Assembly (NCBI GenBank): GCA_025558095.1
Contig: JAIVFI010000001.1
Span: 386,501-450,500 of the forward strand
Reading direction: 5' to 3'
DNA: 64,000 bases
Source of the DNA: Hyaloraphidium curvatum
Taxonomy: Eukaryota; Monoblepharomycota; Hyaloraphidiomycetes; Hyaloraphidiales; Hyaloraphidiaceae
Shown here: positions 1 to 64,000 of the stretch, piece after piece
Layout of the letters: every line of letters begins with the position of its first letter
Numbering within the stretch: position 1 is the stretch's first letter
Program-made: the position numbers and the translations under genes
Notes under the pieces: model-generated
Seen by the model: only the letters and a program-made list of their open reading frames with translations
What the model was told of the DNA's origin: nothing
Databases searched by the model: none

Positions 1-1913
1 CGTCCATCCAAGGATCATGTGTCTTCACGTGCGCTACCAAGGCGCGACGATCGGTGGCCGGCCGCTCCACGGGATAGCGGGAACACGTCTTCCAGTGGCA
101 AGCAAAAGGCTCCGAGCTGGGACCAACGTGCGAGGACATGACGTGCGCGCGCAGCGCTTGGCGATCCTCCGCGGCATGCCCACACCCTCGCCACTGACAC
201 CGGTTGACATCCTGCGACGTGCTCACGGCGGCATCATCGCGAACGGATAAGAGGCCGCCAACGGTCATCGTTTCCACGAGACCCGGTGACGCCCCAGCCA
301 GAGGAGCCGGCGTCGGCCCTGTGGCCTCCCCGCCCTGAGCCTGGTCCTTCACAGCCGCCTTGCTCGGATCATCGACTGCCATTGGGTCGTCGACGGGAGC
401 CGCCACGGTGGTTGATGGAGGTGCCTCGGCAGCCTGCTCCGGTGGCTTGAGCCGGATTCCATGAATGACAAGGCCGAATGTTGGGTCGCCTCCGGCAGAG
501 GTGTTGAAGTGTTTCACAACACGATCGACGAGATCATGCTGCGCGACTGGGTTGATTCCTCGGCGCGCACAGAATTGGGCGTACGCGGCATAAACGCGTG
601 CGACCGGCAGGGGCTCGGGTCCTTTCTCCAGATGGTTGGCAATCCTGTGGCCAAGAAGTCAGACCAAAACGCCTCGCTCACGAGGGAGGGCAACGCTAAC
701 CATTCCGCCGCCACAGATTGCACATCCGCTACCTGTCCCTGCCCTTCCACCGCACCAGGAGGAGCCGCGCCGGACGGCACAAACGGCCTCGCAGGGGATT
801 GGAGATCGGGCTGGCTAGCATTGGTCTTGAGCTTCTCCGCGAGCTGAGATGGCGGTACGTAAGGCGCCGTGGGATTGAGCGGATCTCCGAGGAGCCGGTT
901 GGCGGTGTCGCGGAGCAAGTGAACGAGCTCGCGGATGACGGAAGACCGTCCACAGTCCAGAATCCGTTTCGCGCCTCCGTAGCCGCCCTGCGCTATGCGG
1001 TTCAGGAGCTCGACCACGTAGTATGCGAGCTCGGGGTCTTGCGCTCGAACGAGCAGCAGAGACGTGAGCCGCTCCACGACCTCGTCCGTGTTGGCCAACG
1101 GAAGAACGATCTTTGAGTTCTGATCCCGGTGGCAAAGGCGAAGCAGCGATCGAATGGCCGATACGACCTCCCGGCGGTCCAGCTCCTGGAGCGACTTGCA
1201 CAAGGAGTACACGAGGTGGTTGTCCCGCGAATCAATGATCACGGTGTTGGCAATGTTGTCCAACAGGTCCAGGGCGTACTGGTGCACCTCCCAAAACAGG
1301 TCCCGGTCGGCTTTGCCGAGCCGCAACGCGAGCTCCACCGCCGACAGGATAGTGGGGTCCCTTGCCAATGTGTCGGCGTTGGTTTCCGCCCACGAGAAGT
1401 TGTACAGGACGTGCAGGGATCCCAACGCGAGCTCCCGGTCCGCAAACACGCTGTCGCTGGGCAACAGGCCGGTTGCCTTGGCGATAAGCAGCCCATCTTC
1501 GCGAACAGGCGACTGCCCATCGATGCCAGTCCCGGTAACGGAAACGCGATCCCAGAGAGACTCCAATTTGGACTCCAAGAGGTTGACAACCGAGTCCTGC
1601 AGCGGGGGAACGTGGTGCAGAGGCGGCTGAGGCCCTTCCCGCGCGGAAAGGGCAATCAGGCTGTTCAGAGCCCAGGTCATCTCGTTGAAGAGACCGGATT
1701 CGAGGGCGAGCAGGATGCGGTTCGAGAATCCGCCGGACCAATGGACGCTGACTGCGCGATCCGGCGCGTCAGTTCCGCGCAACACCAGGAGACGCGTCGC
1801 TCACCTGGATTGGGGCCGCCCTGCGCCCTCACGGCGGGATTGCCGCCGACGGTCAACGACACCCTGTTGACCGGCCTCGGCGCCGCGGAACCCGGGGGCG
1901 GTTGGAACTGCAT
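1..1913 (-). CDS. RSC9/ARID2-like chromatin-remodelling subunit (3' partial)
   Basis: Probable subunit of a SWI/SNF-RSC (PBAF-type) remodelling complex in the nucleus. Three exons can be read: 1913-1805, 1751-701 and 644 to the window edge, with 53-nt and 56-nt GT-AG introns that keep frame. The body begins with the family-like stretch HWSGGFSNRILLALESGL and is a helical repeat region. Splicing at 700/645 creates AAEWIANHLEKG followed by VYAAYAQFCARRGINPV, which resembles an RFX-type DNA-binding domain ending in GIRLKP. A Pro/Ala-rich linker leads to two C2H2-like fingers (CQWRGC and CHWKTC, each with a matching H-x3-H). RFX plus paired C2H2 fingers is the ARID2/Rsc9 arrangement. No ARID is seen; the first ATG (1913) leaves only about 36 residues before the conserved body. 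The stop lies outside the window. Confidence 0.72.
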
Positions 1914-2102
1914 CGGAAGAGCGACTTCCTCGGTCCGCGCGCGCCCGCCGCGGTCCCTCTTCAGCAGGACGTATGAAAGGTGCTGCTACGCCGTGGGACG
2001 GTGGGTGCGGGCCAGCAACGAAAACGCGGTGGCTCGCGGCGACGCGCGCGCGTCGTCACGCACGAAAAGTTCCGCACCTCCGTGCTGCCTCCCCCAACGA
2101 CG
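1914..2102. promoter_or_regulatory. Divergent intergenic promoter region
   Basis: This 189-bp gap separates the start codons of the minus-strand RSC9-like gene and the plus-strand acyl-CoA dehydrogenase, so both promoters must lie here or overlap the 5' ends. No TATA box is evident; the DNA is GC-rich. Confidence 0.4.
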
Positions 2103-4260
2103 ATGGCCGCAAGGGCCGGTCCATTGCTCCTTCGTCTTGCCGCAAGGCAGAATGCTGCCTTCAGGCCTCTGGCCGGTGCCGCGCTTCGGTGATTGGCCGT
2201 GCAAGATGTTGTTCCGGAGACACGAGACCGATTCCCGGTATCCCGCCAGGCCGTTCTCCGCCACGACGGCCTCCATGAACGTGATGCCGTCGCTGTACAC
2301 TTTCACGGAGGAGGAGACCATGCTGAAGGAAGCTGGTGGGACCCTGCGTCTGGACGACGACATGCGAACGCCCCTGAACCTGTCAAATCCGATCGCTGGT
2401 TACGCTAGTGGCCCGCTTCGCCAAGGAAGTGGTCGGTCCCAAAGTCGCTGAGGTGTGGAGTTTCTGTGCAGGAGGCGGCACCGGCTGACCGCGTGCCATA
2501 GATGGACGAGAAGGAACTTCTAGACAAGGAGGTCCTGAAGGGGCTGTTCGACAACGGGGTGCGTGGGGACGGTGCTCCCTTTGTTCAGCCTGCTGAGGCA
2601 CCATCTGCAACTCTCTTTCTGCCTTCTACATAGCTCATGGCCATTGAGGCGGAAGCCGACTACGGTGGCGCGCAGTCATCATTCACTTCGGCGATTCTTG
2701 TGGTGGAGGGTTGGTCTTGCGCTCATTTCCCCCTGCCTTTTCGAACCGCCGGCCTGACGCTGGATGCTGGCAGAGTTGGCCAAAGTGGATCCGTCTGTCA
2801 GCGTGGTGTGCGACGTCCAGAACACCCTGGTGGGCACGCTGTTCAACAAGCTTGCAACGCCTGAGCAGAAGCAGAAGTACCTGACTCGCCTGGCCTCCAA
2901 TACTGTGGGGCGTCCACTTCCGTTCCGTTGGTAATGACTGATGGCCGTCCTTGGAAAGGTTGGCTGTTTCTGCCTGTCGGAGGCCGGCTCCGGGAGCGAC
3001 GCCTTCGCGCTGGCCACGCGTGCCGAGAAGCACGGCGACTATTGTACGTCCTACGTCACTGATTGCGGCTGCGGCTGGCCGCTAACTTCTATCCAGACAC
3101 CCTGAGCGGCACCAAGATGTGGATCACAAACTCCTACGAATCAGACATCTTCCTCGTCTTTGCGAACGTAGACCCTTCGAAAGGCTACAAGGGCATTGTA
3201 CGTGTGGCGCGCTAGCACCAGTGCCGGCTCCTCATGGATTCCGCGCAGACGTGCTTCATCGTCGAGAAGGAAATGGGAGTGCAGGTTGCCAAGAAGGAGT
3301 CCAAGCTTGGCATCCGGGCTTCCTCGACATGCTCGCTCACCTTTGATGAGATCAAGGCATGTTCTCGCAAACGGCTTATTGGGCTTTGCTAACGCATCCT
3401 TCCAGGTTCCGGCTTCCAACGTCCTTGGCCAGGTCGGGCAAGGGTACCGCTACGCCATCGAGATTCTCAACGAGGGCCGGATTGGGATTGGTGCGTATTG
3501 CTGATGCGCCACGAGTCCGGTCCCGCTGACTGTTGGGTAGCCGCGCAGATGATCGGTCTGGCACAAGGTGTCTATGACCAGACCATCCCGTACCTTTTCC
3601 AGGTTTGCATCCTCATCCTTGGCTTGCATGCATGGCATCTAACGCCTTTCATCGTACAGCGCAAGCAGTTTGGCAAAGCAATTGGCGAGTTCCAGGGGAT
3701 GCAGTTCCAATACGCCAGCGTTGCGACAGAAATCGAGGCTGCAAGGTTGCTCACGTACAAGTGAGCAGCTCGGTGTTGGCAGGTGGCAGATTGCGGAGTT
3801 GATCGGACGTGTTTTGCAGTGCTGCTCGCCTAAAGGAGCAGGGGCGGCCATTCGTCAAAGAGGCAGCAATGGCCAAGCTCTACTCGTCCCAGGTGGCGGA
3901 AAGGGCGGCGTCAAAGTGTGTTGAGGTAAGTTGATGCGACCCCAACTTTGATCGGGCCTCACTGGGGGCCTTACAGTGGTTGGGTGGGATTGGTTTCACC
4001 CGAGATTTCCCTGCCGAAAAGTACTACCGGGACTGCAAGATCGGCGCAAGTGGGTTGCTTGCCTTCATCTGCTTTCCTGCTTCTAATGATAGGCCCCTCT
4101 TACGAACGCTTCTCACGTGTGGTCTTGCAGTCTATGAGGGCACATCCAACATCCAACTGCAAACCATTGCAAAGGTTGGCTTCCTTGCATGAGCGTAGTG
4201 ACTATGCACAATGCCTGAGTGCCCTCCTTCCAACAGCTTGTTCAGCAGGAGTACAAGTAG
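2103..4260 (+). CDS. ACADSB: Short/branched-chain acyl-CoA dehydrogenase, mitochondrial
   Basis: Flavoenzyme that introduces the alpha-beta double bond into 2-methyl-branched or short acyl-CoAs in mitochondrial isoleucine and fatty-acid breakdown. Sixteen exons give 1269 nt (422 residues), close to the usual family length: 2103-2188, 2250-2335, 2409-2452, 2502-2558, 2634-2709, 2774-2904, 2959-3043, 3097-3197, 3249-3356, 3406-3490, 3541-3602, 3660-3760, 3820-3925, 3977-4049, 4131-4174, 4237-4260. The first exon ([20 protein letters not shown]) looks like a mitochondrial presequence. Landmarks are [14 protein letters not shown] near the N-terminus, [14 protein letters not shown] (FAD/substrate binding), [28 protein letters not shown], and the catalytic-base motif [10 protein letters not shown]. 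The intron at 3357-3405 begins GCATGT, a GC-AG intron; all others are GT-AG. Confidence 0.93.
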
Positions 4261-4393
4261 ATCCTGGTCCTGTTTTGCTTGCTACAGCAATAGAGTTTGG
4301 ATACGCAGCATTATGCAATGACACATTGGGAGATGGTGAGCCAGGAAGGAACTTGAAAAAGGCAGCTGCTTCAGCTCCTGCCAGAATCAGAAT

Positions 4394-6670
4394 AGTATTG
4401 GTGACCCGGACCTGCCCCTGGCTTGGCCGCCGTTACACCATGAGTTTGCTGCTAATTGCAAATTTCATCGTCGTCGTGTGTCTTTTTCATTTTCCCAGTT
4501 TTCCTGTCCTTCATGGACTTTGAGATGAAGCTGGCAATGGAGTTGAGGGCCTTCTCCTTCTGCCGCCTCGCTTTGATCGTGGGCTCGAACTCCTTGATGC
4601 TAAGAGCCCAGAGCCAGGTCTCCATGTTCCACTCGCGGCCTAGTGCTTCCAATCTAGTCTGCAGCTTCTGGCGCCGCTCGGCATTTGCTGAACAGTGAAA
4701 CAGAAAGTGTTGTTCGTCTCCAATGTGCTCAGGGTCATGCTTGCACGTTCTCTGCTGCACCTCAAGTCCTTGGTGCCTGCCTGTCTCCACCTCCAGGTCG
4801 TGGGTAGAGCACAGCAACTTTTGGACATCCCTCCGGTGCTTCTCCACCCGGATCAGGGATGGTCCGATGTGGCCAAAGGTCATGTCACACATCCTCCAAA
4901 AGTGCAGTTTGTCGTTGTCCTTGAGCCTCTGGGCATTGATCTCCCTGAACTTGCCCTTCACAAGATTCTCCACAGTCTCCTTGGGCCATGAGAAAGTGTC
5001 CTTCTCCCACATCTCCCTCCCATCTTCGCCGCCATAGTATACAAGTAGTTCCCTCAGGAAGGCAGCCCAGTTCCAGGACCCCTTCAGTGCCTCGATCTTG
5101 AGCTCTTTGTAAAGTAGGTACAGCGCAGGATCCGCTGTTTTGATGCGCATGAGGAACTTGAGTGCCGACTCATGGTCATGAACTGCAAGGGGGTACTGGC
5201 CAGTGATCGCATACAGACAGGCCAGGGAGGTAGACTTGGGCAGATGAGTGACGGCACGAAGAGCCATGCATGTCACTTTGTCCCTGGTGCTTTCCCCGGG
5301 AAGGTACTCCTCCTTCGGCATCTCAACAATGAACGTGTTCCCATGTTGGCCCACCGCCTTGACCTTTGTGTTGTAGAGCTTGAGCTGGAGGTCAGGACTC
5401 ATCCCAGGCTGCTCCCTGATGTCACGGAGCCAGAGCCCATAAGCAGCGTTCATCTTGGCCTCTCTGCCATGCACATGGTCCTTGCTCCGGCCGGTTGAGG
5501 TCAGCTGATACCCCAGAAGCTTGAAGCTGTCAACCCTCTTCAGCTCCTGGTCCCTGTACATGAGCTTTACACGGTGAGGTATCCTCCTGGCCATCCACTC
5601 TGTCTTGCTGACGTTGATCTCCAGCCCATTGGCACTGGCATATGCAGACAGAAGATCCAGCTGCATCTTGGCATCCTTCACCGTCTTCGAGATCAAAGTG
5701 GTGTCGTCTGCAAAGAACAGAGCTAGCAAGCTGACCATCCTCTCCTGATCCTCTTCCTCCTCAGACACCATGCCCAGATCCATCCCTTTGGCACCATTGG
5801 CCTCCATGAAAGCAGTGATGTCGTTGATGAACAAGATGAAGAACAGCGATGAGAGAGGGTCCCCCTGCTTCACTCCGGTCAGGAACTTGATGAAGTCTGA
5901 CTTGGTCCCGTCTTCATCCCGGAGCCGTCCCCACACATGCCCGAACGCCATCTCGAACATGTCAACAACCTGTTTGGGTACACCCATCTCCTCCAGCTTC
6001 TGCCATAACCTGGGGCGCTCCACCGTGTCAAAAGCCTTTGTGAAATCTGCAAAGACCATGATCAGCTTCTCCTTGCGTGCCTTGGCCAGGGAGAAGAGTG
6101 CCTCGGCAAGGAACACTGCATGAAGGGTCGATCTCCGTGCACGGAATCCAAACTGCGAGCCTTCCAGCAGCTTGTTGCACTCAGCCCAGGGAACTAGCCG
6201 AGCGTTCCAGACCAGGGAGAAGACCTTCTCCAGCGTCCTCTCTATGCTGATGCCTCGGTAGTTGCCAGCCACGTTCTTGGGCCCCTTCTTGTGCAACATC
6301 ACCAGCAGTGTCTGGCCCCAGTCATCCATCTTGATGCCATTGAGCACGTCGTTGAGGAGGTTGACAACAGCTTGCTTCAGTACTGCAGTCCCGTACTTGA
6401 CGAACTCGAGCCAGATCCCATCCTCGTCCTTTGCCTTGCCGTTGGGGGCCTTCTTCAAGACCCTCTCCAGCTCCTTGAGGGTGATGGGGCGCAGCAGGTC
6501 TCCAGAAGGCGTGATCGTGGCCTTGGGAAGTGGTGGAAACGTGAGCCTTGGATCCTCCTCGATCTTGGTCACGTATTCGGCGCTGGCGACCATCTCCATG
6601 TGGCGCACCAGCTCTGCAAAGGGCACGGGGTTGCCCTTGCGCCTTGCGTGAGCCTTTCCAAGCAGCTGGA
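4394..6670 (-). mobile_element. 5'-truncated non-LTR (LINE) retrotransposon
   Basis: The minus strand carries a LINE reverse-transcriptase region followed by a short 3' UTR and an ATTCT-type tail (minus-strand end reads GGTCACCAATACTATTCT). The same 3' UTR recurs at 6671-6769 (plus), 6790-6980 (minus), 10112-10236 (plus) and about 17300-17402 (plus), showing a dispersed family. No apurinic endonuclease domain is seen upstream of the RT, so this copy is 5'-truncated. Its 5' side abuts an inverted copy of the 3' end. Confidence 0.85.
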
Positions 6671-6695
6671 CACACGACGACGATGAACTTTGCAA
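4452..6695 (-). CDS. LINE reverse transcriptase with C-terminal zinc knuckle
   Basis: Open frame of 747 codons; the first 9 or so residues come from the adjoining inverted element end, so the natural start is missing. RT motifs run in order: GNYRGISI (RT1 region), SQFGFRARRSTLHAVF, FADFTKAFDTVERPRLW (catalytic Asp), GVKQGDPLSSLFFILF, and LFFADDTTLI with the FADD catalytic pair. A Cys/His cluster follows near the C-terminus (CKHDPEHIGDEQHFLFHC), as in many LINE ORF2 proteins. The protein ends in a Lys-rich tail, KMKKTHDDDEICN. The frame has no internal stop, so the copy is fairly recent. The clade cannot be assigned by eye. Confidence 0.88.
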   Translation of the reverse strand: MQSSSSSCVQLLGKAHARRKGNPVPFAELVRHMEMVASAEYVTKIEEDPRLTFPPLPKATITPSGDLLRPITLKELERVLKKAPNGKAKDEDGIWLEFVKYGTAVLKQAVVNLLNDVLNGIKMDDWGQTLLVMLHKKGPKNVAGNYRGISIERTLEKVFSLVWNARLVPWAECNKLLEGSQFGFRARRSTLHAVFLAEALFSLAKARKEKLIMVFADFTKAFDTVERPRLWQKLEEMGVPKQVVDMFEMAFGHVWGRLRDEDGTKSDFIKFLTGVKQGDPLSSLFFILFINDITAFMEANGAKGMDLGMVSEEEEDQERMVSLLALFFADDTTLISKTVKDAKMQLDLLSAYASANGLEINVSKTEWMARRIPHRVKLMYRDQELKRVDSFKLLGYQLTSTGRSKDHVHGREAKMNAAYGLWLRDIREQPGMSPDLQLKLYNTKVKAVGQHGNTFIVEMPKEEYLPGESTRDKVTCMALRAVTHLPKSTSLACLYAITGQYPLAVHDHESALKFLMRIKTADPALYLLYKELKIEALKGSWNWAAFLRELLVYYGGEDGREMWEKDTFSWPKETVENLVKGKFREINAQRLKDNDKLHFWRMCDMTFGHIGPSLIRVEKHRRDVQKLLCSTHDLEVETGRHQGLEVQQRTCKHDPEHIGDEQHFLFHCSANAERRQKLQTRLEALGREWNMETWLWALSIKEFEPTIKARRQKEKALNSIASFISKSMKDRKTGKMKKTHDDDEICN

Positions 6696-6985
6696 TTAGC
6701 AGCAAACTCATGGTGTAACAGCGGCCAAGCCAGGGGCAGGTCCGGGTCACCAATACTATTCTATTCGTACTCTTTCACAGCGCCTGGACGAATAGAATAG
6801 TATTGGTGACCCGGACCTGCCCCTGGCTTGGCCGCTGTTACACCATGAGTTTGCTGCTAATTGCAAAGTTCATCGTCGTCGTGTGTCTTTTTCATTTTCC
6901 CAGTTTTCCTGTCCTTCATGGACTTTGAGATGAAGCTGGCAATGGAGTTGAGGGCCTTCTCCTTCTGCCGCCTCGCTTTGATCGG
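6671..6985. repeat. Head-to-head LINE 3' ends forming a hairpin
   Basis: Positions 6671-6769 are a LINE 3' end in plus orientation and 6790-6980 are a 5'-truncated LINE 3' end in minus orientation. They meet as near-perfect inverted repeats of about 98 bp separated by about 20 bp. The two arms share variants (GTTACACC preceded by GCT; CAAAGTTCATCG) that differ from the neighbouring full element at 4440-4470, so they are closer to each other than to it. Confidence 0.8.
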
Positions 6986-7455
6986 ATAGCATCCGCAGCT
7001 TACTCGAATTCTACTTCAAGGAGGAGGGAACGCGAGCATGGGATGAGGGGAAGTCGTTCTGGTCAACCGAGGACATCGAGACCGTGATCAAGAGACGATT
7101 CCGGGAGATCTGGCGCTACACAGGTGGTGGATAATGGGAAACTACAGTTCCGGGGATGGGCTTTGGACTGTGCGAGACCCTGCTCATGGATCGCATCGAC
7201 CTGCACACCTCTTTGAACCGACTGCTTACCAGCACCCACGTGCTCAACGTGGAAACGCAGCGACAACAAGGCATCAGATTCTGTGAGTGGACTTGCCCCC
7301 ACCATTTGGATCAGATTGAGGATGACGAGATGCACCTTCTGTTTCACTGCTCTGCGTACGACGACGAACGAGAGATTCTTCAAACCAGAGCTTGGGCAAC
7401 GCTGGAACCTGGAGACGGTCATATGGATGTTGAGGAACGACAAGAGGTGCCTTTT
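6986..7455 (+). pseudogene. Decayed LINE RT C-terminal fragment
   Basis: Translated in changing frames, this stretch matches the C-terminal part of the neighbouring LINE protein: FWSTEDIETVIKRRFREI aligns to FSWPKETVENLVKGKFREI, DNGKLQF to DNDKLHF, and MHLLFHCSAYDDERE to HFLFHCSANAERRQ. A TAA at about 7132 and at least one further frame change break it. It is a diverged relative, not a direct copy. Confidence 0.7.
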
Positions 7456-7875
7456 GACTATAGATTTTGGTACAAAATCGATTCAAAAGGTTGGGGAAAA
7501 AGTGTGTGGCAAGTGGGGAGGGGGGGAAGACGAATGTCACTCAGCAAGGGATTATCACCGTGGCGGGGCCAACACCGAACCAGAGAGCGTGCCTCTCTGC
7601 TCAGGCAGCATCGGCGTCTGCCCGGGGGCGCTTTCCGTGTCGCTTGCTGCGCCCCGTTGTGTGCCGGCGGGTGCTGCAGTTCAGTGCGGACCAGGGTCTC
7701 CGCCTGCGGTCGCTTGGTGGCCTTCTGCGCCGCGGTCGCCGTTCTGCACCTAGCATTCACGAGGGCGACTTCTTTTGGCGGTTCTGGTGCAGTGGTTTAC
7801 GGGGTAAGGCGGTACGAAGCTTACACCGACCGCGTTGACCCCTCCCGGCCGTAGTGGCTCCCGGACAACAGCGCG
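7456..7875. other. Intergenic, no gene recognised
   Basis: About 420 bp of GC-rich DNA after the LINE remnant. Several frames are open by composition alone; none shows a recognisable domain or a convincing start. Confidence 0.4.
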
Positions 7876-9477
7876 ATGAGCGCGCCGTCGGGTCAGCTCC
7901 CTGGCTCGTTGTTGCCTGTTCTCCCGACCGTTGGCACGCCGCCAGAAACCGCGATTCCGAAACAGAGCCCCGCGGCCGCGGCCAAGGCCGCAGTGGCGGA
8001 CGCGGTACGACGCACTCCATCCCTTTCCGCAGCTCAACAAAGGACGATCTACAACCGCCTGCTCCAAAGCGTCAAAGTAGCGTCTATGTCGGAAGAGGAA
8101 CGCGCCGAACTTCGGGCACGGAATGCCGTTGCGAAGAACAAGTCTCGGCGTCGTGCACGGTCAGGTGCGTTGAGCGCGGCGTCACAGCACCCGTTGCCGC
8201 CGCTCACACGGTCGTTATCTACGCGCGCGAAGAGGACGTTTCTTTTGCCGTTGCAGAGTCGTGGCATGACGACGGATGTGTTAGTTCTGAATGTGGGGAA
8301 GGTTGGACACGGTCGTGCGCAGCGCCGCCGGGTGTTCTGATTGCGAATCGCGTGCAGCGCGTTCCGAAACCTTCGAGGTGGAAAAGACCAATCTCGGATC
8401 CGAGGCCTGCTCCCGGCACTGTGGGCGGACGCCGATTTGGGCGCAATGCGTTGCACCTTTTGACCCTCCCTTCCAGCGTCACCCACCAAACGCCGGGCCA
8501 CGCAACCCACGGACGCGCCGATTGCGGGCACTACGTTGGGTGGGTTTGAGAGGCGCTTGATGTGCAAGGGCAGATCATGATTGCTGTGCCTTGCAGGATC
8601 CACCAAGAAGCGTGATCGGGTAGCGGGAGCGGCAAGTCCGGTGACCGTTGACCCGATACTGGGTGCGTTGTCTGTTTACACGGCCGGCCGGACGGAGCCC
8701 GTCCCTTTTGCGCCCGGCCGCGGCACTTCTGCGTCAGCAAGTGGCAACAGTTCGTGGCAGGCGGCTTCGCTTCGTGGTAGTGATCTCACAGGCCGCGCTC
8801 GGCAGATTCGGCAGCCTCCTCGGTGGACCCCCTTGTCGATCCCGCCTACTCAACTACCAAGGGCTTTGCCCGCGCTTGGTTCGTCAAGACCGTTCGGGAT
8901 CTGTGTGCCAGCGTCCGTGTCGACCCCTGTAACGTTCCACACGGGTTTGCTTGTCCTCCAGAAAACAATGCGGAACGAATGAAGTGCATGGAAGCCTGGT
9001 TGGATGCAGTCAATGAGGAAGCCATGGAGCAGGAAGTCTGCGGGTCGTGTGCGCGTCTGTGCTTCAAGCGTCATTCCACCACCGTCAACTACGTGGACGT
9101 GGAAAAAAGCGGACTCTTCACGGCGCCTGCCGACCTTTTGCTTCACCCAACCGTCGCGGATAACCCCGAGTTGCGCGCCGAGTTTTTCGCGGATGACATC
9201 CGCCAAAGACAACGGCCGCGGTGCATCCCACAACAAGAAGACCACACAACTGGACTGCTCCCATGACGAGATTGCCAGCTACAAACCACTGGCCACCAAA
9301 GTTGACTATGGCAAGCTCATCATTGACGACAACCCGATCCTTCAGGAGGCCATTGCCAAGATTCTTGCTGCCCAATCTGCCACCACCAGCAAGGGAGATG
9401 CGGCCCCGGCCTCTTCTGAACGCAGGAAGCTGAAGCGCCACCGGGTGACCACTTCCACGGATTCCTGGAACTCCTAG
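7876..9477 (+). CDS. Unrecognised gene or element remnant, exons uncertain
   Basis: No known function assigned. Three stretches look coding. First, 7876-8165 begins MSAPSGQLPG and contains EEERAELRARNAVAKNKSRRRARS, a basic helix like those at the start of some transposon proteins. Second, 8823-9225 contains STTKGFARAWFVKTVRDLC and a Cys cluster, EVCGSCARLCFKRH, then FTAPADLLLHPTVADNPELR. Third, 9230-9477 contains HNKKTTQLDCSHDEI and DYGKLIIDDNPILQEA and ends in a basic tail before TAG at 9475. They lie in different frames, so introns or frameshifts are required. The Cys-x2-Cys cluster faintly recalls the N-terminal zinc-like region of Helitron-encoded proteins, but no helicase or Rep domain is present here. 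Confidence 0.35.
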
Positions 9478-10111
9478 CTCCCCTTGCCAAACGTGGCCAT
9501 TAGGGGCCGCCGAGCTTGCCCTCTTACGTGACATTGTAAACTTGTGCCGTTGAATACAACCTTCCGTTTTGTCAAAAGGCACTGTGCAGCAAGAAGCTTG
9601 CTTCTTGCACCATGCACTCATTTTACATCTACATCTACATGCTCTTTGTCCACTTCCAGGGACTCCAGGAGCCCTGCAAGCCGTTTAGAACGGGTATAGG
9701 AGCTTCCACCATGGGCCTCGGATTCAGTAAGAAAGGGCTGCACATAATGTTGGCCCAAAGTGACCCATGACACAAGTGTGGGGGACAGCAAGCCAGGCAG
9801 CAACAAAATGGCATGGAATGAAGCCCCTGCATGCTTGTCAACCAGTCCATGAGCAGCCGTGCAGGCTTGGGCAAAGACGCAATAGTGGTCAGCATTAGAT
9901 GCAGTCACCTTCCACAAGTGGCAAGCAGAGGTAGGTCCGGAAGCTGATGACAAGGAAATGATGAGCTGATCATGCAGGGGCAGTGGTTCTTTGGCTGGGG
10001 GCATGCGGAGGTTTGGGTCATCTTTCTGTATTTACGTTTTGCATTTGGTGGGGAAATAGTCGTTCATCTGCTGCAGAGGCCTGATCGGGCCTGATCCCAG
10101 GTGATCCATTC
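9478..10111. other. Intergenic, mostly featureless
   Basis: No gene is supported. A TACATC microsatellite (three units) lies at about 9622-9640. A minus-strand open frame of 128 codons (9618-10004) has no recognisable domain and begins beside a LINE end, so it is not called. Confidence 0.4.
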
Positions 10112-10237
10112 TCACACGACGACGATGAACTTTGTTAAAAAGACACACGACGACGATGAACTTTGCAATTAGCAGCAAACTCATGGTGTAACAGCGGCCA
10201 AGCCAGGGGCAGGTCCGGGTCACCAATACTATTCTTC
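10112..10237 (+). repeat. LINE 3'-end fragment
   Basis: Severely 5'-truncated copy of the LINE 3' UTR in plus orientation. The opening CACACGACGACGATGAACTTTG block occurs twice in tandem, and the copy ends at CACCAATACTATTCTTC. It lies about 175 bp upstream of the Copia insertion. Confidence 0.8.
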
Positions 10238-10413
10238 TTCTTCATTCTGATTCCCGCTGATCTCGGCCGATCCGGGATCAGATCCTGGATCAGGTTTCCC
10301 GGGATAGAAAAGGCCCACCAAATGTACTGCCAAGTAGTCGTCAATCACCGCAGTTCGTCAGTGTTTACATTTGTCCTCGCCGTGCGGAATTTGTCTTCGG
10401 CGGGGTCCGAATC

Positions 10414-10624
10414 TGTTATTGGGGACGGATGGATGTGTTTGGAGTCTCTGGATCGAGTTGGAGTTGATCTTGGCATTGGAGCTGGACTTGGATGGGCGGA
10501 TAGTTTCTGGCTAGCAATTACCTAGGGACGTGGCCTCTTAGAAGGGAATAACGCAACAAACACCAGGAACGCCACCTGCCTCATTCGCACCTGTCTCTGG
10601 GCGCCTGTGACCAGGGGTCTTTGA
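10414..10624 (+). repeat. Copia 5' LTR
   Basis: Begins TGTTATTGGGG and ends GGTCTTTGA. Its ends are set by identity with the 3' copy and by the GAATC duplication outside. The end is GA rather than the usual CA. Confidence 0.93.
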
Positions 10625-10645
10625 GATTAAGAGTCTCAACTGCTC
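10625..10645 (+). promoter_or_regulatory. Primer-binding site resembling tRNA-Lys(CUU) anticodon arm
   Basis: The sequence directly after the 5' LTR starts GATTAAGAGTCTCA. Its reverse complement, TGAGACTCTTAATC, equals the anticodon stem-loop of a typical tRNA-Lys(CUU), with anticodon CTT in the loop. There is no TGG, so the tRNA 3' CCA end is not used. This implies an internal half-tRNA primer ending near position 40, as in Drosophila copia and Ty5, which use initiator tRNA-Met. Extending the match into the D-stem needs a two-base bulge. Confidence 0.6.
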
Positions 10646-10686
10646 TGACACGTACCTGCTACCCCTGGAAGCCCGCCCGTGACAGG

Positions 10687-12725
10687 ATGACAGCCACCGA
10701 TGCCGACAAGCCCATCCTGCTCAACTCCGGTGAAAACATGGTCCAGTGGGACCGCAAGGCCCCCATCTACCTTAACAAGATTGGAGTGTACGAGTACGTC
10801 GTCAACGACGTCCTCAGCCTCGACTGGCAGCTCGAGCAAGCCCGCAAGAGAGCTGCTGAGCGGAGCACCGGTCCGGGGATGACCGACCAAGAGAAGGCAA
10901 CCATCCTTGCCGAGGAAGAGAAGACCGCGCGTACGATTCTTTCCGACTCCAAGTTTAGGGAGAAGGTCCAAAAGGCCTATGGCGAGCTCATGCTCATGCT
11001 CGACGACGTCCTCCAGGAGGCATTCGACGAGCCCAAGACGGCCCATGACCTCTGGAACGCGATTCACACCAAGTTCCGGGTCGGGAAAGCGCGTTTGGTA
11101 CACGCGTCCCAGATCCGCGTAAACAACTGGCAGTGGGATGCTTCAAAGACGGTGGACCAGAACTTCAACGAGTTGCTTAGTATCAAGTCAGAGAGGGCTG
11201 CGCACAAGAAGCCGCTCACAGACTACGAAGTGGCAATGATGGTGACGTTCTGCAAGGGTTTCCCGTTCGCAGAACTCCAGGGCTACTGGGGACGGGTGAT
11301 TGACGGTGCCAAGCACTTTGATGACAAGGGCAGCAGCAAGACGGATACATTTTCGTTCAACGGCATGCGTGATGCCGCTAACACAGCCCAAGCAAATGCA
11401 CCCCCGGCCGCGCCTGTCAAACTGACAGCTCCCGTTAATATCCCGGTACCTCCTGGATTCGGCCCCGGGTTCGCTGCGTATGGCACCGACTACCAGCAGC
11501 ACCAAGTTCCCCGTGGTGGTGGCAACCCCAGTCGGCCTCCGCAGCGCCCCTGGTACGAGCCCGGTCGCTACGCTCCGTACCCCAGCTACAGGCCGAGCGG
11601 CATGGCTCCTATACCAGGCCAGGGCCATGATACTCGGATGCGCGGCCGCGGGTTGGCACGTGGCGGCATGCGCGGAGGCCGCGGCTACTACCCCGCACTG
11701 AGGCCGATGGGCGGCCCAAGCTACCGCCCGGCTGGCGCTGCCGTTTGGAGGCCGGCTCCGGTGACCAGTGAGATCACCTGCCGCGAATGCGGCAAGCCGG
11801 GGCACGTGGCATCGGCGTGCCCCGACAAAAGGTGCCACAATTGCAACGGCAAGGGGCACGTACAGCGCGAGTGCCCGTCACCGCCCCAGCAGCCGTACGC
11901 CATGCTGGCAGATGCCCAGATGGAACACAGCGAGGGTGAGCATCGGGTGGTGATGTCTGGGCCGAGGTGCCCGCGCCGCGAAGGGGCCGCGGTGCTCGGC
12001 GCTTGGTTGAAGAGGAGGGCCGCGGGCCCCGCGTCGCGAAGGGCCGAGGTGCTAGACGCTTGAAGAAGGGGGCCGCGGGCCCCGCGTCGCGAAGGGCCGA
12101 GGTGCCAGACGCTTGAGAGGAGGGCCGCGGGCCCAGCGCCGCGAAGGGGCCGCGGGCCCGGCGCGTGGAGTGTGGGCCGCGGGCTCCGCGTCGCGAGGGG
12201 CCGAGGGCCAGACGCTTGAAGAAGAGGGCTGCGGGCCCAGCGCCGCGAAGGGGCCGCGGGCCCGGCGCGTGGAGTGTGGGGCGCGGGTTACTGGGGACCG
12301 ACGGTTGAGGTTCGCGCCCCTCGGCGCGTCGGCACGCGATCGGCTGATCGAACGTGCGTGCCGACGCGGGTGTAGCGCGCGCCCAACAGTCCAAACACTC
12401 TCGGAATTCCTCGCTTGACAAACACTAACTTCCGCCTCTCCTCTTTCGCTATCTAATTTCAATCTGCTTCGTACACTCTTCGTACACTCTCTGTTCATTT
12501 CGGTAAGGCGATACTGCTACCGAAGGTAACTCACCCGCTCCGCACCCAGCTCGCCCTTCATCGCAGCGTTGCCTGACAGCCTTCGGCTTCCTGGGATACG
12601 GCTCAATGCCCGGTGACAGTGAAGGAGCCGATTTCGGCTATGTCGGCTACGACCACGAGTCCGGCGGGGGAGCGACTTATGGCGAAGCTTTCGGAGCAAC
12701 CTACGGCGACGGCTTCGACAACTGA
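10687..12725 (+). CDS. gag: Copia Gag (two predicted exons)
   Basis: Capsid/nucleocapsid polyprotein. Translation starts MTATDADKPILLNSGENM. A UBN2-like capsid region (YGELMLMLDDVLQEAF ... LWNAIHTKFRVGKARLVHA) is followed by a Gly/Arg/Pro-rich stretch and two zinc knuckles, CRECGKPGHVASAC and CHNCNGKGHVQREC. Unspliced, the frame stops at 12061-12063 inside GC-rich repeats. A GTGAGC donor at 11936 and a TGACAG acceptor ending at 12579 define a 644-nt intron. Joining 10687-11935 to 12580-12725 gives 465 codons. It adds a Gly/Tyr-rich tail (FGYVGYDHESGGGATYG) that ends at TGA 12723-12725, in frame with pol. The splice is inferred from site quality, phase and coding look, not from transcripts. 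Confidence 0.75.
11936..12579 (+). other. Predicted intron in Copia gag holding GC-rich tandem repeats
   Basis: GTGAGC at the 5' end and CCTGACAG at the 3' end. From about 11965 to 12290 it contains roughly five imperfect units of about 55-65 bp built on GCCGCGGGCCC, CGCGAAGGGGCCG and AGACGCTTGAAGA. The sequence has little coding character, stops gag if unspliced, and is open on the minus strand only because of composition. Confidence 0.6.
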
Positions 12726-15700
12726 CTACGGAGCGGCGGGGAGGCCGCTGCGATCCCAGCCGTGACGGCCAATGCCGTTCCGGGGGAGGCTCTCGACGGC
12801 GGCATGGTTCAAGCTCAACATGCTCGGGCGTACATCAACCATGTCCGGGCAAACACCTGTGATTTCTTCTTCGATTCTGGCGCAAGTCGCATCTCTACGA
12901 ACATCCTCGACGACCTGGACAACGTTCGTTCGATACCCAAGTTCTCGGTGCATGGATTGACCGGACCTGTGGAGGTGTCAAAGGCCGGCACCATGTACAT
13001 TCGCCTCCGCGGTGACGGACCCATTGTTCGCCTTGATAACGTCCTCTTCATGCCAAGCACGCCTTGCCGCCTGTTCTCAGAAACGGCATTGGCCGCCGCC
13101 GGCGTTCGTTCAAAGAACCGCTACCTTGCTGACAAGCAGATGGAGAAGCAGCTGTACCTTGCGGACGGGACGGAGCTGTGCACTCTTTCGCAGCAAAACG
13201 GCGTGTTCCCGATGCCGATCGAGGTCGTCAAGCCGGGGTCAACGTCGCAGGCCATGTGGGGACTCACCGACGCGGATTTAATCCGACTGCGCGGGGTACG
13301 CATGTCACGTCTCTACGACCGTCACCTGTGGCATGCCCGGTGTGCGCACGCTCACATTGAGCGCATCCGGATAGCGCAGAGGTCGGGCGCAGTGCTTGGC
13401 CTTGAGAACGTCGATCTGGGCCCCGAGTCGGAGGTTATCGAGTGCGACGTCTGCCTGCGCGCCAAGCTGACGACTGCGCCGTTCCGCCCTTCGATGCGCG
13501 AGCACGTCAAGGACGTCATGGATCTCTGGCACGTCGATCTCAAGGGACCGGTTGACGTCACATCTGTTCATGGCCACCGCTACTGGATGGATGTCAAGGA
13601 CGAATGGAGCCAGCAGCTCTGGTCGATCCCGCTCGAGACCAAGGATCAAGCAGCGCCACTCCTTCAACAGCTCATTGTGTACGCAGAGACGCAGACGGGC
13701 AAGCGCCTCAAGCACCTCCAGTCTGACCAGGGCACTGAGCTCGGGCGGTGGGACGCAAGGGAGCTTGGCTGGTTCCAGACCTGGCTCCGCAAACGAGGCA
13801 CTCACTTCCGGGTCTCAATAGCCGATACGCCTCAACAGAATGCGGTACCCGAACGCGAGCATCGCTCGCAGGTCGAAGGGGTGCTTGCGCTCTGCATCCA
13901 GGCTGCCGTCGACAAGCGCTTCTGGAACTACGCTCTCGCATACAAGACTGAGGTCCGCAACATGCTTCCAACGGTGAAGACGATGCAACGGGGCGCCAAC
14001 GGAGCGGTCACCACGCCGCATGAGCTGTGGACAGGGACTAAACCCGACCTGTCACGTCTCCGCACGTTCGGGTCAGAGTGCTGGTATGGCATCCTCCCCA
14101 GCCAGCGCAAGGCTCTGGACGACCGTGCACACCGTGCAATCTTCCTCGGTTTCCCGAAGCACCTGAAGGCGTACACCTTGCTGGATCTGACCACAGGCAA
14201 GATTGTCCATGCGCGCTCAGTGGTCTTCAACGAGCGCTACTCTAAACGCTCGCCCGGCTCCTTCCACGAGATTGATGCGCTGGGAAGGCATCGTCCTTTT
14301 GCTCTCGTGCCTCCCCGGTTTCCTCCTTGGCTCTCCAAGCCGGTAGATGCAGCGCCCGATGAAGACAGCGATGACGATCAGCAGACACCACCAAGGGATG
14401 CGGGGACGGACATTCAGGAACCTGCTCAGCGCAACGAGGCCCCAGAGGCGTACGAGTGGGAGCTTCTCGAGGAGGAGATTGAGTATCCTGAGGCTGCGCA
14501 AGGGGAGGGAGCACACGGCAACGATGATGATGATGGGGTGCAATGGCATGCCGAGCACCCTTGGCCAGATGACGGTCTCCAGGACCCCCTTGCCATGCCT
14601 TCGACTGTCACCCCGTTGACATTCTCTCCTCCTTTCCGCTTCCCAGCCTTCGAGACGTGGCGCATACCAGGTACCAGCGCCCCGCACCCGGCGAGCCCAG
14701 TGACACTGCTGTCGGTGCACGATGTCACCGTTCCGCGCACATACAACGAATCGCAGAGATCACCGCATGCGGCTCAGTGGGAGGAAGCGCGGCAGGAGGA
14801 GAACAAGTCGATTCTTGAGATGGGTGTGGTCGAGGAGACGGAACTCCCTGCTGGTGACGAGGACAAGGTGGTGCCCTCGCACTACGTCTACGACGTCAAG
14901 AAGGACCAGAACAACAACGTTACGCGCTTCAAGGCACGCTTGGTGGCGGATGGAAACCGCCAATCCGAGCAAACATACTACGATACGTTCGCTGCCGTTC
15001 CTAACCAAGTCGTTTTCCGCCTCTTCCTTCTTCTTGTTGCCACGCTGGGACTCCTCTGTGATCACTGGGACATCAAGACGGCGTTTCTGCATGCTCCGCT
15101 GGACTACAGTGTCTACATCAGGCCGCCTCCGGGATGGCGGTTCCTCAAGGAGTCTTCCTCGCGCACGGTGCTTCGGCTGCTGAAGAGTCTCTATGGATTA
15201 CGGCAAGCGATGCGCTTGTTCCTTGCAATGCTTGATCATTTCCTTCGCCAGGCTGGATTCGTGAAGCTGGCCTCCGAAAGCTGTCTCTACGTGCGCTTCA
15301 CGGCCGGCCGCTTTATGATCGTCTTTGTCTACGTGGACGACTTACTGGTTGCTGCCACCTCACAGCTGGAGATCGATGAGTTGTTTGCCAGCCTCAAGCA
15401 GCATTTCAACATCAACTCCCTGGGCCCTGTCACTTACTGCTTGGGCGTGCACATCCGTCGCGACACCGGCACCGGTACAATCACGTTGTCGCAGACGGCG
15501 TACATCGACCGCGTCCTCCGCGAATTTGCATTCACGCGTGATGTTCCCAGCAAGGAGACAAAGTCTGCTCTCACGCCAATGCGACCGGATGCCCTCCAGG
15601 GGCTGCGCCCATTCGACCCCGCGGTGTTTGACAGCCTGCCAACGAAGATCCAAGACGACGTCAAAAGTTTCAACTACAAGGGCCTGATTGGCTCTCTACT

Positions 15701-16373
15701 TTGGATTGCCATCACAACGCGACCAGACATTGCTTTTGCGGTTATCTTTCTTTCTCGCTTTGCCAACAGCTTTGGGCCTCTTCACATCAAGGCGCTTCGC
15801 GATGTTTTGCGCTACCTGCGCCGCACCCGTACCTATGGACTTGTTCTTGGTCGTCGTCCTGCGTCTGGTGATCGCTTGGATCTCTGCGCATATGCGGATG
15901 CCGACTTTGCTGGTTGTGTGATGACCCGCAAGTCGACAACCGGTCTTGTCATCCTCATGGGTGCCTCCAGCATTGCCTGGCTGACCAAGAGGCAATCCGT
16001 GGTTGCACAGTCTACTACTGAAGCCGAGTATGTTGCTATGGCTCACGCAGTGCGCAACATCCTCTGGCTCCGCTCCATCTTGCAGGAACTTGGCCTTCCG
16101 CGGACCACACCGACCCGGCTCTTCGAGGACAACAAGTCTGCCGAGCAGCTGGCTCGCGACCCCAAGTTCCATGAGCGGACGAAGCACATCGACATCAAGT
16201 ATCATTTGGTTCGTGACACCGTGCAGGCTGGAGTCATTGAGCCTGCACGGGTTGTGTCTGAGGACAACTTTGGGGACGGCCTCACTAAGCCCCTGCCTCC
16301 GGCCCCTTTTGAACTCTTCCGTGAACGTGTTGGTGTTGTTGATCTGGATCCGGGTTCGGTTTCCAGTGCGTGA
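12726..16373 (+). CDS. pol: Copia Pol (protease, integrase, RT, RNase H)
   Basis: Uninterrupted 1215-codon frame directly after the gag TGA and in the same frame; the first in-frame ATG is 12804. Protease: FFFDSGASRIST with catalytic DSG. GAG-pre-integrase His/Cys: HLWHARCAHAH and CDVCLRAK. Integrase acidic triad: LWHVDLKGP, LQSDQGTELG and PEREHRSQ. RT: HYVYDVKKDQNNNVTRFKAR, HWDIKTAFLHAPLD, SLYGLRQAMR and the catalytic YVDDLL. RNase H: LCAYADADFAGC, STTEAEYVAM and TKHIDIKYHLVRD. All catalytic residues are present, so the element is likely capable of movement. Because pol has no good start of its own, it is probably made by readthrough of UGA-CUA. Confidence 0.95.
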   Translation, partial: LRSGGEAAAIPAVTANAVPGEALDGGMVQAQHARAYINHVRANTCDFFFDSGASRISTNILDDLDNVRSIPKFSVHGLTGPVEVSKAGTMYIRLRGDGPIVRLDNVLFMPSTPCRLFSETALAAAGVRSKNRYLADKQMEKQLYLADGTELCTLSQQNGVFPMPIEVVKPGSTSQAMWGLTDADLIRLRGVRMSRLYDRHLWHARCAHAHIERIRIAQRSGAVLGLENVDLGPESEVIECDVCLRAKLTTAPFRPSMREHVKDVMDLWHVDLKGPVDVTSVHGHRYWMDVKDEWSQQLWSIPLETKDQAAPLLQQLIVYAETQTGKRLKHLQSDQGTELGRWDARELGWFQTWLRKRGTHFRVSIADTPQQNAVPEREHRSQVEGVLALCIQAAVDKRFWNYALAYKTEVRNMLPTVKTMQRGANGAVTTPHELWTGTKPDLSRLRTFGSECWYGILPSQRKALDDRAHRAIFLGFPKHLKAYTLLDLTTGKIVHARSVVFNERYSKRSPGSFHEIDALGRHRPFALVPPRFPPWLSKPVDAAPDEDSDDDQQTPPRDAGTDIQEPAQRNEAPEAYEWELLEEEIEYPEAAQGEGAHGNDDDDGVQWHAEHPWPDDGLQDPLAMPSTVTPLTFSPPFRFPAFETWRIPGTSAPHPASPVTLLSVHDVTVPRTYNESQRSPHAAQWEEARQEENKSILEMGVVEETELPAGDEDKVVPSHYVYDVKKDQNNNVTRFKARLVADGNRQSEQTYYDTFAAVPNQVVFRLFLLLVATLGLLCDHWDIKTAFLHAPLDYSVYIRPPPGWRFLKESSSRTVLRLLKSLYGLRQAMRLFLAMLDHFLRQAGFVKLASESCLYVRFTAGRFMIVFVYVDDLLVAATSQLEIDELFASLKQHFNINSLGPVTYCLGVHIRRDTGTGTITLSQTAYIDRVLREFAFTRDVPSKETKSALTPMRPDALQGLRPFDPAVFDSLPTKIQDDVKSFNYKGLIGSLLWIAITTRPDIAFAVIFLSRFANSFGPLHIKALRDVLRYLRRTRTYGLVLGRRPASGDRLDLCAYADADFAGCVMTRKSTTGLVILMGASSIAWLTKRQSVVAQSTTEAEYVAMAHAVRNILWLRSILQELGLPRTTPTRLFEDNKSAEQLARDPKFHERTKHIDIKYHLVRDTVQAGVIEPARVVSEDNFGDGLTKPLPPAPFELFRERVGVVDLDPGSVSSA

Positions 16374-16687
16374 TGGGCCTGAGGCCAGCGTGCTGCGAGC
16401 TGGACCCTACCAGGAATCTCTGCCCATGATGAGCCGGAGGCTAGTGGGCGGCCATTCCTTGGTTTCTGGGGGAGGATGCTTACCTGTATGTCTTTCTGGG
16501 GGAGCTTTGGATTTTTCTTGTATGTTGTGTTTGTGGGGGAGTTTTCTTTATGTATGGCGATTGGATCGCCCGGTCTTGGGGGGAGGAGTGAGTGAGTGAT
16601 GGGAGCCTGGGTAGGCTACCTGGGGAGCAATCCCGGGGCGTGGAGGAGCATGCGATGGGGGACTCCACTCGATCCACTCGCCTCCAA

Positions 16688-16696
16688 ATGGGGGAG
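16688..16696 (+). promoter_or_regulatory. Copia polypurine tract
   Basis: ATGGGGGAG lies directly against the TG start of the 3' LTR, the expected place for plus-strand DNA priming. A similar purine run, GGGGGAG, occurs upstream near 16480-16585. Confidence 0.6.
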
Positions 16697-16907
16697 TGTT
16701 ATTGGGGACGGATGGATGTGTTTGGAGTCTCTGGATCGAGTTGGAGTTGATCTTGGCATTGGAGCTGGACTTGGATGGGCGGATAGTTTCTGGCTAGCAA
16801 TTACCTAGGGACGTGGCCTCTTAGAAGGGAATAACGCAACAAACACCAGGAACGCCACCTGCCTCATTCGCACCTGTCTCTGGGCGCCTGTGACCAGGGG
16901 TCTTTGA
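16697..16907 (+). repeat. Copia 3' LTR
   Basis: Identical to the 5' LTR by direct comparison of all 211 bases, and followed by the GAATC duplication. Confidence 0.93.
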
Positions 16908-17093
16908 GAATCCATCAAGTCCGATCCTTCTGAGATGTCCCCCTCGGGAGACAGTCTCCCTCAAGCGAATCTCAAGGTCAAACCCAGGCTACAACTAACT
17001 CTACTTCGGACCTTCCGAGTCCTGTAAGATTGAACCACTTGTGCAGCAGGTTAAAGCGCTAGGCCCGGCTTGACCTGGTCCGGCATACTGTCC

Positions 17094-17402
17094 CCTGCCG
17101 CAACACAGAGCAACGCCAGAAGCTGCAGACTAGACTGGAAGCACTGAGCCGCGAGTGGAACTTGGAGACCTGGCTCTGGACTCTCAGCATCAAGGAGTTC
17201 GAGCCCACGATCAAAGTGAGGCGGCAAAAGGAGAAGGCCCTCAACTCCATTGCCAGCTTCATCTCAAAGTCCATGAAGGACAGAAAACGGGGAAAATGAA
17301 AAAGATGCACGACGACAAACTTCAAATTAGCAGCAAACTTATGGTGTAACGGCGGCCAAGCCAGGGGCAGGTCCGCCGGGTCACCAATACTATTCTATTC
17401 TA
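17094..17402 (+). pseudogene. 5'-truncated LINE fragment
   Basis: Encodes the last 60 or so residues of the LINE protein in plus orientation (TEQRQKLQTRLEALSREW, then the KSMKDRKRGK tail and a stop) and then the 3' UTR with an (ATTCT)n end. Point differences from the 4.4-kb copy show it is an older insertion. Confidence 0.8.
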
Positions 17403-17462
17403 TTCACCTCCAGGTCATGATAGAGCAGAGCGGCTTCTGGATGTATGGTCATTGCAGGTGCT

Positions 17463-20024
17463 CTATTGCACCATGCGGTGGTCTAAGCTGTACAGGTAGC
17501 TCTTGAATGTCAGGTGCAGAGCAAGTTCAGATCCATCATCATCAGCCCCATTCGCCTTCTTCGGCCCGCCTTTTTTTGCAAGGGAATCAACCACATGTTC
17601 CGGTACACCTTGCCTGAAGCGCACTTTGTACTTCCCACTCTGTCCGAAGGAGCCTTCCAGGACTCCCTTGACACCTACAGCCCCGGAGAAATGAATCATC
17701 ACGGCAGAGGCTTCACAAAACGGCCCACAGAGAGGCTTACCGTTACTGGTCGTAACAAACATGCCAATGAAGGGTTGCAAGACCGTTTCTCTCTTGAATA
17801 GACCCTTTCCAATGACAGAGTATCCATCCACAACCTGGAGGAATGATCAGCACAGAACAGCAGCACAGCAAGCTGGATTCGTACCCGTTCAATTGCACCA
17901 GTCCGCTGCTTCCATTTGAAAACCTTCAACCTCGGGAGTTCCTGCATTCTGTAGTCTTTAGACGAGTAAACTTGAAGAAGGTGTCCGTGGAAAGCCAGAC
18001 GGCAGGTCTTGTCGGCTGTGGCCAGAGTCAATGACCATAGCATGCAAACCATTGCCACTGGGCCCACTGATGTCGGAGTCAAGTTTTGAGGCAATGTAGA
18101 GAGATCCTGGCAATGCCAGCACCGGAACCTCAAGCTCAACCAAAGCAAAGCAAGAATCCGCATCGGGAGATGCCAAGTACAGGTACTCGTTCAGAATATG
18201 GAAGCTCTGGGGCTCCAACGGCTGTTGCTCTGGGTCTGTGACAAATGAGTGAGTTGCGTGATAGATCCCCACCAGGTCGACGCAGCTCACCCTGTTTGGA
18301 TGGATCTTGACCAAAGAACGTCACTAATCCAAGGACTGTCTCGTGCCCAAGACTAAAATGAAACTTTGCCTTTGATGCAACTGGCCCCTTGAAGTACTTG
18401 ACCTTCTGCACACTGACAATGGCTGCGTGGATTGTTGTCACTGCTCCCACGGATGCAGCCAGCCCCTTTTCCATGACATCAGGGTCAAGCTGGCTGACAC
18501 AGAGGCCCACTCGGTCCCCCTGGCAGATAGTGACCTATCAGCACGGGGACAATTCACGCTGCTTGCCCCCCACCTGTGCTGCAACAGTGACGGGCTTGCG
18601 GAACATCTGCATCGACTTGATCTTCTTGGTAACCTTTGCAGAGGGCAGCTCGATGGTCTGAGGAGGAAAGTGAGACGAGCAAGCCCACGTCGGCGTGTCG
18701 ACACGTGCCTCTCCAACTGCTACCTTGCCCCGAAGGACAGTGCCCGTCCTGCACGTGGTCAGCTAAATGTGCAAAGGCCAGGAGACAACAAGCCTACATA
18801 ACCGTGCCTTGTCCCTTGATGGCAAAGCAGTGGTCCACAGCAAACACAAACGAGCCATCCGTTGTCCTTGCAGGCACCTTCAGTGCGTTGCTGATTGTCG
18901 AAATGAGCTGCTCTAGGCCTATGCTAGTGACGGTATCCGACGTATCCGACTCCGCGCCAACATTCGCGGCCTGCAACTGGGACATGAGCGAGCTAAACAA
19001 CCAGCCAGCATCTGAATGCCCACCACAGGTACGATTGGGCAGAAGGCAAACGGGGTGTCCGCAAGCGTCTTCCGGAGCTTTGCAACGACCTGAGCACAGC
19101 TCATTCTTCAACGATCCCGAACGGCAATGTCCGTCCCTTTCACCTTGGAGATCTTGACGTCTCGGTCGGCCTCCTCAAATATGTCAACCTTGTTCAGTGC
19201 AATGACAAGGTCCTTCCCCGTGATCTCGGCCAGCACCAGGGACTGGCACCAATCAGCGTTGCTGCGTGAACGTGGAAGAAAGGCCTCACCTCCGCTGTTT
19301 GCGTTTGAATGCCTAAAGGAAAGGTGGGTCAGAACTCGCCTTGGTGGACTACCAGTGCCCGTTCCCACCTTTTCCAGCGTCGATCACGAGCAGCATGAGA
19401 TCAATGATTTGCGATCCTAGGTGTCTGTTGAACCGGACAACCCACTCTGTAGCAGGAACAGCCTTACCTCCGATCACCGTTCGAACGAAAGCGGCATGTC
19501 CTGGGCAATCGACCAAGGTAACCTTGCACCGCAGCCCGTAAAGCCAGGAAACGGAATGGAGTGCCACAAACGATCACCTGCAGATCATCGATACCGGCAT
19601 CACGAAACACTGGTGGAGGGTCCAAGTAGAAGGCGGAGAATCCCAGGTCAAGCGTGATCCCGCGACGACGGGACTCTTCCGCCAGAATGAGCAACTACGT
19701 CATCTTGGACACGATGACGTTCCATTCCCACCGGGATGCTTGTCGAACGCAGCGGTCGACGCGACAGTGCTAAGCGCCCTTGCTGGCGACGCATTCAAAC
19801 TGTGCCCGCCTCGGCTGGACCACGTCCAACTAACCAAGACTCGTCTTCCCGCTGTCAACGTGTCCCATGATTCCGATCGAGACATTGAACGGAGGCTTGG
19901 ACCCTCCGCCCGAAGCTGGCGGCATCTCGACGACGGGTGGAGTGGGGGACGATTTTTGAGGCCCTTTTGAGACGCCGCTCCGTCGCGGGGGATCCCAGCT
20001 CGGCCCTCCACTTCTGACTTCCAT
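17463..20024 (-). CDS. EEFSEC: Selenocysteine-specific elongation factor (EEFSEC/eSelB)
   Basis: GTPase that delivers Sec-tRNA to ribosomes at recoded UGA codons, with SECIS-bound partners. It is multi-exon with introns of about 50-60 nt. G1 is GIMGHVDSGKTSL; splicing after TCTTG and before CAAGGGCG yields SLARALSTVASTAAFDKHP, a hallmark of EEFSEC. Then come ESRRRGITLDLGFSAF (switch I), VTLVDCPGHAAFVRTVIGG (G3), SQIIDLMLLVIDAGKG and LVIALNKVDIFEEAD (G4). Domain II has FVFAVDHCFAIKGQGTVM. Domain III has GLCVSQLDPDVMEKGL, HAAIVSVQKVKYFKGP and HFSLGHETVLG. The C-terminal domain IV has TCRLAFHGHLLQVY, YSVIGKGLFKRET, EGSFGQSGKYKVRF and finally LTFKSYLYSLDHRMVQ. All parts of the human protein have counterparts, and I see no disabling change. 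A 45-residue Pro/Gly-rich N-terminal extension precedes the G domain. Confidence 0.93.
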
Positions 20025-20115
20025 AGAGCCTACTACAACGCGACGCGCTTCACGGTTAACGGTAGCAGATCGTGCGTTGTATCATTGGCGTGCAGTTAAT
20101 ACGACAGCTCTCGTG

Positions 20116-21464
20116 CTATAGGACCCCAGGGGAGTCGTACCCATCCGAATCCTCATCGTCATCCGCCATTCCCGCCGCCTGCGATGACTTTCGCGCCGCG
20201 CCGCCTTGCTGTCGTTGCGATTGCGAAGGCTGCGAAAGCGACGGCCGCTCGCTCTCCTGCGTTGGCCTGCCTCGAGCTCTGCGGTCAGGCTCGGGTTCCA
20301 CCGCCATGGCATCTTCGTCATCGTCCGATTCGCTGTCTGCCACCCTTCGGCGCGCCTGTCTGGGCTGGGTCCGAGTCGGAGCAACCCGTTGCGTTCCAGG
20401 GGCACCGCGGCTGCTGACCGACTGCGACTGCGGTTGCGAAGGCCGGGATCTCCCCACGCTCACGCTTGGTCGCGATCGCGCTTGTGACGGTGCCTCCGGC
20501 TCAGATTCCTCCGACTCCTCTTCGTCGTGCTCGGCGTTGCCTGTGAACGGGTGCCATCAAGGACGAGTCAAGAGCATCGTTGTCGCACCAACGCAAGGAG
20601 TCCAACTGGTCCATCAAGAGCCTTATCTTTCTCTTCTTGGAGTTCAGCACTTCCCTGAACTAGGCCACCCGAAATCAGAGGAGGATAGAGTGCCCGACAA
20701 CCGCCACCGTACCTTCAGGTACAAGACGTCTTCGTGCTCTGCCTTGGTCCGCCTCATCGATTCCACTTCCTTCAATGCTTTGTCCCGCAAAGATTCCGCC
20801 CCTTCCAGCTTTCGGGACGCACCAGCGTTGTGCGACTAGTCGGTCCAAGTCAGGCAGGACCGTTGTGTTTCCAAGCACTGATACGCACCACCAGTCGCTT
20901 CTGCATGCCGACAGCGTCCGACATCATTCTGACCCAAAGGACGTCGGCCTCCGGATGCGCCACACCGCTCAAGTCGAGCTCGCCGAGAACCACCTGGGAA
21001 GGAAGCGACGTTGAACGCCGAGCTCCTGGCATTCCACGGAGGGCAGCACCTCGAAATCGTCCCCCAGGTTCACGAGCCAGACCAGCTTCACGGACCCCGT
21101 GCTCGAGCCTCCGTTCTCCCCATGGTCCGAAGGAAACGTGATCCGCAGGGTCAACACCTGTCCGTCCACGGGCGCGCCGTTCATCAAGGCCAGCTTCGTA
21201 TGTCTCCACCACCCGTCCCTCGGGACGATTCGGTCGGCGGGCCGCTTGTTTGCCAAATTGCGTGCATAGACTGCGGAGAGGGTGTCAGGCACCCCCTTGA
21301 CGCGTGACCGGTCCGGGCGGACCTTGGCCCGACCACGTTCTCCGGGGGTCAAGCGCGAGGACGATCTGGAACAGGGGGGCGTCCGAGTCCTCCACGAAAG
21401 CGGTGTCCTCTGACAGGTCGGTCCACAGAAAGGAGCGCTTCGGCTCCGGAATCTCAAAGATCAT
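20116..21464 (-). CDS. XRCC4: XRCC4/LIF1-like NHEJ ligase scaffold
   Basis: Scaffold that binds DNA ligase IV during non-homologous end joining. Introns of about 50-70 nt separate short exons. The N-terminal head reads FLWTDLSEDTAF and FQIVLALDPRRTWSGQVYAR, with W-S-G where XRCC4 has WTG. It continues with WWRHTKLALMNG and LVWLVNLGDDFEVVLGELDL. The stalk is a coiled coil (RKLEGAESLRDKALKEVESM) followed across an intron by FREVLNSKKRKIRLLMDQL, matching the FxxVLNEKKxKIRxL ligase-binding part of XRCC4. The tail is acidic and Ser/Gln-rich (RRRVADSESDDDEDAM), as usual for this family. It lies 92 bp upstream of EEFSEC on the same strand and is divergent from PEX6. Primary-sequence conservation is low in the family; the stalk and tail carry the call. 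Confidence 0.72.
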
Positions 21465-21578
21465 TTTGGCGGAGCTTTCGCAGCAGGTATTGCGTTACGG
21501 TCGCGCTGTGTTCGCGGGGTTCTGGCGGCGGGCCGGCCCGCGCGACCTTTATCAACAACCAACGGGACGCGCGGGGAG
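21465..21578. promoter_or_regulatory. Divergent XRCC4/PEX6 promoter region
   Basis: 114 bp between two start codons on opposite strands. It includes GGCGGGCCGGCCCGCGCG, a palindromic GC-rich stretch. No TATA box is seen. Confidence 0.4.
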
Positions 21579-24500
21579 ATGGAAAACGATGCGACGCTCT
21601 CCGTGCGCGTGGAGCTCATAAGAGACCCGCCGGATCGAACCATCGTCGGGGTCAACCGCGCGCTGTGGGATGCGCTGGGCCGCCAGCGCGGACGCCGCTT
21701 CGCCCCGCCCGGCGGGAAGCTCGGCCCGCGGGTGCTCGTCGTGCTCGGGCTCGACGCGCTGCGCGGCGCATCGCCGGCCCAGCAGAGCGACGGACCGGCC
21801 CCGGCCGTCAGCAGGGGCCTGACGCTGCGCCGGAAGAACGTCGCGCGTGCCCTCGTCCCGCGGCAGGCCTGGGGGACAGTCTCTCCCTGCGGCACGGACT
21901 CGGACGGCGAGGTCGCGCCAAACTCGGCCGCCTCCATCGGCCACGTCGTCTCCTATGCCGTCCTGCGCGACGTGCCCGGCGAGGCCGCGACGCTGTGGGT
22001 CTCGCAGGAATGGCTCGAGGACAACAAGATCCCCGTCTCCCTCCTGTTTCCGGATTACAACGAGCGGCTGCGGAACGGGGAATTGCCCGTGGGCACATGC
22101 ACGGTCTCGACGTGTGGTTTCGTTGAGTTGTCCGAGGTCATCTTGGAGTGTGATGGCGGCGACGACCATTCCGGGGAACCTGCTTCGACGGAAGGCACTA
22201 TCGGCGGCGAGGTTTCGCCGAATTGGACACCCTACGGCGTCGCCAGCCATCAGAACTCGCGGGCATTGATCCAGGCGCTGAAGTCGAACCTGCTGCCCAT
22301 TCTCCGCCAGAAGAGCGATGTCGTCATGCAGCTACCCATTCCGGACTCGGCGGCTGACGGCCTATCGCCCAAGCTGATGGACATTCGCGTGCACGTCCTC
22401 ATGTGCGGCCCAACTGTGCAGGGTGTCGTAGGGGATCGTACCGTCGTGGTGGTCGTCAAGAGCCCGCGGGAGCCCGCGGTCTCGGATCACGGGGAGTCTG
22501 GCCGGAAATCGGACAAGGTGGTCCTTTCTGTAGACGCCGTCGCTCCGGATTCCACAAACGGGACCGAACGGAGCGATGCCGCTCCGATTAATGGTTTGAA
22601 GCTGAAGTCGGACGACCTTCTTTCGCCGGACGATGATTGGGAATCCGCCTCGGTTGATTCATCGGACTCCACTGCTTGGCTTGACACCCTGGTGCCCGAG
22701 TTTGGCCAGGGAACGGGAGAACGAGAGGTACAAGTCGACGGCCTGAGCCTCCCCGTCCCCCTGAGCCAGGCTACGGAGGCCCTCGCTGGTTTGCCCCACG
22801 AGAGCATGCTTAGGACCAAGAGCTTCCTTGCGGTGCCGCTTGCAGCACCTTTCCCGAGCGCAGGTCTCCATCCCCCCGTGCAGCCAGGGGATGACACGGG
22901 CAACATCGTTCTGGTGGATTGGAAACAGATGGCTTCGGCCAGATGGGGCAACGTCGTTTCCGGGGACTGGGTGCTGTTGCGAAGTCTGCCTGCCGAAGGC
23001 GAGGACGACACTCCGGATGACGGTCGGATGGCGCGCATCTTCGGGATCGAGGTGGACGCGGCCGTCGGGGCGTTCTGGAAGCGTCAGCTGGCAGCCACCC
23101 CGAACTTGCCCGGCGCATGCTGCTGGATGTCCCCGCTTCTCCATTACAACCTTCGGTCCGGTGCGGCAGGCTTGGGGAACTACGAGATCAAGATCTCGAT
23201 CCTGCCGAGCCCCTACAACCGGCAACCGCCGCACGAAGCAGCGGATGTCGTACTCACCCGGATAGCGAGCCCCAGCTTGAACAAGAGGGACGTGCTCGAC
23301 GCTGCGTTGGACGGATTGAAGGCCTGGTTCGAGGCCGGTGCCCGCGTCGTGAGCGCGGGGGATTTCCTTCCGATCGTGGTGGACTTGGAAGACGCCCGCG
23401 TCAAGGCCAAAGTGGTCGAACCCACGGCGAAGGTCGTGAGCCTGGCCAATGCGCGGAACGATTCGGATGCCGCTGCGACGAAGGACATTGTCTACTTCAA
23501 AGTCGTCTCGATCAAACCGCCCGCGGTGCGTGCGCCGCAGTACGGACGGTCTTTCATCGTCAACCCCCTGAAGAGCACCATGACCGAATCCGGTGTCGAG
23601 TTTGCTCGCTATCCGCCGGGCATCCGTGACTACCTTCACGGAGCAGCGCGGAGTCAACCAAAGCGGGGTGAGTAGATCCTTGCACGTCATCCAGGGATGC
23701 TCATGCGTTCATCAGCTTCGGATGAGCCTCTGGCTGCCGATCCCTCTCGCTTCGTCACCTCCCTGATTTCGACAACCCTGCTCCCCTCTGCACCGGGACT
23801 AAACCTGTCTTTGACGTTGCTCTTGCACGGGCCAAAGGGCGGGGGTAAGCGCCACCTCATCAAGCAATGCTGCGCCGCGACGCGCGTGAATTACTTGGAG
23901 ATCAATTGCTACGACATTGCCGGCGATTCCGAGGCAAAGACAGAGACGAATTTGAGGGACGAATGGAAGTTGTGGGAGGATGCATGCCCCGTGGTGGTCG
24001 TGATGCGGAACCTGGAAGCCCTCAGCAAGATGGACAAAGGGGAAGAGGTCGCCGGAAAACGTGGGTCCTTCGCCGCCGGCGCGGCGGGATACTGACGCCG
24101 GTCTGCAGAGCCGCATCTCGCCACAGTGCTCCAGGACCTGTTCAAGCGCCTCCCAAACATTCAGCTGGAGCATAATCTCTGCCCTCTAATCTGTGTCGGC
24201 ACGACCTCCGATCCGGAGAAATTGCCGCAAGCGGTGCGCGGGTGCTTCCGCCACGAGCTTCGCATCGATGCGCCCGACGAGGACCAGCGCCGCGGGATCC
24301 TGCAGGGCCTTACTGAGCGTATGCCGCTGGCGCCCGACGTTCGCATCGAAAACCTTGCTCTGCAGACCGCTGCCTTGAGCGCTCGGGACTTGCGCGACAT
24401 GGTGGGGCGCGCTGCGCTGGAGTCCTTGAAGCGAGCGAGCCTGCAGCTTGCCAAGTGGGTGCCCATTCCTGCACTGACGAGGTCCAGCTAACGGACGTAC

Positions 24501-25801
24501 TTAAAGACCGGGGGAAGAAGCATCCGAGTCGGATACGGCCGCTTTGGAGCACGACATTTTGGCGGCTGGGGTGTGCTTGACTGCAAAGGACTTTGAGATG
24601 GCTCTTGAAAAGTCGCGCAAGGAGCACGCCGACAGCATCGGAGCGCCAAAGGTGTGTGCCTCAATGCCTGCCTGGCACAGTGACACTCACTCGGAGCAAA
24701 GATTCCAACGGTGACCTGGGACGATGTCGGAGGCTTGGCCAGCGTGAAGTCACAGATCATGGATACGATCCAACTTCCTTTGGAGCATCCGGAGCTCTTT
24801 GCAGGCGGCATGAAGAAGCGGTCCGGTATTCTGCTTTACGGACCGCCTGGAACCGGTGCGTCTCTCGAAGCCTCTACTTTGCCCCCGCCTGACCGTCCGT
24901 ACTCAGGCAAAACCCTGCTTGCCAAGGCGGTCGCCACGGAGTTCACCCTGAACTTCCTGTCCGTCAAGGGCCCGGAGCTTCTGAACATGTACATTGGCGA
25001 GTCGGAAGCGAATGTGCGCAAGGTCTTTCAGCGTGCCCGGGACGCGCGACCTTGTGTCATCTTTTTCGACGAGCTGGATTCGGTCGCTCCGAAGAGGGGC
25101 GACAAGGGCGACTCTGGAGGCGTCATGGACCGCATCGTGTCGCAGCTGCTTGCCGAACTGGACGGCATGAGCTCTGCCGGCGGCTCTGGGAAGGGGGATG
25201 TGTTTGTCATTGGGGCGACCAATCGTCCTGACCTGCTGGACAGCGCACTGTTGCGACCCGGCCGGTTCGATAAGCTCCTCTACCTGGGCGTGTCGGACGA
25301 TCACGATTCCCAGCTGAAGATTATTGAGGCCTTGACCAGGAAATTCCGGCTGCACCCGGATCTGGACCTCCGCAAGGTGGCCGAGAAGTGCCCCTTCAAC
25401 TACACGGGCGCCGACTTCTATGCCCTTTGCTCGGACGCGATGCTTAAAGCCATGGTTCGGAAGATCGCGGAGGTCGATGAGAAGATTGGTGGGTGTCTGG
25501 CGGGTTCCTTTTCTCAACCTTCTTGCCCCTCAACCGCTTCGCAGAGGCAATGAACAAAGCCGGGCCGCGCGAGGGTGCCCCGTACCCGATCACTCCGTCT
25601 TACTACTTGGAGCACATGGCGGCTCCCTCGGACTACCTCGTGGAAGTCCAGGAGGTTGACTTTGACGCTGCCCAGCGAGAGCTGGTGCCTAGTGTCCCGA
25701 TGGCCGAGCTCGAGCGCTACTTGCGCATCAGACAGAGGTTCGAGACGGCAACGGCGAAAAAGGAGGAGAAGGGGGTCGAGGAGGTTGCTGATGTCGAGTA
25801 G
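21579..25801 (+). CDS. PEX6: Peroxisomal biogenesis factor 6, AAA+ ATPase
   Basis: Partner of PEX1 in the heterohexamer that extracts ubiquitinated PEX5 from the peroxisome membrane. A 696-codon first exon (21579-23667) carries the weakly conserved N-domains. A 48-nt intron leads to the D1 module, with a degenerate Walker A ([11 protein letters not shown]) and no acidic Walker B ([13 protein letters not shown]), as is known for Pex6 D1. D2 is canonical: [33 protein letters not shown] (a 51-nt intron splits Walker A), [15 protein letters not shown], a sensor [14 protein letters not shown], and the arginine-finger region [13 protein letters not shown]. The Pex6 signature [19 protein letters not shown] follows. 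The last exon ends [13 protein letters not shown]. It is divergent from XRCC4, and the TMEM242-like gene follows about 100 bp downstream. Confidence 0.92.
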
Positions 25802-25902
25802 ACCGATAGAAGATGCCGATCGATCTCTCGGCGTTGGGGACGCACGTGCACCGCCTGCGATGAGTGACGCGGGCGGAGACGCCAACAAACCAACGGTTCG
25901 CA

Positions 25903-26524
25903 ATGGCCATGGAAGCCGACGAGGCGACAACCCGCTTCTACAAAAGGATTCTGCTAGCCGGTGCCTCCATCACGTCGCTGACCACGATGGTGGTCACGAT
26001 TCGGCGGCAGATAGACGCCACGAACCGGATACCGATGAAGGAGCTGATGCGGGGGCGGGACCCCCGGGCCGTTGCGTACCTCTACTCCACCGGGGCTTTG
26101 GGGACGGCAACTATCCTGACGGGTCTGGCGGGTGTCGGCGTCATGACGGGCATTTGGAGCTACATGGGCGTGACGAATGTGGGTGTCCGCCTCGCACCTC
26201 CGGCAGGTCCCTGACGCTCCCAACCAGTTCCGCGAGTTCAACATCGCCGTTCGTGCCGCCGTTCAGCGGCGCTTTCCCAGTCTGGTGAAGACGCGGGACA
26301 CGGACATCAATTCTGTGCCAGAGGGCATCGTGGAGAGCGTCGACCCCACGGCTGACAAGGACCTCCGGGAAATGGTGGAGGCCGTCCTGAAGGAGATGAG
26401 GACTCTGGACAAGCAAGAGGACGTTCAAAAGGAGCAAAAGGACTCGCAGTTGCGGACCATCTTCCGCAAGGCTTTCCCGTGGTCGCAGCCAACGGCTGGG
26501 GGGGGCGGTTCGAGCGGTTCGTAG
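25903..26524 (+). CDS. TMEM242: TMEM242-like small membrane protein
   Basis: Two-helix protein of the TMEM242 family, linked in animals to mitochondrial ATP-synthase and complex I assembly. Start chosen at ATG 25903 (MAMEADEATTRFYKRILLAG). Helix 1 is KRILLAGASITSLTTMVV; helix 2 is LYSTGALGTATILTGLAGVG, then VMTGIWSYMGV, aligning with the family's GVGVxxFxxWKxLGV end. The next conserved part (FREFNIAVRAAVQRRFP) is in another frame, so a removal of 28 nt (26179-26206, GTGGGT..CGGCAG) or 37 nt (26170-26206) is needed. The C-terminus is charged and then Gly/Ser-rich. It is convergent with eIF5B, with stops only about 37 bp apart. Confidence 0.75.
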
Positions 26525-26561
26525 TCCAGCAATCGAATTGGCGACATGTGGCCGTCGAGAA

Positions 26562-29500
26562 CTAATCGATTTTCAACACTTTCTTCAACTGTGTTTGGGG
26601 AGATGATTAGCACGTCGCGCTCGCCATGGACCGGAAAGCCGCGTACCTTGACGACTGTTGCCCATTCCTCCTTGGACAAGTCGTCCCGGAACGTGCTCTT
26701 CAGAACATCAATCGATTGCCGGGTAATATGGCTGACGATCGTGTCCTTCTCCGTGAAGTGCCTTGAGACGGCGGGAGTGCGTGAGCCCAGAGGTGACAGG
26801 ATCTTGGCCATCTCCTCACCTTCCCACAAACTTGGGCGTCTCGTACTGGGGACAGTCGATCTTGATGGCAACGGCCGGTTCACCTTTCTTGACCACCTCC
26901 TTGGCTTTGTGGTTGAGCTCGATGGATGTCACCTTGCCCAGCGGCACAATTCCCCTCTGCAGAATGCGAATCAGCGCTTGTGCCCACCACAGCGCGAGTT
27001 ACCCACGTCTGCCGTGACCGCCGCCAGCGGTGTTCCGAGTCGAAGCTGCCCCTCGGTCACGTCGACGCCGATGACGATGGGGTTCCTCTTGTTGAAGACC
27101 GCACCGGGCACTATCCGCAGCACCGCCGGGAACACGGCCTGGGGAGCCTGATCTTTGCGTTTCGCCTCGGTCATTTCCTGCGGAGAGAGGCATTAGACTT
27201 TGCGTCATTCGGCCTCCTTGAAGGCGTCTCACGTTCATGTACGCGGTGAACTGGTCGAAGAGCCTGTAGATGACGTCGGCCTGGAAGATCTTGACGCCCA
27301 CTTCCTCCGCCAAATCCTCCGCGTCCTTGTCGATCTTGACGTCGAACGCGAGGATCTGCGCGTACTCGCGTGCGCGCTCCAGCATGACGCTGGCCCGGAT
27401 GACGTCCTTCTTGTGGACGGGTCCGATGTTGATCCCGCTGACGGGGATCTTCGAGTCCTGCAGGAAGCTCAACAGGGCTTCCAAAGATCCCAGCGTCGAG
27501 GCCTGGACGCAGACGCCCTTGCCGCTCTTGTCCAGCGCACCCATGAGCCCAACAAGGTCCTGCTGCACTTCCTCCATCAGGTCCTCTTCGTCGTCGTCGG
27601 GACCGACAACGAGCAACCGCGACCCCGCAATGGCCTTGTCCAGGTCGTTGGCGGCGATCTTCACACCCAATGCCGCCTTGACCTGTTTGTGGTGCACGTA
27701 TGCAGACTTGACGCGGATCTCCCGCATCGGCTGAGGTGTCAGCAGGGCCCGGATGTTGGTGACGATCGGTCCATTGAGCCCGCAGACCACTATCCGGTCT
27801 CCCTCGTTCAGCACGCCGTTGGAAAGGATGACATCGATGGTCGTTCCGAAGCCCTCGACAACTTTAACCTCGAGCACCGTCGCCTCAAGCTTGGACAGGT
27901 ACATGAGCGACTTGGTCATGCGCTCTTGAGTGAGCTTCACGACCAGGTTGAGCAGGTCCGGGATGCCTTCGCCGGTCTGCGCCGACGTGGGCACAAGGGA
28001 AACGTTGCGCGCAAAGTTGGTGTTCTCGTAGTAGAGGACGGCGTTGAGGCCCTGCTCGGCAAACTGGGTGACGATCCGCTGGATCCGCGTTTCGAACTCC
28101 TGCATGACGTTGATGCCCTGGTCCTTGAGGGATTCGCGCACGCTGTTGTCGGGCGTGGACTTCCAGCCGTAGAGACGGTCGATCTTGTTGACCGCGACGA
28201 CGAAAGGCGTCTTGCCCCGCTTCAACAGGTTGAGCGATTCGATCGTCTGGGGCTCGAGTCCGTTGAAAATGTCCACGACGAGGATGGCGATGTTGCAAAG
28301 ACTCGAGCCTCGGGACCGGAGGTTGGTGAAGCTCTCGTGGCCAGGGGTATCGATGCCCAGGAGGCCGGGCACCTTGTACTCGTAGCCGTCCGTGCGGAGA
28401 TTCGCCGTCTTTGCCTTGATGGCATCGATCGGGAAGTAGGTCGCGCCGATCTGCTGCGTGATGCCGCCGGCCTCGCCCTCCTGCACGTTGGTCTGCCGGA
28501 TCTTGTCGAGGAGCTTTGTCTTTCCCGCATCGACGTGGCCCAGGACGACAAAGATCGGCGACCGCAGCTCCCGGTTCTCCTCCTCGGCCCGCGCGGCCGC
28601 CGCAGCGGCGGCCTTGGCCTCCGCAGCCGAGGTTTTAGCCACCTCCTGTGCCGGTGCGGATGGTTTCCCATCGACGGCGCCTGCAAAAGCAGCAAGCTTG
28701 ATCAGGTGCGTCGCGCCTCCTCGCTGCGACGGAACACCGACCTTTGGCAGGAGACTTTGCCTCTGGCGTCGTCTTCTCCTCCTCCTCGTCGTCCTCATCG
28801 TCCTCGTCGGACCCATCCTCGGCTTCGTTCACCGCCGTGCCCTCGCCCTGCTCCGACTCCTTCTCGTCCGCCGACTCGTCGTCCCAGCTGGCCTTGACCG
28901 GGGCGGATTCGGGCTCCGACTCCTCGTCCCAGCTCGCCTTGACGGGAGCTTCCTCCGCGGGAGCGGCTTCTGCGGCCGGCTCGGAAGAGGACGGCGCGGG
29001 CTTCTCCTCCGCGGCCTCGACCGGCGTCGCCTCCTCGGACGCCGGGGGCACGGGGCTCGATGCTGCGGGAGCCGCCTTGTCCTGGGGCTTGCGCCGGCGG
29101 TTGTCGTAGACCACCTTGGTCTTCTTCGGCTTTTCCGCCGCAGCCTCGGAGGAAGGCGAAACACCTTCTTCCCCTTCCGCGAGGGCAGCCACCTTGACAC
29201 CTGCGCGCGGCAAAGTAAGCGCCATACCGATTGACGCGGGCACGGACAACCCCACCTTGAAGCTGCAGCATCTGCTGGTTTCGGATCTGCTGCTTCTGCT
29301 GCGCTTCCTTTTGTGCCTTGGTCAGGTATTTGCCCTGCTTCTTGAGCTCCTCCTTCTTGGCCTGCGATGTGGATTGGGTGTCAGCACCCGCCTTTCATGG
29401 CGATCCTGCCAAGGGCACCTTTTCCTTCTCCTTCTTCAAGCGCTTGGCCTCCTGGATGCGCTTCTCCTCTTCCTCCCGCTGGCGCTCCTCCTCCTCGATC

Positions 29501-30334
29501 CGTTTCCTCTCCTCTTCCTCGAGCCGCCTCGCCTCCTCCTCGGCCTTCTTTTGCAGCTCCAGCAGCTGCTTCAGCTGCCCCAGGCCCGCGGGACCCTTCC
29601 GCTTCTTCTTTGCGGCGTCGTCCTTTTCGTCCGCCGCCCCCGCCGACGGCTGCGCATCCTCCGCTGCAGCCTCGGCAGCGGGCTTCTCCTGGGCCTTGGC
29701 CGCCGCCGGCTTCTTGGCGGCCGCCTGCCGCGCCTTCCGCTCCTTCTCCTTCTGCTTCTTGGACTTTGGCCCAGAAGCGCCCTCCCCCTCGTCCTCAGAC
29801 CCCGAATCCGCCGCCGGCGCCGGCGCAGCAGGCGCCTTCGCCGCCGGCTTCTTCTTGGCGGCCTCCTTGGCGCTCAGTGCGCTCGCCTCGAGCTGCGCCG
29901 CGAGCTTCCGGATCTCCTCCTCGGGGTCCTCGGCCGCCTGCTTCCCCTTTGCCCCGCCCTTGCCCTTGGCCCCCTTCTTCTGGGCCGGCGGTTCATCCTC
30001 TTCCTGCGGCGGCGGGGTGGCCTCCTGCTGCGCGGCCAGCGGCTCCACGTCGTACTCTGCGCCCGGGTCAGCCCGGCCCGCCCCCGCAACGGATCCACGC
30101 ACCGTCGTCGTCCACCTGCTTCTTCTTCTTCCCCTTGGCGCCCTTGCGCGATGCGGCGGCGACCAGCGACATCAGCCCGCCGAGGTCGTTGCCCTCCTCG
30201 TCCATGTTGAACTGCGCGTCGCCGCTGGCGGCGGCCGCGGCCTCGGGCTCGGCGGGCGCCGGGGCGGGCGCGGCGTCGTACTCATCGTCGCTGGCCTGCT
30301 TCTTGCCGCCCGCTCCCTTCTTTTTCGGCGGCAT
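26562..30334 (-). CDS. EIF5B: Translation initiation factor eIF5B
   Basis: Ribosome-dependent GTPase that joins the 60S subunit to the initiation complex. The start [13 protein letters not shown] and a long, highly charged Lys/Glu/Ala-rich N-terminal region are typical. Acidic blocks include [16 protein letters not shown]. The G domain has [20 protein letters not shown] (G1), [13 protein letters not shown] (switch I), [19 protein letters not shown] (G3) and [13 protein letters not shown] (G4). Domain II and III landmarks include [17 protein letters not shown]. The last intron (GTACGC..CACAG, about 26588-26646) joins EEWATVVK to LKKVLKID and a TAG at 26562-26564, the expected eIF5B ending. Several introns split the N-terminal region. 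It is divergent from PdxT. Confidence 0.94.
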
Positions 30335-30428
30335 CGTGGCTACTCGGGGAGCTGGCTTGCTTGGTTAGTCGCTCGTTTTCTTATTTGCGTCTCAGAGGTG
30401 GAGTTGACAGCCCGAGCTGGTCACCGCG
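30335..30428. promoter_or_regulatory. Divergent eIF5B/PdxT promoter region
   Basis: Only 94 bp separate the two start codons. It contains TTGGTTAGTCGCTCGTTTTCTT, an AT-richer patch in otherwise GC-rich DNA. Confidence 0.4.
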
Positions 30429-31266
30429 ATGCAGGCTTCCGGTGCCGAAAGCGGCGATTCGGCACCGTCTCGGGAGCGGGCAATCCGCATCGGCGTCCTA
30501 GGTGTGCCGGGACCCGGCGTGGCCGCGGCCGGAGCTGACTTCCGGGCAGCCCTGCAGGGCGCTTTCCGGGAACACATAAACATGCTCCGGCGGCTCAAGG
30601 GGGACGTCGCAGTGGAAGCGGTGGAGATCCGCACCCGGGAGCAGCTAGAGAGGTCGGACCTGGACGGCCTGATCATTCCCGGCGGGGAGTCGACGACGAT
30701 GGGGATCGTTGCCGAGCGGAGCGGGCTGCTGGAGCCGCTGCGGAAATGGGTCAACGTGGACAAGAAGCCGGTTTGGGTGAGGCGGCCTCCGAGCTAGCCA
30801 TAGCGGTGTGGCAGGCAGCTGATGCCAAGGTTTCCAGGGGACGTGCGCGGGCCTGATCTTGCTGGCGAACCAGGCGTCGCACATGAAGCTAGGGGGCCAG
30901 GCGCTCATCGGCGGGCTTGCGGTGACGGTCGAGAGGAACGCCTTCGGCTCCCAGATCGACTCGTTCGCGGCGCCGCTGTCTTCGCCGGCGATCCAGAACG
31001 GGGAATCGGACCCTTTCCAGGCGGTGTTCATCCGCGCGCCGCTGATCGAGACGATTGACGACGAGTCGGTGGAGACCCTGGCCAAGATCCGCCACGAGTA
31101 CCACGAGAACCGGGACGTGGGCGAGAAGGTCGTGGCCGTGCGGCAGGGACACATCGTCGGGACGGCGTTCCATCCCGAGCTGACGCCGGACCTGCGCTGG
31201 CACCGGTTCTTTGTCGATTTGGTGGCATCGAGACGGGCGGATGCGAGCGCTGCGGCTAGACAATAG
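30429..31266 (+). CDS. SNO1: Pyridoxal 5'-phosphate synthase glutaminase subunit (PdxT/SNO)
   Basis: Class I glutamine amidotransferase that feeds ammonia to PdxS/SNZ in DXP-independent vitamin B6 synthesis. Exons 30429-30776 and 30838-31266 (61-nt intron) give 258 residues. Features are [12 protein letters not shown], the PdxT motif [14 protein letters not shown], and the nucleophile loop [13 protein letters not shown], in which the intron falls one codon before GTC. Then comes [22 protein letters not shown]. The catalytic His/Glu pair lies in [18 protein letters not shown]. All triad residues are present. Known in fungi and plants, generally absent from animals. The PdxS partner is not in the window. 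Confidence 0.93.
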
Positions 31267-31438
31267 TTTGCTGAGGTGTCCCTTCTTTGGAGAAGTGGCG
31301 GTGCGCCTTGCGCTTCGGACCCAGCAGCCAGCAGGCCGCGCACGCGCCCACCGCTGCCAAACACGCTAACACCTGCCCGGCCCGCCCGAGCGTTCCTGTG
31401 CCCGCCCCGCCCCGAATCAGACCCATTCAACCGCCGAC

Positions 31439-33689
<2,251 letters not shown>

Positions 33690-34841
33690 TTGGGCATCGT
33701 CGCCGTTCTCGCCGTGCTCCTGGTTCTTTCCTTTGCCTTCATTACCCGCGGGCGGCGACCGTCGCTGTTGTCTGGACCCCACGCCGTCTCACCGTCGGCG
33801 GCCGTTCCGCGCCTCTCCCGAACCTGTGACGTTGTTTTTGCGCGGTGGCCGACCAAAGACGGTGCCGGTTCCCTCTCCATTAGGAGGGTCATCCTCTACT
33901 TCCTGGCGCGCATCCTCGGGGTCGGGTACCTGGCGCGGGAGCCCTCGCCCGAGCAGTACGACAAGCACGGCAACGACACGGACGATACGGGCGTGCGATG
34001 GAACAAACTCATTAAGCTGCCTGATTATGAGACAGCAGGATGCACGCTGGACCCCGAGGGGCCATGCCTCCACTACTTGAAGTTGTTCCAGCCGGCATCT
34101 TTCGCCGAACTGGAGGCCGGCGTCTCGGAGGCATGTTCACTTGCCAAGGAAGCGTGGAAAAAGGCCGCGGTTATGGTCATGGCCATTGCGATGAAGATCG
34201 TGACGCCGGTCATGCTTGACCGTGCGCCACCGATGTTGCCAGTGTTTCCTAGGCTCTTGGAACATCCGTGCGGGCCGCCAACCGCGCGTCTGACCGCAGA
34301 GTGCAACGAACAGGAGGTCTTTGTTGCTATGCACGTGCGTAGGGGAGATGTCATTCAGAAGAGCAATCACGAGTTCCGGCTAACCCACAATCAATACTTT
34401 ATTGGACTCGCCGCGAACTTGTCGACAATCCTCGCCGAGCTGGACCTCAGACCGCACTTCTACGTGTTCTACGACAGCGATGTAAAGCCCGAGCTCCGAC
34501 ACCTGTTGAAACTGGACGAGTTTGGAGCTATCCGGACGCACTCGGCCCTGACGATGATTGGAGGCGGGGATCCAATCTCCGCCTTCCAGGCACTTTCACG
34601 ATCCGACATTTTGGTCACGTCGGTCTCAACCTTTTCGCACCTAGCTGGGCTGTTGCACGGCCAGGGACGGGGAATAGTCATTTACCATCGACGTCATGTG
34701 CTGTTGGAGCCGCGATCGGACTGGTTCGTCGCAGACCCCAACCTGAGCAACTACCACGGACTGAGGGACCACGTCTTGTCTCATGCTGGCGCGCTGCGGA
34801 GGTCATTGGATCGACGGAAAGCGGCGCCGGCACGGCTGTGA
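33690..34841 (+). CDS. Fucosyltransferase-like type II membrane glycosyltransferase
   Basis: Probable Golgi GT-B glycosyltransferase. The clear frame runs 33690-34841 without an ATG near its start, so the true first exon lies upstream and is unresolved. The N-terminal hydrophobic stretch GIVAVLAVLLVLSFAFI followed by RGRR is a signal anchor. The motif VAMHVRRGDVIQ matches the HxRRGD nucleotide-sugar motif of alpha-1,2/1,6- and related O-fucosyltransferases. Further downstream are FYVFYDSDVKPELRHLL and the acceptor-region signature SDILVTSVSTFSHLAGLL (SxxSxFSxxA), typical of this superfamily. The substrate cannot be told from sequence. It has no close partner genes here. Confidence 0.65.
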   Translation: MGIVAVLAVLLVLSFAFITRGRRPSLLSGPHAVSPSAAVPRLSRTCDVVFARWPTKDGAGSLSIRRVILYFLARILGVGYLAREPSPEQYDKHGNDTDDTGVRWNKLIKLPDYETAGCTLDPEGPCLHYLKLFQPASFAELEAGVSEACSLAKEAWKKAAVMVMAIAMKIVTPVMLDRAPPMLPVFPRLLEHPCGPPTARLTAECNEQEVFVAMHVRRGDVIQKSNHEFRLTHNQYFIGLAANLSTILAELDLRPHFYVFYDSDVKPELRHLLKLDEFGAIRTHSALTMIGGGDPISAFQALSRSDILVTSVSTFSHLAGLLHGQGRGIVIYHRRHVLLEPRSDWFVADPNLSNYHGLRDHVLSHAGALRRSLDRRKAAPARL

Positions 34842-35454
34842 CGCTAGCGCCGCAGCGGCCGAGCTGCCAGAGAGACGAGCGGACGAATGCGCTGGAGAGG
34901 CGGGAAGAGGCGCCGCAGATGCTCGCCGAGGCCGAGGCTTCCCTCACTGAAGTCGGAGGCAGCGCCGGCGACCGATCGGGGAGCCTTCGGCGCGACCAGC
35001 ATGGACAGCCTGCTGGGTGGCTTCTCGACTCCCGACGGGCAAAAGCTACCGCGCAGCCCAAAACCACGTAGTGGCGAGCAGACCATGTCAACAGAAGGGC
35101 GTGGCGCTCTCATATAGCACGGTACAGATTTGGAACCAGTTTGAGAAATTTCCTTCGCGATCGGGCTCGAGCCCGTCCAACTTGCGCCAATACCCCCACC
35201 ATGATGGCAGCCACCACGCCCTCCTGGAGCACCTGCTCCATCTGCTTGCAGCATATGCTGCCGAGCTGGACCCTCGTCTTCCTCGCCTCATGGGGATGTT
35301 GGTCGGGAGCCCAACACGCCCTCGATCACGCGCCAACCTCGACGATCGATCGCGTAAACATCAGACGCCACTTCGCGAATCTCCTCCATCAAACCGAGCG
35401 AACGACGCATCTGTCATCGGGTCACTTCCGTCTCCAGAGAAAACGCGCACAAAG
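34842..35454. other. Intergenic with a dispersed coding-like fragment
   Basis: At 34885-34945 a plus-strand stretch reads NALERREEAPQMLAEAEASL; a matching piece (YALERREEAFRMLAEAEADL) lies on the minus strand at about 44385-44450. At 35200-35300 a frame starting MMAATTPSW has hydrophobic Trp/Cys-rich residues but no supporting homology. No complete gene is called. Confidence 0.45.
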
Positions 35455-36246
35455 ATGCCCAGCAGCCTCTGGGACCTCTACCGCGACCACCTCGCCGACG
35501 CCGAGTATACGGACCTCACGCACTCCTTCTTCCCGGGGATGCCGCACTTCCACATGCTCCCTGACGAGGAGCGCAACGTGGTCTTCGACTTTCCCGCCGC
35601 GGAATTCCGCGTGCACAAGTTTTCCCACGTCGGACAATGGGGCACCCACGTGGATCCGCCGTCCCACTTCGTCGCCGACGGCCGGCCGGCGGACCAGATC
35701 CCCGTCAGCGAGATGCTGCTCCCCCTCGTCGTCATCGACATCTCCTCGCGCGTCGTCGAGGACCCCGACGCGGTCCCCACGATCGCCGACGTCGAAAAGT
35801 GGGAATCCAAGCACGGCCGCATCCCAAAGGGGGCCTTCGTCGCGCTGCGCACGGATTGGTACAAGCGCTGGCCAGACGCCGCGGCGTTCGACAATAAGGA
35901 CGCGAAGGGGAGGAACCATGCCCCCGGGTGGTCGCTCGATGTGCTGAAGCTGCTGCTGGAGGAGCGGGGGGCGACTGCGTTTGGGCACGAGGGCACGGAT
36001 ACCGACCCCGGGTCCGCGACATCGGCCGGGGACTACTCGCTCGAGAGGTGGGTTCGCCGACGTCGGGCTCCCGCAGCTGACGATGATCGGGGCAGGTACA
36101 TCCTGGCCAAGGACAGGTGGCAAATTGAGCTGATGGCGAACCTGGACAAGGTGCCCGAGGCGGGAGCACTTGTGATGGCGACGTGGCCAAAGCCAAAGGA
36201 CGGCTCGGGGTTCCCGGCGCGCGTGATTGCCATCCACTCCAAGTAG
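35455..36246 (+). CDS. Cyclase-family metal hydrolase (kynurenine formamidase-like)
   Basis: Member of the cyclase/KynB family of metal-dependent hydrolases. Start chosen at ATG 35455 (MPSSLWDLYRDHL). The conserved opening is DLTHSFFPGMPHFHML. The metal-binding motif HxGTHxDxPxH appears as GQWGTHVDPPSHF, with the first His position replaced by Gln (FSHVGQWGTH). A second motif, TAFGHEGTDTDPG, matches the conserved GxDT segment. A 48-nt intron (36048-36095) joins DYSLE to RYILAKDRWQIELM; because 48 is a multiple of three, the unspliced frame also stays open. The product is 247 residues. Substrate could be N-formylkynurenine or another amide or lactone; not decidable here. Confidence 0.75.
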   Translation: MPSSLWDLYRDHLADAEYTDLTHSFFPGMPHFHMLPDEERNVVFDFPAAEFRVHKFSHVGQWGTHVDPPSHFVADGRPADQIPVSEMLLPLVVIDISSRVVEDPDAVPTIADVEKWESKHGRIPKGAFVALRTDWYKRWPDAAAFDNKDAKGRNHAPGWSLDVLKLLLEERGATAFGHEGTDTDPGSATSAGDYSLERWVRRRRAPAADDDRGRYILAKDRWQIELMANLDKVPEAGALVMATWPKPKDGSGFPARVIAIHSK

Positions 36247-36528
36247 AACTTGGAGGCGGCTCGGAGAGCGTTCGGCGCGTTCAGGGTACTTCTCCGACGA
36301 ATGCTCTGGACGAGGACGGATCCGAGAAAGGCGCGGACGACGACTCGAAGTTTCTTGCGGAGTGCGAACTGGTTGTCACGAGGCCTTCCGTCCTGAAATC
36401 GGTTGGATCGTTCTCTAGTTCGGGGAAAGGTCGTACGTGTTATTTATTGTACTCGATACCCACACATGGTCTCATAGTCGATGTTTGTGCCCATTTGTCT
36501 CGGGGAAGTCAGTGTGTTGCGGGGAGCA
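36247..36528. other. Intergenic with a repeat shared with the actin 3' flank
   Basis: Positions about 36411-36486 (CTCTAGTTCGGGGA ... GATACCCACACATGGT ... CATAGTCGATG) resemble 33286-33362 (CTCTTAGTTCGGGG ... GATACCCCAAACATGG ... CATCGTCGAAC) downstream of actin. Its nature is unknown. Confidence 0.5.
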
Positions 36529-37265
36529 ATGAGTCATCACAAAGGAGCTCCAGACTCAGACTCCTGCGCCAATTCCTCGCCTTGCGGCAACCGTATTCGA
36601 TGAAGCAGCCGCCCAGACCGGCTTCTTCCGCACCGGCGCGTTCGTCCCGTTCCTGGAGTCGGGCGAGCACTCTGACCTCAGCGTCGTCGCTGCGGACGGA
36701 ACCAGACGCCGGCTCCACCGCATCGTGCTCTGTGCCCATTCGGGATTCTTTCGGGCTGCACTGAAGCACGGGTTCAATGAGGCGGCGGAGGGCGAGGTCC
36801 GGTTGGGCTTCCCCGACCCCCGCGGCGTCTGGCCAGCTGTCCTCCGCTGGATGTACGGCGGCAAGATCACCATCGATTCTGGCAACTTTGCAGCACTGTT
36901 CGCCATGGCTTCGCAGCTGGACATCACGCGGCTGGCGGCGCACTGCGAGGCGTGGATGACCGTGTTGCAGCGCTTCTGCTGTTCCTCGATCTCGCCGACT
37001 TTCCCGAAGCCAAAGACCTTGTGATGCCCTTCGCCGCGAAAACGTTCGGCACCAGTCAGCCACTTCTTCAAGGAGCTCGGACGTTCATCACCACCAGTTC
37101 GATTCGTGCAATTGCGGCCGTTCGGCACTCAGGAAAAGGGGAACGCTACCAGCATCAACATCGCGGAGCTGAACATGGTGTTCATATCTCACGAAGAGGA
37201 GTTCCTGGAACAGTGGGCGGAGCGCAGTCTGCGGCAGACCCAGTCAAGGTCTGCAAGGACGCATC
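36529..37265 (+). pseudogene. BTB/POZ-domain gene broken by frame changes
   Basis: A BTB domain reads FVPFLESGEHSDLSVVAADG, RRLHRIVLCAHSGFFRAALK and PAVLRWMYGGKITID, then ITRLAAHCEAW. BTB proteins are commonly Cullin-3 adaptors. At about 36955 the frame changes and a BACK-like helix continues (VAALLLFLDLADFPEAKDLV). Near 37050 it changes again to APVSHFFKELGRSSPPVRF and IAELNMVFISHEEEFLEQW, ending TGA at about 37262. No GT-AG pair explains either change, and the first ATG at 36529 is in yet another frame. Either this is a decaying copy or the assembly has indels. Confidence 0.6.
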
Positions 37266-37428
37266 ACGTGGGATAGCTCAGGGAGCCTGATGGACTCATG
37301 GGTCGGAAATGACGGGCTGCATCTGACGCCTCGGCAAGACAGCTTCTCTTTTTTCAGTCACCCTACAACGCTATCTCCGGCCGCCGCGTCTGTCAAAGCG
37401 TCGAAGGGAATGCGGAACAGGACAATGG

Positions 37429-38055
37429 TTACGACTGGCAGTGAACGGGGAGCGAGGCGACCCACCTCCGGCCCCGCCCGCCCCGGTCCGCGCTGCCGCC
37501 TGCCGGTCCCCTCACGAACGCCCAGTTGACGTTCACCACGTTCCCCAGCATCTCCGTTCCGTTCGCGCCCTCGATGGCGGACTTGGCTTCGCCGTTGGTC
37601 TCGTACTCGATCAGCGCGTAGCCCTTGACGTAGCCCGTCCGCCGGTCCAGGTTCAGGTGCAGGTTCTTGATCTCGCCAAACTCGGAGAACTTGTCCCGCA
37701 CGTCGTCCTCGGACGCCTCCTCGTGCACGCCCGACACGATGACGATCCAGCCCTCGACGGCTGTCCAGAACGACCCCATGAGAATGGTTCTCCTGCGTGC
37801 CCGCCCTTTTCCACCCACATCGCTGGGCCGAGCCGGTCGAGTCGCCCTCCAGCGTGTCGAATCGCTGGTTCCCAAAGTCGCGGTCGCGCTGCGCGTCGTC
37901 GCCGCCGAAGCCGCGGCCCTTTCGCTTTGTCGCTGCCGACTTGACGCGCTCGGCGGCGTCTGCGGGGCGTCAGCGGCGCCGCGCCGGCCGCGAAAGGGCG
38001 CACCGTCGTCGACCTGCATGCCCTCCTCGGCAACCTCGTCCGCTGCGTCCGCCAT
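37429..38055 (-). CDS. RBM8A: RNA-binding protein 8A (Y14), exon junction complex
   Basis: Core exon-junction-complex subunit that pairs with MAGOH. Start [18 protein letters not shown] short intron (GTGCGC..CCCGCAG) leads to [19 protein letters not shown] second intron (GTGGGT..TGGACAG) rejoins AQR to [19 protein letters not shown]. The RRM follows: [40 protein letters not shown], ending [23 protein letters not shown] and [13 protein letters not shown] are Y14 hallmarks, and the RNP1 position is degenerate, as expected since it binds MAGOH. The final exon boundary near GRGRR is uncertain; the last residues read to TAA 37429 may be intronic. Confidence 0.93.
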
Positions 38056-38153
38056 CTCTCCTCTTTCGTGGAAATGTGTCTGTTCGGACCGCACCAAGGG
38101 AATTGCGCCTTCCCAGTTCTCGTGCAGCAGCGGGCCTCTCCGGGCTGCGACCG
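38056..38153. promoter_or_regulatory. Divergent RBM8A/XPNPEP3 promoter region
   Basis: 98 bp between the start codons on opposite strands. It includes TCTCCTCTTTCGTGG and GGGAATTGCGCC; no TATA box is seen. Confidence 0.4.
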
Positions 38154-40191
38154 ATGAGGCCGCCAAAGGCCCTGCGGCACAGCTGCTGGGCGCCTTTGCA
38201 CCCGCTGCCGCCGCCGGTTGCCCGCGATGGCGCGTGCAGGCCGCTCCGTGCGCCTTCCAAGCGGCGGCTCGCCACCGCCGCCGCGAACACCGCAAACGCC
38301 CCGGAATCGGCCGCTCCCGAGTTTGCTTCCCTCTTTTCGCGCGTCTCGCGGCCCGTGCCGCCCGCTCCCGGGGACGTGGCCGAGGAACGACGCCGCCTCG
38401 CGCCCCTGGGCCCGATCGGGCAACCGACGTTCCTGTCCCACCCGCACCTCTTGCAAGCGGGCGAAATCACCACCGGAATCAGCAGGCAGGAGTACCGGGA
38501 GAGGCGGAGCAACCTGATGAAGGCGGTTCCGGAGGGCTCGATCGCGATCGTGGGGGGCTACGGGGTCAGATACATGACCGGCGGCATCTTGTGAGTCGGC
38601 CCTCCTTCGTGCCGCGGAAGGCGCCTAAAGCCCCGTGCAGCTATCCATTCAGACAGAATTCCGATCTGCTGTACCTGACGGGGTGCGAGGAGCCCGACTG
38701 CGCGGTTGTCCTGCTCAAGGACTCCTCGGCGCCCAACGGGCACCGCTTCGTCATGTTTGTGCGGCCAAAGGAGCGGAACGTGGAGCTGTGGGATGGTCCG
38801 CGGATCGGCCTCGACGGGTGCCGACACTTTTTCGAGGCCGATGAGGTGCTTTTGGTTGTCGGCGCCTCTTATCTTCACCTCACCCTTGCTCCCCAACCAG
38901 GCCCACCCGATCAGCAACCTCCAATCCTACCTCCGTGACCTGGTGGCCGACAAGATTCGGACATCGTCTGACGGCAGCGCCCACATCTACACGGACCTGC
39001 CCATCTCCATCCTGGATCCTGGGGACACCAATGGCCCAGCTCCGCGCCCTCCCTCCTTTCACAGCAGCTACAGCGTCACGGATCCCCCGCGCGAGGACCG
39101 CGAGGCGTGTTTTTCCAGCTTCGTTCGCCGCCTCACGCTGCAGGAGCCCGAGGAGGCGGCCGCTCCGGCGTCGGACGATTCCAAATCCTCCGGATGGTGG
39201 TCCTTCTCCTCCTCCCGCTCCACCCGCCGCTCCCGCCGGGCCATCCTCCTCCGCCCCCTCAAGATGCACCTCCAGGAGCTCCGCGCGATCAAATCCCCAG
39301 CCGAATGCGACCTGATGCTCCGCGCCGGCCGCATCACCGGCCTCGGCTTCCGCCACCTCATGTCCGCCTGCCGCCCCGGCGCGACGGAGCACCAGCTGTG
39401 CGCAGCCTTCGACGGACACGTCCGCACCGCCGGCGCGTCGCGGATGGCCTACGTGCCCGTGGTGGCGGGGGGGAGGAACGCGCTGACGCTGCACTACGTG
39501 CACAACCGGGCCAGGCTCGAGGCGGGGGATCTGGTGCTCGTGGACGCGGGGGTGGAGTACGGGGGGTACGTGAGCGACGTGACGAGGACGCTGCCCGTGA
39601 GCGGGCGGTTCTCGGAGCCCCAGAGGAAGCTTTACGAGGCGTTGCTGCGGGTCCAGAAAGCTGCGGTCGAGGTGGTTTCGCCGCGCGGTCCGTTTCTGTC
39701 TGTACTCTGACGCACGCCAACGCCACAGCAATGCACCGAGTCCGCCAAGCTCTCCCTCGACGACATCCACTCCGCCTCCCACCAGGCCCTGCGCCGCGAG
39801 CTCGAGGCCCTCTTTGGCCGCATGGTCACGGCGCGCGAGATGGACCGGCTGTACCCGCACCACATCGGGCACTGGCTCGGCATGGACGTGCACGACGGGG
39901 ACGGGATACCGAGGTCGAGGAAGCTCAAGAAGGGCATGGTGGTGACCATTGGTGGGGAGGGCGATCGTCTCTTCCGTCGGGCCGCGCTCAACCGCCTGCC
40001 GTTTGCCAGAACCCGGGGTCTACGTGCCTCCAAGCCCCGAATACCCCCCCGAATACCAGAACATCGGCATCAGGATAGAGGACGACGTCCTGGTCGGCCT
40101 GAAGGGCAGCCTGGCGCTGAGCGCATCGGCGCCCAAGGACGTGGACGAGATCGAGGAGCTGATGACCACGACACGAGGAGTGCAACCTTGA
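38154..40191 (+). CDS. XPNPEP3: Mitochondrial Xaa-Pro aminopeptidase 3 (ICP55/XPNPEP3-type)
   Basis: Dinuclear-metal aminopeptidase of the M24B family that trims N-termini of imported mitochondrial proteins. The N-terminus ([20 protein letters not shown]) is basic and lacks acidic residues, a mitochondrial presequence. [20 protein letters not shown] and [15 protein letters not shown] are family hallmarks, then [20 protein letters not shown]. The catalytic domain has [20 protein letters not shown] (metal Asp pair), [13 protein letters not shown] (metal His), [10 protein letters not shown] (Glu; created by splicing out 39953-40009) and [11 protein letters not shown] (last Glu). All five ligands are present. 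There are at least four short introns. It is divergent from RBM8A and tail-to-tail with acetyl-CoA synthetase. Confidence 0.93.
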
Positions 40192-40279
40192 AACACCCAA
40201 TACACCGCAACGACTACCCTTGTCTCCGTCTAGCTGTCTGAAGGTATAGAACACCGATACTGAACACGGATGAATTGCA

Positions 40280-42530
40280 TCAAAGCTTCGCCTGCGGCTT
40301 GTGCACCAGGTCGATGATGGCCGGCACCACGCCCGGGTCCGAGAGCGTCGACAGGTCGCCCAGCTCGCCGATATCGTCCTGCGACTTCACGTCCCCGTCG
40401 GCGATCTTGCGCAGGATGCGGCGCATGATCTTGCCGGACCGCGTCTTGGGCAGGTCGGCGACGGCGTAAACCCGCTTCGGCGCGCTGAACGGCCCGAGGG
40501 TCTGCCGCACGTGGTCGATCATCTCCTTCTGCACCTCCTGCGGGGAGGTCCGCGCCGAGGTCTGCTTGGTCACGACGAAGGCAACCACCGCCTGGCCCTG
40601 CGATCGCACGCGGGTCAGCCGAGCGTCCCGCCGCCGAACCGGGCAAACCAACCGTGATCTCGTCCTTGATCCCCACCGACGCCGCCTCGGCGCACGCGGG
40701 GTGCTGCGCCAGCGCCGCCTCCACCTCCGAGGTGGAGATGCGGTGCCCCGAAACGTTCACGACGTCGTCCACCCGCCCGCGGATCCAGTAGTACCCGTCC
40801 TTGTCCCTCGCCGCGCCGTCGCCGGTGAAGTAGTATCCCGGGTAGGCCTTGAAGTACGTCTCGTGGTACCGCGGGTGGTTCTGGAGGACGGTGCGCGCGA
40901 TCGAGGGCCAGGCGCCCTTGTTGAGCTTGATCGCGAGGATGCCGGTGACGCCGTTGCCGCGAAGCTCCTTGCCCGTGGCCACGTCGAGGATGACGGGCTC
41001 GATGCCGAAGAAGGGGAGGGTACAGGAGCCGGGTTTCATGGCGTGCGCGCCGGGGAGGGGGGTGAGGAGGATGGAGCCGGATTCCGACTGCCAGCTGCGT
41101 GGGGGCGTTCAGCAAAGGCGCGTGCCGGGGCCGGGCGGGAACGCACTAGGTGTCAACGACGGAGCACTTCGAGTCCCCGCAGACCTCGAAGAACCATTTC
41201 CACGCCTCGGGGCTGATGGGCTCGCCGACGGAGCCGAGGATGCGCAGCGAGGTGCGGTCGTGCTTCCTGACGAAGCTGTCGCCGGCCTTTTGCAGCGTGC
41301 GGATCGCCGTCGGGGCGGTGTAGAGGTGCGTGAGGCGGTGCGTCTCGACGATCTGCCAGAAGCGGCCTGCATCCGGGAAGGTCGGAATGCCCTCGAACAT
41401 CAGCGTGGTCGCGCCCATGGCGAGGGGTCCGTAGACGAGGTACGAGTGGCCCGTGATCCACCCGACGTCGGCGGTGCAGCCAAAGATGTCGCCCTCGTGG
41501 AAGTCAAAGACGTACTTGAAGCTGACCATGGCCTGGAGGAGGTACCCTGCCGACCCGTGGATCAGGCCCTTGGCTGGACACCGCAGGTCATCAGACAACT
41601 CCAACGGACGGATTCCGGCGAAACCTACGTTTCCCGGTAGAGCCCGAGGTGTACATGTTGAAGAGGTGGTCCTCGGAACTGACAGGAACGGGGTCGCAGT
41701 ACGGCCTCTGGATGTCGACGGCATCGTGCCACCACACGTCCCGCGGCGCGTGCATCGGCGTGCCGAACGCCCCCGTGCGGCGCAGCACGACGCAGTGCTT
41801 CACGCCGGGGCACTCGAGCAGCGCCTGGTCCACGAGCCCCTTGAGCTTGATGCTCTTTCCGCCGCGGCGCGACTCGTCGACCGTGAAGACCACAGTGGAG
41901 CCCGAGTCGTTGATGCGGTCGCGGAGGGCGTCGGCGGAGAAGCCGGCAAAGACGACGCAGTGCACGAGGCCGAGGCGGGCGCAGGCGAGCATGGCGTAGG
42001 CGGCCTCGGGGACCTGATATCGGGAGGATCAGCGGGCGAAGAGCGAGCAAACGGGCAGAGGCGCACCATGGGCATGTAGATGGCGACGTAGTCGCCCTTC
42101 TTGAGGCCGTAGCCGGCGAGCAGGTTGGCGACCTGGCACACGTTGGCCAGCAGCTCGGCGTACGAGATGTACTTGTGCTCCCCGGGCTCGTCCGCCTCCC
42201 AGATGATTGCGGTCTTGTCCGGGTTGGCCAGGGCGTGGCGGTCGATGCAGTTGTAGGCCACGTTGAGGGTGCCGCCGTGGAACCAGCTGAAGTCGCCCCG
42301 CTCGTGGCCGCCGGCGGCGACGCTCCTGAACGGCGTGTCCCAGGTGATCATGTTGCGTGCCAGGTCGCCCCAGAAGCCCTCGGGGTCGGCCAGCGAGCGG
42401 GCGTGCATGTCCTTGTACTGCTCGACCGCGTAGATGTGCGGGCGCGGCGAGCGCTTCTGTGCCGGCGGCGGGATGACGGTGTCGAGGCCCGCGGGCGCTT
42501 GGGACATCTGGGAAGCGTCGATTTCCATCG
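40280..42530 (-). CDS. ACS: Acetyl-CoA synthetase (AMP-forming)
   Basis: Makes acetyl-CoA from acetate, ATP and CoA. Start [15 protein letters not shown]; no presequence or peroxisome signal (C-terminus PQAKL) is convincing, so it is probably cytosolic or nuclear. Landmarks: [37 protein letters not shown], the phosphate loop [14 protein letters not shown] (the intron after GSTGK restores it), [50 protein letters not shown] and the catalytic-lysine motif [17 protein letters not shown]. Introns of about 50-70 nt lie near 42016-42070, 41578-41640, 41096-41152 and 40600-40660. The stop is TGA at 40280-40282. It is divergent from the unknown gene at 42682. Confidence 0.95.
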
Positions 42531-42681
42531 TGCGGGCGGGGCGGGCTGCCGGCAGGAGGTGGAGAGGGCGGAGAGTCTGCGAGGAGTCGCCGTGACGGAG
42601 CGACGATCCGGCATGAGGTCACGGCTCCGTCGCGCTGAGGTAAGCAAACAAGGGGTTTCCTCGGTCGGGGTCCTTCGCCGT
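42531..42681. promoter_or_regulatory. Divergent ACS/unknown-gene promoter region
   Basis: About 150 bp between the start codons of acetyl-CoA synthetase and the plus-strand unknown gene. GC-rich, with GGTAAGCAAACAAGGGG near the right side. Confidence 0.35.
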
Positions 42682-44100
42682 ATGCGCTTTTCGCGAATGT
42701 CGCTCCTCGAGGAGAGCCCGCCGTGGGACGACGGCGGCGACGGCGACAGTGCGGAAGACGGGGGCGCTGCACCGGGCGCCGATGGCGATGGCGGGGCGCG
42801 GAAGGCCGGCCAGGAGGCAATTGCCGAAACGGCCGCGGGCGACACTTCTCGGGACAAGCCCGCCGCGTCTCTCCAGCCGTCGCGGCTGCCGCTGCCGGTG
42901 CATGTGCCGAACGGGGCATTCCGGCTGGGGTTTGCTCCCCCTGCGGGCCCTCCCGCCCCGCGACGACCCGTCAACGGTCTCCCGACCCCACCGACGACGC
43001 CGGCAAAGCGGCCTCCCGAGCACTCGCCTCACAAGAAACCCTTTCCGACCTATCCGACCCTGATGGACATCAATTCGACCACGACGCACGTCGTTGTCAA
43101 GGAGGTCTCGCGCGTCACGGGGCTGTCTCAGCGGCTCGACCCGGACGTGCCCCGCATCCTGCGGACATCGGTCGTCGGCGTCTTTTTCGACGCCGAGCAG
43201 GCGGCAGCCGATGCCCTGGAACGCCTGCTCGTCGACGTGGAGCTCGCCTGCGGCGACTTCGCCGCCGTTTCCGAGCTGCGCGAGGCCGCCCTGACAGGCG
43301 GCCGGCCGTTCGCAGCGCGCCTCCAGGACGCGCAGGCGTGGCTCGCGCGTCACGCCCCATTCGCCGCGCGCGGTGAGGACACGGTGGTCTACCGCGTCGA
43401 GCGGACAGAGTTCCAGGAACCGCGGCCGGTCACCGACGCCGGCTTCCGCGCGCGGTTCCGCTCGCCCTCTCCAGCAAACCGCTCGACCCCCCCGCGGACA
43501 CCGAGCCCCTCCGCGCGACGCCCCGCGCCGCCACCCGCACCCATCGACGACCCCTCCTCCCTCGCCGCCCCCGTCCTGGACCCCTCTTCCGGCCTCCCAG
43601 TGATCCTCCCCCTCCCGCTCCACCCCGTCCCCCCTCTGCCCGCCTTCTCGGGGCGGTACCACCCCACCCACATCACCCACCCCCGCCCGCGCCCGCTGCT
43701 CGATTCGGAGCTCCCCCTCGCCGCGCTGGACCTGTCGCTCGACAGGCCAAGGGGGAGGGAATGGGGATCGTGCTACCTCGTCGAGGGGATCAGCTGCCGC
43801 CTCTCCGGGCCGTGTACGCTCGGGGAACCCGAGCTGGAGGGGTGGGACCTCGACCCCGACATCGTTCCCCGTCGCGATCCCGCGCAGGTGCTCAGGATGT
43901 CATGGGCGCCCACGAGCGTCATGGCCTCGCGGCTCACCCCCGCACAGCGCGCGTTCTACGCCAAGGGAACGGCAAGGGCGGAGCTGAGGCTGCTGAAGGG
44001 TGGGTGGGCGGTGTTGGTGCTGGAGTTCCCGGAGAGGTGCTGGGTGGGGTTGGACAGGGTCGTGGCGCTGTGTCGGAGGGATCATCCTACAGCTGCATGA
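42682..44100 (+). CDS. Pro-rich protein of unknown function
   Basis: A single open frame of 472 codons from ATG 42682 (MRFSRMSLLEESPPW), with a second ATG at 42697. No family recognised. A Gly/Asp-rich N-terminus is followed by Pro-rich linkers (NGLPTPPTTPAKRPPEH). A folded-looking segment starts THVVVKEVSRVTGLSQRLDP and runs through RTSVVGVFFDAEQAAADALE. A long Ser/Pro/Arg linker follows (SPSPANRSTPPRTPSPSARR). A C-terminal segment contains WGSCYLVEGISCRLSGPC and LTPAQRAFYAKGTARAEL. The SP/TP-rich linkers suggest phosphorylation. The antisense strand is also open, but only by composition. No membrane segment or signal peptide. Confidence 0.6.
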   Translation: MRFSRMSLLEESPPWDDGGDGDSAEDGGAAPGADGDGGARKAGQEAIAETAAGDTSRDKPAASLQPSRLPLPVHVPNGAFRLGFAPPAGPPAPRRPVNGLPTPPTTPAKRPPEHSPHKKPFPTYPTLMDINSTTTHVVVKEVSRVTGLSQRLDPDVPRILRTSVVGVFFDAEQAAADALERLLVDVELACGDFAAVSELREAALTGGRPFAARLQDAQAWLARHAPFAARGEDTVVYRVERTEFQEPRPVTDAGFRARFRSPSPANRSTPPRTPSPSARRPAPPPAPIDDPSSLAAPVLDPSSGLPVILPLPLHPVPPLPAFSGRYHPTHITHPRPRPLLDSELPLAALDLSLDRPRGREWGSCYLVEGISCRLSGPCTLGEPELEGWDLDPDIVPRRDPAQVLRMSWAPTSVMASRLTPAQRAFYAKGTARAELRLLKGGWAVLVLEFPERCWVGLDRVVALCRRDHPTAA

Positions 44101-45266
44101 CGGGCAGGTGGTCGCGGAGGCTGCGTTCCGTCGATAATGTAGCATTAGGATCGACCATGGACGGCGTACAGCCTGCTGCGTGTCGCGGGGCTCGATCGGC
44201 ATTCCGACTGTAATCTGGTCAAGCTCAGTCAAACTCCAAGAGGCCCCTTGTTTGCCACTCTCCTCAGCACCTGACCCGCTTCGGCCTCTTTGGCTGTTCG
44301 ACCTTCTTGCTCTTGTACCTCTTGCGGCTCGCAGTTTGCCCGGAGCACCACTCCGATGGACATCCGGACCGAACCCCCCTCGAGATCAGCTTCTGCCTCG
44401 GCGAGCATCCGAAACGCCTCCTCCCGCCTCTCCAGCGCATACCACGCTTCTTCTCCGAGCCCCGACCATCAGGAGGTTCCGCATCAAGTGCGGGAGACCG
44501 AGGGAACGAGAAGTTCCGGGCGGAGGGCTCGCAATCTTCTGTCCCCCGCTGCTGCGGCGCGGGTCTGGGCAACGATTCCTGAGTAGTCTCGGAGCCCCTG
44601 CAAACGATGCCGGTGCCTCGAAAATCGGCCAGGGGGCCGAACCTGCCCGGATGGCTCGGCTGGGATTGGAACGCCCGTGACGGTAACGACACGTTGTCCA
44701 TCTGCCAACGCGAAGACCGGGGGCGGCGGAGACACATCAATACAGCGCATCCGATCCGACTGCTGCTTTCTCCTCCTTCCTCCTTCGGTTCTGTTAGAGT
44801 GCCGCCATAGATGAGACGGAGGACTTGCACGATGCTGCAGTGCGCGGGAATCGTCTCTCCCTTGAAAGTTAGTCCCCGACGGACACGGCACCCCGGTTTC
44901 TACTCTCAAGATCGTACGAGAAGCTGCTCCCTGTCGTCGCCCGGAAGGACTGCCGGACGTTTGGAAGTCTGTCAGTCAGTCAATCAAGGTCGTAGTTCGC
45001 GGCTTCCGACCTCCAGCTTCCGACGCATGCCTCGGGCCGCGCGTGCATCGGCAGAGAAACAAAGTGGCTGACTAAAACGGAGCTCGGACGCAGGATCCGA
45101 TCCGTGTGCGGCGCGGCCGACTGCCGGGGTTGTCCTCCTGTCCCTCTTGCCTTCTAGGGAAGACACCTGAAGTCAAAATGGACAGGGTCCCGCATCCATC
45201 AGGGACTCCCGACCACCGAAATTGCTCGCTCTCGCGTCTCCTCCTGCCTCTTAAGATCCACAAACC
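44101..45266. other. Long gene-poor stretch with decayed coding fragments
   Basis: No complete gene. On the minus strand, 44385-44450 encodes YALERREEAFRMLAEAEADL, matching the fragment at 34885, and about 44805-44830 encodes VQVLRLIYGGTLT, resembling the end of a BTB domain. The last 100 bp is the 5' region of the following secreted-protein gene. Confidence 0.45.
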
Positions 45267-46344
45267 ATGGCGCGTCGCGGCCTCGTGGCTTTCGCTGTTG
45301 CCTTGGCCATCCTGCTGAGCGCCACCACGGTCTCCGCCGCCCCGGCCGTCTCCGTCAACGGAGTCCTCGATGGCACCACCTCAAGCCCCGATAACACCGA
45401 ACACGATCTTGACAAGCGCCAGTGGACGGGCTTCAACGGCATTCAGAGGTGCATTCAGAGCTGCGCTGACGGGGGGGCGTACTTCATCGGCATGATGAAC
45501 CGCGCTATGGTCTACTGCGCGGGATCGCAGGGGGCGTGCGCCTGGTACAGCGACCCGAGCTGTACCCAGCCGCGCCCCCTCGCCGTTTCGCCTTACGGTG
45601 ACCCGGTGCCCTGCCCCGGTACGTGGCGCGCCCTCCCTCGCTCTCCGACGCACTTACATGTCCGTTCATCATCTCCAGCGAACCCTACAGGAGGATGGTG
45701 CAAGGCCGCCGCCGACGTGCTGCAGAACGGCGCCCCGCTTCCCTCCTGCGGCACCGGCGGCGGCGACAACGCCAACTGCCCGTCGACCCCCGTCAGCTAC
45801 CCCCACCTCCCCGTTGATATGGCGCCCTACTACTCGTGCGTCGCGCCGACCAACGGGCCGAGCTACCCCGGCGGATCGTGGTTCTGCCTGCAGGATGCAT
45901 CGGGCCGCGACAGCTGGGTCCCCGTCAAACGCACCGGCGTGGGTGATCCGGGCAGCGCTTTGTGGGAGGGCGCGATCGTTGACCTCGTGCGTTTGCCGTG
46001 TAGTCCGGCCAGATCGGCTGCATGTCTACCAACTCCTGGGACTGTGGGACACTTTCCGACGGCCGCACGCCCCTCGGTGCCCATCGCTTCGGCCGCGACA
46101 GGCATCTGGACCCCGCGCGACTGCTGCCTCCGACTCGCGGCCACCGGCACCGACCGCTCCCCGTACTTTGAGGTTGGTCTCGATGCGTTTGATGACGATG
46201 CTGCATGCTAACTGTCTGATCAAGTGCGGGCCCCTTCATTACCGGCTGTGGAAGACCTCGGGCTACTCAGACGCCTCACACTGGTGCTACAGGGGCTGGC
46301 AGCTCGTCAACGCGGGCGTGCCGGTGCCCAATCTCGGGTGCTAG
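45267..46344 (+). CDS. Secreted Cys-rich protein with two copies of a CxWYSD-type domain
   Basis: No known family. The signal peptide MARRGLVAFAVALAILLSAT ends near VSAAPA; a propeptide ends at DLDKR, a Kex2-like site. Domain 1 reads RCIQSCADGGAYF, YCAGSQGACAWYSDPSC, then GGWCKAAADVLQNGAPLPSC after a 60-nt intron (45619-45678). Domain 2 is diverged: WFCLQDASGRDSWVPVKRTG, GCMSTNSWDCGTLSD, and HWCYRGWQLVNAGVPVPNLGC. The most economical splicing removes 45939-46012 (GTGGGT..GGCCAG) and about 46163-46224 (CTAAC branch point). The same domain recurs four times in the minus-strand protein at 60926-62932. Likely an extracellular structural, adhesive or binding protein; function unknown. Confidence 0.72.
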
Positions 46345-46420
46345 CCGAATCCTCGCAATTCAAGCCTTTCGCATTCAACTGTCAACTACATAGCTATTGT
46401 ATTGCCGACTTCTTTCGTCT

Positions 46421-47214
46421 ATGCCCAAGAAAGTTCGGGACTTGGTCAGCACTTTAAGCCGTAGTCTGTGGCGAGATGTTCTTTACGGTTCGCCCGGCCT
46501 TGTACTGTTCAATGAATCAACGGGGTTTCGCATTTGCCTCGCTCAACCGCAAAGCCATGCAGAAGTCAGGCGCATGAACGCCAAGGAGCTGGCCGTATTG
46601 GTCGCCAACATCACGGGTAGCGAGGACGCGCTCACGCACATCAAGGAAACCCTGGGTTCGACCGCACTTTCGAAGCTCCACGTCACCGATGCGACGGGCC
46701 TCGTCATCGACAGTTTGCGGGACCTGGCCAGGCTCCAGGCGCAGCAGAACCTGGACGGCACCGTCACCTACGACCATGCTCTGCTGCGGCACACCCTGAA
46801 GCTTCTCCCGTGCTGGAAGAAGCCCAGATCCGGTCCCTGACGGACAAACAGGTGCTCGGCGAGGCGCTGGAGGTGCTGATTTCGATTACTTCATGGACGT
46901 CCACGATCTCGGGGTCGAAGAGCTGCGCAAGCTTCAGCACCTTCAAGTTCGGTGATCCTTATGGCGACGTCGAGTTCATCTGGCCGGGAAGGCCGGCGAA
47001 CGGGGGACCGCGCTCAGAGGAGGAGATCGAAGAGGACGAGCTGGAGTGGCTCGCCATCGTCGAGACCGAGTACGCCGCTACGAAGATGCACCCGAAGTGG
47101 GGTTCGCAGTACAGAGTCGACCGGTGGGACACTATTCGCTTGCAGTACGTCGCTCCCGTCTGCAGACGGGTTGCCCGTGCTAAGCGGACTTCCGTGGCCA
47201 GCTGCGTCCGATAA
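46421..47214 (+). CDS. Hypothetical protein, possibly frameshifted
   Basis: Not recognised. From ATG 46421 (MPKKVRDLVSTLSRSLWRDV) the frame is open to 46840 and contains AKELAVLVANITGSEDALTH and LHVTDATGLVIDSLRDLARL, which look coding. A second frame from about 46808 (VLEEAQIRSLTDKQVLGEAL ... WGSQYRVDRWDTIRLQYV) continues to 47214. The switch at 46805-46810 has no plausible intron, so a one-base indel or a broken gene is likely. Confidence 0.4.
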
Positions 47215-47297
47215 TCTCGAAGGCCCTCGAAGGCCCCCGATGTTGGTGGTACGTCATGATTGTACTAGATGATAACCGTGTAAGTGCATCTCTCGTT

Positions 47298-48639
47298 CTA
47301 ATTCACATCGCGTACGGATTGGTCCCATGCTGTAAGAAACTCGAGGCTTTCGTACTCCGTCAATTCCGTCATGCCTGTAAACACATTGCTCAGCGACCAG
47401 CACTCCCCCATCATCCACTGCCCGAACCCCTGCCTGTCCCTCGGCGCATCGATCGCCTCGCTCCCGCATGCGGGCCTGTGCCGGTCCCAATCTCGTTCCT
47501 GGTGTTCCCTGCAGCAGTACCTTGCCGACCTGCACGCCGTGCAGCCCAGCCAGGGCAGCGCACCGGGAGGCGGCCCCGCGAGGCAGAAGGAGCACAGCCG
47601 CGCGGCGCGGAGGTACCTCCGCTCGATCGATGGCATGCATCCCGCCAGCCTGCCAAGCGCGCGCTGGCCGTCCGAGAGGGCGCGCTGCAGCGCGGCTTCC
47701 TTGCTCATGGGCAGGCCGGGCAGGCCGGGTTGCAGCCCTGGGGACGTGCAGGCCGGCACGGCGAAGACGCCCACGGCGGCGACCACCGGGAACGCCCCCC
47801 CGGGGTTCAGCTCCGTCGAGGGGTACGCCGCCTCCCGCGCCAGGAAATGCCAGCATTCCCCGCCGCAGTGGTAGCAGCGGAGGTCGCGCCGCCGCAGGAG
47901 CTCGTCAACGCCCCAGATGTCCACCTGCTCCGATGAAGCTTCGAGGGCGAAGGACTCGACGGCGAGGGTCCCCGATCCGGCTTGCGCGGCGATTTCGTCC
48001 GGAACGGCATGAACGAGCACGTAGTCCGACAGCGTTGCGGGGGCCGCGTCCGCCGAGGGACCCAGGTCGAGGAAGCGCACGAAGCAGAGCGCAATGGGGC
48101 CGGGGCCGCGGGCGGTGACCTCGGCGGCAAAGAACCCGAGCGACGCGTCCTCGTCGTTGATCGTGAGCACGTCGTCGTTACATATCGCCGCCCTGTTCGC
48201 GTGGTCGAGGGACGACGTGTCGAGCGGTGTCCCGTAGTCGCTTTTCTGGACGTCGAAGAACGCCTCGGCCTTTGCGGCGAACGCATCGCCGATGGCGCGC
48301 TCGCAGTCCTCCCGCTGGCAGTCAGGCGCCGCCAGCGCCAGCACGACGTGCGGCGCGCCCTCCCCGGCGCCCCTGACGTCCAGCGCCAGGATCGCCGCCA
48401 CGGCCCCGCAGCGCGCGCACGGCACGGCGGCGCCGCGGAGGGCGGCGGGCAGCTCGCACTCGAACGCGGCCGCCGCCACGGCGCGCGTCCACGCGGCGTC
48501 GCCTTCGGGCGCCGCGGGCACGAAGCGGTCCGCGGAGAACGCGAGCTCGTCGGCGGCCCCGCAAAGGTCCGCCATGCGCGAGAAGCACCGCATCGCAAGC
48601 AGCACGGTGCCGCTCGGCGGCAGCTCGGGCGCGGACATG
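47298..48639 (-). CDS. MYND zinc-finger protein, copy 1
   Basis: Start chosen at MSAPELPPSGTVLLAMRCFS because the paralogue starts at the same place (MFAHQRPPSGTVRLAIRGYS). Cys pairs appear early (CARCGAV) and later (CYHCGGEC). The C-terminal MYND finger reads CSFCLAGPP, CTACRSARYCCREHQERDW and DRHRPAC, keeping the C-x2-C, C-x2-C, C-x3-C and H-x3-C ligands. MYND fingers bind proline-rich partners. The body (AFSADRFVPAA, PDCQREDCERAIGDAFAAKA, SDYVLVHAVPDEIAAQ) matches only the tandem copy and no family I know. The C-terminus is longer than in copy 2 (WSLSNVFTGMTELTEYESLE). Confidence 0.8.
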
Positions 48640-49039
48640 CTGCTCAGAATGTTTTGCTTTGGCGCGGCGGCGGATTGCGAGTCTAGCGGCAATGTGGCTG
48701 GGTGGCTGTGCTCGCCGAGAAGCCGCCGAGATCTTGCGATTTTGCGCAAACCACTCAAACCAGCGACTCGCTGCAGATGCCCGGAGCCCGCACGACGGCG
48801 AGCTTCCACAGGGGCCCCCCTCTAGACCGCATTCTCCCCCTCCGCGCCCCCACGCCCTACAGCTTTCGTCAGGATTCGGGTGTCAGCTTTCTCCGCTCAG
48901 TTTCCACCGCGACAGGCCGACTTGCACGCCAAAGCAGACCGGGTCGCTGCGGAAGCCCGCGGAAGCCCGGCGGAGGAATTCCGGCGCAGCTGCGCTCCCG
49001 CGTCTCCGTTCAACGGGCCGAACGCGATCCAGGTTGATG

Positions 49040-49248
49040 GCAGGGATTCGGTCGGCTCCATGCACGGGCCGTACTCTTGCGGCGGGGTTGCGGAGGTGCT
49101 CGGGGGCGAGATCTGGGAGAAGTTGGCGCGGCGCGCCGTGATCGGCAACGGGGTCACGGGGTTCGTGCCGATGGTATTCTGCGGGACCGTGAAGTTGGCC
49201 GTGTGGACGGTGGACGGCATGCTCAGGGTCGTGGGCCTTCATCTTTAG
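49040..49248 (+). pseudogene. 3' fragment of an FMO gene
   Basis: Encodes GPYSCGGVAEVLGGEIWEKL, then RRAVIGNGVTGFVPMVFCGT and VKLAVWTVDGMLRVVGLHL with a stop. This matches the last 64 or so residues of the intact FMO at 56037-58005 (GPYAYGGAAEVMRGEIWETV ... LAVWTVDSLLRVVGFHL). Nothing upstream matches the rest of FMO. It sits between the two MYND copies, about 50 bp from the stop of copy 2. Confidence 0.85.
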
Positions 49249-49298
49249 GCTCTCGGCCCCTTGGCTCGCACTTCTCTGCCACAGAGGGACAGTGGGCA

Positions 49299-50576
49299 TC
49301 AGCTCTCTCCCATCATCCACCGCCTGAACCCTTCCCTGTCCCTCGGAGGCTCCGGCGCCTCGCCCCCGCATGCCGGCTTGTGCCTGTCCCAATCTCGTTC
49401 CTGGTGTTCCCTGCAGCAGTACTTTGCCGACCTGCACGCCGTACACCCCGGCCAAGGCTGCGATCCGGCCGGCGGGCCCGCGAGGCAGCCCGGGAACGCA
49501 CACAGCCCGGCGTCGCGGAGGTGCCGTTGTTCAATGAGCGGGATGCAGCCCGCTAGCTTGCCGAGCGCGCGCTGGCCATCCACGAGGGCACGCTGCAGGG
49601 CGGCTTCCTTGCCCTCCGGCAAATCAGGCAAGCCGGGTTGCAAATCGGGGGAGGCGCAGACGAACGCGGCAAAGACGCCGACGGCAGCGACCACCGGGAA
49701 GGCGCCCTCGGGGTGCAGCTCCCGCACGGGGTAGGCAGCCTGCCTGGAGAGAAAGTACTCACAGGCCCCGCCGCAGTGGTGGCACCGCAGATCGCGGTGC
49801 TGGAGGAGCTCGGCGACGCCCCAGCGGTCCACCTGCTTCGAGGCCGATTCCAGGGCGAAGGATTCGGTCGCGAGGGTGTCCGATCCCGCATGGGCGGCGA
49901 TTTCCTCCGGGACGGCCTGCACGAGCACGTAGTCCGACAGCGTGGTGCGAGATGCCTCGGCGGAAGGTCCAAGGTCCAAGAATCGGACGAAGCAGAGGGC
50001 AATGGGGCCCGGGCCGCCGGCGGTGATCTTGGCGGCAAAGACGCCGAACGACGAGGCGTCCGAGTCGCTGGTCGTGATCACGTCGTTGTCGCCCAGCGAC
50101 GCCAAGTGGGCCGCCCGGCTCGCATGGTCCAGGGACGAGACGTCGAAAGGTGGCATGCCGTCGGCGACCGGAACGTCGAAAAACGCCTGGGCCTTGGCCG
50201 CGAACGCATCGCCGATGGCGCGCTCGCAGTCTTCCCGCTGGCAGTTGGGCGCGGCAAGCGCCAAAATGGCGTGCAGAGGGCCGTCCTCGCCCTCGCCGAC
50301 GCGACGCGCCTGGAGCATCAAAAGCGACGCTGCCCGACCGCATCGCGCACACGGCATCAAATCGTCACGGAATTCGTCCGGCAGGTCGCATTCAAAGGCG
50401 TCCATCGCGACGGCCTGCATCCACGCGGCCTCGCCGGCGGGGCCGGAGTTGGCGGGCACGAGGCGGTCCGCCGAGAAGGCGAGCTCGTCGCCGCCGCCGC
50501 GCCGGCCCGCGATGCGCGAGTAGCCGCGTATGGCCAGTCGCACCGTGCCGCTCGGCGGCCGCTGGTGCGCAAACAT
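49299..50576 (-). CDS. MYND zinc-finger protein, copy 2
   Basis: Single-exon paralogue of the gene at 47298-48639, in tandem on the same strand. Start at MFAHQRPPSGTVRLAIRGYS. Shared blocks include RAIGDAFAAKA, GGPGPIALCFVRFLDLGPSA, TLSDYVLVQAVPEEIAAHAG and GAFPVVAAVGVFA. The MYND finger reads CAFPGCLAGPP, CTACRSAKYCCREHQERDW and DRHKPAC; the first pair is C-x4-C rather than C-x2-C. The protein ends soon after (REGFRRWMMGES), earlier than copy 1. Function unknown. Confidence 0.8.
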   Translation of the reverse strand: MFAHQRPPSGTVRLAIRGYSRIAGRRGGGDELAFSADRLVPANSGPAGEAAWMQAVAMDAFECDLPDEFRDDLMPCARCGRAASLLMLQARRVGEGEDGPLHAILALAAPNCQREDCERAIGDAFAAKAQAFFDVPVADGMPPFDVSSLDHASRAAHLASLGDNDVITTSDSDASSFGVFAAKITAGGPGPIALCFVRFLDLGPSAEASRTTLSDYVLVQAVPEEIAAHAGSDTLATESFALESASKQVDRWGVAELLQHRDLRCHHCGGACEYFLSRQAAYPVRELHPEGAFPVVAAVGVFAAFVCASPDLQPGLPDLPEGKEAALQRALVDGQRALGKLAGCIPLIEQRHLRDAGLCAFPGCLAGPPAGSQPWPGCTACRSAKYCCREHQERDWDRHKPACGGEAPEPPRDREGFRRWMMGES

Positions 50577-50802
50577 GCTTCGGGGTGCGTTGTTGGTATT
50601 GGGTCCACGGGTCCCGACGATCTTCCGCCTGCCCTGCGAACACAGCAGGCCATTCTGCCTGTGTTCTATGGAGAAGTCGATGATTGGTAATGGAGACATG
50701 CTCAATGGCAAGGCCGTGACGAGAGGAAGCGCCGGGAGGCGATTTTGGCTTGGGTCGCACCCCGCGCCACGGGGTAGATCAGCTTACGCTACCACGGCCA
50801 AA

Positions 50803-52353
50803 TCACCCCAAGCACACGCTCTCGACCGTGACCTGCACCCCCAGGTTCCTCATCAGCCCGTACGCCGCGAACCCGACCGTCAGCACGGCCACCAGCAGCG
50901 CGCGCACGCTCCCGTAGCGCACCTCGAACCCCAGGAACGTGGCGCGCTCCGCGTCCGCGGCGGCGAACGCCTCGAGCGCCTCGGCGTGCGCGCGGATCCG
51001 GGGGGCATCTTCGGCATCGGTGAGCAGCGTGCGGAGCCGCGTGCGGGCGTCGGAGGAGGCGATCGAGGCGTCGCGAAGCTCCGCGTTGGAGGCGGCGACG
51101 GCGAGGAGCTCGGTGAAGAGGGTGAAGGTGCCGTAGAGGAGCCAGCACAGCGGCCAGAGCGGGATGCAGGCGCCCGTGGCGGCGTACACGAGGATGGAGA
51201 AGAGGGTGTAGGGGAAGATGATGAGGAAGGCGGTCAGGCGGAAGCCGGACTGGATGCCGAGGCGCCAGCGCGAGGAAAGGGCTTGGTAGAGGATCCGGTA
51301 GTCGGAGGTCCGGTGGGATGCGCCGTTGCTTGTTCCGGTCGGCGAGTGGGTTGGTGATGTCCTCCGTTCGGCGGCCGTCCGAAGTTGCCCCTCGCAGCGG
51401 AGCACGAGGTCGGCGAGTGCCAGGCGGAGGGCGCGGCGACGGAGACGGGACGTCAACATGAGCAGGGGTATGTTGGCGGGGATGAGGGAGATGATCTCGC
51501 CGTGGAAGTACGCCATCAAGATGAGGAACACGGTCCCGATCGCTGCCCACGCCGGCGAGGCCCAGAACGCGATCCCCAGGCTGACCATGGGCGTCCAAAC
51601 CGAGACAAACCATTGGAACAGTCCCAGCAGCAAGCGGAAGACTATCTCGAACGATCGATAGGCCACCGCTTTGTCCAGCAGCGATCCCCCACAAGACGGT
51701 CGAGAGCATGTGCACTGCTTGTCGTGATCCGCGTGCGCGACCAATTCCGACGCCCCGGCGACGACCAGATCGGCATAGAACGCGGCACCGGCGTAGCGCG
51801 CCGCCTGCTTGTCGGCGAGGAAGCGCGCCCGTGCGGCAAGGGCGACCTTGCCCGGGTCGCTGCCGCCCCAGTGTGGGAAGCTGCGGTGGCCGAAAAGCAG
51901 GCGTGACAGGCAGACGAGGCAATAGTAACCGGCGATGAGAGCCACGGAGACCGCCATCTGCTTTGTGGAATGCGTGGGGCCTCCAAACTGGAATACCGAG
52001 CAGGCGATTGCAATCAGTAGCGCGGCCGGGACGGCCGGGCGCCAGCTCATGTCGAGGTTGACGAACTGGAGCAGCAGCTGGGCGCGCAGCAGGCCGCGCA
52101 GCCGCGGGAATGGCTCCAGCGAACGGAGCACGGCGTCGGCCGACGGCGCAAAGGTCTCGGGGGCGCCGTCCGGCTTCGGCGGGAGCAGCGCGTCGGCGGC
52201 GTCGCCGATCCCGTCGGGAAAGAGCGCCTGCCACTCGGCCGCGCTGTACGGGAACTGTGCCGCGGCGGACGGCGTGGGCTCCACCTCGAGCGTCTCCCGC
52301 GGTGCTTGAGCATCGAGAACCCCCTCAACCGGGCCTTCGTGCCCGGGATGCAT
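50803..52353 (-). CDS. Multi-pass membrane protein of unknown function
   Basis: A single frame of about 516 codons from MHPGHEGPVEGVLDAQAPRE. The N-terminal 130 residues are soluble (QFPYSAAEWQALFPDGIGDA). Hydrophobic segments follow: VPAALLIAIACSVFQF, MAVSVALIAGYYCLVCLSRL, FEIVFRLLLGLFQWFVSVW, IAFWASPAWAAIGTVFLILM, FRLTAFLIIFPYTLFSILVY, CWLLYGTFTLFTELLAVA and VRALLVAVLTVGFAAYGLM. A cytoplasmic-looking loop carries two Cys pairs (CTCSRPSC). The segment after the sixth helix is helical and acidic (RTLLTDAEDAPRIRAHAEAL). No family recognised; no enzyme or channel motif is visible. Divergent from the WW-domain gene. Confidence 0.65.
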   Translation of the reverse strand: MHPGHEGPVEGVLDAQAPRETLEVEPTPSAAAQFPYSAAEWQALFPDGIGDAADALLPPKPDGAPETFAPSADAVLRSLEPFPRLRGLLRAQLLLQFVNLDMSWRPAVPAALLIAIACSVFQFGGPTHSTKQMAVSVALIAGYYCLVCLSRLLFGHRSFPHWGGSDPGKVALAARARFLADKQAARYAGAAFYADLVVAGASELVAHADHDKQCTCSRPSCGGSLLDKAVAYRSFEIVFRLLLGLFQWFVSVWTPMVSLGIAFWASPAWAAIGTVFLILMAYFHGEIISLIPANIPLLMLTSRLRRRALRLALADLVLRCEGQLRTAAERRTSPTHSPTGTSNGASHRTSDYRILYQALSSRWRLGIQSGFRLTAFLIIFPYTLFSILVYAATGACIPLWPLCWLLYGTFTLFTELLAVAASNAELRDASIASSDARTRLRTLLTDAEDAPRIRAHAEALEAFAAADAERATFLGFEVRYGSVRALLVAVLTVGFAAYGLMRNLGVQVTVESVCLG

Positions 52354-52539
52354 CGCCACGATCACCAGCAACGCGGTGCTCTTCGATTGAGGCGTTGCCG
52401 GCAACCTGCTTTGAGACGCGTGCCAGACGCGGGGAGGTCGCGGCTCCTGTGATGGTCGCGTCGCACGTTGCTTCTTCTTCGGGCGCCCAATCACCGCCCC
52501 ATAGCGCCGTTCAACGCGTCTCAGCCTTCGCTTCCCGCG

Positions 52540-55500
52540 ATGGAGGGCGGCACGCCGCGCGGCGGCCACCGCGGGCGCGGGCGGCGCGGCGGGCGAGGCG
52601 GCGGCGGCGGCGGCGACTCGCTCGTCGTCACGACGTCGCTCGACGGGCAGCGGCAGCCGCGGCAGGTCACCGTGGCCGGCGGGAGGCGCGGGCGCGGGGC
52701 CGGCCAGCGCAGCGACTCGCCGCTCACCCCCCGGCTGGAGCAGCACGTCGAGTTCCGCGGTGGGCACCGCACGCACCCGTAGTCTGCCCCTTCTAACTCC
52801 ATCTGCATTCCGCCCATTTTACCTGCAATCTATCTATGATCTCCATCATTCCTTCCTCTCGATGGATGCCGCGATTCCCGCGATTTCGGCCGCATGGGTT
52901 GCCCAGACACCAATTTCCAGCAGCCGCCGCAACAGCAGCAGCAGCAGGGCGGCCCGCGCCAGTCGGTCTTTGCGCGGCTGGGCCCGCGCCGCACCGACTC
53001 GGTCATGAGCGGCGGCGTCGACGACGGCCCGATGTCGCCCGACGGCCCGCTGCCCGACTCGAGGCGCAGGCGCCGCTCGCCCTCGCCCTACGGCGCCGGG
53101 GAGCCCGCGAAAAGGCCTCGCTACAGCCCGCCGCCCAACGATCGCTACGTGGAGCCGATGCAGGGTGGCATGGGAGGCGGCGGCGGCCGGATGCAGGGCA
53201 GGCGCTCGCCCTCTCTATCCAGCCTGCCTTCGGCCTACGACTCCGGCACCCCCATCTACCGCGGCCCCCCGGGCCCCAGCGTCGTGGACTCCCGGATGGA
53301 CGGCCGCCGCGGCCGCGAGTTTTCTCCGCGCCTGCACACCCCGCCCGGCCTGCCGCCGACCCCGATCGACGCCGGCCTGGGCCTGGACCTCCCCGAGGAC
53401 GACATGTACCGCATGCCCGCCCCGCGCGGGGGCGGCGGCCGGCAGCCGGACCGCTACAATGACTACGACCAGGACCGCGCGTGGGCGCAGCCCCAGCCGC
53501 GGTACGACGACCCGCGCGACTACGACCGCGGCATGCCGGCCGACCGCGGGATGCCTGCCGACCGCGGGCCGGACCGCGGGCGGCAGCAGGACCGCGGCCA
53601 CCCGCAGCCCAAGCAGCAGCCCATGCGGATCGACGTGGCCACCCTGCGGCAGCAGCGCCAGGCTTCCCCCGACCGCATGCCGGACCGCCGCGCGTCGCTG
53701 GACCGCGCCGAGTACCGCGACCCGGCCCCCCGACCGCGCTCGCCGTACGCCGAGCCCCGGGCCGCGGCGAGGCAGAGGGAGCCGCCACCGCTGCCGCCGC
53801 ACTGGATGGCGTACGACGACGAGAAGAGCGGGAACAAGTACTACCACAACCAGGTCACGGGCGAGACCACCTGGGACAGGCCCGCCGCGCCGGCGCCCGC
53901 GCCGTCGCCCAAGCGGCCGCCGCCGGTGCAGGACAGGGTGCCGGTGCACGACAGGATGCCGCAGGACAGGATGCCGCAGGACAGGCTGGACCGCATCCCC
54001 GAGCGCACGCCGGACCGCCTCCCCGAGCGGTTCCCCGACCGCGGGCAGGACCGGCTCTCGGACCGCCGACCGCAGAACAACGACCGCTTCGCCGAGCGCC
54101 CGTTCGACAGGCCGCAGGACCGCGGACCCGCGCGGCCGACGCAGCCCGCGGACCGGTACGACGCGCGGCAGCCGTACGATCCGCGCGACAGCCGCGGGGG
54201 ATACGACGCCCGGGGCCCCGCCGAGCCGGACCGGTACGAGCCCCGCCAGGCGGACCGGTACGAACCCCGCGGCGGGCAGTCCTACGATGCGCGGCCGGCG
54301 GGGTACGATCAGCCCCGAGGAGGGTACCAGGGCGACCGCGGGTACGACCGCGGCGGGCAGCAGGGGTACGGGTACGAGCCGCGGCCGGCCATCTCGCTGG
54401 CCGAGCTGCGTGCGGGCCACGACCATTACGTGGATACCGGGGAGGAGGGGGAGATCGTGGAGCGGCCGAGGAGGGGGGACGATGGACGGCAGCAGGCGGC
54501 GGTGAGGAGGGCACCGCTGCCGCCGCAGCAGGTGCCGAGCAACTGGAGGGTGGGAGGGCCGGCGACGCCCGTGACGCCGACCGTGGGGCGGGGGCAGCAG
54601 GCGCAGGGGCAGGGGCCGCAGCAGCAGCAAGGACAGGGCCGGTTCCAGGGCGGCCAGCCGCAGCAGCAACAGCAGCAGCAGGTGCGCGGGCAGAACCAGC
54701 AGCAGCAGGGCAGGCAGCGCGAGCGCGGCCAGGACGGGAGGGGCCAGCAGGCACAGGGACAGGGGCAGGGCCGGTTCCAGCAGCAACAACAGCAGCAGCG
54801 CGGCGACGGGCGCAACCAGCGGCGCGGCGCCAACAACCAGGTTCAGAAGCCCCGCGACGCCCGCGACGCCCGCGATGTTCGAGATGCCGAGATGCGCGCC
54901 GCGCAGGCTCAGCCCGCGGCCGACAAGGAGGCCGAGGTCGCGCAGGCCGCCGACGAGGCGACGGCCGAGGAGCCCGAGCAGCTCTACGACGAAGCCCTGG
55001 CCTCGCAGGACCCGCGCGAGCTGCTCAGCCAGATGCTCGCGGAGCAGGACCCCGCGCTGCGCCCGCCGACGCTGCGGCAGCGCCTTCGGGCGATGGCGCC
55101 GCTGCTTCCGCGCGGCTCGGCAGTGCTGCGCGCCATCAAGCGGATTGGCGTGCTCAGGGACGAGCAGAGGGGCGCCGAGCGGGTGATGGTGCTCGATGCG
55201 AACACGGAGTGGGACCTGCGCAGGCGGATCGCGGGGTCGAGGCGGCTCGGGAGGGTCGAGTTCACGGGCATGGTGGGTTGTCGTGCGTGCTTGCTTTGCT
55301 CGTTTTCCGCTGCTGACGAATGTGCCGGCGTCCGAAGTCCCCGGCCTGGTCGGTGCTGATCGAGGACGCCATCGAGCCGCCCAAGGTGCCGCCCGAGATC
55401 TCGGACGCGCTCAAGGAGGAGGTCCGCCGCGTGGTCGAGAGCGTGCCGGCGGGGTACTACGTCATGCCCGGGACCGGGTGGATCGCGCGCAGGCTGCACG

Positions 55501-55598
55501 CGCCGGCGGCGGCGGGCGGGGAGGCGATGGATGCCGAGCCGGAGCCGGCGGCGGAAGCGAGCGCGGAGGGACCGGTGGCGATGGAAGTGTCGGCGTGA
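52540..55598 (+). CDS. WW-domain protein with long Asp-Arg-rich disordered region
   Basis: A probable first exon (52540-52779) starts MEGGTPRGGHRGRGRRGGRG, an RGG-rich stretch; its junction to the main exon is unresolved, and ATG 52894 (MGCPDTNFQQPPQQQQQQGG) is an alternative start. The main frame runs to about 55276. Features in order: SVFARLGPRRTDSVMSGG; a WW domain (PPPLPPHWMAYDDEKSGN ... YYHNQVTGETTWDRP); many DR-containing repeats (PQDRMPQDRLDRIPERTPDR, EPDRYEPRQADRYEPR); Gln-rich tracts. A folded-looking C-terminus follows (RELLSQMLAEQDPALRPPTL ... EWDLRRRIAGSRRLGRVEFT), joined by an intron to SPAWSVLIEDAIEPPKVPPE. WW domains bind Pro-rich ligands such as the RNA polymerase II tail; a nuclear RNA-related role is a guess. 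Confidence 0.75.
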
Positions 55599-56036
55599 TG
55601 AAATAGGGACCAGTGCGACCAAAGCCTGGTGTGGCTGGACCGCAATGCCCAATACCTTCCTTTGAAACTCTGGCCATATTGAGACTCATGTGAAAAGGTT
55701 AGTTACGTCGGGAGCGATACTCATGAGAGGCCTATCTGTCACGACTCAGTCCCATAGTGACGGATGTTCTCAGCCAGCTCCCGCGCCGCCCCACACAAAC
55801 CGTCGCGGAGCTTAAGCCACGATTGGAGGTTCTGAATGGCCTCGCTGCAGGCACGGATCGCGGGACCGTACTCCGCGTCCAGCCTCGAAAGGCGGTAGCT
55901 TTCAGCCGCGTTCGACTCCGGTACTCCTTTGGACGACGCCAAATTGCTGCTGAAGCCAGCAGGATCTTGACGCAATCATTGCGTGCGCAGGTTACGGTGG
56001 AGTAGACGCATTGCAGATTGTCGCCAAAATGACAGA
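55599..56036. other. Intergenic with a small minus-strand coding-like stretch
   Basis: On the minus strand 55739-55900 encodes SYRLSRLDAEYGPAIRACSE followed by NLQSWLKLRDGLCGAARELA and a stop. It has a helical, coding look but no start or homologue I recognise. It could be a last exon or a fragment. Confidence 0.4.
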
Positions 56037-58005
56037 CTACAAGTGAAATCCCACGACCCTGAGCAAGCTGTCCACCGTCCACACGGCCAGGTTCACGGTC
56101 CCGTAGAAGACCATCGGCACGAACCCCATGACCACGTTCCCGATCACCCCGCGCCGCGTCACCGTCTCCCAGATCTCGCCGCGCATCACCTCCGCCGCCC
56201 CGCCGTACGCGTACGGTCCCTGCAGCCGGAAGCACGTGTTGAACGAGGCCGCGAAGGCGTAGATCTTGAGCAGGTCCGGGTCGTCGCGGAACACCTTGGC
56301 GGGGGGGTACACCGACGGCGCGCCGCCGACGTCCTTGGCCAGGGCGTAGGCATAGGACGAGTGGTCGACTCCGTACTTGATCCGCTTCTCTTCCCGCCCG
56401 AGGAGATGCCAATGCGGGTGCTCTTCGCGCACGTCACCCGTATTGAGGTTCCCCAGGATCAGCTGGAGCCACCACTGCGCCTGCATCTCGGCCAGCGGCG
56501 GGATCGCGCCGACGTTGGGCCTCACGAACCCGATGAAGCCGATCGACTCGTGTCCCTCCTTCACGATGTCCTTCAGGTCCGCCTCGGCCGGCCGCGGCAG
56601 GTCCGGCGCGAGGAACCCGTACTCCTGCCTGTACCCCGTCGCGAGCACCACGATGTCAGGGCGGAAGGGGCCGGCCTCCCTGGCCATCTCCGCCTCGGGG
56701 GTGCCGTTGTCGATGAAGTGCACGGCGCCGTCCGCATCGACGCGGCTGATCCACGGGCGCAGGTGGATGACCTTGCCCCCGGTGTCGGGCTCGATCACAC
56801 GGGCGAAGCGCTCCCACCAGTAGTGCTTCTTGAAGCCGGTGTTGATGTAAGGAAGGCTCTTTGTCGATTTGTCTGGATCGCGAAAGGATGAGATTCCGAA
56901 CGAGCGAGGCAACGAAGATGCTCACTGAGGAAGTTGTACGCCCGCCCGATCCGCTTCGCGGGCGCGAACCACTGGTTGGCCCCGACGCCCGTGCCCGTGA
57001 GCACCGTGAGGAGGCCGCGGACAAAGACGTCCGAAAAGTGCCACCTGAAGCGCCTGTCCTTCAGGAACTGGTGCACGTACGCGGACTGGAGGGCGGCAGG
57101 CGCGGTCAGGTCCATCCTCGACAACTCGGACGGCGACCGACCTCGTGGAGGTTGGAAATCAGAGTATCGATGGGCAGCTCGGCGTCGAAGCGGTGCCCAA
57201 AGACCTCGAAATCGTTGAACCGCTTCGGAAAGGAAAGGAACCCGTTCCTGTGGCAGACCACGACCTCCTTTGCCGGCGCGTGCACGGCATCGTGGCCAAC
57301 GTCCGACGACGTCTCTCCAAGGCCGCAGATGAGGACGTTCTTCCCCGCGAGCACGGCCTTGCTCTTGTACGCCGACGAGTGGAGCACTTCGATCCCGTTT
57401 GCGGCAAAGTTCTCGAAGCCGGCGATGTCGGGGAAGTTTGGAATGACGTGCAGCCCGGAACACACGGCGACAAAGTCGCACTCGAGCGACTCCGTGCCCG
57501 TCCCGGGGGCTTCCGTGCCTCCGATGGCCTTGAAGCCCTCGCCCGCTGTGCCCGGGGCCGTGTGGGTCCAGGTGACGGTGTAGCGGGCCGGCTTCTCCAA
57601 GGTCCTGACGACCGAGACCACGCGCGAGTTGAAGGAGATGTGGGGCAGGACGCCAAAGTGCTGCGCGTAGTCCTTCAGGTAGCGGACGTAGTCCTCGAGC
57701 ATGACGTGGTCCCGCGACGAGCATGCCGGCGAGTAGTACTCGTCCGTGAGCCGGAGGTCAGAGAACGCTGCGTGGAAGCGAGCAGAGCTCAGGTCGGGCG
57801 GAAGTCGCGCCCCAGGCGCGGTGAACGTACCTGTTAGTTGTCGCGAAGACACGAGCTCCGAGCCCTCGTAGGCCCGCCAGCGGAAGGTCCCGCCCAGCTC
57901 GTCCTCGGCCTCGAGGACTTTGACCTCGAACCCGAGCTCCAGCGCATATTTCGCGGTCACGAGGCCTGCCGGTCCCGCGCCGACGATGGCGATTTTCTTG
58001 GCCAT
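56037..58005 (-). CDS. Flavin-containing monooxygenase-like protein
   Basis: FAD/NADPH-dependent monooxygenase of the FMO class. Start MAKKIAIVGAGPAGLVTAKY gives the FAD GxGxxG. LGGTFRWRAYEGSELVSSRQ follows. The FMO fingerprint region reads GFENFAANGIEVLHSSAYK (F-x-G-like, H-S-x-x-Y). The NADPH-binding site is VLICGLGETSSDVGHD. The ATG motif is VVLATGYRQEYGFLAPDLP. An intron after NLHE rejoins SAYVHQFLKDRRFRWHFSD; a second lies near 56850-56935. The C-terminus reads GPYAYGGAAEVMRGEIWET and LAVWTVDSLLRVVGFHL. A broken copy of this 3' end lies at 49040-49248. The substrate is unknown; fungal relatives include N-hydroxylases and Baeyer-Villiger-type enzymes. Confidence 0.85.
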
Positions 58006-58378
58006 CGGCGCGGTCGACGTCCTCGGCGGCGCGGGAATCGCGTCGCAAGGGGCGGAACAGGGGAAATCCGGGGGCAAAGACGCGGTAGGAGGGGCTTTTT
58101 CGGCGGGGACGAGGGCGGACGAGTTCGGGGCTCTCGAAGTGGCGTCGGCTCCCCGAAGCACAGCCTCACTCTCGGATGCTGCCCCGCTCCTAAAGCCAGC
58201 GCGCCAGCCTCAAGTTCGACAGACTTCACACAGCTGGTCTTGCGCTATCTGCGGCTCCCTCCATCCACTACGGCGCGTCGAGCTGGAACAGGGAGGACGA
58301 GGTCGGGTTCTGCAGGGATAACGTCGCGATCAAGATGTGATAACGAGGGAGGGTGACTAGAGCGGTGCCCCGTCTTCA

Positions 58379-59269
58379 ATGCTGTTTCTGGAATCCCTTT
58401 CCTCGCCGTCGGACCCAGTCAGTCACCGGGATGAGGGCGTCCGCGCGCTTGCCGAGGCGCTGAAGGACAACTCGGCGCTGAAGGCCCTGAACCTGTGCCA
58501 CAACGATTTCACGGAAGAGGGCGCCCGCGCGCTTGCCGAGGCGCTGAAGGGCAACTTGGCTCTGACGATCCTGAACCTGAGCGGCCTGGGCAGCTTCTGC
58601 ATCGGGGAAGAGGGCGCTCGCGCTCTCGCCGAGGCGGTGAAGGTCAACGCGACGCTCACGACCCTGGACCTGCGCAACACCTCCATCGAAGACGACGGCG
58701 CCCGCGCACTCGCCGAGGCGCTGAAAGGCAACTCGACGCTGGCAAGGCTGGACCTGGCCGATAACAAAGTCGGGAACGAGGGTGCTCGCGCGAACGGCGA
58801 GGCGCTGAGCGGAAATTCGGCGTTGGCGACGCTGGGGCTGCGCGACAACCGCACCGGAGACGAGGGTGCCTGCGCGCTCGCCGAGGCTCTGAGGAGGAAC
58901 TCGACGCTGACGACCCTGGAGCTGAGCGGCAACCGCATCGGCGACGAGGGCGCTGGCGCGCTCCTTTCCGCGCTCGAGTTCAACCCGTCCCTGACGAAGC
59001 TCGTCGTGAAGCTTCCAGACGATGAATTCAATCAAATCTCCAGCCCCCTTCGCAGGGCGATCGAGAAGGCGGTCAACGATCCGGGAAGGAAGGAGCGGGC
59101 GCTGCAGAAGCGGCGGGAGCTCGAGGCGGAGCGCACCTCGGCCGCCGAGCGCGCGCGGGCAGCCGAACGAGCGCGGGAGGCCGAGCGGGCGCGGGAAGCG
59201 GAGCGGGCGCGGGAAGCGGAGCGGCAGCGTGCAGCAGAGGCCGGGCGGCGGAGGATCGAAGCCCAATAG
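58379..59269 (+). CDS. RNI-type leucine-rich repeat and coiled-coil protein, N-terminal part of a kinase locus
   Basis: From ATG 58379 (MLFLESLSSPSDPVSHRDEG) there are seven or so 28-residue repeats of the ribonuclease-inhibitor/NLR type, each with GARALAEALKGNSTLxxLDL. One repeat is longer (LNLSGLGSFCIGEEGARALA). A heptad region follows, with tandem AERAREAERAREAE units. The frame ends at TAG 59267-59269 (EAQ-stop), but the same frame continues at once as QAARQRQREAGEAEARRRQQ and LARRMEQLRLGEQELERKRV, clearly the same coiled coil. The TAG replaces what looks like a CAG (Gln) codon. The neighbouring kinase region completes an LRR/coiled-coil/kinase architecture. Confidence 0.7.
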   Translation: MLFLESLSSPSDPVSHRDEGVRALAEALKDNSALKALNLCHNDFTEEGARALAEALKGNLALTILNLSGLGSFCIGEEGARALAEAVKVNATLTTLDLRNTSIEDDGARALAEALKGNSTLARLDLADNKVGNEGARANGEALSGNSALATLGLRDNRTGDEGACALAEALRRNSTLTTLELSGNRIGDEGAGALLSALEFNPSLTKLVVKLPDDEFNQISSPLRRAIEKAVNDPGRKERALQKRRELEAERTSAAERARAAERAREAERAREAERAREAERQRAAEAGRRRIEAQ

Positions 59270-59479
59270 CAGGCCGCGCGGCAACGGCAGCGCGAAGCCG
59301 GCGAGGCAGAAGCCCGTAGGAGGCAGCAGATCGAGGATGACGCCCGGGCACGGCGGGAGCAGGAGGCGGAGCTGGCCCGTCGGATGGAACAACTGCGTCT
59401 GGGCGAGCAGGAACTGGAGCGCAAGAGGGTCGAGGTCGAGGAGATGGCCAAGCAGAAGACGAGATTCGCGGGCGACATC

Positions 59480-60506
59480 GGACATCACTTCGATCCCCGG
59501 CAAAGCAGCACCGGCGACCAAGACCCCGCACATACACCGCAGCTCCAACGAGATCCTCCCCAGCGACCTGCAAGAGGGAGCTCGCCTCGGCGCAGGCTCC
59601 TTTGGCGAAGTTTTTGAGGGGTTGTACCAGCGGCACACGCGGGACGCAATGAAGCTCGTCAAGATCGACGGGTCTCCGAAATCTCTTGAGCGGAAGAGGG
59701 CTGAGTTCGAGCAGGAGATGGCAGTCTGGGCCGCGATACCGTACCACGACAATGGTAAGCTGCATTGCGAGTAGGTGTCGCTCCTGCTGCTTCCTCACGT
59801 CGAACATGCAGTGCAACCTCTCATTGGATGGTGCAAGGAGCCGTTCTGCATGGTCACTCGCTTAATGGCCAATGGCACGGCCCGCGACTACCTCGCCAAG
59901 AAGGGCTGGCACCGCCCCGCTATCCTCGCCGTGCTCTTTGGCGTTGCACGCGGCATGAACCACCTCCATTCCCGGCCGACCCCAATCCTGCACTCGGACC
60001 TCAAGGGCGCTAACGTGCTCGTGGACGAGAACGGGACTGCCAAGGTGGCCGACTTCGGGCTGAGCAAGATCCGCCACGGGTCGACGGCCGGGCACACCAA
60101 CTTCGTCGGGGGGAACTCTGGTATACATGGCTCCGGAAGGCAGGTGGTGTCGGTGCCCCGGTACAACATCGCTGACAAATCCGTTACTGCAGTGTGGGCC
60201 AACCGTCGCGGCCGCGCCTCGGACGTGTACGCCTTCGGCATGATGATGTGGGAGTTCTGGTCCAAGGGCGACATGCCGCTGGAGGACGAGATGGAGGAAG
60301 AGGGCATCATGCTGCTGCATCTCGGGGAGTTGATCAAGAAGGACCCCGACTTCCGGCCAAAGCGCCCGGATCTGTGCCCCGACCAGGTATGGAGCTTGAT
60401 GCAGTGGTGCTGGGCGTTCGATCCTGCCGCGAGGCCTAACTTTGGGGAGGTCGCGGACGCGCTTAAGGTCATCATCGACCGCACGGACGTGGTGTTCATC
60501 AAGTAG
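59480..60506 (+). CDS. TKL-type protein kinase domain, C-terminal part of the LRR locus
   Basis: Serine/threonine (tyrosine-kinase-like) kinase. Gly-loop: RLGAGSFGEVFEGLY. Lysine: DAMKLVKIDG. A 57-nt intron (about 59756-59811) joins AAIPYHDN to VQPLIGWCKEPFCMVTRLMA. The catalytic loop is ILHSDLKGANVLVDENG (HSD instead of HRD) and VADFGLSKI is the DFG motif. The activation segment is damaged: VYMAPEG at 60121-60140 is out of frame with the sequence before it. Splicing from GTATAC 60121 to CAG 60192 keeps the frame to RRGRASDVYAFGMMMWEFWS but deletes the APE motif. The C-lobe ends DALKVIIDRTDVVFIK. The upstream frame differs from the LRR/coiled-coil frame, changing somewhere in 59464-59500. Confidence 0.72.
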
Positions 60507-60644
60507 ATTCAGCAATCATCATCGGGCGGGAACCGGCACGCGCGGCGGCAACCGCATGTACGTCCCATCCAAACGCGGGGAGCCCGGCGGAGCCCGGCTG
60601 CACACCGGCACCGCCCCCGCCCGCTCATCCCCGCCCCAGTAAGA

Positions 60645-60897
60645 CTAGAGCGAAGCGAGCCTCCCGAAGCACTCCCAGAACGCGTCCAGCTCCCCTTCTC
60701 CGCTCAATATGTGCCCTCCCTCCTCAAGCACCACCACTTCCTTCAGATCCCGCTGATCGAACCACGCCGCGGCCCTCGCCATGTGCCCCGGCAGCACGTT
60801 CTTGTCGTCCTTGGCGTAGAGCACCGAAACAGGGATCCCCCTCACCGTCTCATGCAACCCCGCCGCGTAATCCGATCCGTCCAGCAGTGCCAGCTAT
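60645..60897 (-). pseudogene. Alpha/beta-hydrolase C-terminal fragment
   Basis: Minus-strand frame ALLDGSDYAAGLHETVRGIP followed by VSVLYAKDDKNVLPGHM and VVVLEEGGHILSGEGELDAF resembles the last part of an alpha/beta hydrolase. It has the acidic residue after a strand (YAKDD) and the catalytic His in EGGHIL. A stop and the C-terminus of the Cys-rich gene lie directly upstream, so the nucleophile half is absent. Confidence 0.6.
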
Positions 60898-60925
60898 TCC
60901 GCCGACTCCACCAGCCGCCTGCTGA

Positions 60926-62932
60926 TCACGCAACGTACATCATTGCAAGAAGCAGGCCGATGACGAGTGCCGGCAGAGCAAAGAGGGCGGCCGATCTCAA
61001 GGCCTTCGCCCCGGAAGGCCTCCCCGGGGCAATGGTGCTCACCGCCGCCGCGCTCGTCGCCGTTGCAACCACTGCCTCGCTCGACGTCGAGCAGTCCAGG
61101 TCCGGGGCTTGTTCTCCGCTGAGCACCCTGACCGCCCTGGCGCACCATCCGCCGGCCCGCTCCGGACACATCATTCCGTTGCTCACAATCGAAGGCGCCG
61201 GCTCCCCGGGCGCGAGCAAAGTGCAGTCGCGATCCGAGAACCATGAGCACCGGTCAGGATCCGGCCCGCGGCACTGCGCCACCCGCCCGGCTCCCCGCAC
61301 GGCAACGTAGTTCCCCTTGTCCGAACAGGAGCGCATGCAGGTCCAGTCAGCCAGCTGCGGTGTCGGATAGGGCCCCGGTGGCGCAGTTGTTTGGGTTAGA
61401 AGCGAGGCGTTCTCGTATCTCCACTCTGGCCGGAACGCGAGCCCGATCCTGACACACCAAGAGTCCCTACAGGGGCAGACGCAGCCATCGTCCCAGAAAT
61501 CCAAGAACTCTACCGTGTAGCAGACATGGCCTCCTGCGGCCGCGCTCGGCGCTGGTCCCACCGCGGTCTCCCCGAGGCACGGGCCCTGGCCTGCAACGCA
61601 AGAGTCGGGCCAAGGAACCTCGGTAGTGCAGCCTGCGTCCGCGTACGCGAAGCACCTATCGCCATCCGGGCCGGCACACTGGATGGAGTCCATCTTCTTA
61701 CCATAGAACGGCTCGTTAAAGTCGACGAGCCGGACCTTCATGTACGGGCTGCACTTGACTCCGACGCAGTGCCAATCCGATAGGGGCGTAGGTGGAGGAA
61801 AGGGGGTGGTCGTGGCTGTGGTAGTGGTTGACGTGCGGGTCGGGGTCACCGGAGCCGCCAGGCCCGGGCACTCGTAGTTCGGCGGGTTGCCGCGCAGCGC
61901 GGCGTCAGCGGCGAGCTTGCACCACCCCGAGTCCGTCTGGTCGCAGGTGGCGCCACTGGTGAGGCGACCTCCGTCCTCCTTGAACAGATACTCGAATGAA
62001 GGTTTTGGCTCGCCCGGGGCAAGGACGGAAAGAGCCAAGTCGGTGTACCAGGAGCAATGCGAGCTGTCTGGCCCGTGGCAGACGACCCTGTGCCCGGCAC
62101 GCCTGATCCGGAGGTAGTTCCCGTTGTCCTCGCAGGACCGTACGGTCATCCAGGGCCCGAAAAAGGTCACGTTGCTCGAGGTCTCCGTGACGTCCAAGCA
62201 CCCTTCGGGCTTCGCGGGCTTCAAGATGTAGCTGTACACCTCACCGCACCAGCTGTAACTCTCGTTCCAGCTAATGGTGCCGTTGGTGCTGACTGCGGAG
62301 CAGTTGGCACCCCCGCCTAAGACGGGGTCCCCATTCGTCGGATGTGTACAGAATGGATCCGAGAACAGGCTGCAGGTGCCGTTCACCGGTCCCTCGCAGC
62401 GGGCGCGGTAATGCAGCTCCGGATCGTAGGCTTTCTTGCCCGTCAAAGCGGAGGCCCTGATCCAAGCGCAGCCCAGGGACGGCGCCCGGACGCACGAGCC
62501 GGTGCCATTGTACCGGCCGCACGTGAAACCCCACGGCGAGGACCGGCGAGAGAGGCGGCGGGAAGAGTAGTACGATGCAGGGCCGCCATCGCACCAGCCG
62601 ATACATTGGGAGGCCTGGAAGTTGTTGTACCGCCCTTGGTCGACGGAGCGACAGACCAGAAAGCCGGTGGCGGGGTCGATGACCTCCCTGAGCGTGAGGC
62701 CGTAGGCCGCAGCGTTCGGTACGAGGGCAAATAGAGCAACAAAACCGATTGCGGCCGCGCCAAGGCGGAGCGCGGCGGCCGGGGAGAGGGGAATCGCGGC
62801 GGCCGGAGCCCGACGGAGGGCGGCGGTCTGGGCGCCGCGGAGGGTGCCCAGCCCGGGTCGAAAACGCCGGGGGCTCTGCGGCGATATTGTGCGAGCGTCT
62901 GCAGCGGTGTCCAATGGCGTCAGCGTCGCCAT
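60926..62932 (-). CDS. Four-domain Cys-rich cell-surface protein
   Basis: A single 668-codon frame from MATLTPLDTAADARTISPQS. A hydrophobic segment (AAAIGFVALFALVPNAAAYG, about residues 60-80) is a signal peptide or anchor; the last 25 residues (LFALPALVIGLLLAMMYVA) are a C-terminal membrane or GPI-type segment. Between them lie four Cys-rich units. Unit 4: DWTCMRSCSDKGNYVAVRGA, CRGPDPDRCSWFSDRDC, GGWCARAVRVLSG. Unit 2: RSCEDNGNYLRIRRAG, CHGPDSSHCSWYTD, SGWCKLAADAALRGNPP. Unit 3: DWHCVGVKCSPYMKVRLV, CAGPDGDRCFAYAD. Unit 1 is diverged (CEGPVNGTCSLFSDPFC). A Thr/Pro-rich linker (TPTRTSTTTTATTTPFPPP) separates units 2 and 3. It shares the domain with the secreted protein at 45267. Function unknown; a surface adhesin or receptor is plausible. 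Confidence 0.75.
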   Translation of the reverse strand: MATLTPLDTAADARTISPQSPRRFRPGLGTLRGAQTAALRRAPAAAIPLSPAAALRLGAAAIGFVALFALVPNAAAYGLTLREVIDPATGFLVCRSVDQGRYNNFQASQCIGWCDGGPASYYSSRRLSRRSSPWGFTCGRYNGTGSCVRAPSLGCAWIRASALTGKKAYDPELHYRARCEGPVNGTCSLFSDPFCTHPTNGDPVLGGGANCSAVSTNGTISWNESYSWCGEVYSYILKPAKPEGCLDVTETSSNVTFFGPWMTVRSCEDNGNYLRIRRAGHRVVCHGPDSSHCSWYTDLALSVLAPGEPKPSFEYLFKEDGGRLTSGATCDQTDSGWCKLAADAALRGNPPNYECPGLAAPVTPTRTSTTTTATTTPFPPPTPLSDWHCVGVKCSPYMKVRLVDFNEPFYGKKMDSIQCAGPDGDRCFAYADAGCTTEVPWPDSCVAGQGPCLGETAVGPAPSAAAGGHVCYTVEFLDFWDDGCVCPCRDSWCVRIGLAFRPEWRYENASLLTQTTAPPGPYPTPQLADWTCMRSCSDKGNYVAVRGAGRVAQCRGPDPDRCSWFSDRDCTLLAPGEPAPSIVSNGMMCPERAGGWCARAVRVLSGEQAPDLDCSTSSEAVVATATSAAAVSTIAPGRPSGAKALRSAALFALPALVIGLLLAMMYVA

Positions 62933-63237
62933 TCGATGTGAGGTTGTTCGTCGGAGTCACTCGTTCATGTGGCGCAGGCCAGGGATTCCGTCGGGCTGCC
63001 GAGGCGCACCGGGCACGTGCCGCCCCTGCTCTTGGATCTCCGCCGCTGTTGGGCCCTCGGGCCGGCCCTGTCTGCCTTGGGGTGCACTGTTTCAGCGCAC
63101 GCAGACAGGAGCGACCACACGGTGCGTCCCTGTCGACCATTCGGCGAGAATGCCAGTCAAGTGGGTGAGACAGCAATCTAATTGGAACAATCAAATGGGT
63201 GACAGAGCAATCTAATTGGAACAATGACAAGCTTCTT
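62933..63237. repeat. Intergenic with a short direct repeat
   Basis: A direct repeat of about 34 bp (units contain AGCAATCTAATTGGAACAAT) lies at about 63160-63227. Nothing else is recognised. Confidence 0.6.
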
Positions 63238-64000
63238 CTAGCGGCAGGACCTCTTGTTCTTGGCGCACGAGCTGCACACAAAGTCGCCCTGCGAGGCATC
63301 GTGGCCCTCGGCGCAGCAGGCGGCATGCACGACGGTATCGCAGCGCATGCACTCGACAAAGTCGTCGGCGTCCCGGTCCAGCGCCTCCTCGCAGTCGCAG
63401 CGGATGCGCAGCCAGTTCGTGACGTTCCAGGCCAGGCCGATGCAGAGCTCGCTCTCGTCGCCCTCGTCGCGGAAGGCGATGGTGATCGGGGCGATCGGCA
63501 CGCCGGGGGCGCGGATTTCGCGCAGGCTGCGGAGCTCGACCAGGTCGGGGTACAGCCTCCTGCGCGCGATCTCCGTCAGGCGGTCGACCATGTCGTCAAA
63601 AACCTGGCGGGCCGTGTTGAAGACCTCGTCCTTGGTGTTCTTGTCGATGACCGCCACCAGGGCATCGGGGTCGATCTGCGCGGAGGAGGCGTCAGGTAGC
63701 TGTGTGCACGGTACCAAATCCGGCATACCTTGAAGCGCTCGCTGCTGGTGGCGGTGATCTTCTCCCAGAGGTCCTTGAAATCGACGTCGTCGGACGGTTC
63801 GTCCTCGAGGGAGCAGAACGCGGACTCGTAGTAGATGAAGCCGAGCATCTTGAGGAGCATGTCCCGCTCCCAAACCTCGAACTCGGGAAGCAAGGCGTCC
63901 TTGAAGGGCTTGAGCAGCTCCGGCCTCTTGATCGGCGACCACCCCAGGAGGCCGAGGTTCGCGCGGGCCTGGCGGAGCTTGGGGTACACGGCCTGCTCCG
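63238..64000 (-). CDS. PHD-finger protein, C-terminal part (5' partial)
   Basis: Runs off the right edge. Helical sequence (LRQARANLGLLGWSPIKRPE, MLLKMLGFIYYESAFCSLED) is joined by a 53-nt intron (63676-63728) as SSERFK to IDPDALVAVIDKNTKDEVFN. The C-terminus is a Cys-rich finger: CDCEEALDRDADDFVECMRC, DTVVHAACCAEG and FVCSSC, fitting C-x-C ... C-x2-C ... H-x2-C ... C-x2-C of a PHD finger. The basic end KNKRSCR follows. PHD fingers read histone tails, so a chromatin role is likely, but the rest of the protein is outside the window. Confidence 0.65.
   Translation of the reverse strand, partial: GAGRVPQAPPGPREPRPPGVVADQEAGAAQALQGRLASRVRGLGAGHAPQDARLHLLRVRVLLPRGRTVRRRRFQGPLGEDHRHQQRALQGMPDLVPCTQLPDASSAQIDPDALVAVIDKNTKDEVFNTARQVFDDMVDRLTEIARRRLYPDLVELRSLREIRAPGVPIAPITIAFRDEGDESELCIGLAWNVTNWLRIRCDCEEALDRDADDFVECMRCDTVVHAACCAEGHDASQGDFVCSSCAKNKRSCR

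Follow-up and report, generated by a model that had tools for sequence, protein, structure and literature searches.

A 64,000-nucleotide stretch of DNA (the window, in what follows) carries what appears to be a complete gene for the eukaryotic selenocysteine (Sec) elongation factor, eEFSec (EEFSEC), in what an earlier note on the sequence took to be a probable fungal genome. The question raised by this locus is whether the gene belongs to a working Sec pathway inherited by a fungus, or is instead a contaminant, a late arrival by transfer or the relic of a lost system. Fungi were assumed to lack selenoproteins until nine early-diverging Sec-using species were reported in 2019 (PMC7988114, PMC10386755 and PMC11378755). 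The species include Gonapodya prolifera, Bifiguratus adelaidae and Harpellales such as Zancudomyces, Smittium, Furculomyces and Capniomyces (PMC7988114), with the Harpellales accounting for seven of the nine (PMC10386755). The feature common to such fungi is the possession of Sec machinery and selenoproteins outside Dikarya.

The eEFSec gene and its fungal setting

The gene occupies positions 17463–20024 of the window on the minus strand, with its start codon ATG at 20024–20022 and its stop TAG at 17465–17463, which confirms to the base the limits originally proposed for it. Splicing was done by hand at GT-AG sites, with junctions picked to preserve frame and homology, and gave 15 exons and an open reading frame of 610 aa free of internal stops; all 14 introns are GT-AG and each is 45–56 nt long. 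Exon 1 (19835–20024) encodes an N-terminal extension and the P-loop GHVDSGKT, exon 2 (19732–19782) ARALSTVASTAAFDKHP, exon 3 (19578–19675) RGITLDLGFSAF with the Sec-pocket residue Phe93, and exon 4 (19468–19522) VTLVDCPGHAAFVRTVIGG with the G3 motif. These are followed by exon 5 (19369–19416), a 23 nt microexon 6 (19290–19312), exon 7 (19144–19242, with the G4 motif NKVD), exon 8 (19024–19089), exon 9 (18798–18970, Sec-pocket Asp256 and His257), exon 10 (18703–18748) and exon 11 (18574–18657). Exon 12 (18291–18519) begins GDRVGLC and contributes Sec-pocket Arg314, and after exons 13 (18068–18235) and 14 (17885–18015) the last exon (17463–17834) encodes domain IV and the C-terminus, SYLYSLDHRMVQ-stop.

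In a phmmer search of the PDB the top match was human eEFSec (E 4e-148); archaeal SelB reached only 1e-52 and the best EF-Tu 3e-32. The human match scores 400 bits over the GTPase domains and 92 bits over domain IV, the latter within residues 417–610, which align with the C-terminal part of the human factor; judged on sequence, this likeness far exceeds chance, and it bears out the original view that the gene is intact through domain IV. The core is EF-Tu-like (GHVDSGKT at residues 54–61, DCPGH at 118–122, NKVD at 172–175), and the three motifs quoted when the gene was first described lie at residues 62–80, 86–96 and 599–610. Residues F93, D256, H257 and R314 align with Phe53, Asp229, His230 and Arg285, which line the Sec pocket of the human protein (PMC5059743). 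The top NCBIfam model was selB, with a score under its bacterial cut-off, as expected since the factor is eukaryotic. Human EEFSEC (PDB 5IZK, 7ZJW) shares the domain order D1–D4, the GTPase motifs, the F/D/H/R pocket and the C-terminal RMVQ, but the present protein has an N-terminal extension of about 40 residues and a shorter insert after the GITLDLGFSAF motif, and its gene is broken by 14 very short introns.

Other features of the window include a Copia-type retrotransposon that has reading frames for both gag and pol (10552–16370, plus strand), 1 kb from the eEFSec gene, and a non-LTR-type reverse transcriptase reading frame (RVT_1; 4455–6695, minus strand). At 58361–60503 (plus strand) a leucine-rich repeat protein and, after it, a TKL-type kinase are encoded, possibly by a single gene.

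The host can be placed from markers both within and beyond the window. On the contig that carries eEFSec, two genes resemble fungal proteins most: eIF5B (27002–28828, minus strand), which scores 698 bits against fungal PDB chains and about 560 against mammalian ones, and the N-terminal exon of an acetyl-CoA synthetase (41803–42618, minus strand), whose top PDB matches are likewise fungal. The only EF1A found, on contig C25, carries the opisthokont insert PWFKGWKKEGKAGEVTGKTLLQAID, lacks the animal insert, has the fungal rather than the animal CKWSEER form and scores 874 bits against yeast compared to 860 against mammals. An eEF3 at C42:159316 has the HEAT-4HB-ABC architecture and matches yeast eEF3 best; every fungus has this factor, which outside the fungi is confined to lineages that possess EFL (PMC11378755). 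By the affinities of these four markers the eEFSec contig and the rest of the assembly are fungal, as had been suspected.

These markers bear directly on whether the contig, or the Sec genes at large, could stem from a contaminant, a selenoprotein-bearing eukaryote outside the fungi such as an alga, an animal or another protist. The third-position GC of eEFSec, at 0.60, is lower than in most long ORFs nearby, and a gene somewhat unlike its neighbours might be read in this way, and the gene may differ from them in age or expression. However, the fungal EF1A, the eEF3 and the two fungal-like genes on the eEFSec contig itself all argue for a fungal source, and the Sec genes are spread over at least eight large contigs (C1, C2, C8, C14, C15, C31, C41 and C43) out of 55, so that contamination is very unlikely and already largely refuted.

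Sec machinery across the assembly

The searches for machinery and selenoproteins covered the whole assembly (31.9 Mb in 55 contigs, 63% GC). A tRNA-Sec with a long variable arm lies at C14:445030–445115, scoring 78.2 bits where the cut-off is 47, and ARAGORN reads its anticodon as tca (UCA); SepSecS lies at C8:364279–366000 and exceeds its family cut-off. The candidate for PSTK, near position 720164 of C2, is weaker: it scores under the TIGR03575 cut-off, but its best solved match is an archaeal PSTK (E 2e-7) and PSTK is its only meaningful solved match. Finally, a gene near position 198350 of C31 has an L7Ae region matching SBP2 with E 2e-17, compared to 0.06 for the next L7Ae protein. The earlier note had predicted tRNA-Sec and SBP2 and had called for searches for the two Sec-synthesis enzymes, and among these only PSTK was recovered with a qualified result.

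The SBP2 gene departs from its known counterparts. It shares with SECISBP2 (PDB 7ZJW chain B) a basic linker and the L7Ae SECIS-binding domain, but here a single exon runs from the C-terminal half of that domain into ankyrin repeats (L038:1655–2796; Pfam Ank_2, E 4.6e-18). A literature search that took in papers other than the main 2019 report returned no description of such a fusion.

Two further SelD-like matches on C31 proved to be thiamine-phosphate kinase (ThiL) rather than SPS and were set aside. They are near-identical intronless genes 12.5 kb apart (C31:90101–90757 and 77548–78204), both over the TIGR01379 cut-off, and one of them adjoins a THI5-like reading frame. Since ThiL usually occurs in bacteria, the pair may have been acquired by horizontal transfer.

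Selenoprotein genes and their SECIS elements

Selenoproteins had been predicted elsewhere in the genome, and three genes with an in-frame UGA at the expected Sec position were recovered. The first is SPS2 (SEPHS2), itself among the predictions, at C2:990953–991939 and over the selD cut-off; its TGA, at C2:991907–991909, stands in the context WAELKG-U-GCKVQQADLYRLL (in a second rendering, WAELKG-U-GCKVQQADLYRLLEAL), which is the canonical SPS2 Sec position. A GAF-domain gene resembling cyclic-nucleotide phosphodiesterases by eye (L002:2100–3474) adjoins it. The second is a SelenoW on C43 (Pfam Rdx) with the Sec context VHTVYCGA-U-GYGRRY, read as MSSSSKVTVHTVYCGA-U-G, an intron and then YGRRYSAFERELKAEFG. 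The third, on C15, encodes a glutaredoxin-thioredoxin reductase fusion (TGR) ending VSG-TGC-TGA-GGA-TAA, so that its predicted tail, GCUG, is that of animal Sec reductases. Among solved structures flatworm TGR matches it best (E 5e-196), and the fusion shares with the flatworm and mammal enzymes (PDB 2X8C and others) the glutaredoxin-domain CPYC, the reductase core TCVNVGC and the C-terminal GCUG; it differs from them in occurring in a fungus. All three appear secure as selenoprotein genes. To our knowledge, fungi use a small bacterial-type thioredoxin reductase.

A second SelenoW-like gene, on C41 (L077; C41:19447–19488 and upstream), is 48% identical to the C43 gene over 75 residues and has its TGA and its intron at the same positions. 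It carries GVKU rather than CxxU, its Pfam score falls slightly under the cut-off and an alternative splice choice could bypass the TGA; we therefore regard it as only a probable fourth Sec gene. Five glutathione peroxidase loci were also checked as selenoproteins; four of them have Cys at the active site, and in the reading frames of the remaining copy, on C19 (L018, C19:163083–163217), the usual active-site Cys was not found.

Each of the four genes is followed, 24–141 nt past its stop codon (54, 57, 141 and about 24 nt), by a canonical eukaryotic SECIS of one architecture: ATGA and AAA separated by 12 nt, with a helix behind them that closes on TGA. The element of the C41 gene, the nearest to its stop, is a strong one. 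SECIS elements elsewhere in the genome had been anticipated when the locus was first described. As the Rfam SECIS family made no calls on the selenoprotein loci, detection relied on a motif-plus-helix scan, the strict form of which demanded ATGA/AA with a helix of at least eight pairs. No other instance of this strict form was seen in about 280 kb of sequence from other loci, with both strands counted, and it is absent from both strands of the window. When each 200-nt flank was shuffled by dinucleotides, 0–3 of 2000 shuffles scored as high, a figure which is biased in the case of C41 as that element came from the scan itself. A genome pattern scan seeded with the SECIS motifs returned 30 matches compared to 13 in a backward control, and the best-folding of these was the element at the C41 gene; three other matches (L071, L068 and L051) were rejected for want of a Sec-like upstream reading frame. 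Folding energy alone is unremarkable in such GC-rich sequence, and with Rfam silent the evidence for these elements is therefore their motif architecture and position. MAFFT did not align them in register.

The in-frame UGAs and the elements behind them can be read directly from the DNA, while expression of these genes and actual insertion of Sec are what we would expect from them. The contrary reading, in which the genes remain as a relic, decoding has been lost and the UGAs now act as stops, could draw on the glutathione peroxidases, since every recovered copy with a readable active site uses Cys. However, all recovered parts of the machinery appear intact, and the UGAs stand at catalytic positions with conserved coding sequence and canonical SECIS elements behind them, both of which would decay fast if unused. 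We consider a relic the least probable of the alternatives weighed here, and a minimal one.

Origin of the pathway and its implications

We conclude that this is, with high probability, a functional eEFSec in an early-diverging, non-Dikarya fungus, which has retained by vertical descent the whole Sec pathway (tRNA-Sec, a candidate PSTK, SepSecS, SPS2, SBP2 and eEFSec) and uses it for at least SPS2, SelenoW and Sec-TGR, and probably for the second SelenoW-like protein. The earlier note had made its reading depend on the presence of tRNA-Sec and selenoproteins in the assembly and on a fungal origin for the contig; each was looked for, and each was found. If the system resembles that of animals, SPS2 would supply the selenophosphate with which PSTK and SepSecS produce Sec-tRNA, and eEFSec-GTP would carry the Sec-tRNA[Ser]Sec; SBP2 bound to the 3' UTR SECIS would recruit eEFSec via domain IV, and a specific in-frame UGA of each selenoprotein mRNA would be decoded as Sec. 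Outside SECIS-bearing mRNAs UGA stays a stop. The suggestion that UGA may be recoded in this host thus holds for SECIS-bearing genes, but most annotation is unaffected.

Vertical inheritance is the part of this conclusion that depends on weighing a different history, namely that the trait is no ancestral remnant but reached this fungus from another eukaryote by horizontal transfer. Sec is scattered among fungi, and the best solved matches of the TGR are flatworm and animal enzymes, as might be expected after such a gain. Against this, transfer would have had to bring in at least six unlinked machinery genes and several selenoproteins, now on different contigs, and eEFSec has 14 introns; the abstract of Mariotti 2019 reportedly also infers that the fungal Sec trait descended vertically. 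Horizontal gain is therefore very improbable, if a shade less so than contamination or a relic, and we favour retention by descent.

Since Sec-using fungi were reported in 2019, the trait itself was already known among early-diverging lineages and the present genome is a further member of that group. Less expected are the canonical SECIS elements, the Sec-containing TGR and the sharing of one exon between the SBP2 L7Ae domain and ankyrin repeats. The first of these sets the genome apart from the fungi of Mariotti 2019, whose selenoproteins, according to its abstract, reportedly mostly lack consensus SECIS elements, whereas all four genes found here carry one; a literature search for fungal SECIS among papers other than that report returned nothing. 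It is slightly less likely than not, but a serious prospect, that an animal-like system, with canonical SECIS elements, a Sec-containing glutaredoxin-thioredoxin reductase fusion and paired SelenoW genes, has persisted in a fungal lineage outside the nine known Sec users, and that this lineage has modified its decoder through an SBP2–ankyrin fusion, by which SECIS recognition might be anchored to the ribosome or to some partner in a manner not seen elsewhere.

That the parts of the machinery occur alongside canonical SECIS elements in one fungal genome, assembled into few contigs, supports ancestral presence of the Sec trait in fungi with repeated loss. The genome also provides a clean case for the annotation of genes with UGA-encoded Sec, which gene finders truncate, and with the SBP2–ankyrin fusion and the Sec-TGR, changes of the Sec system in fungi become directly testable.
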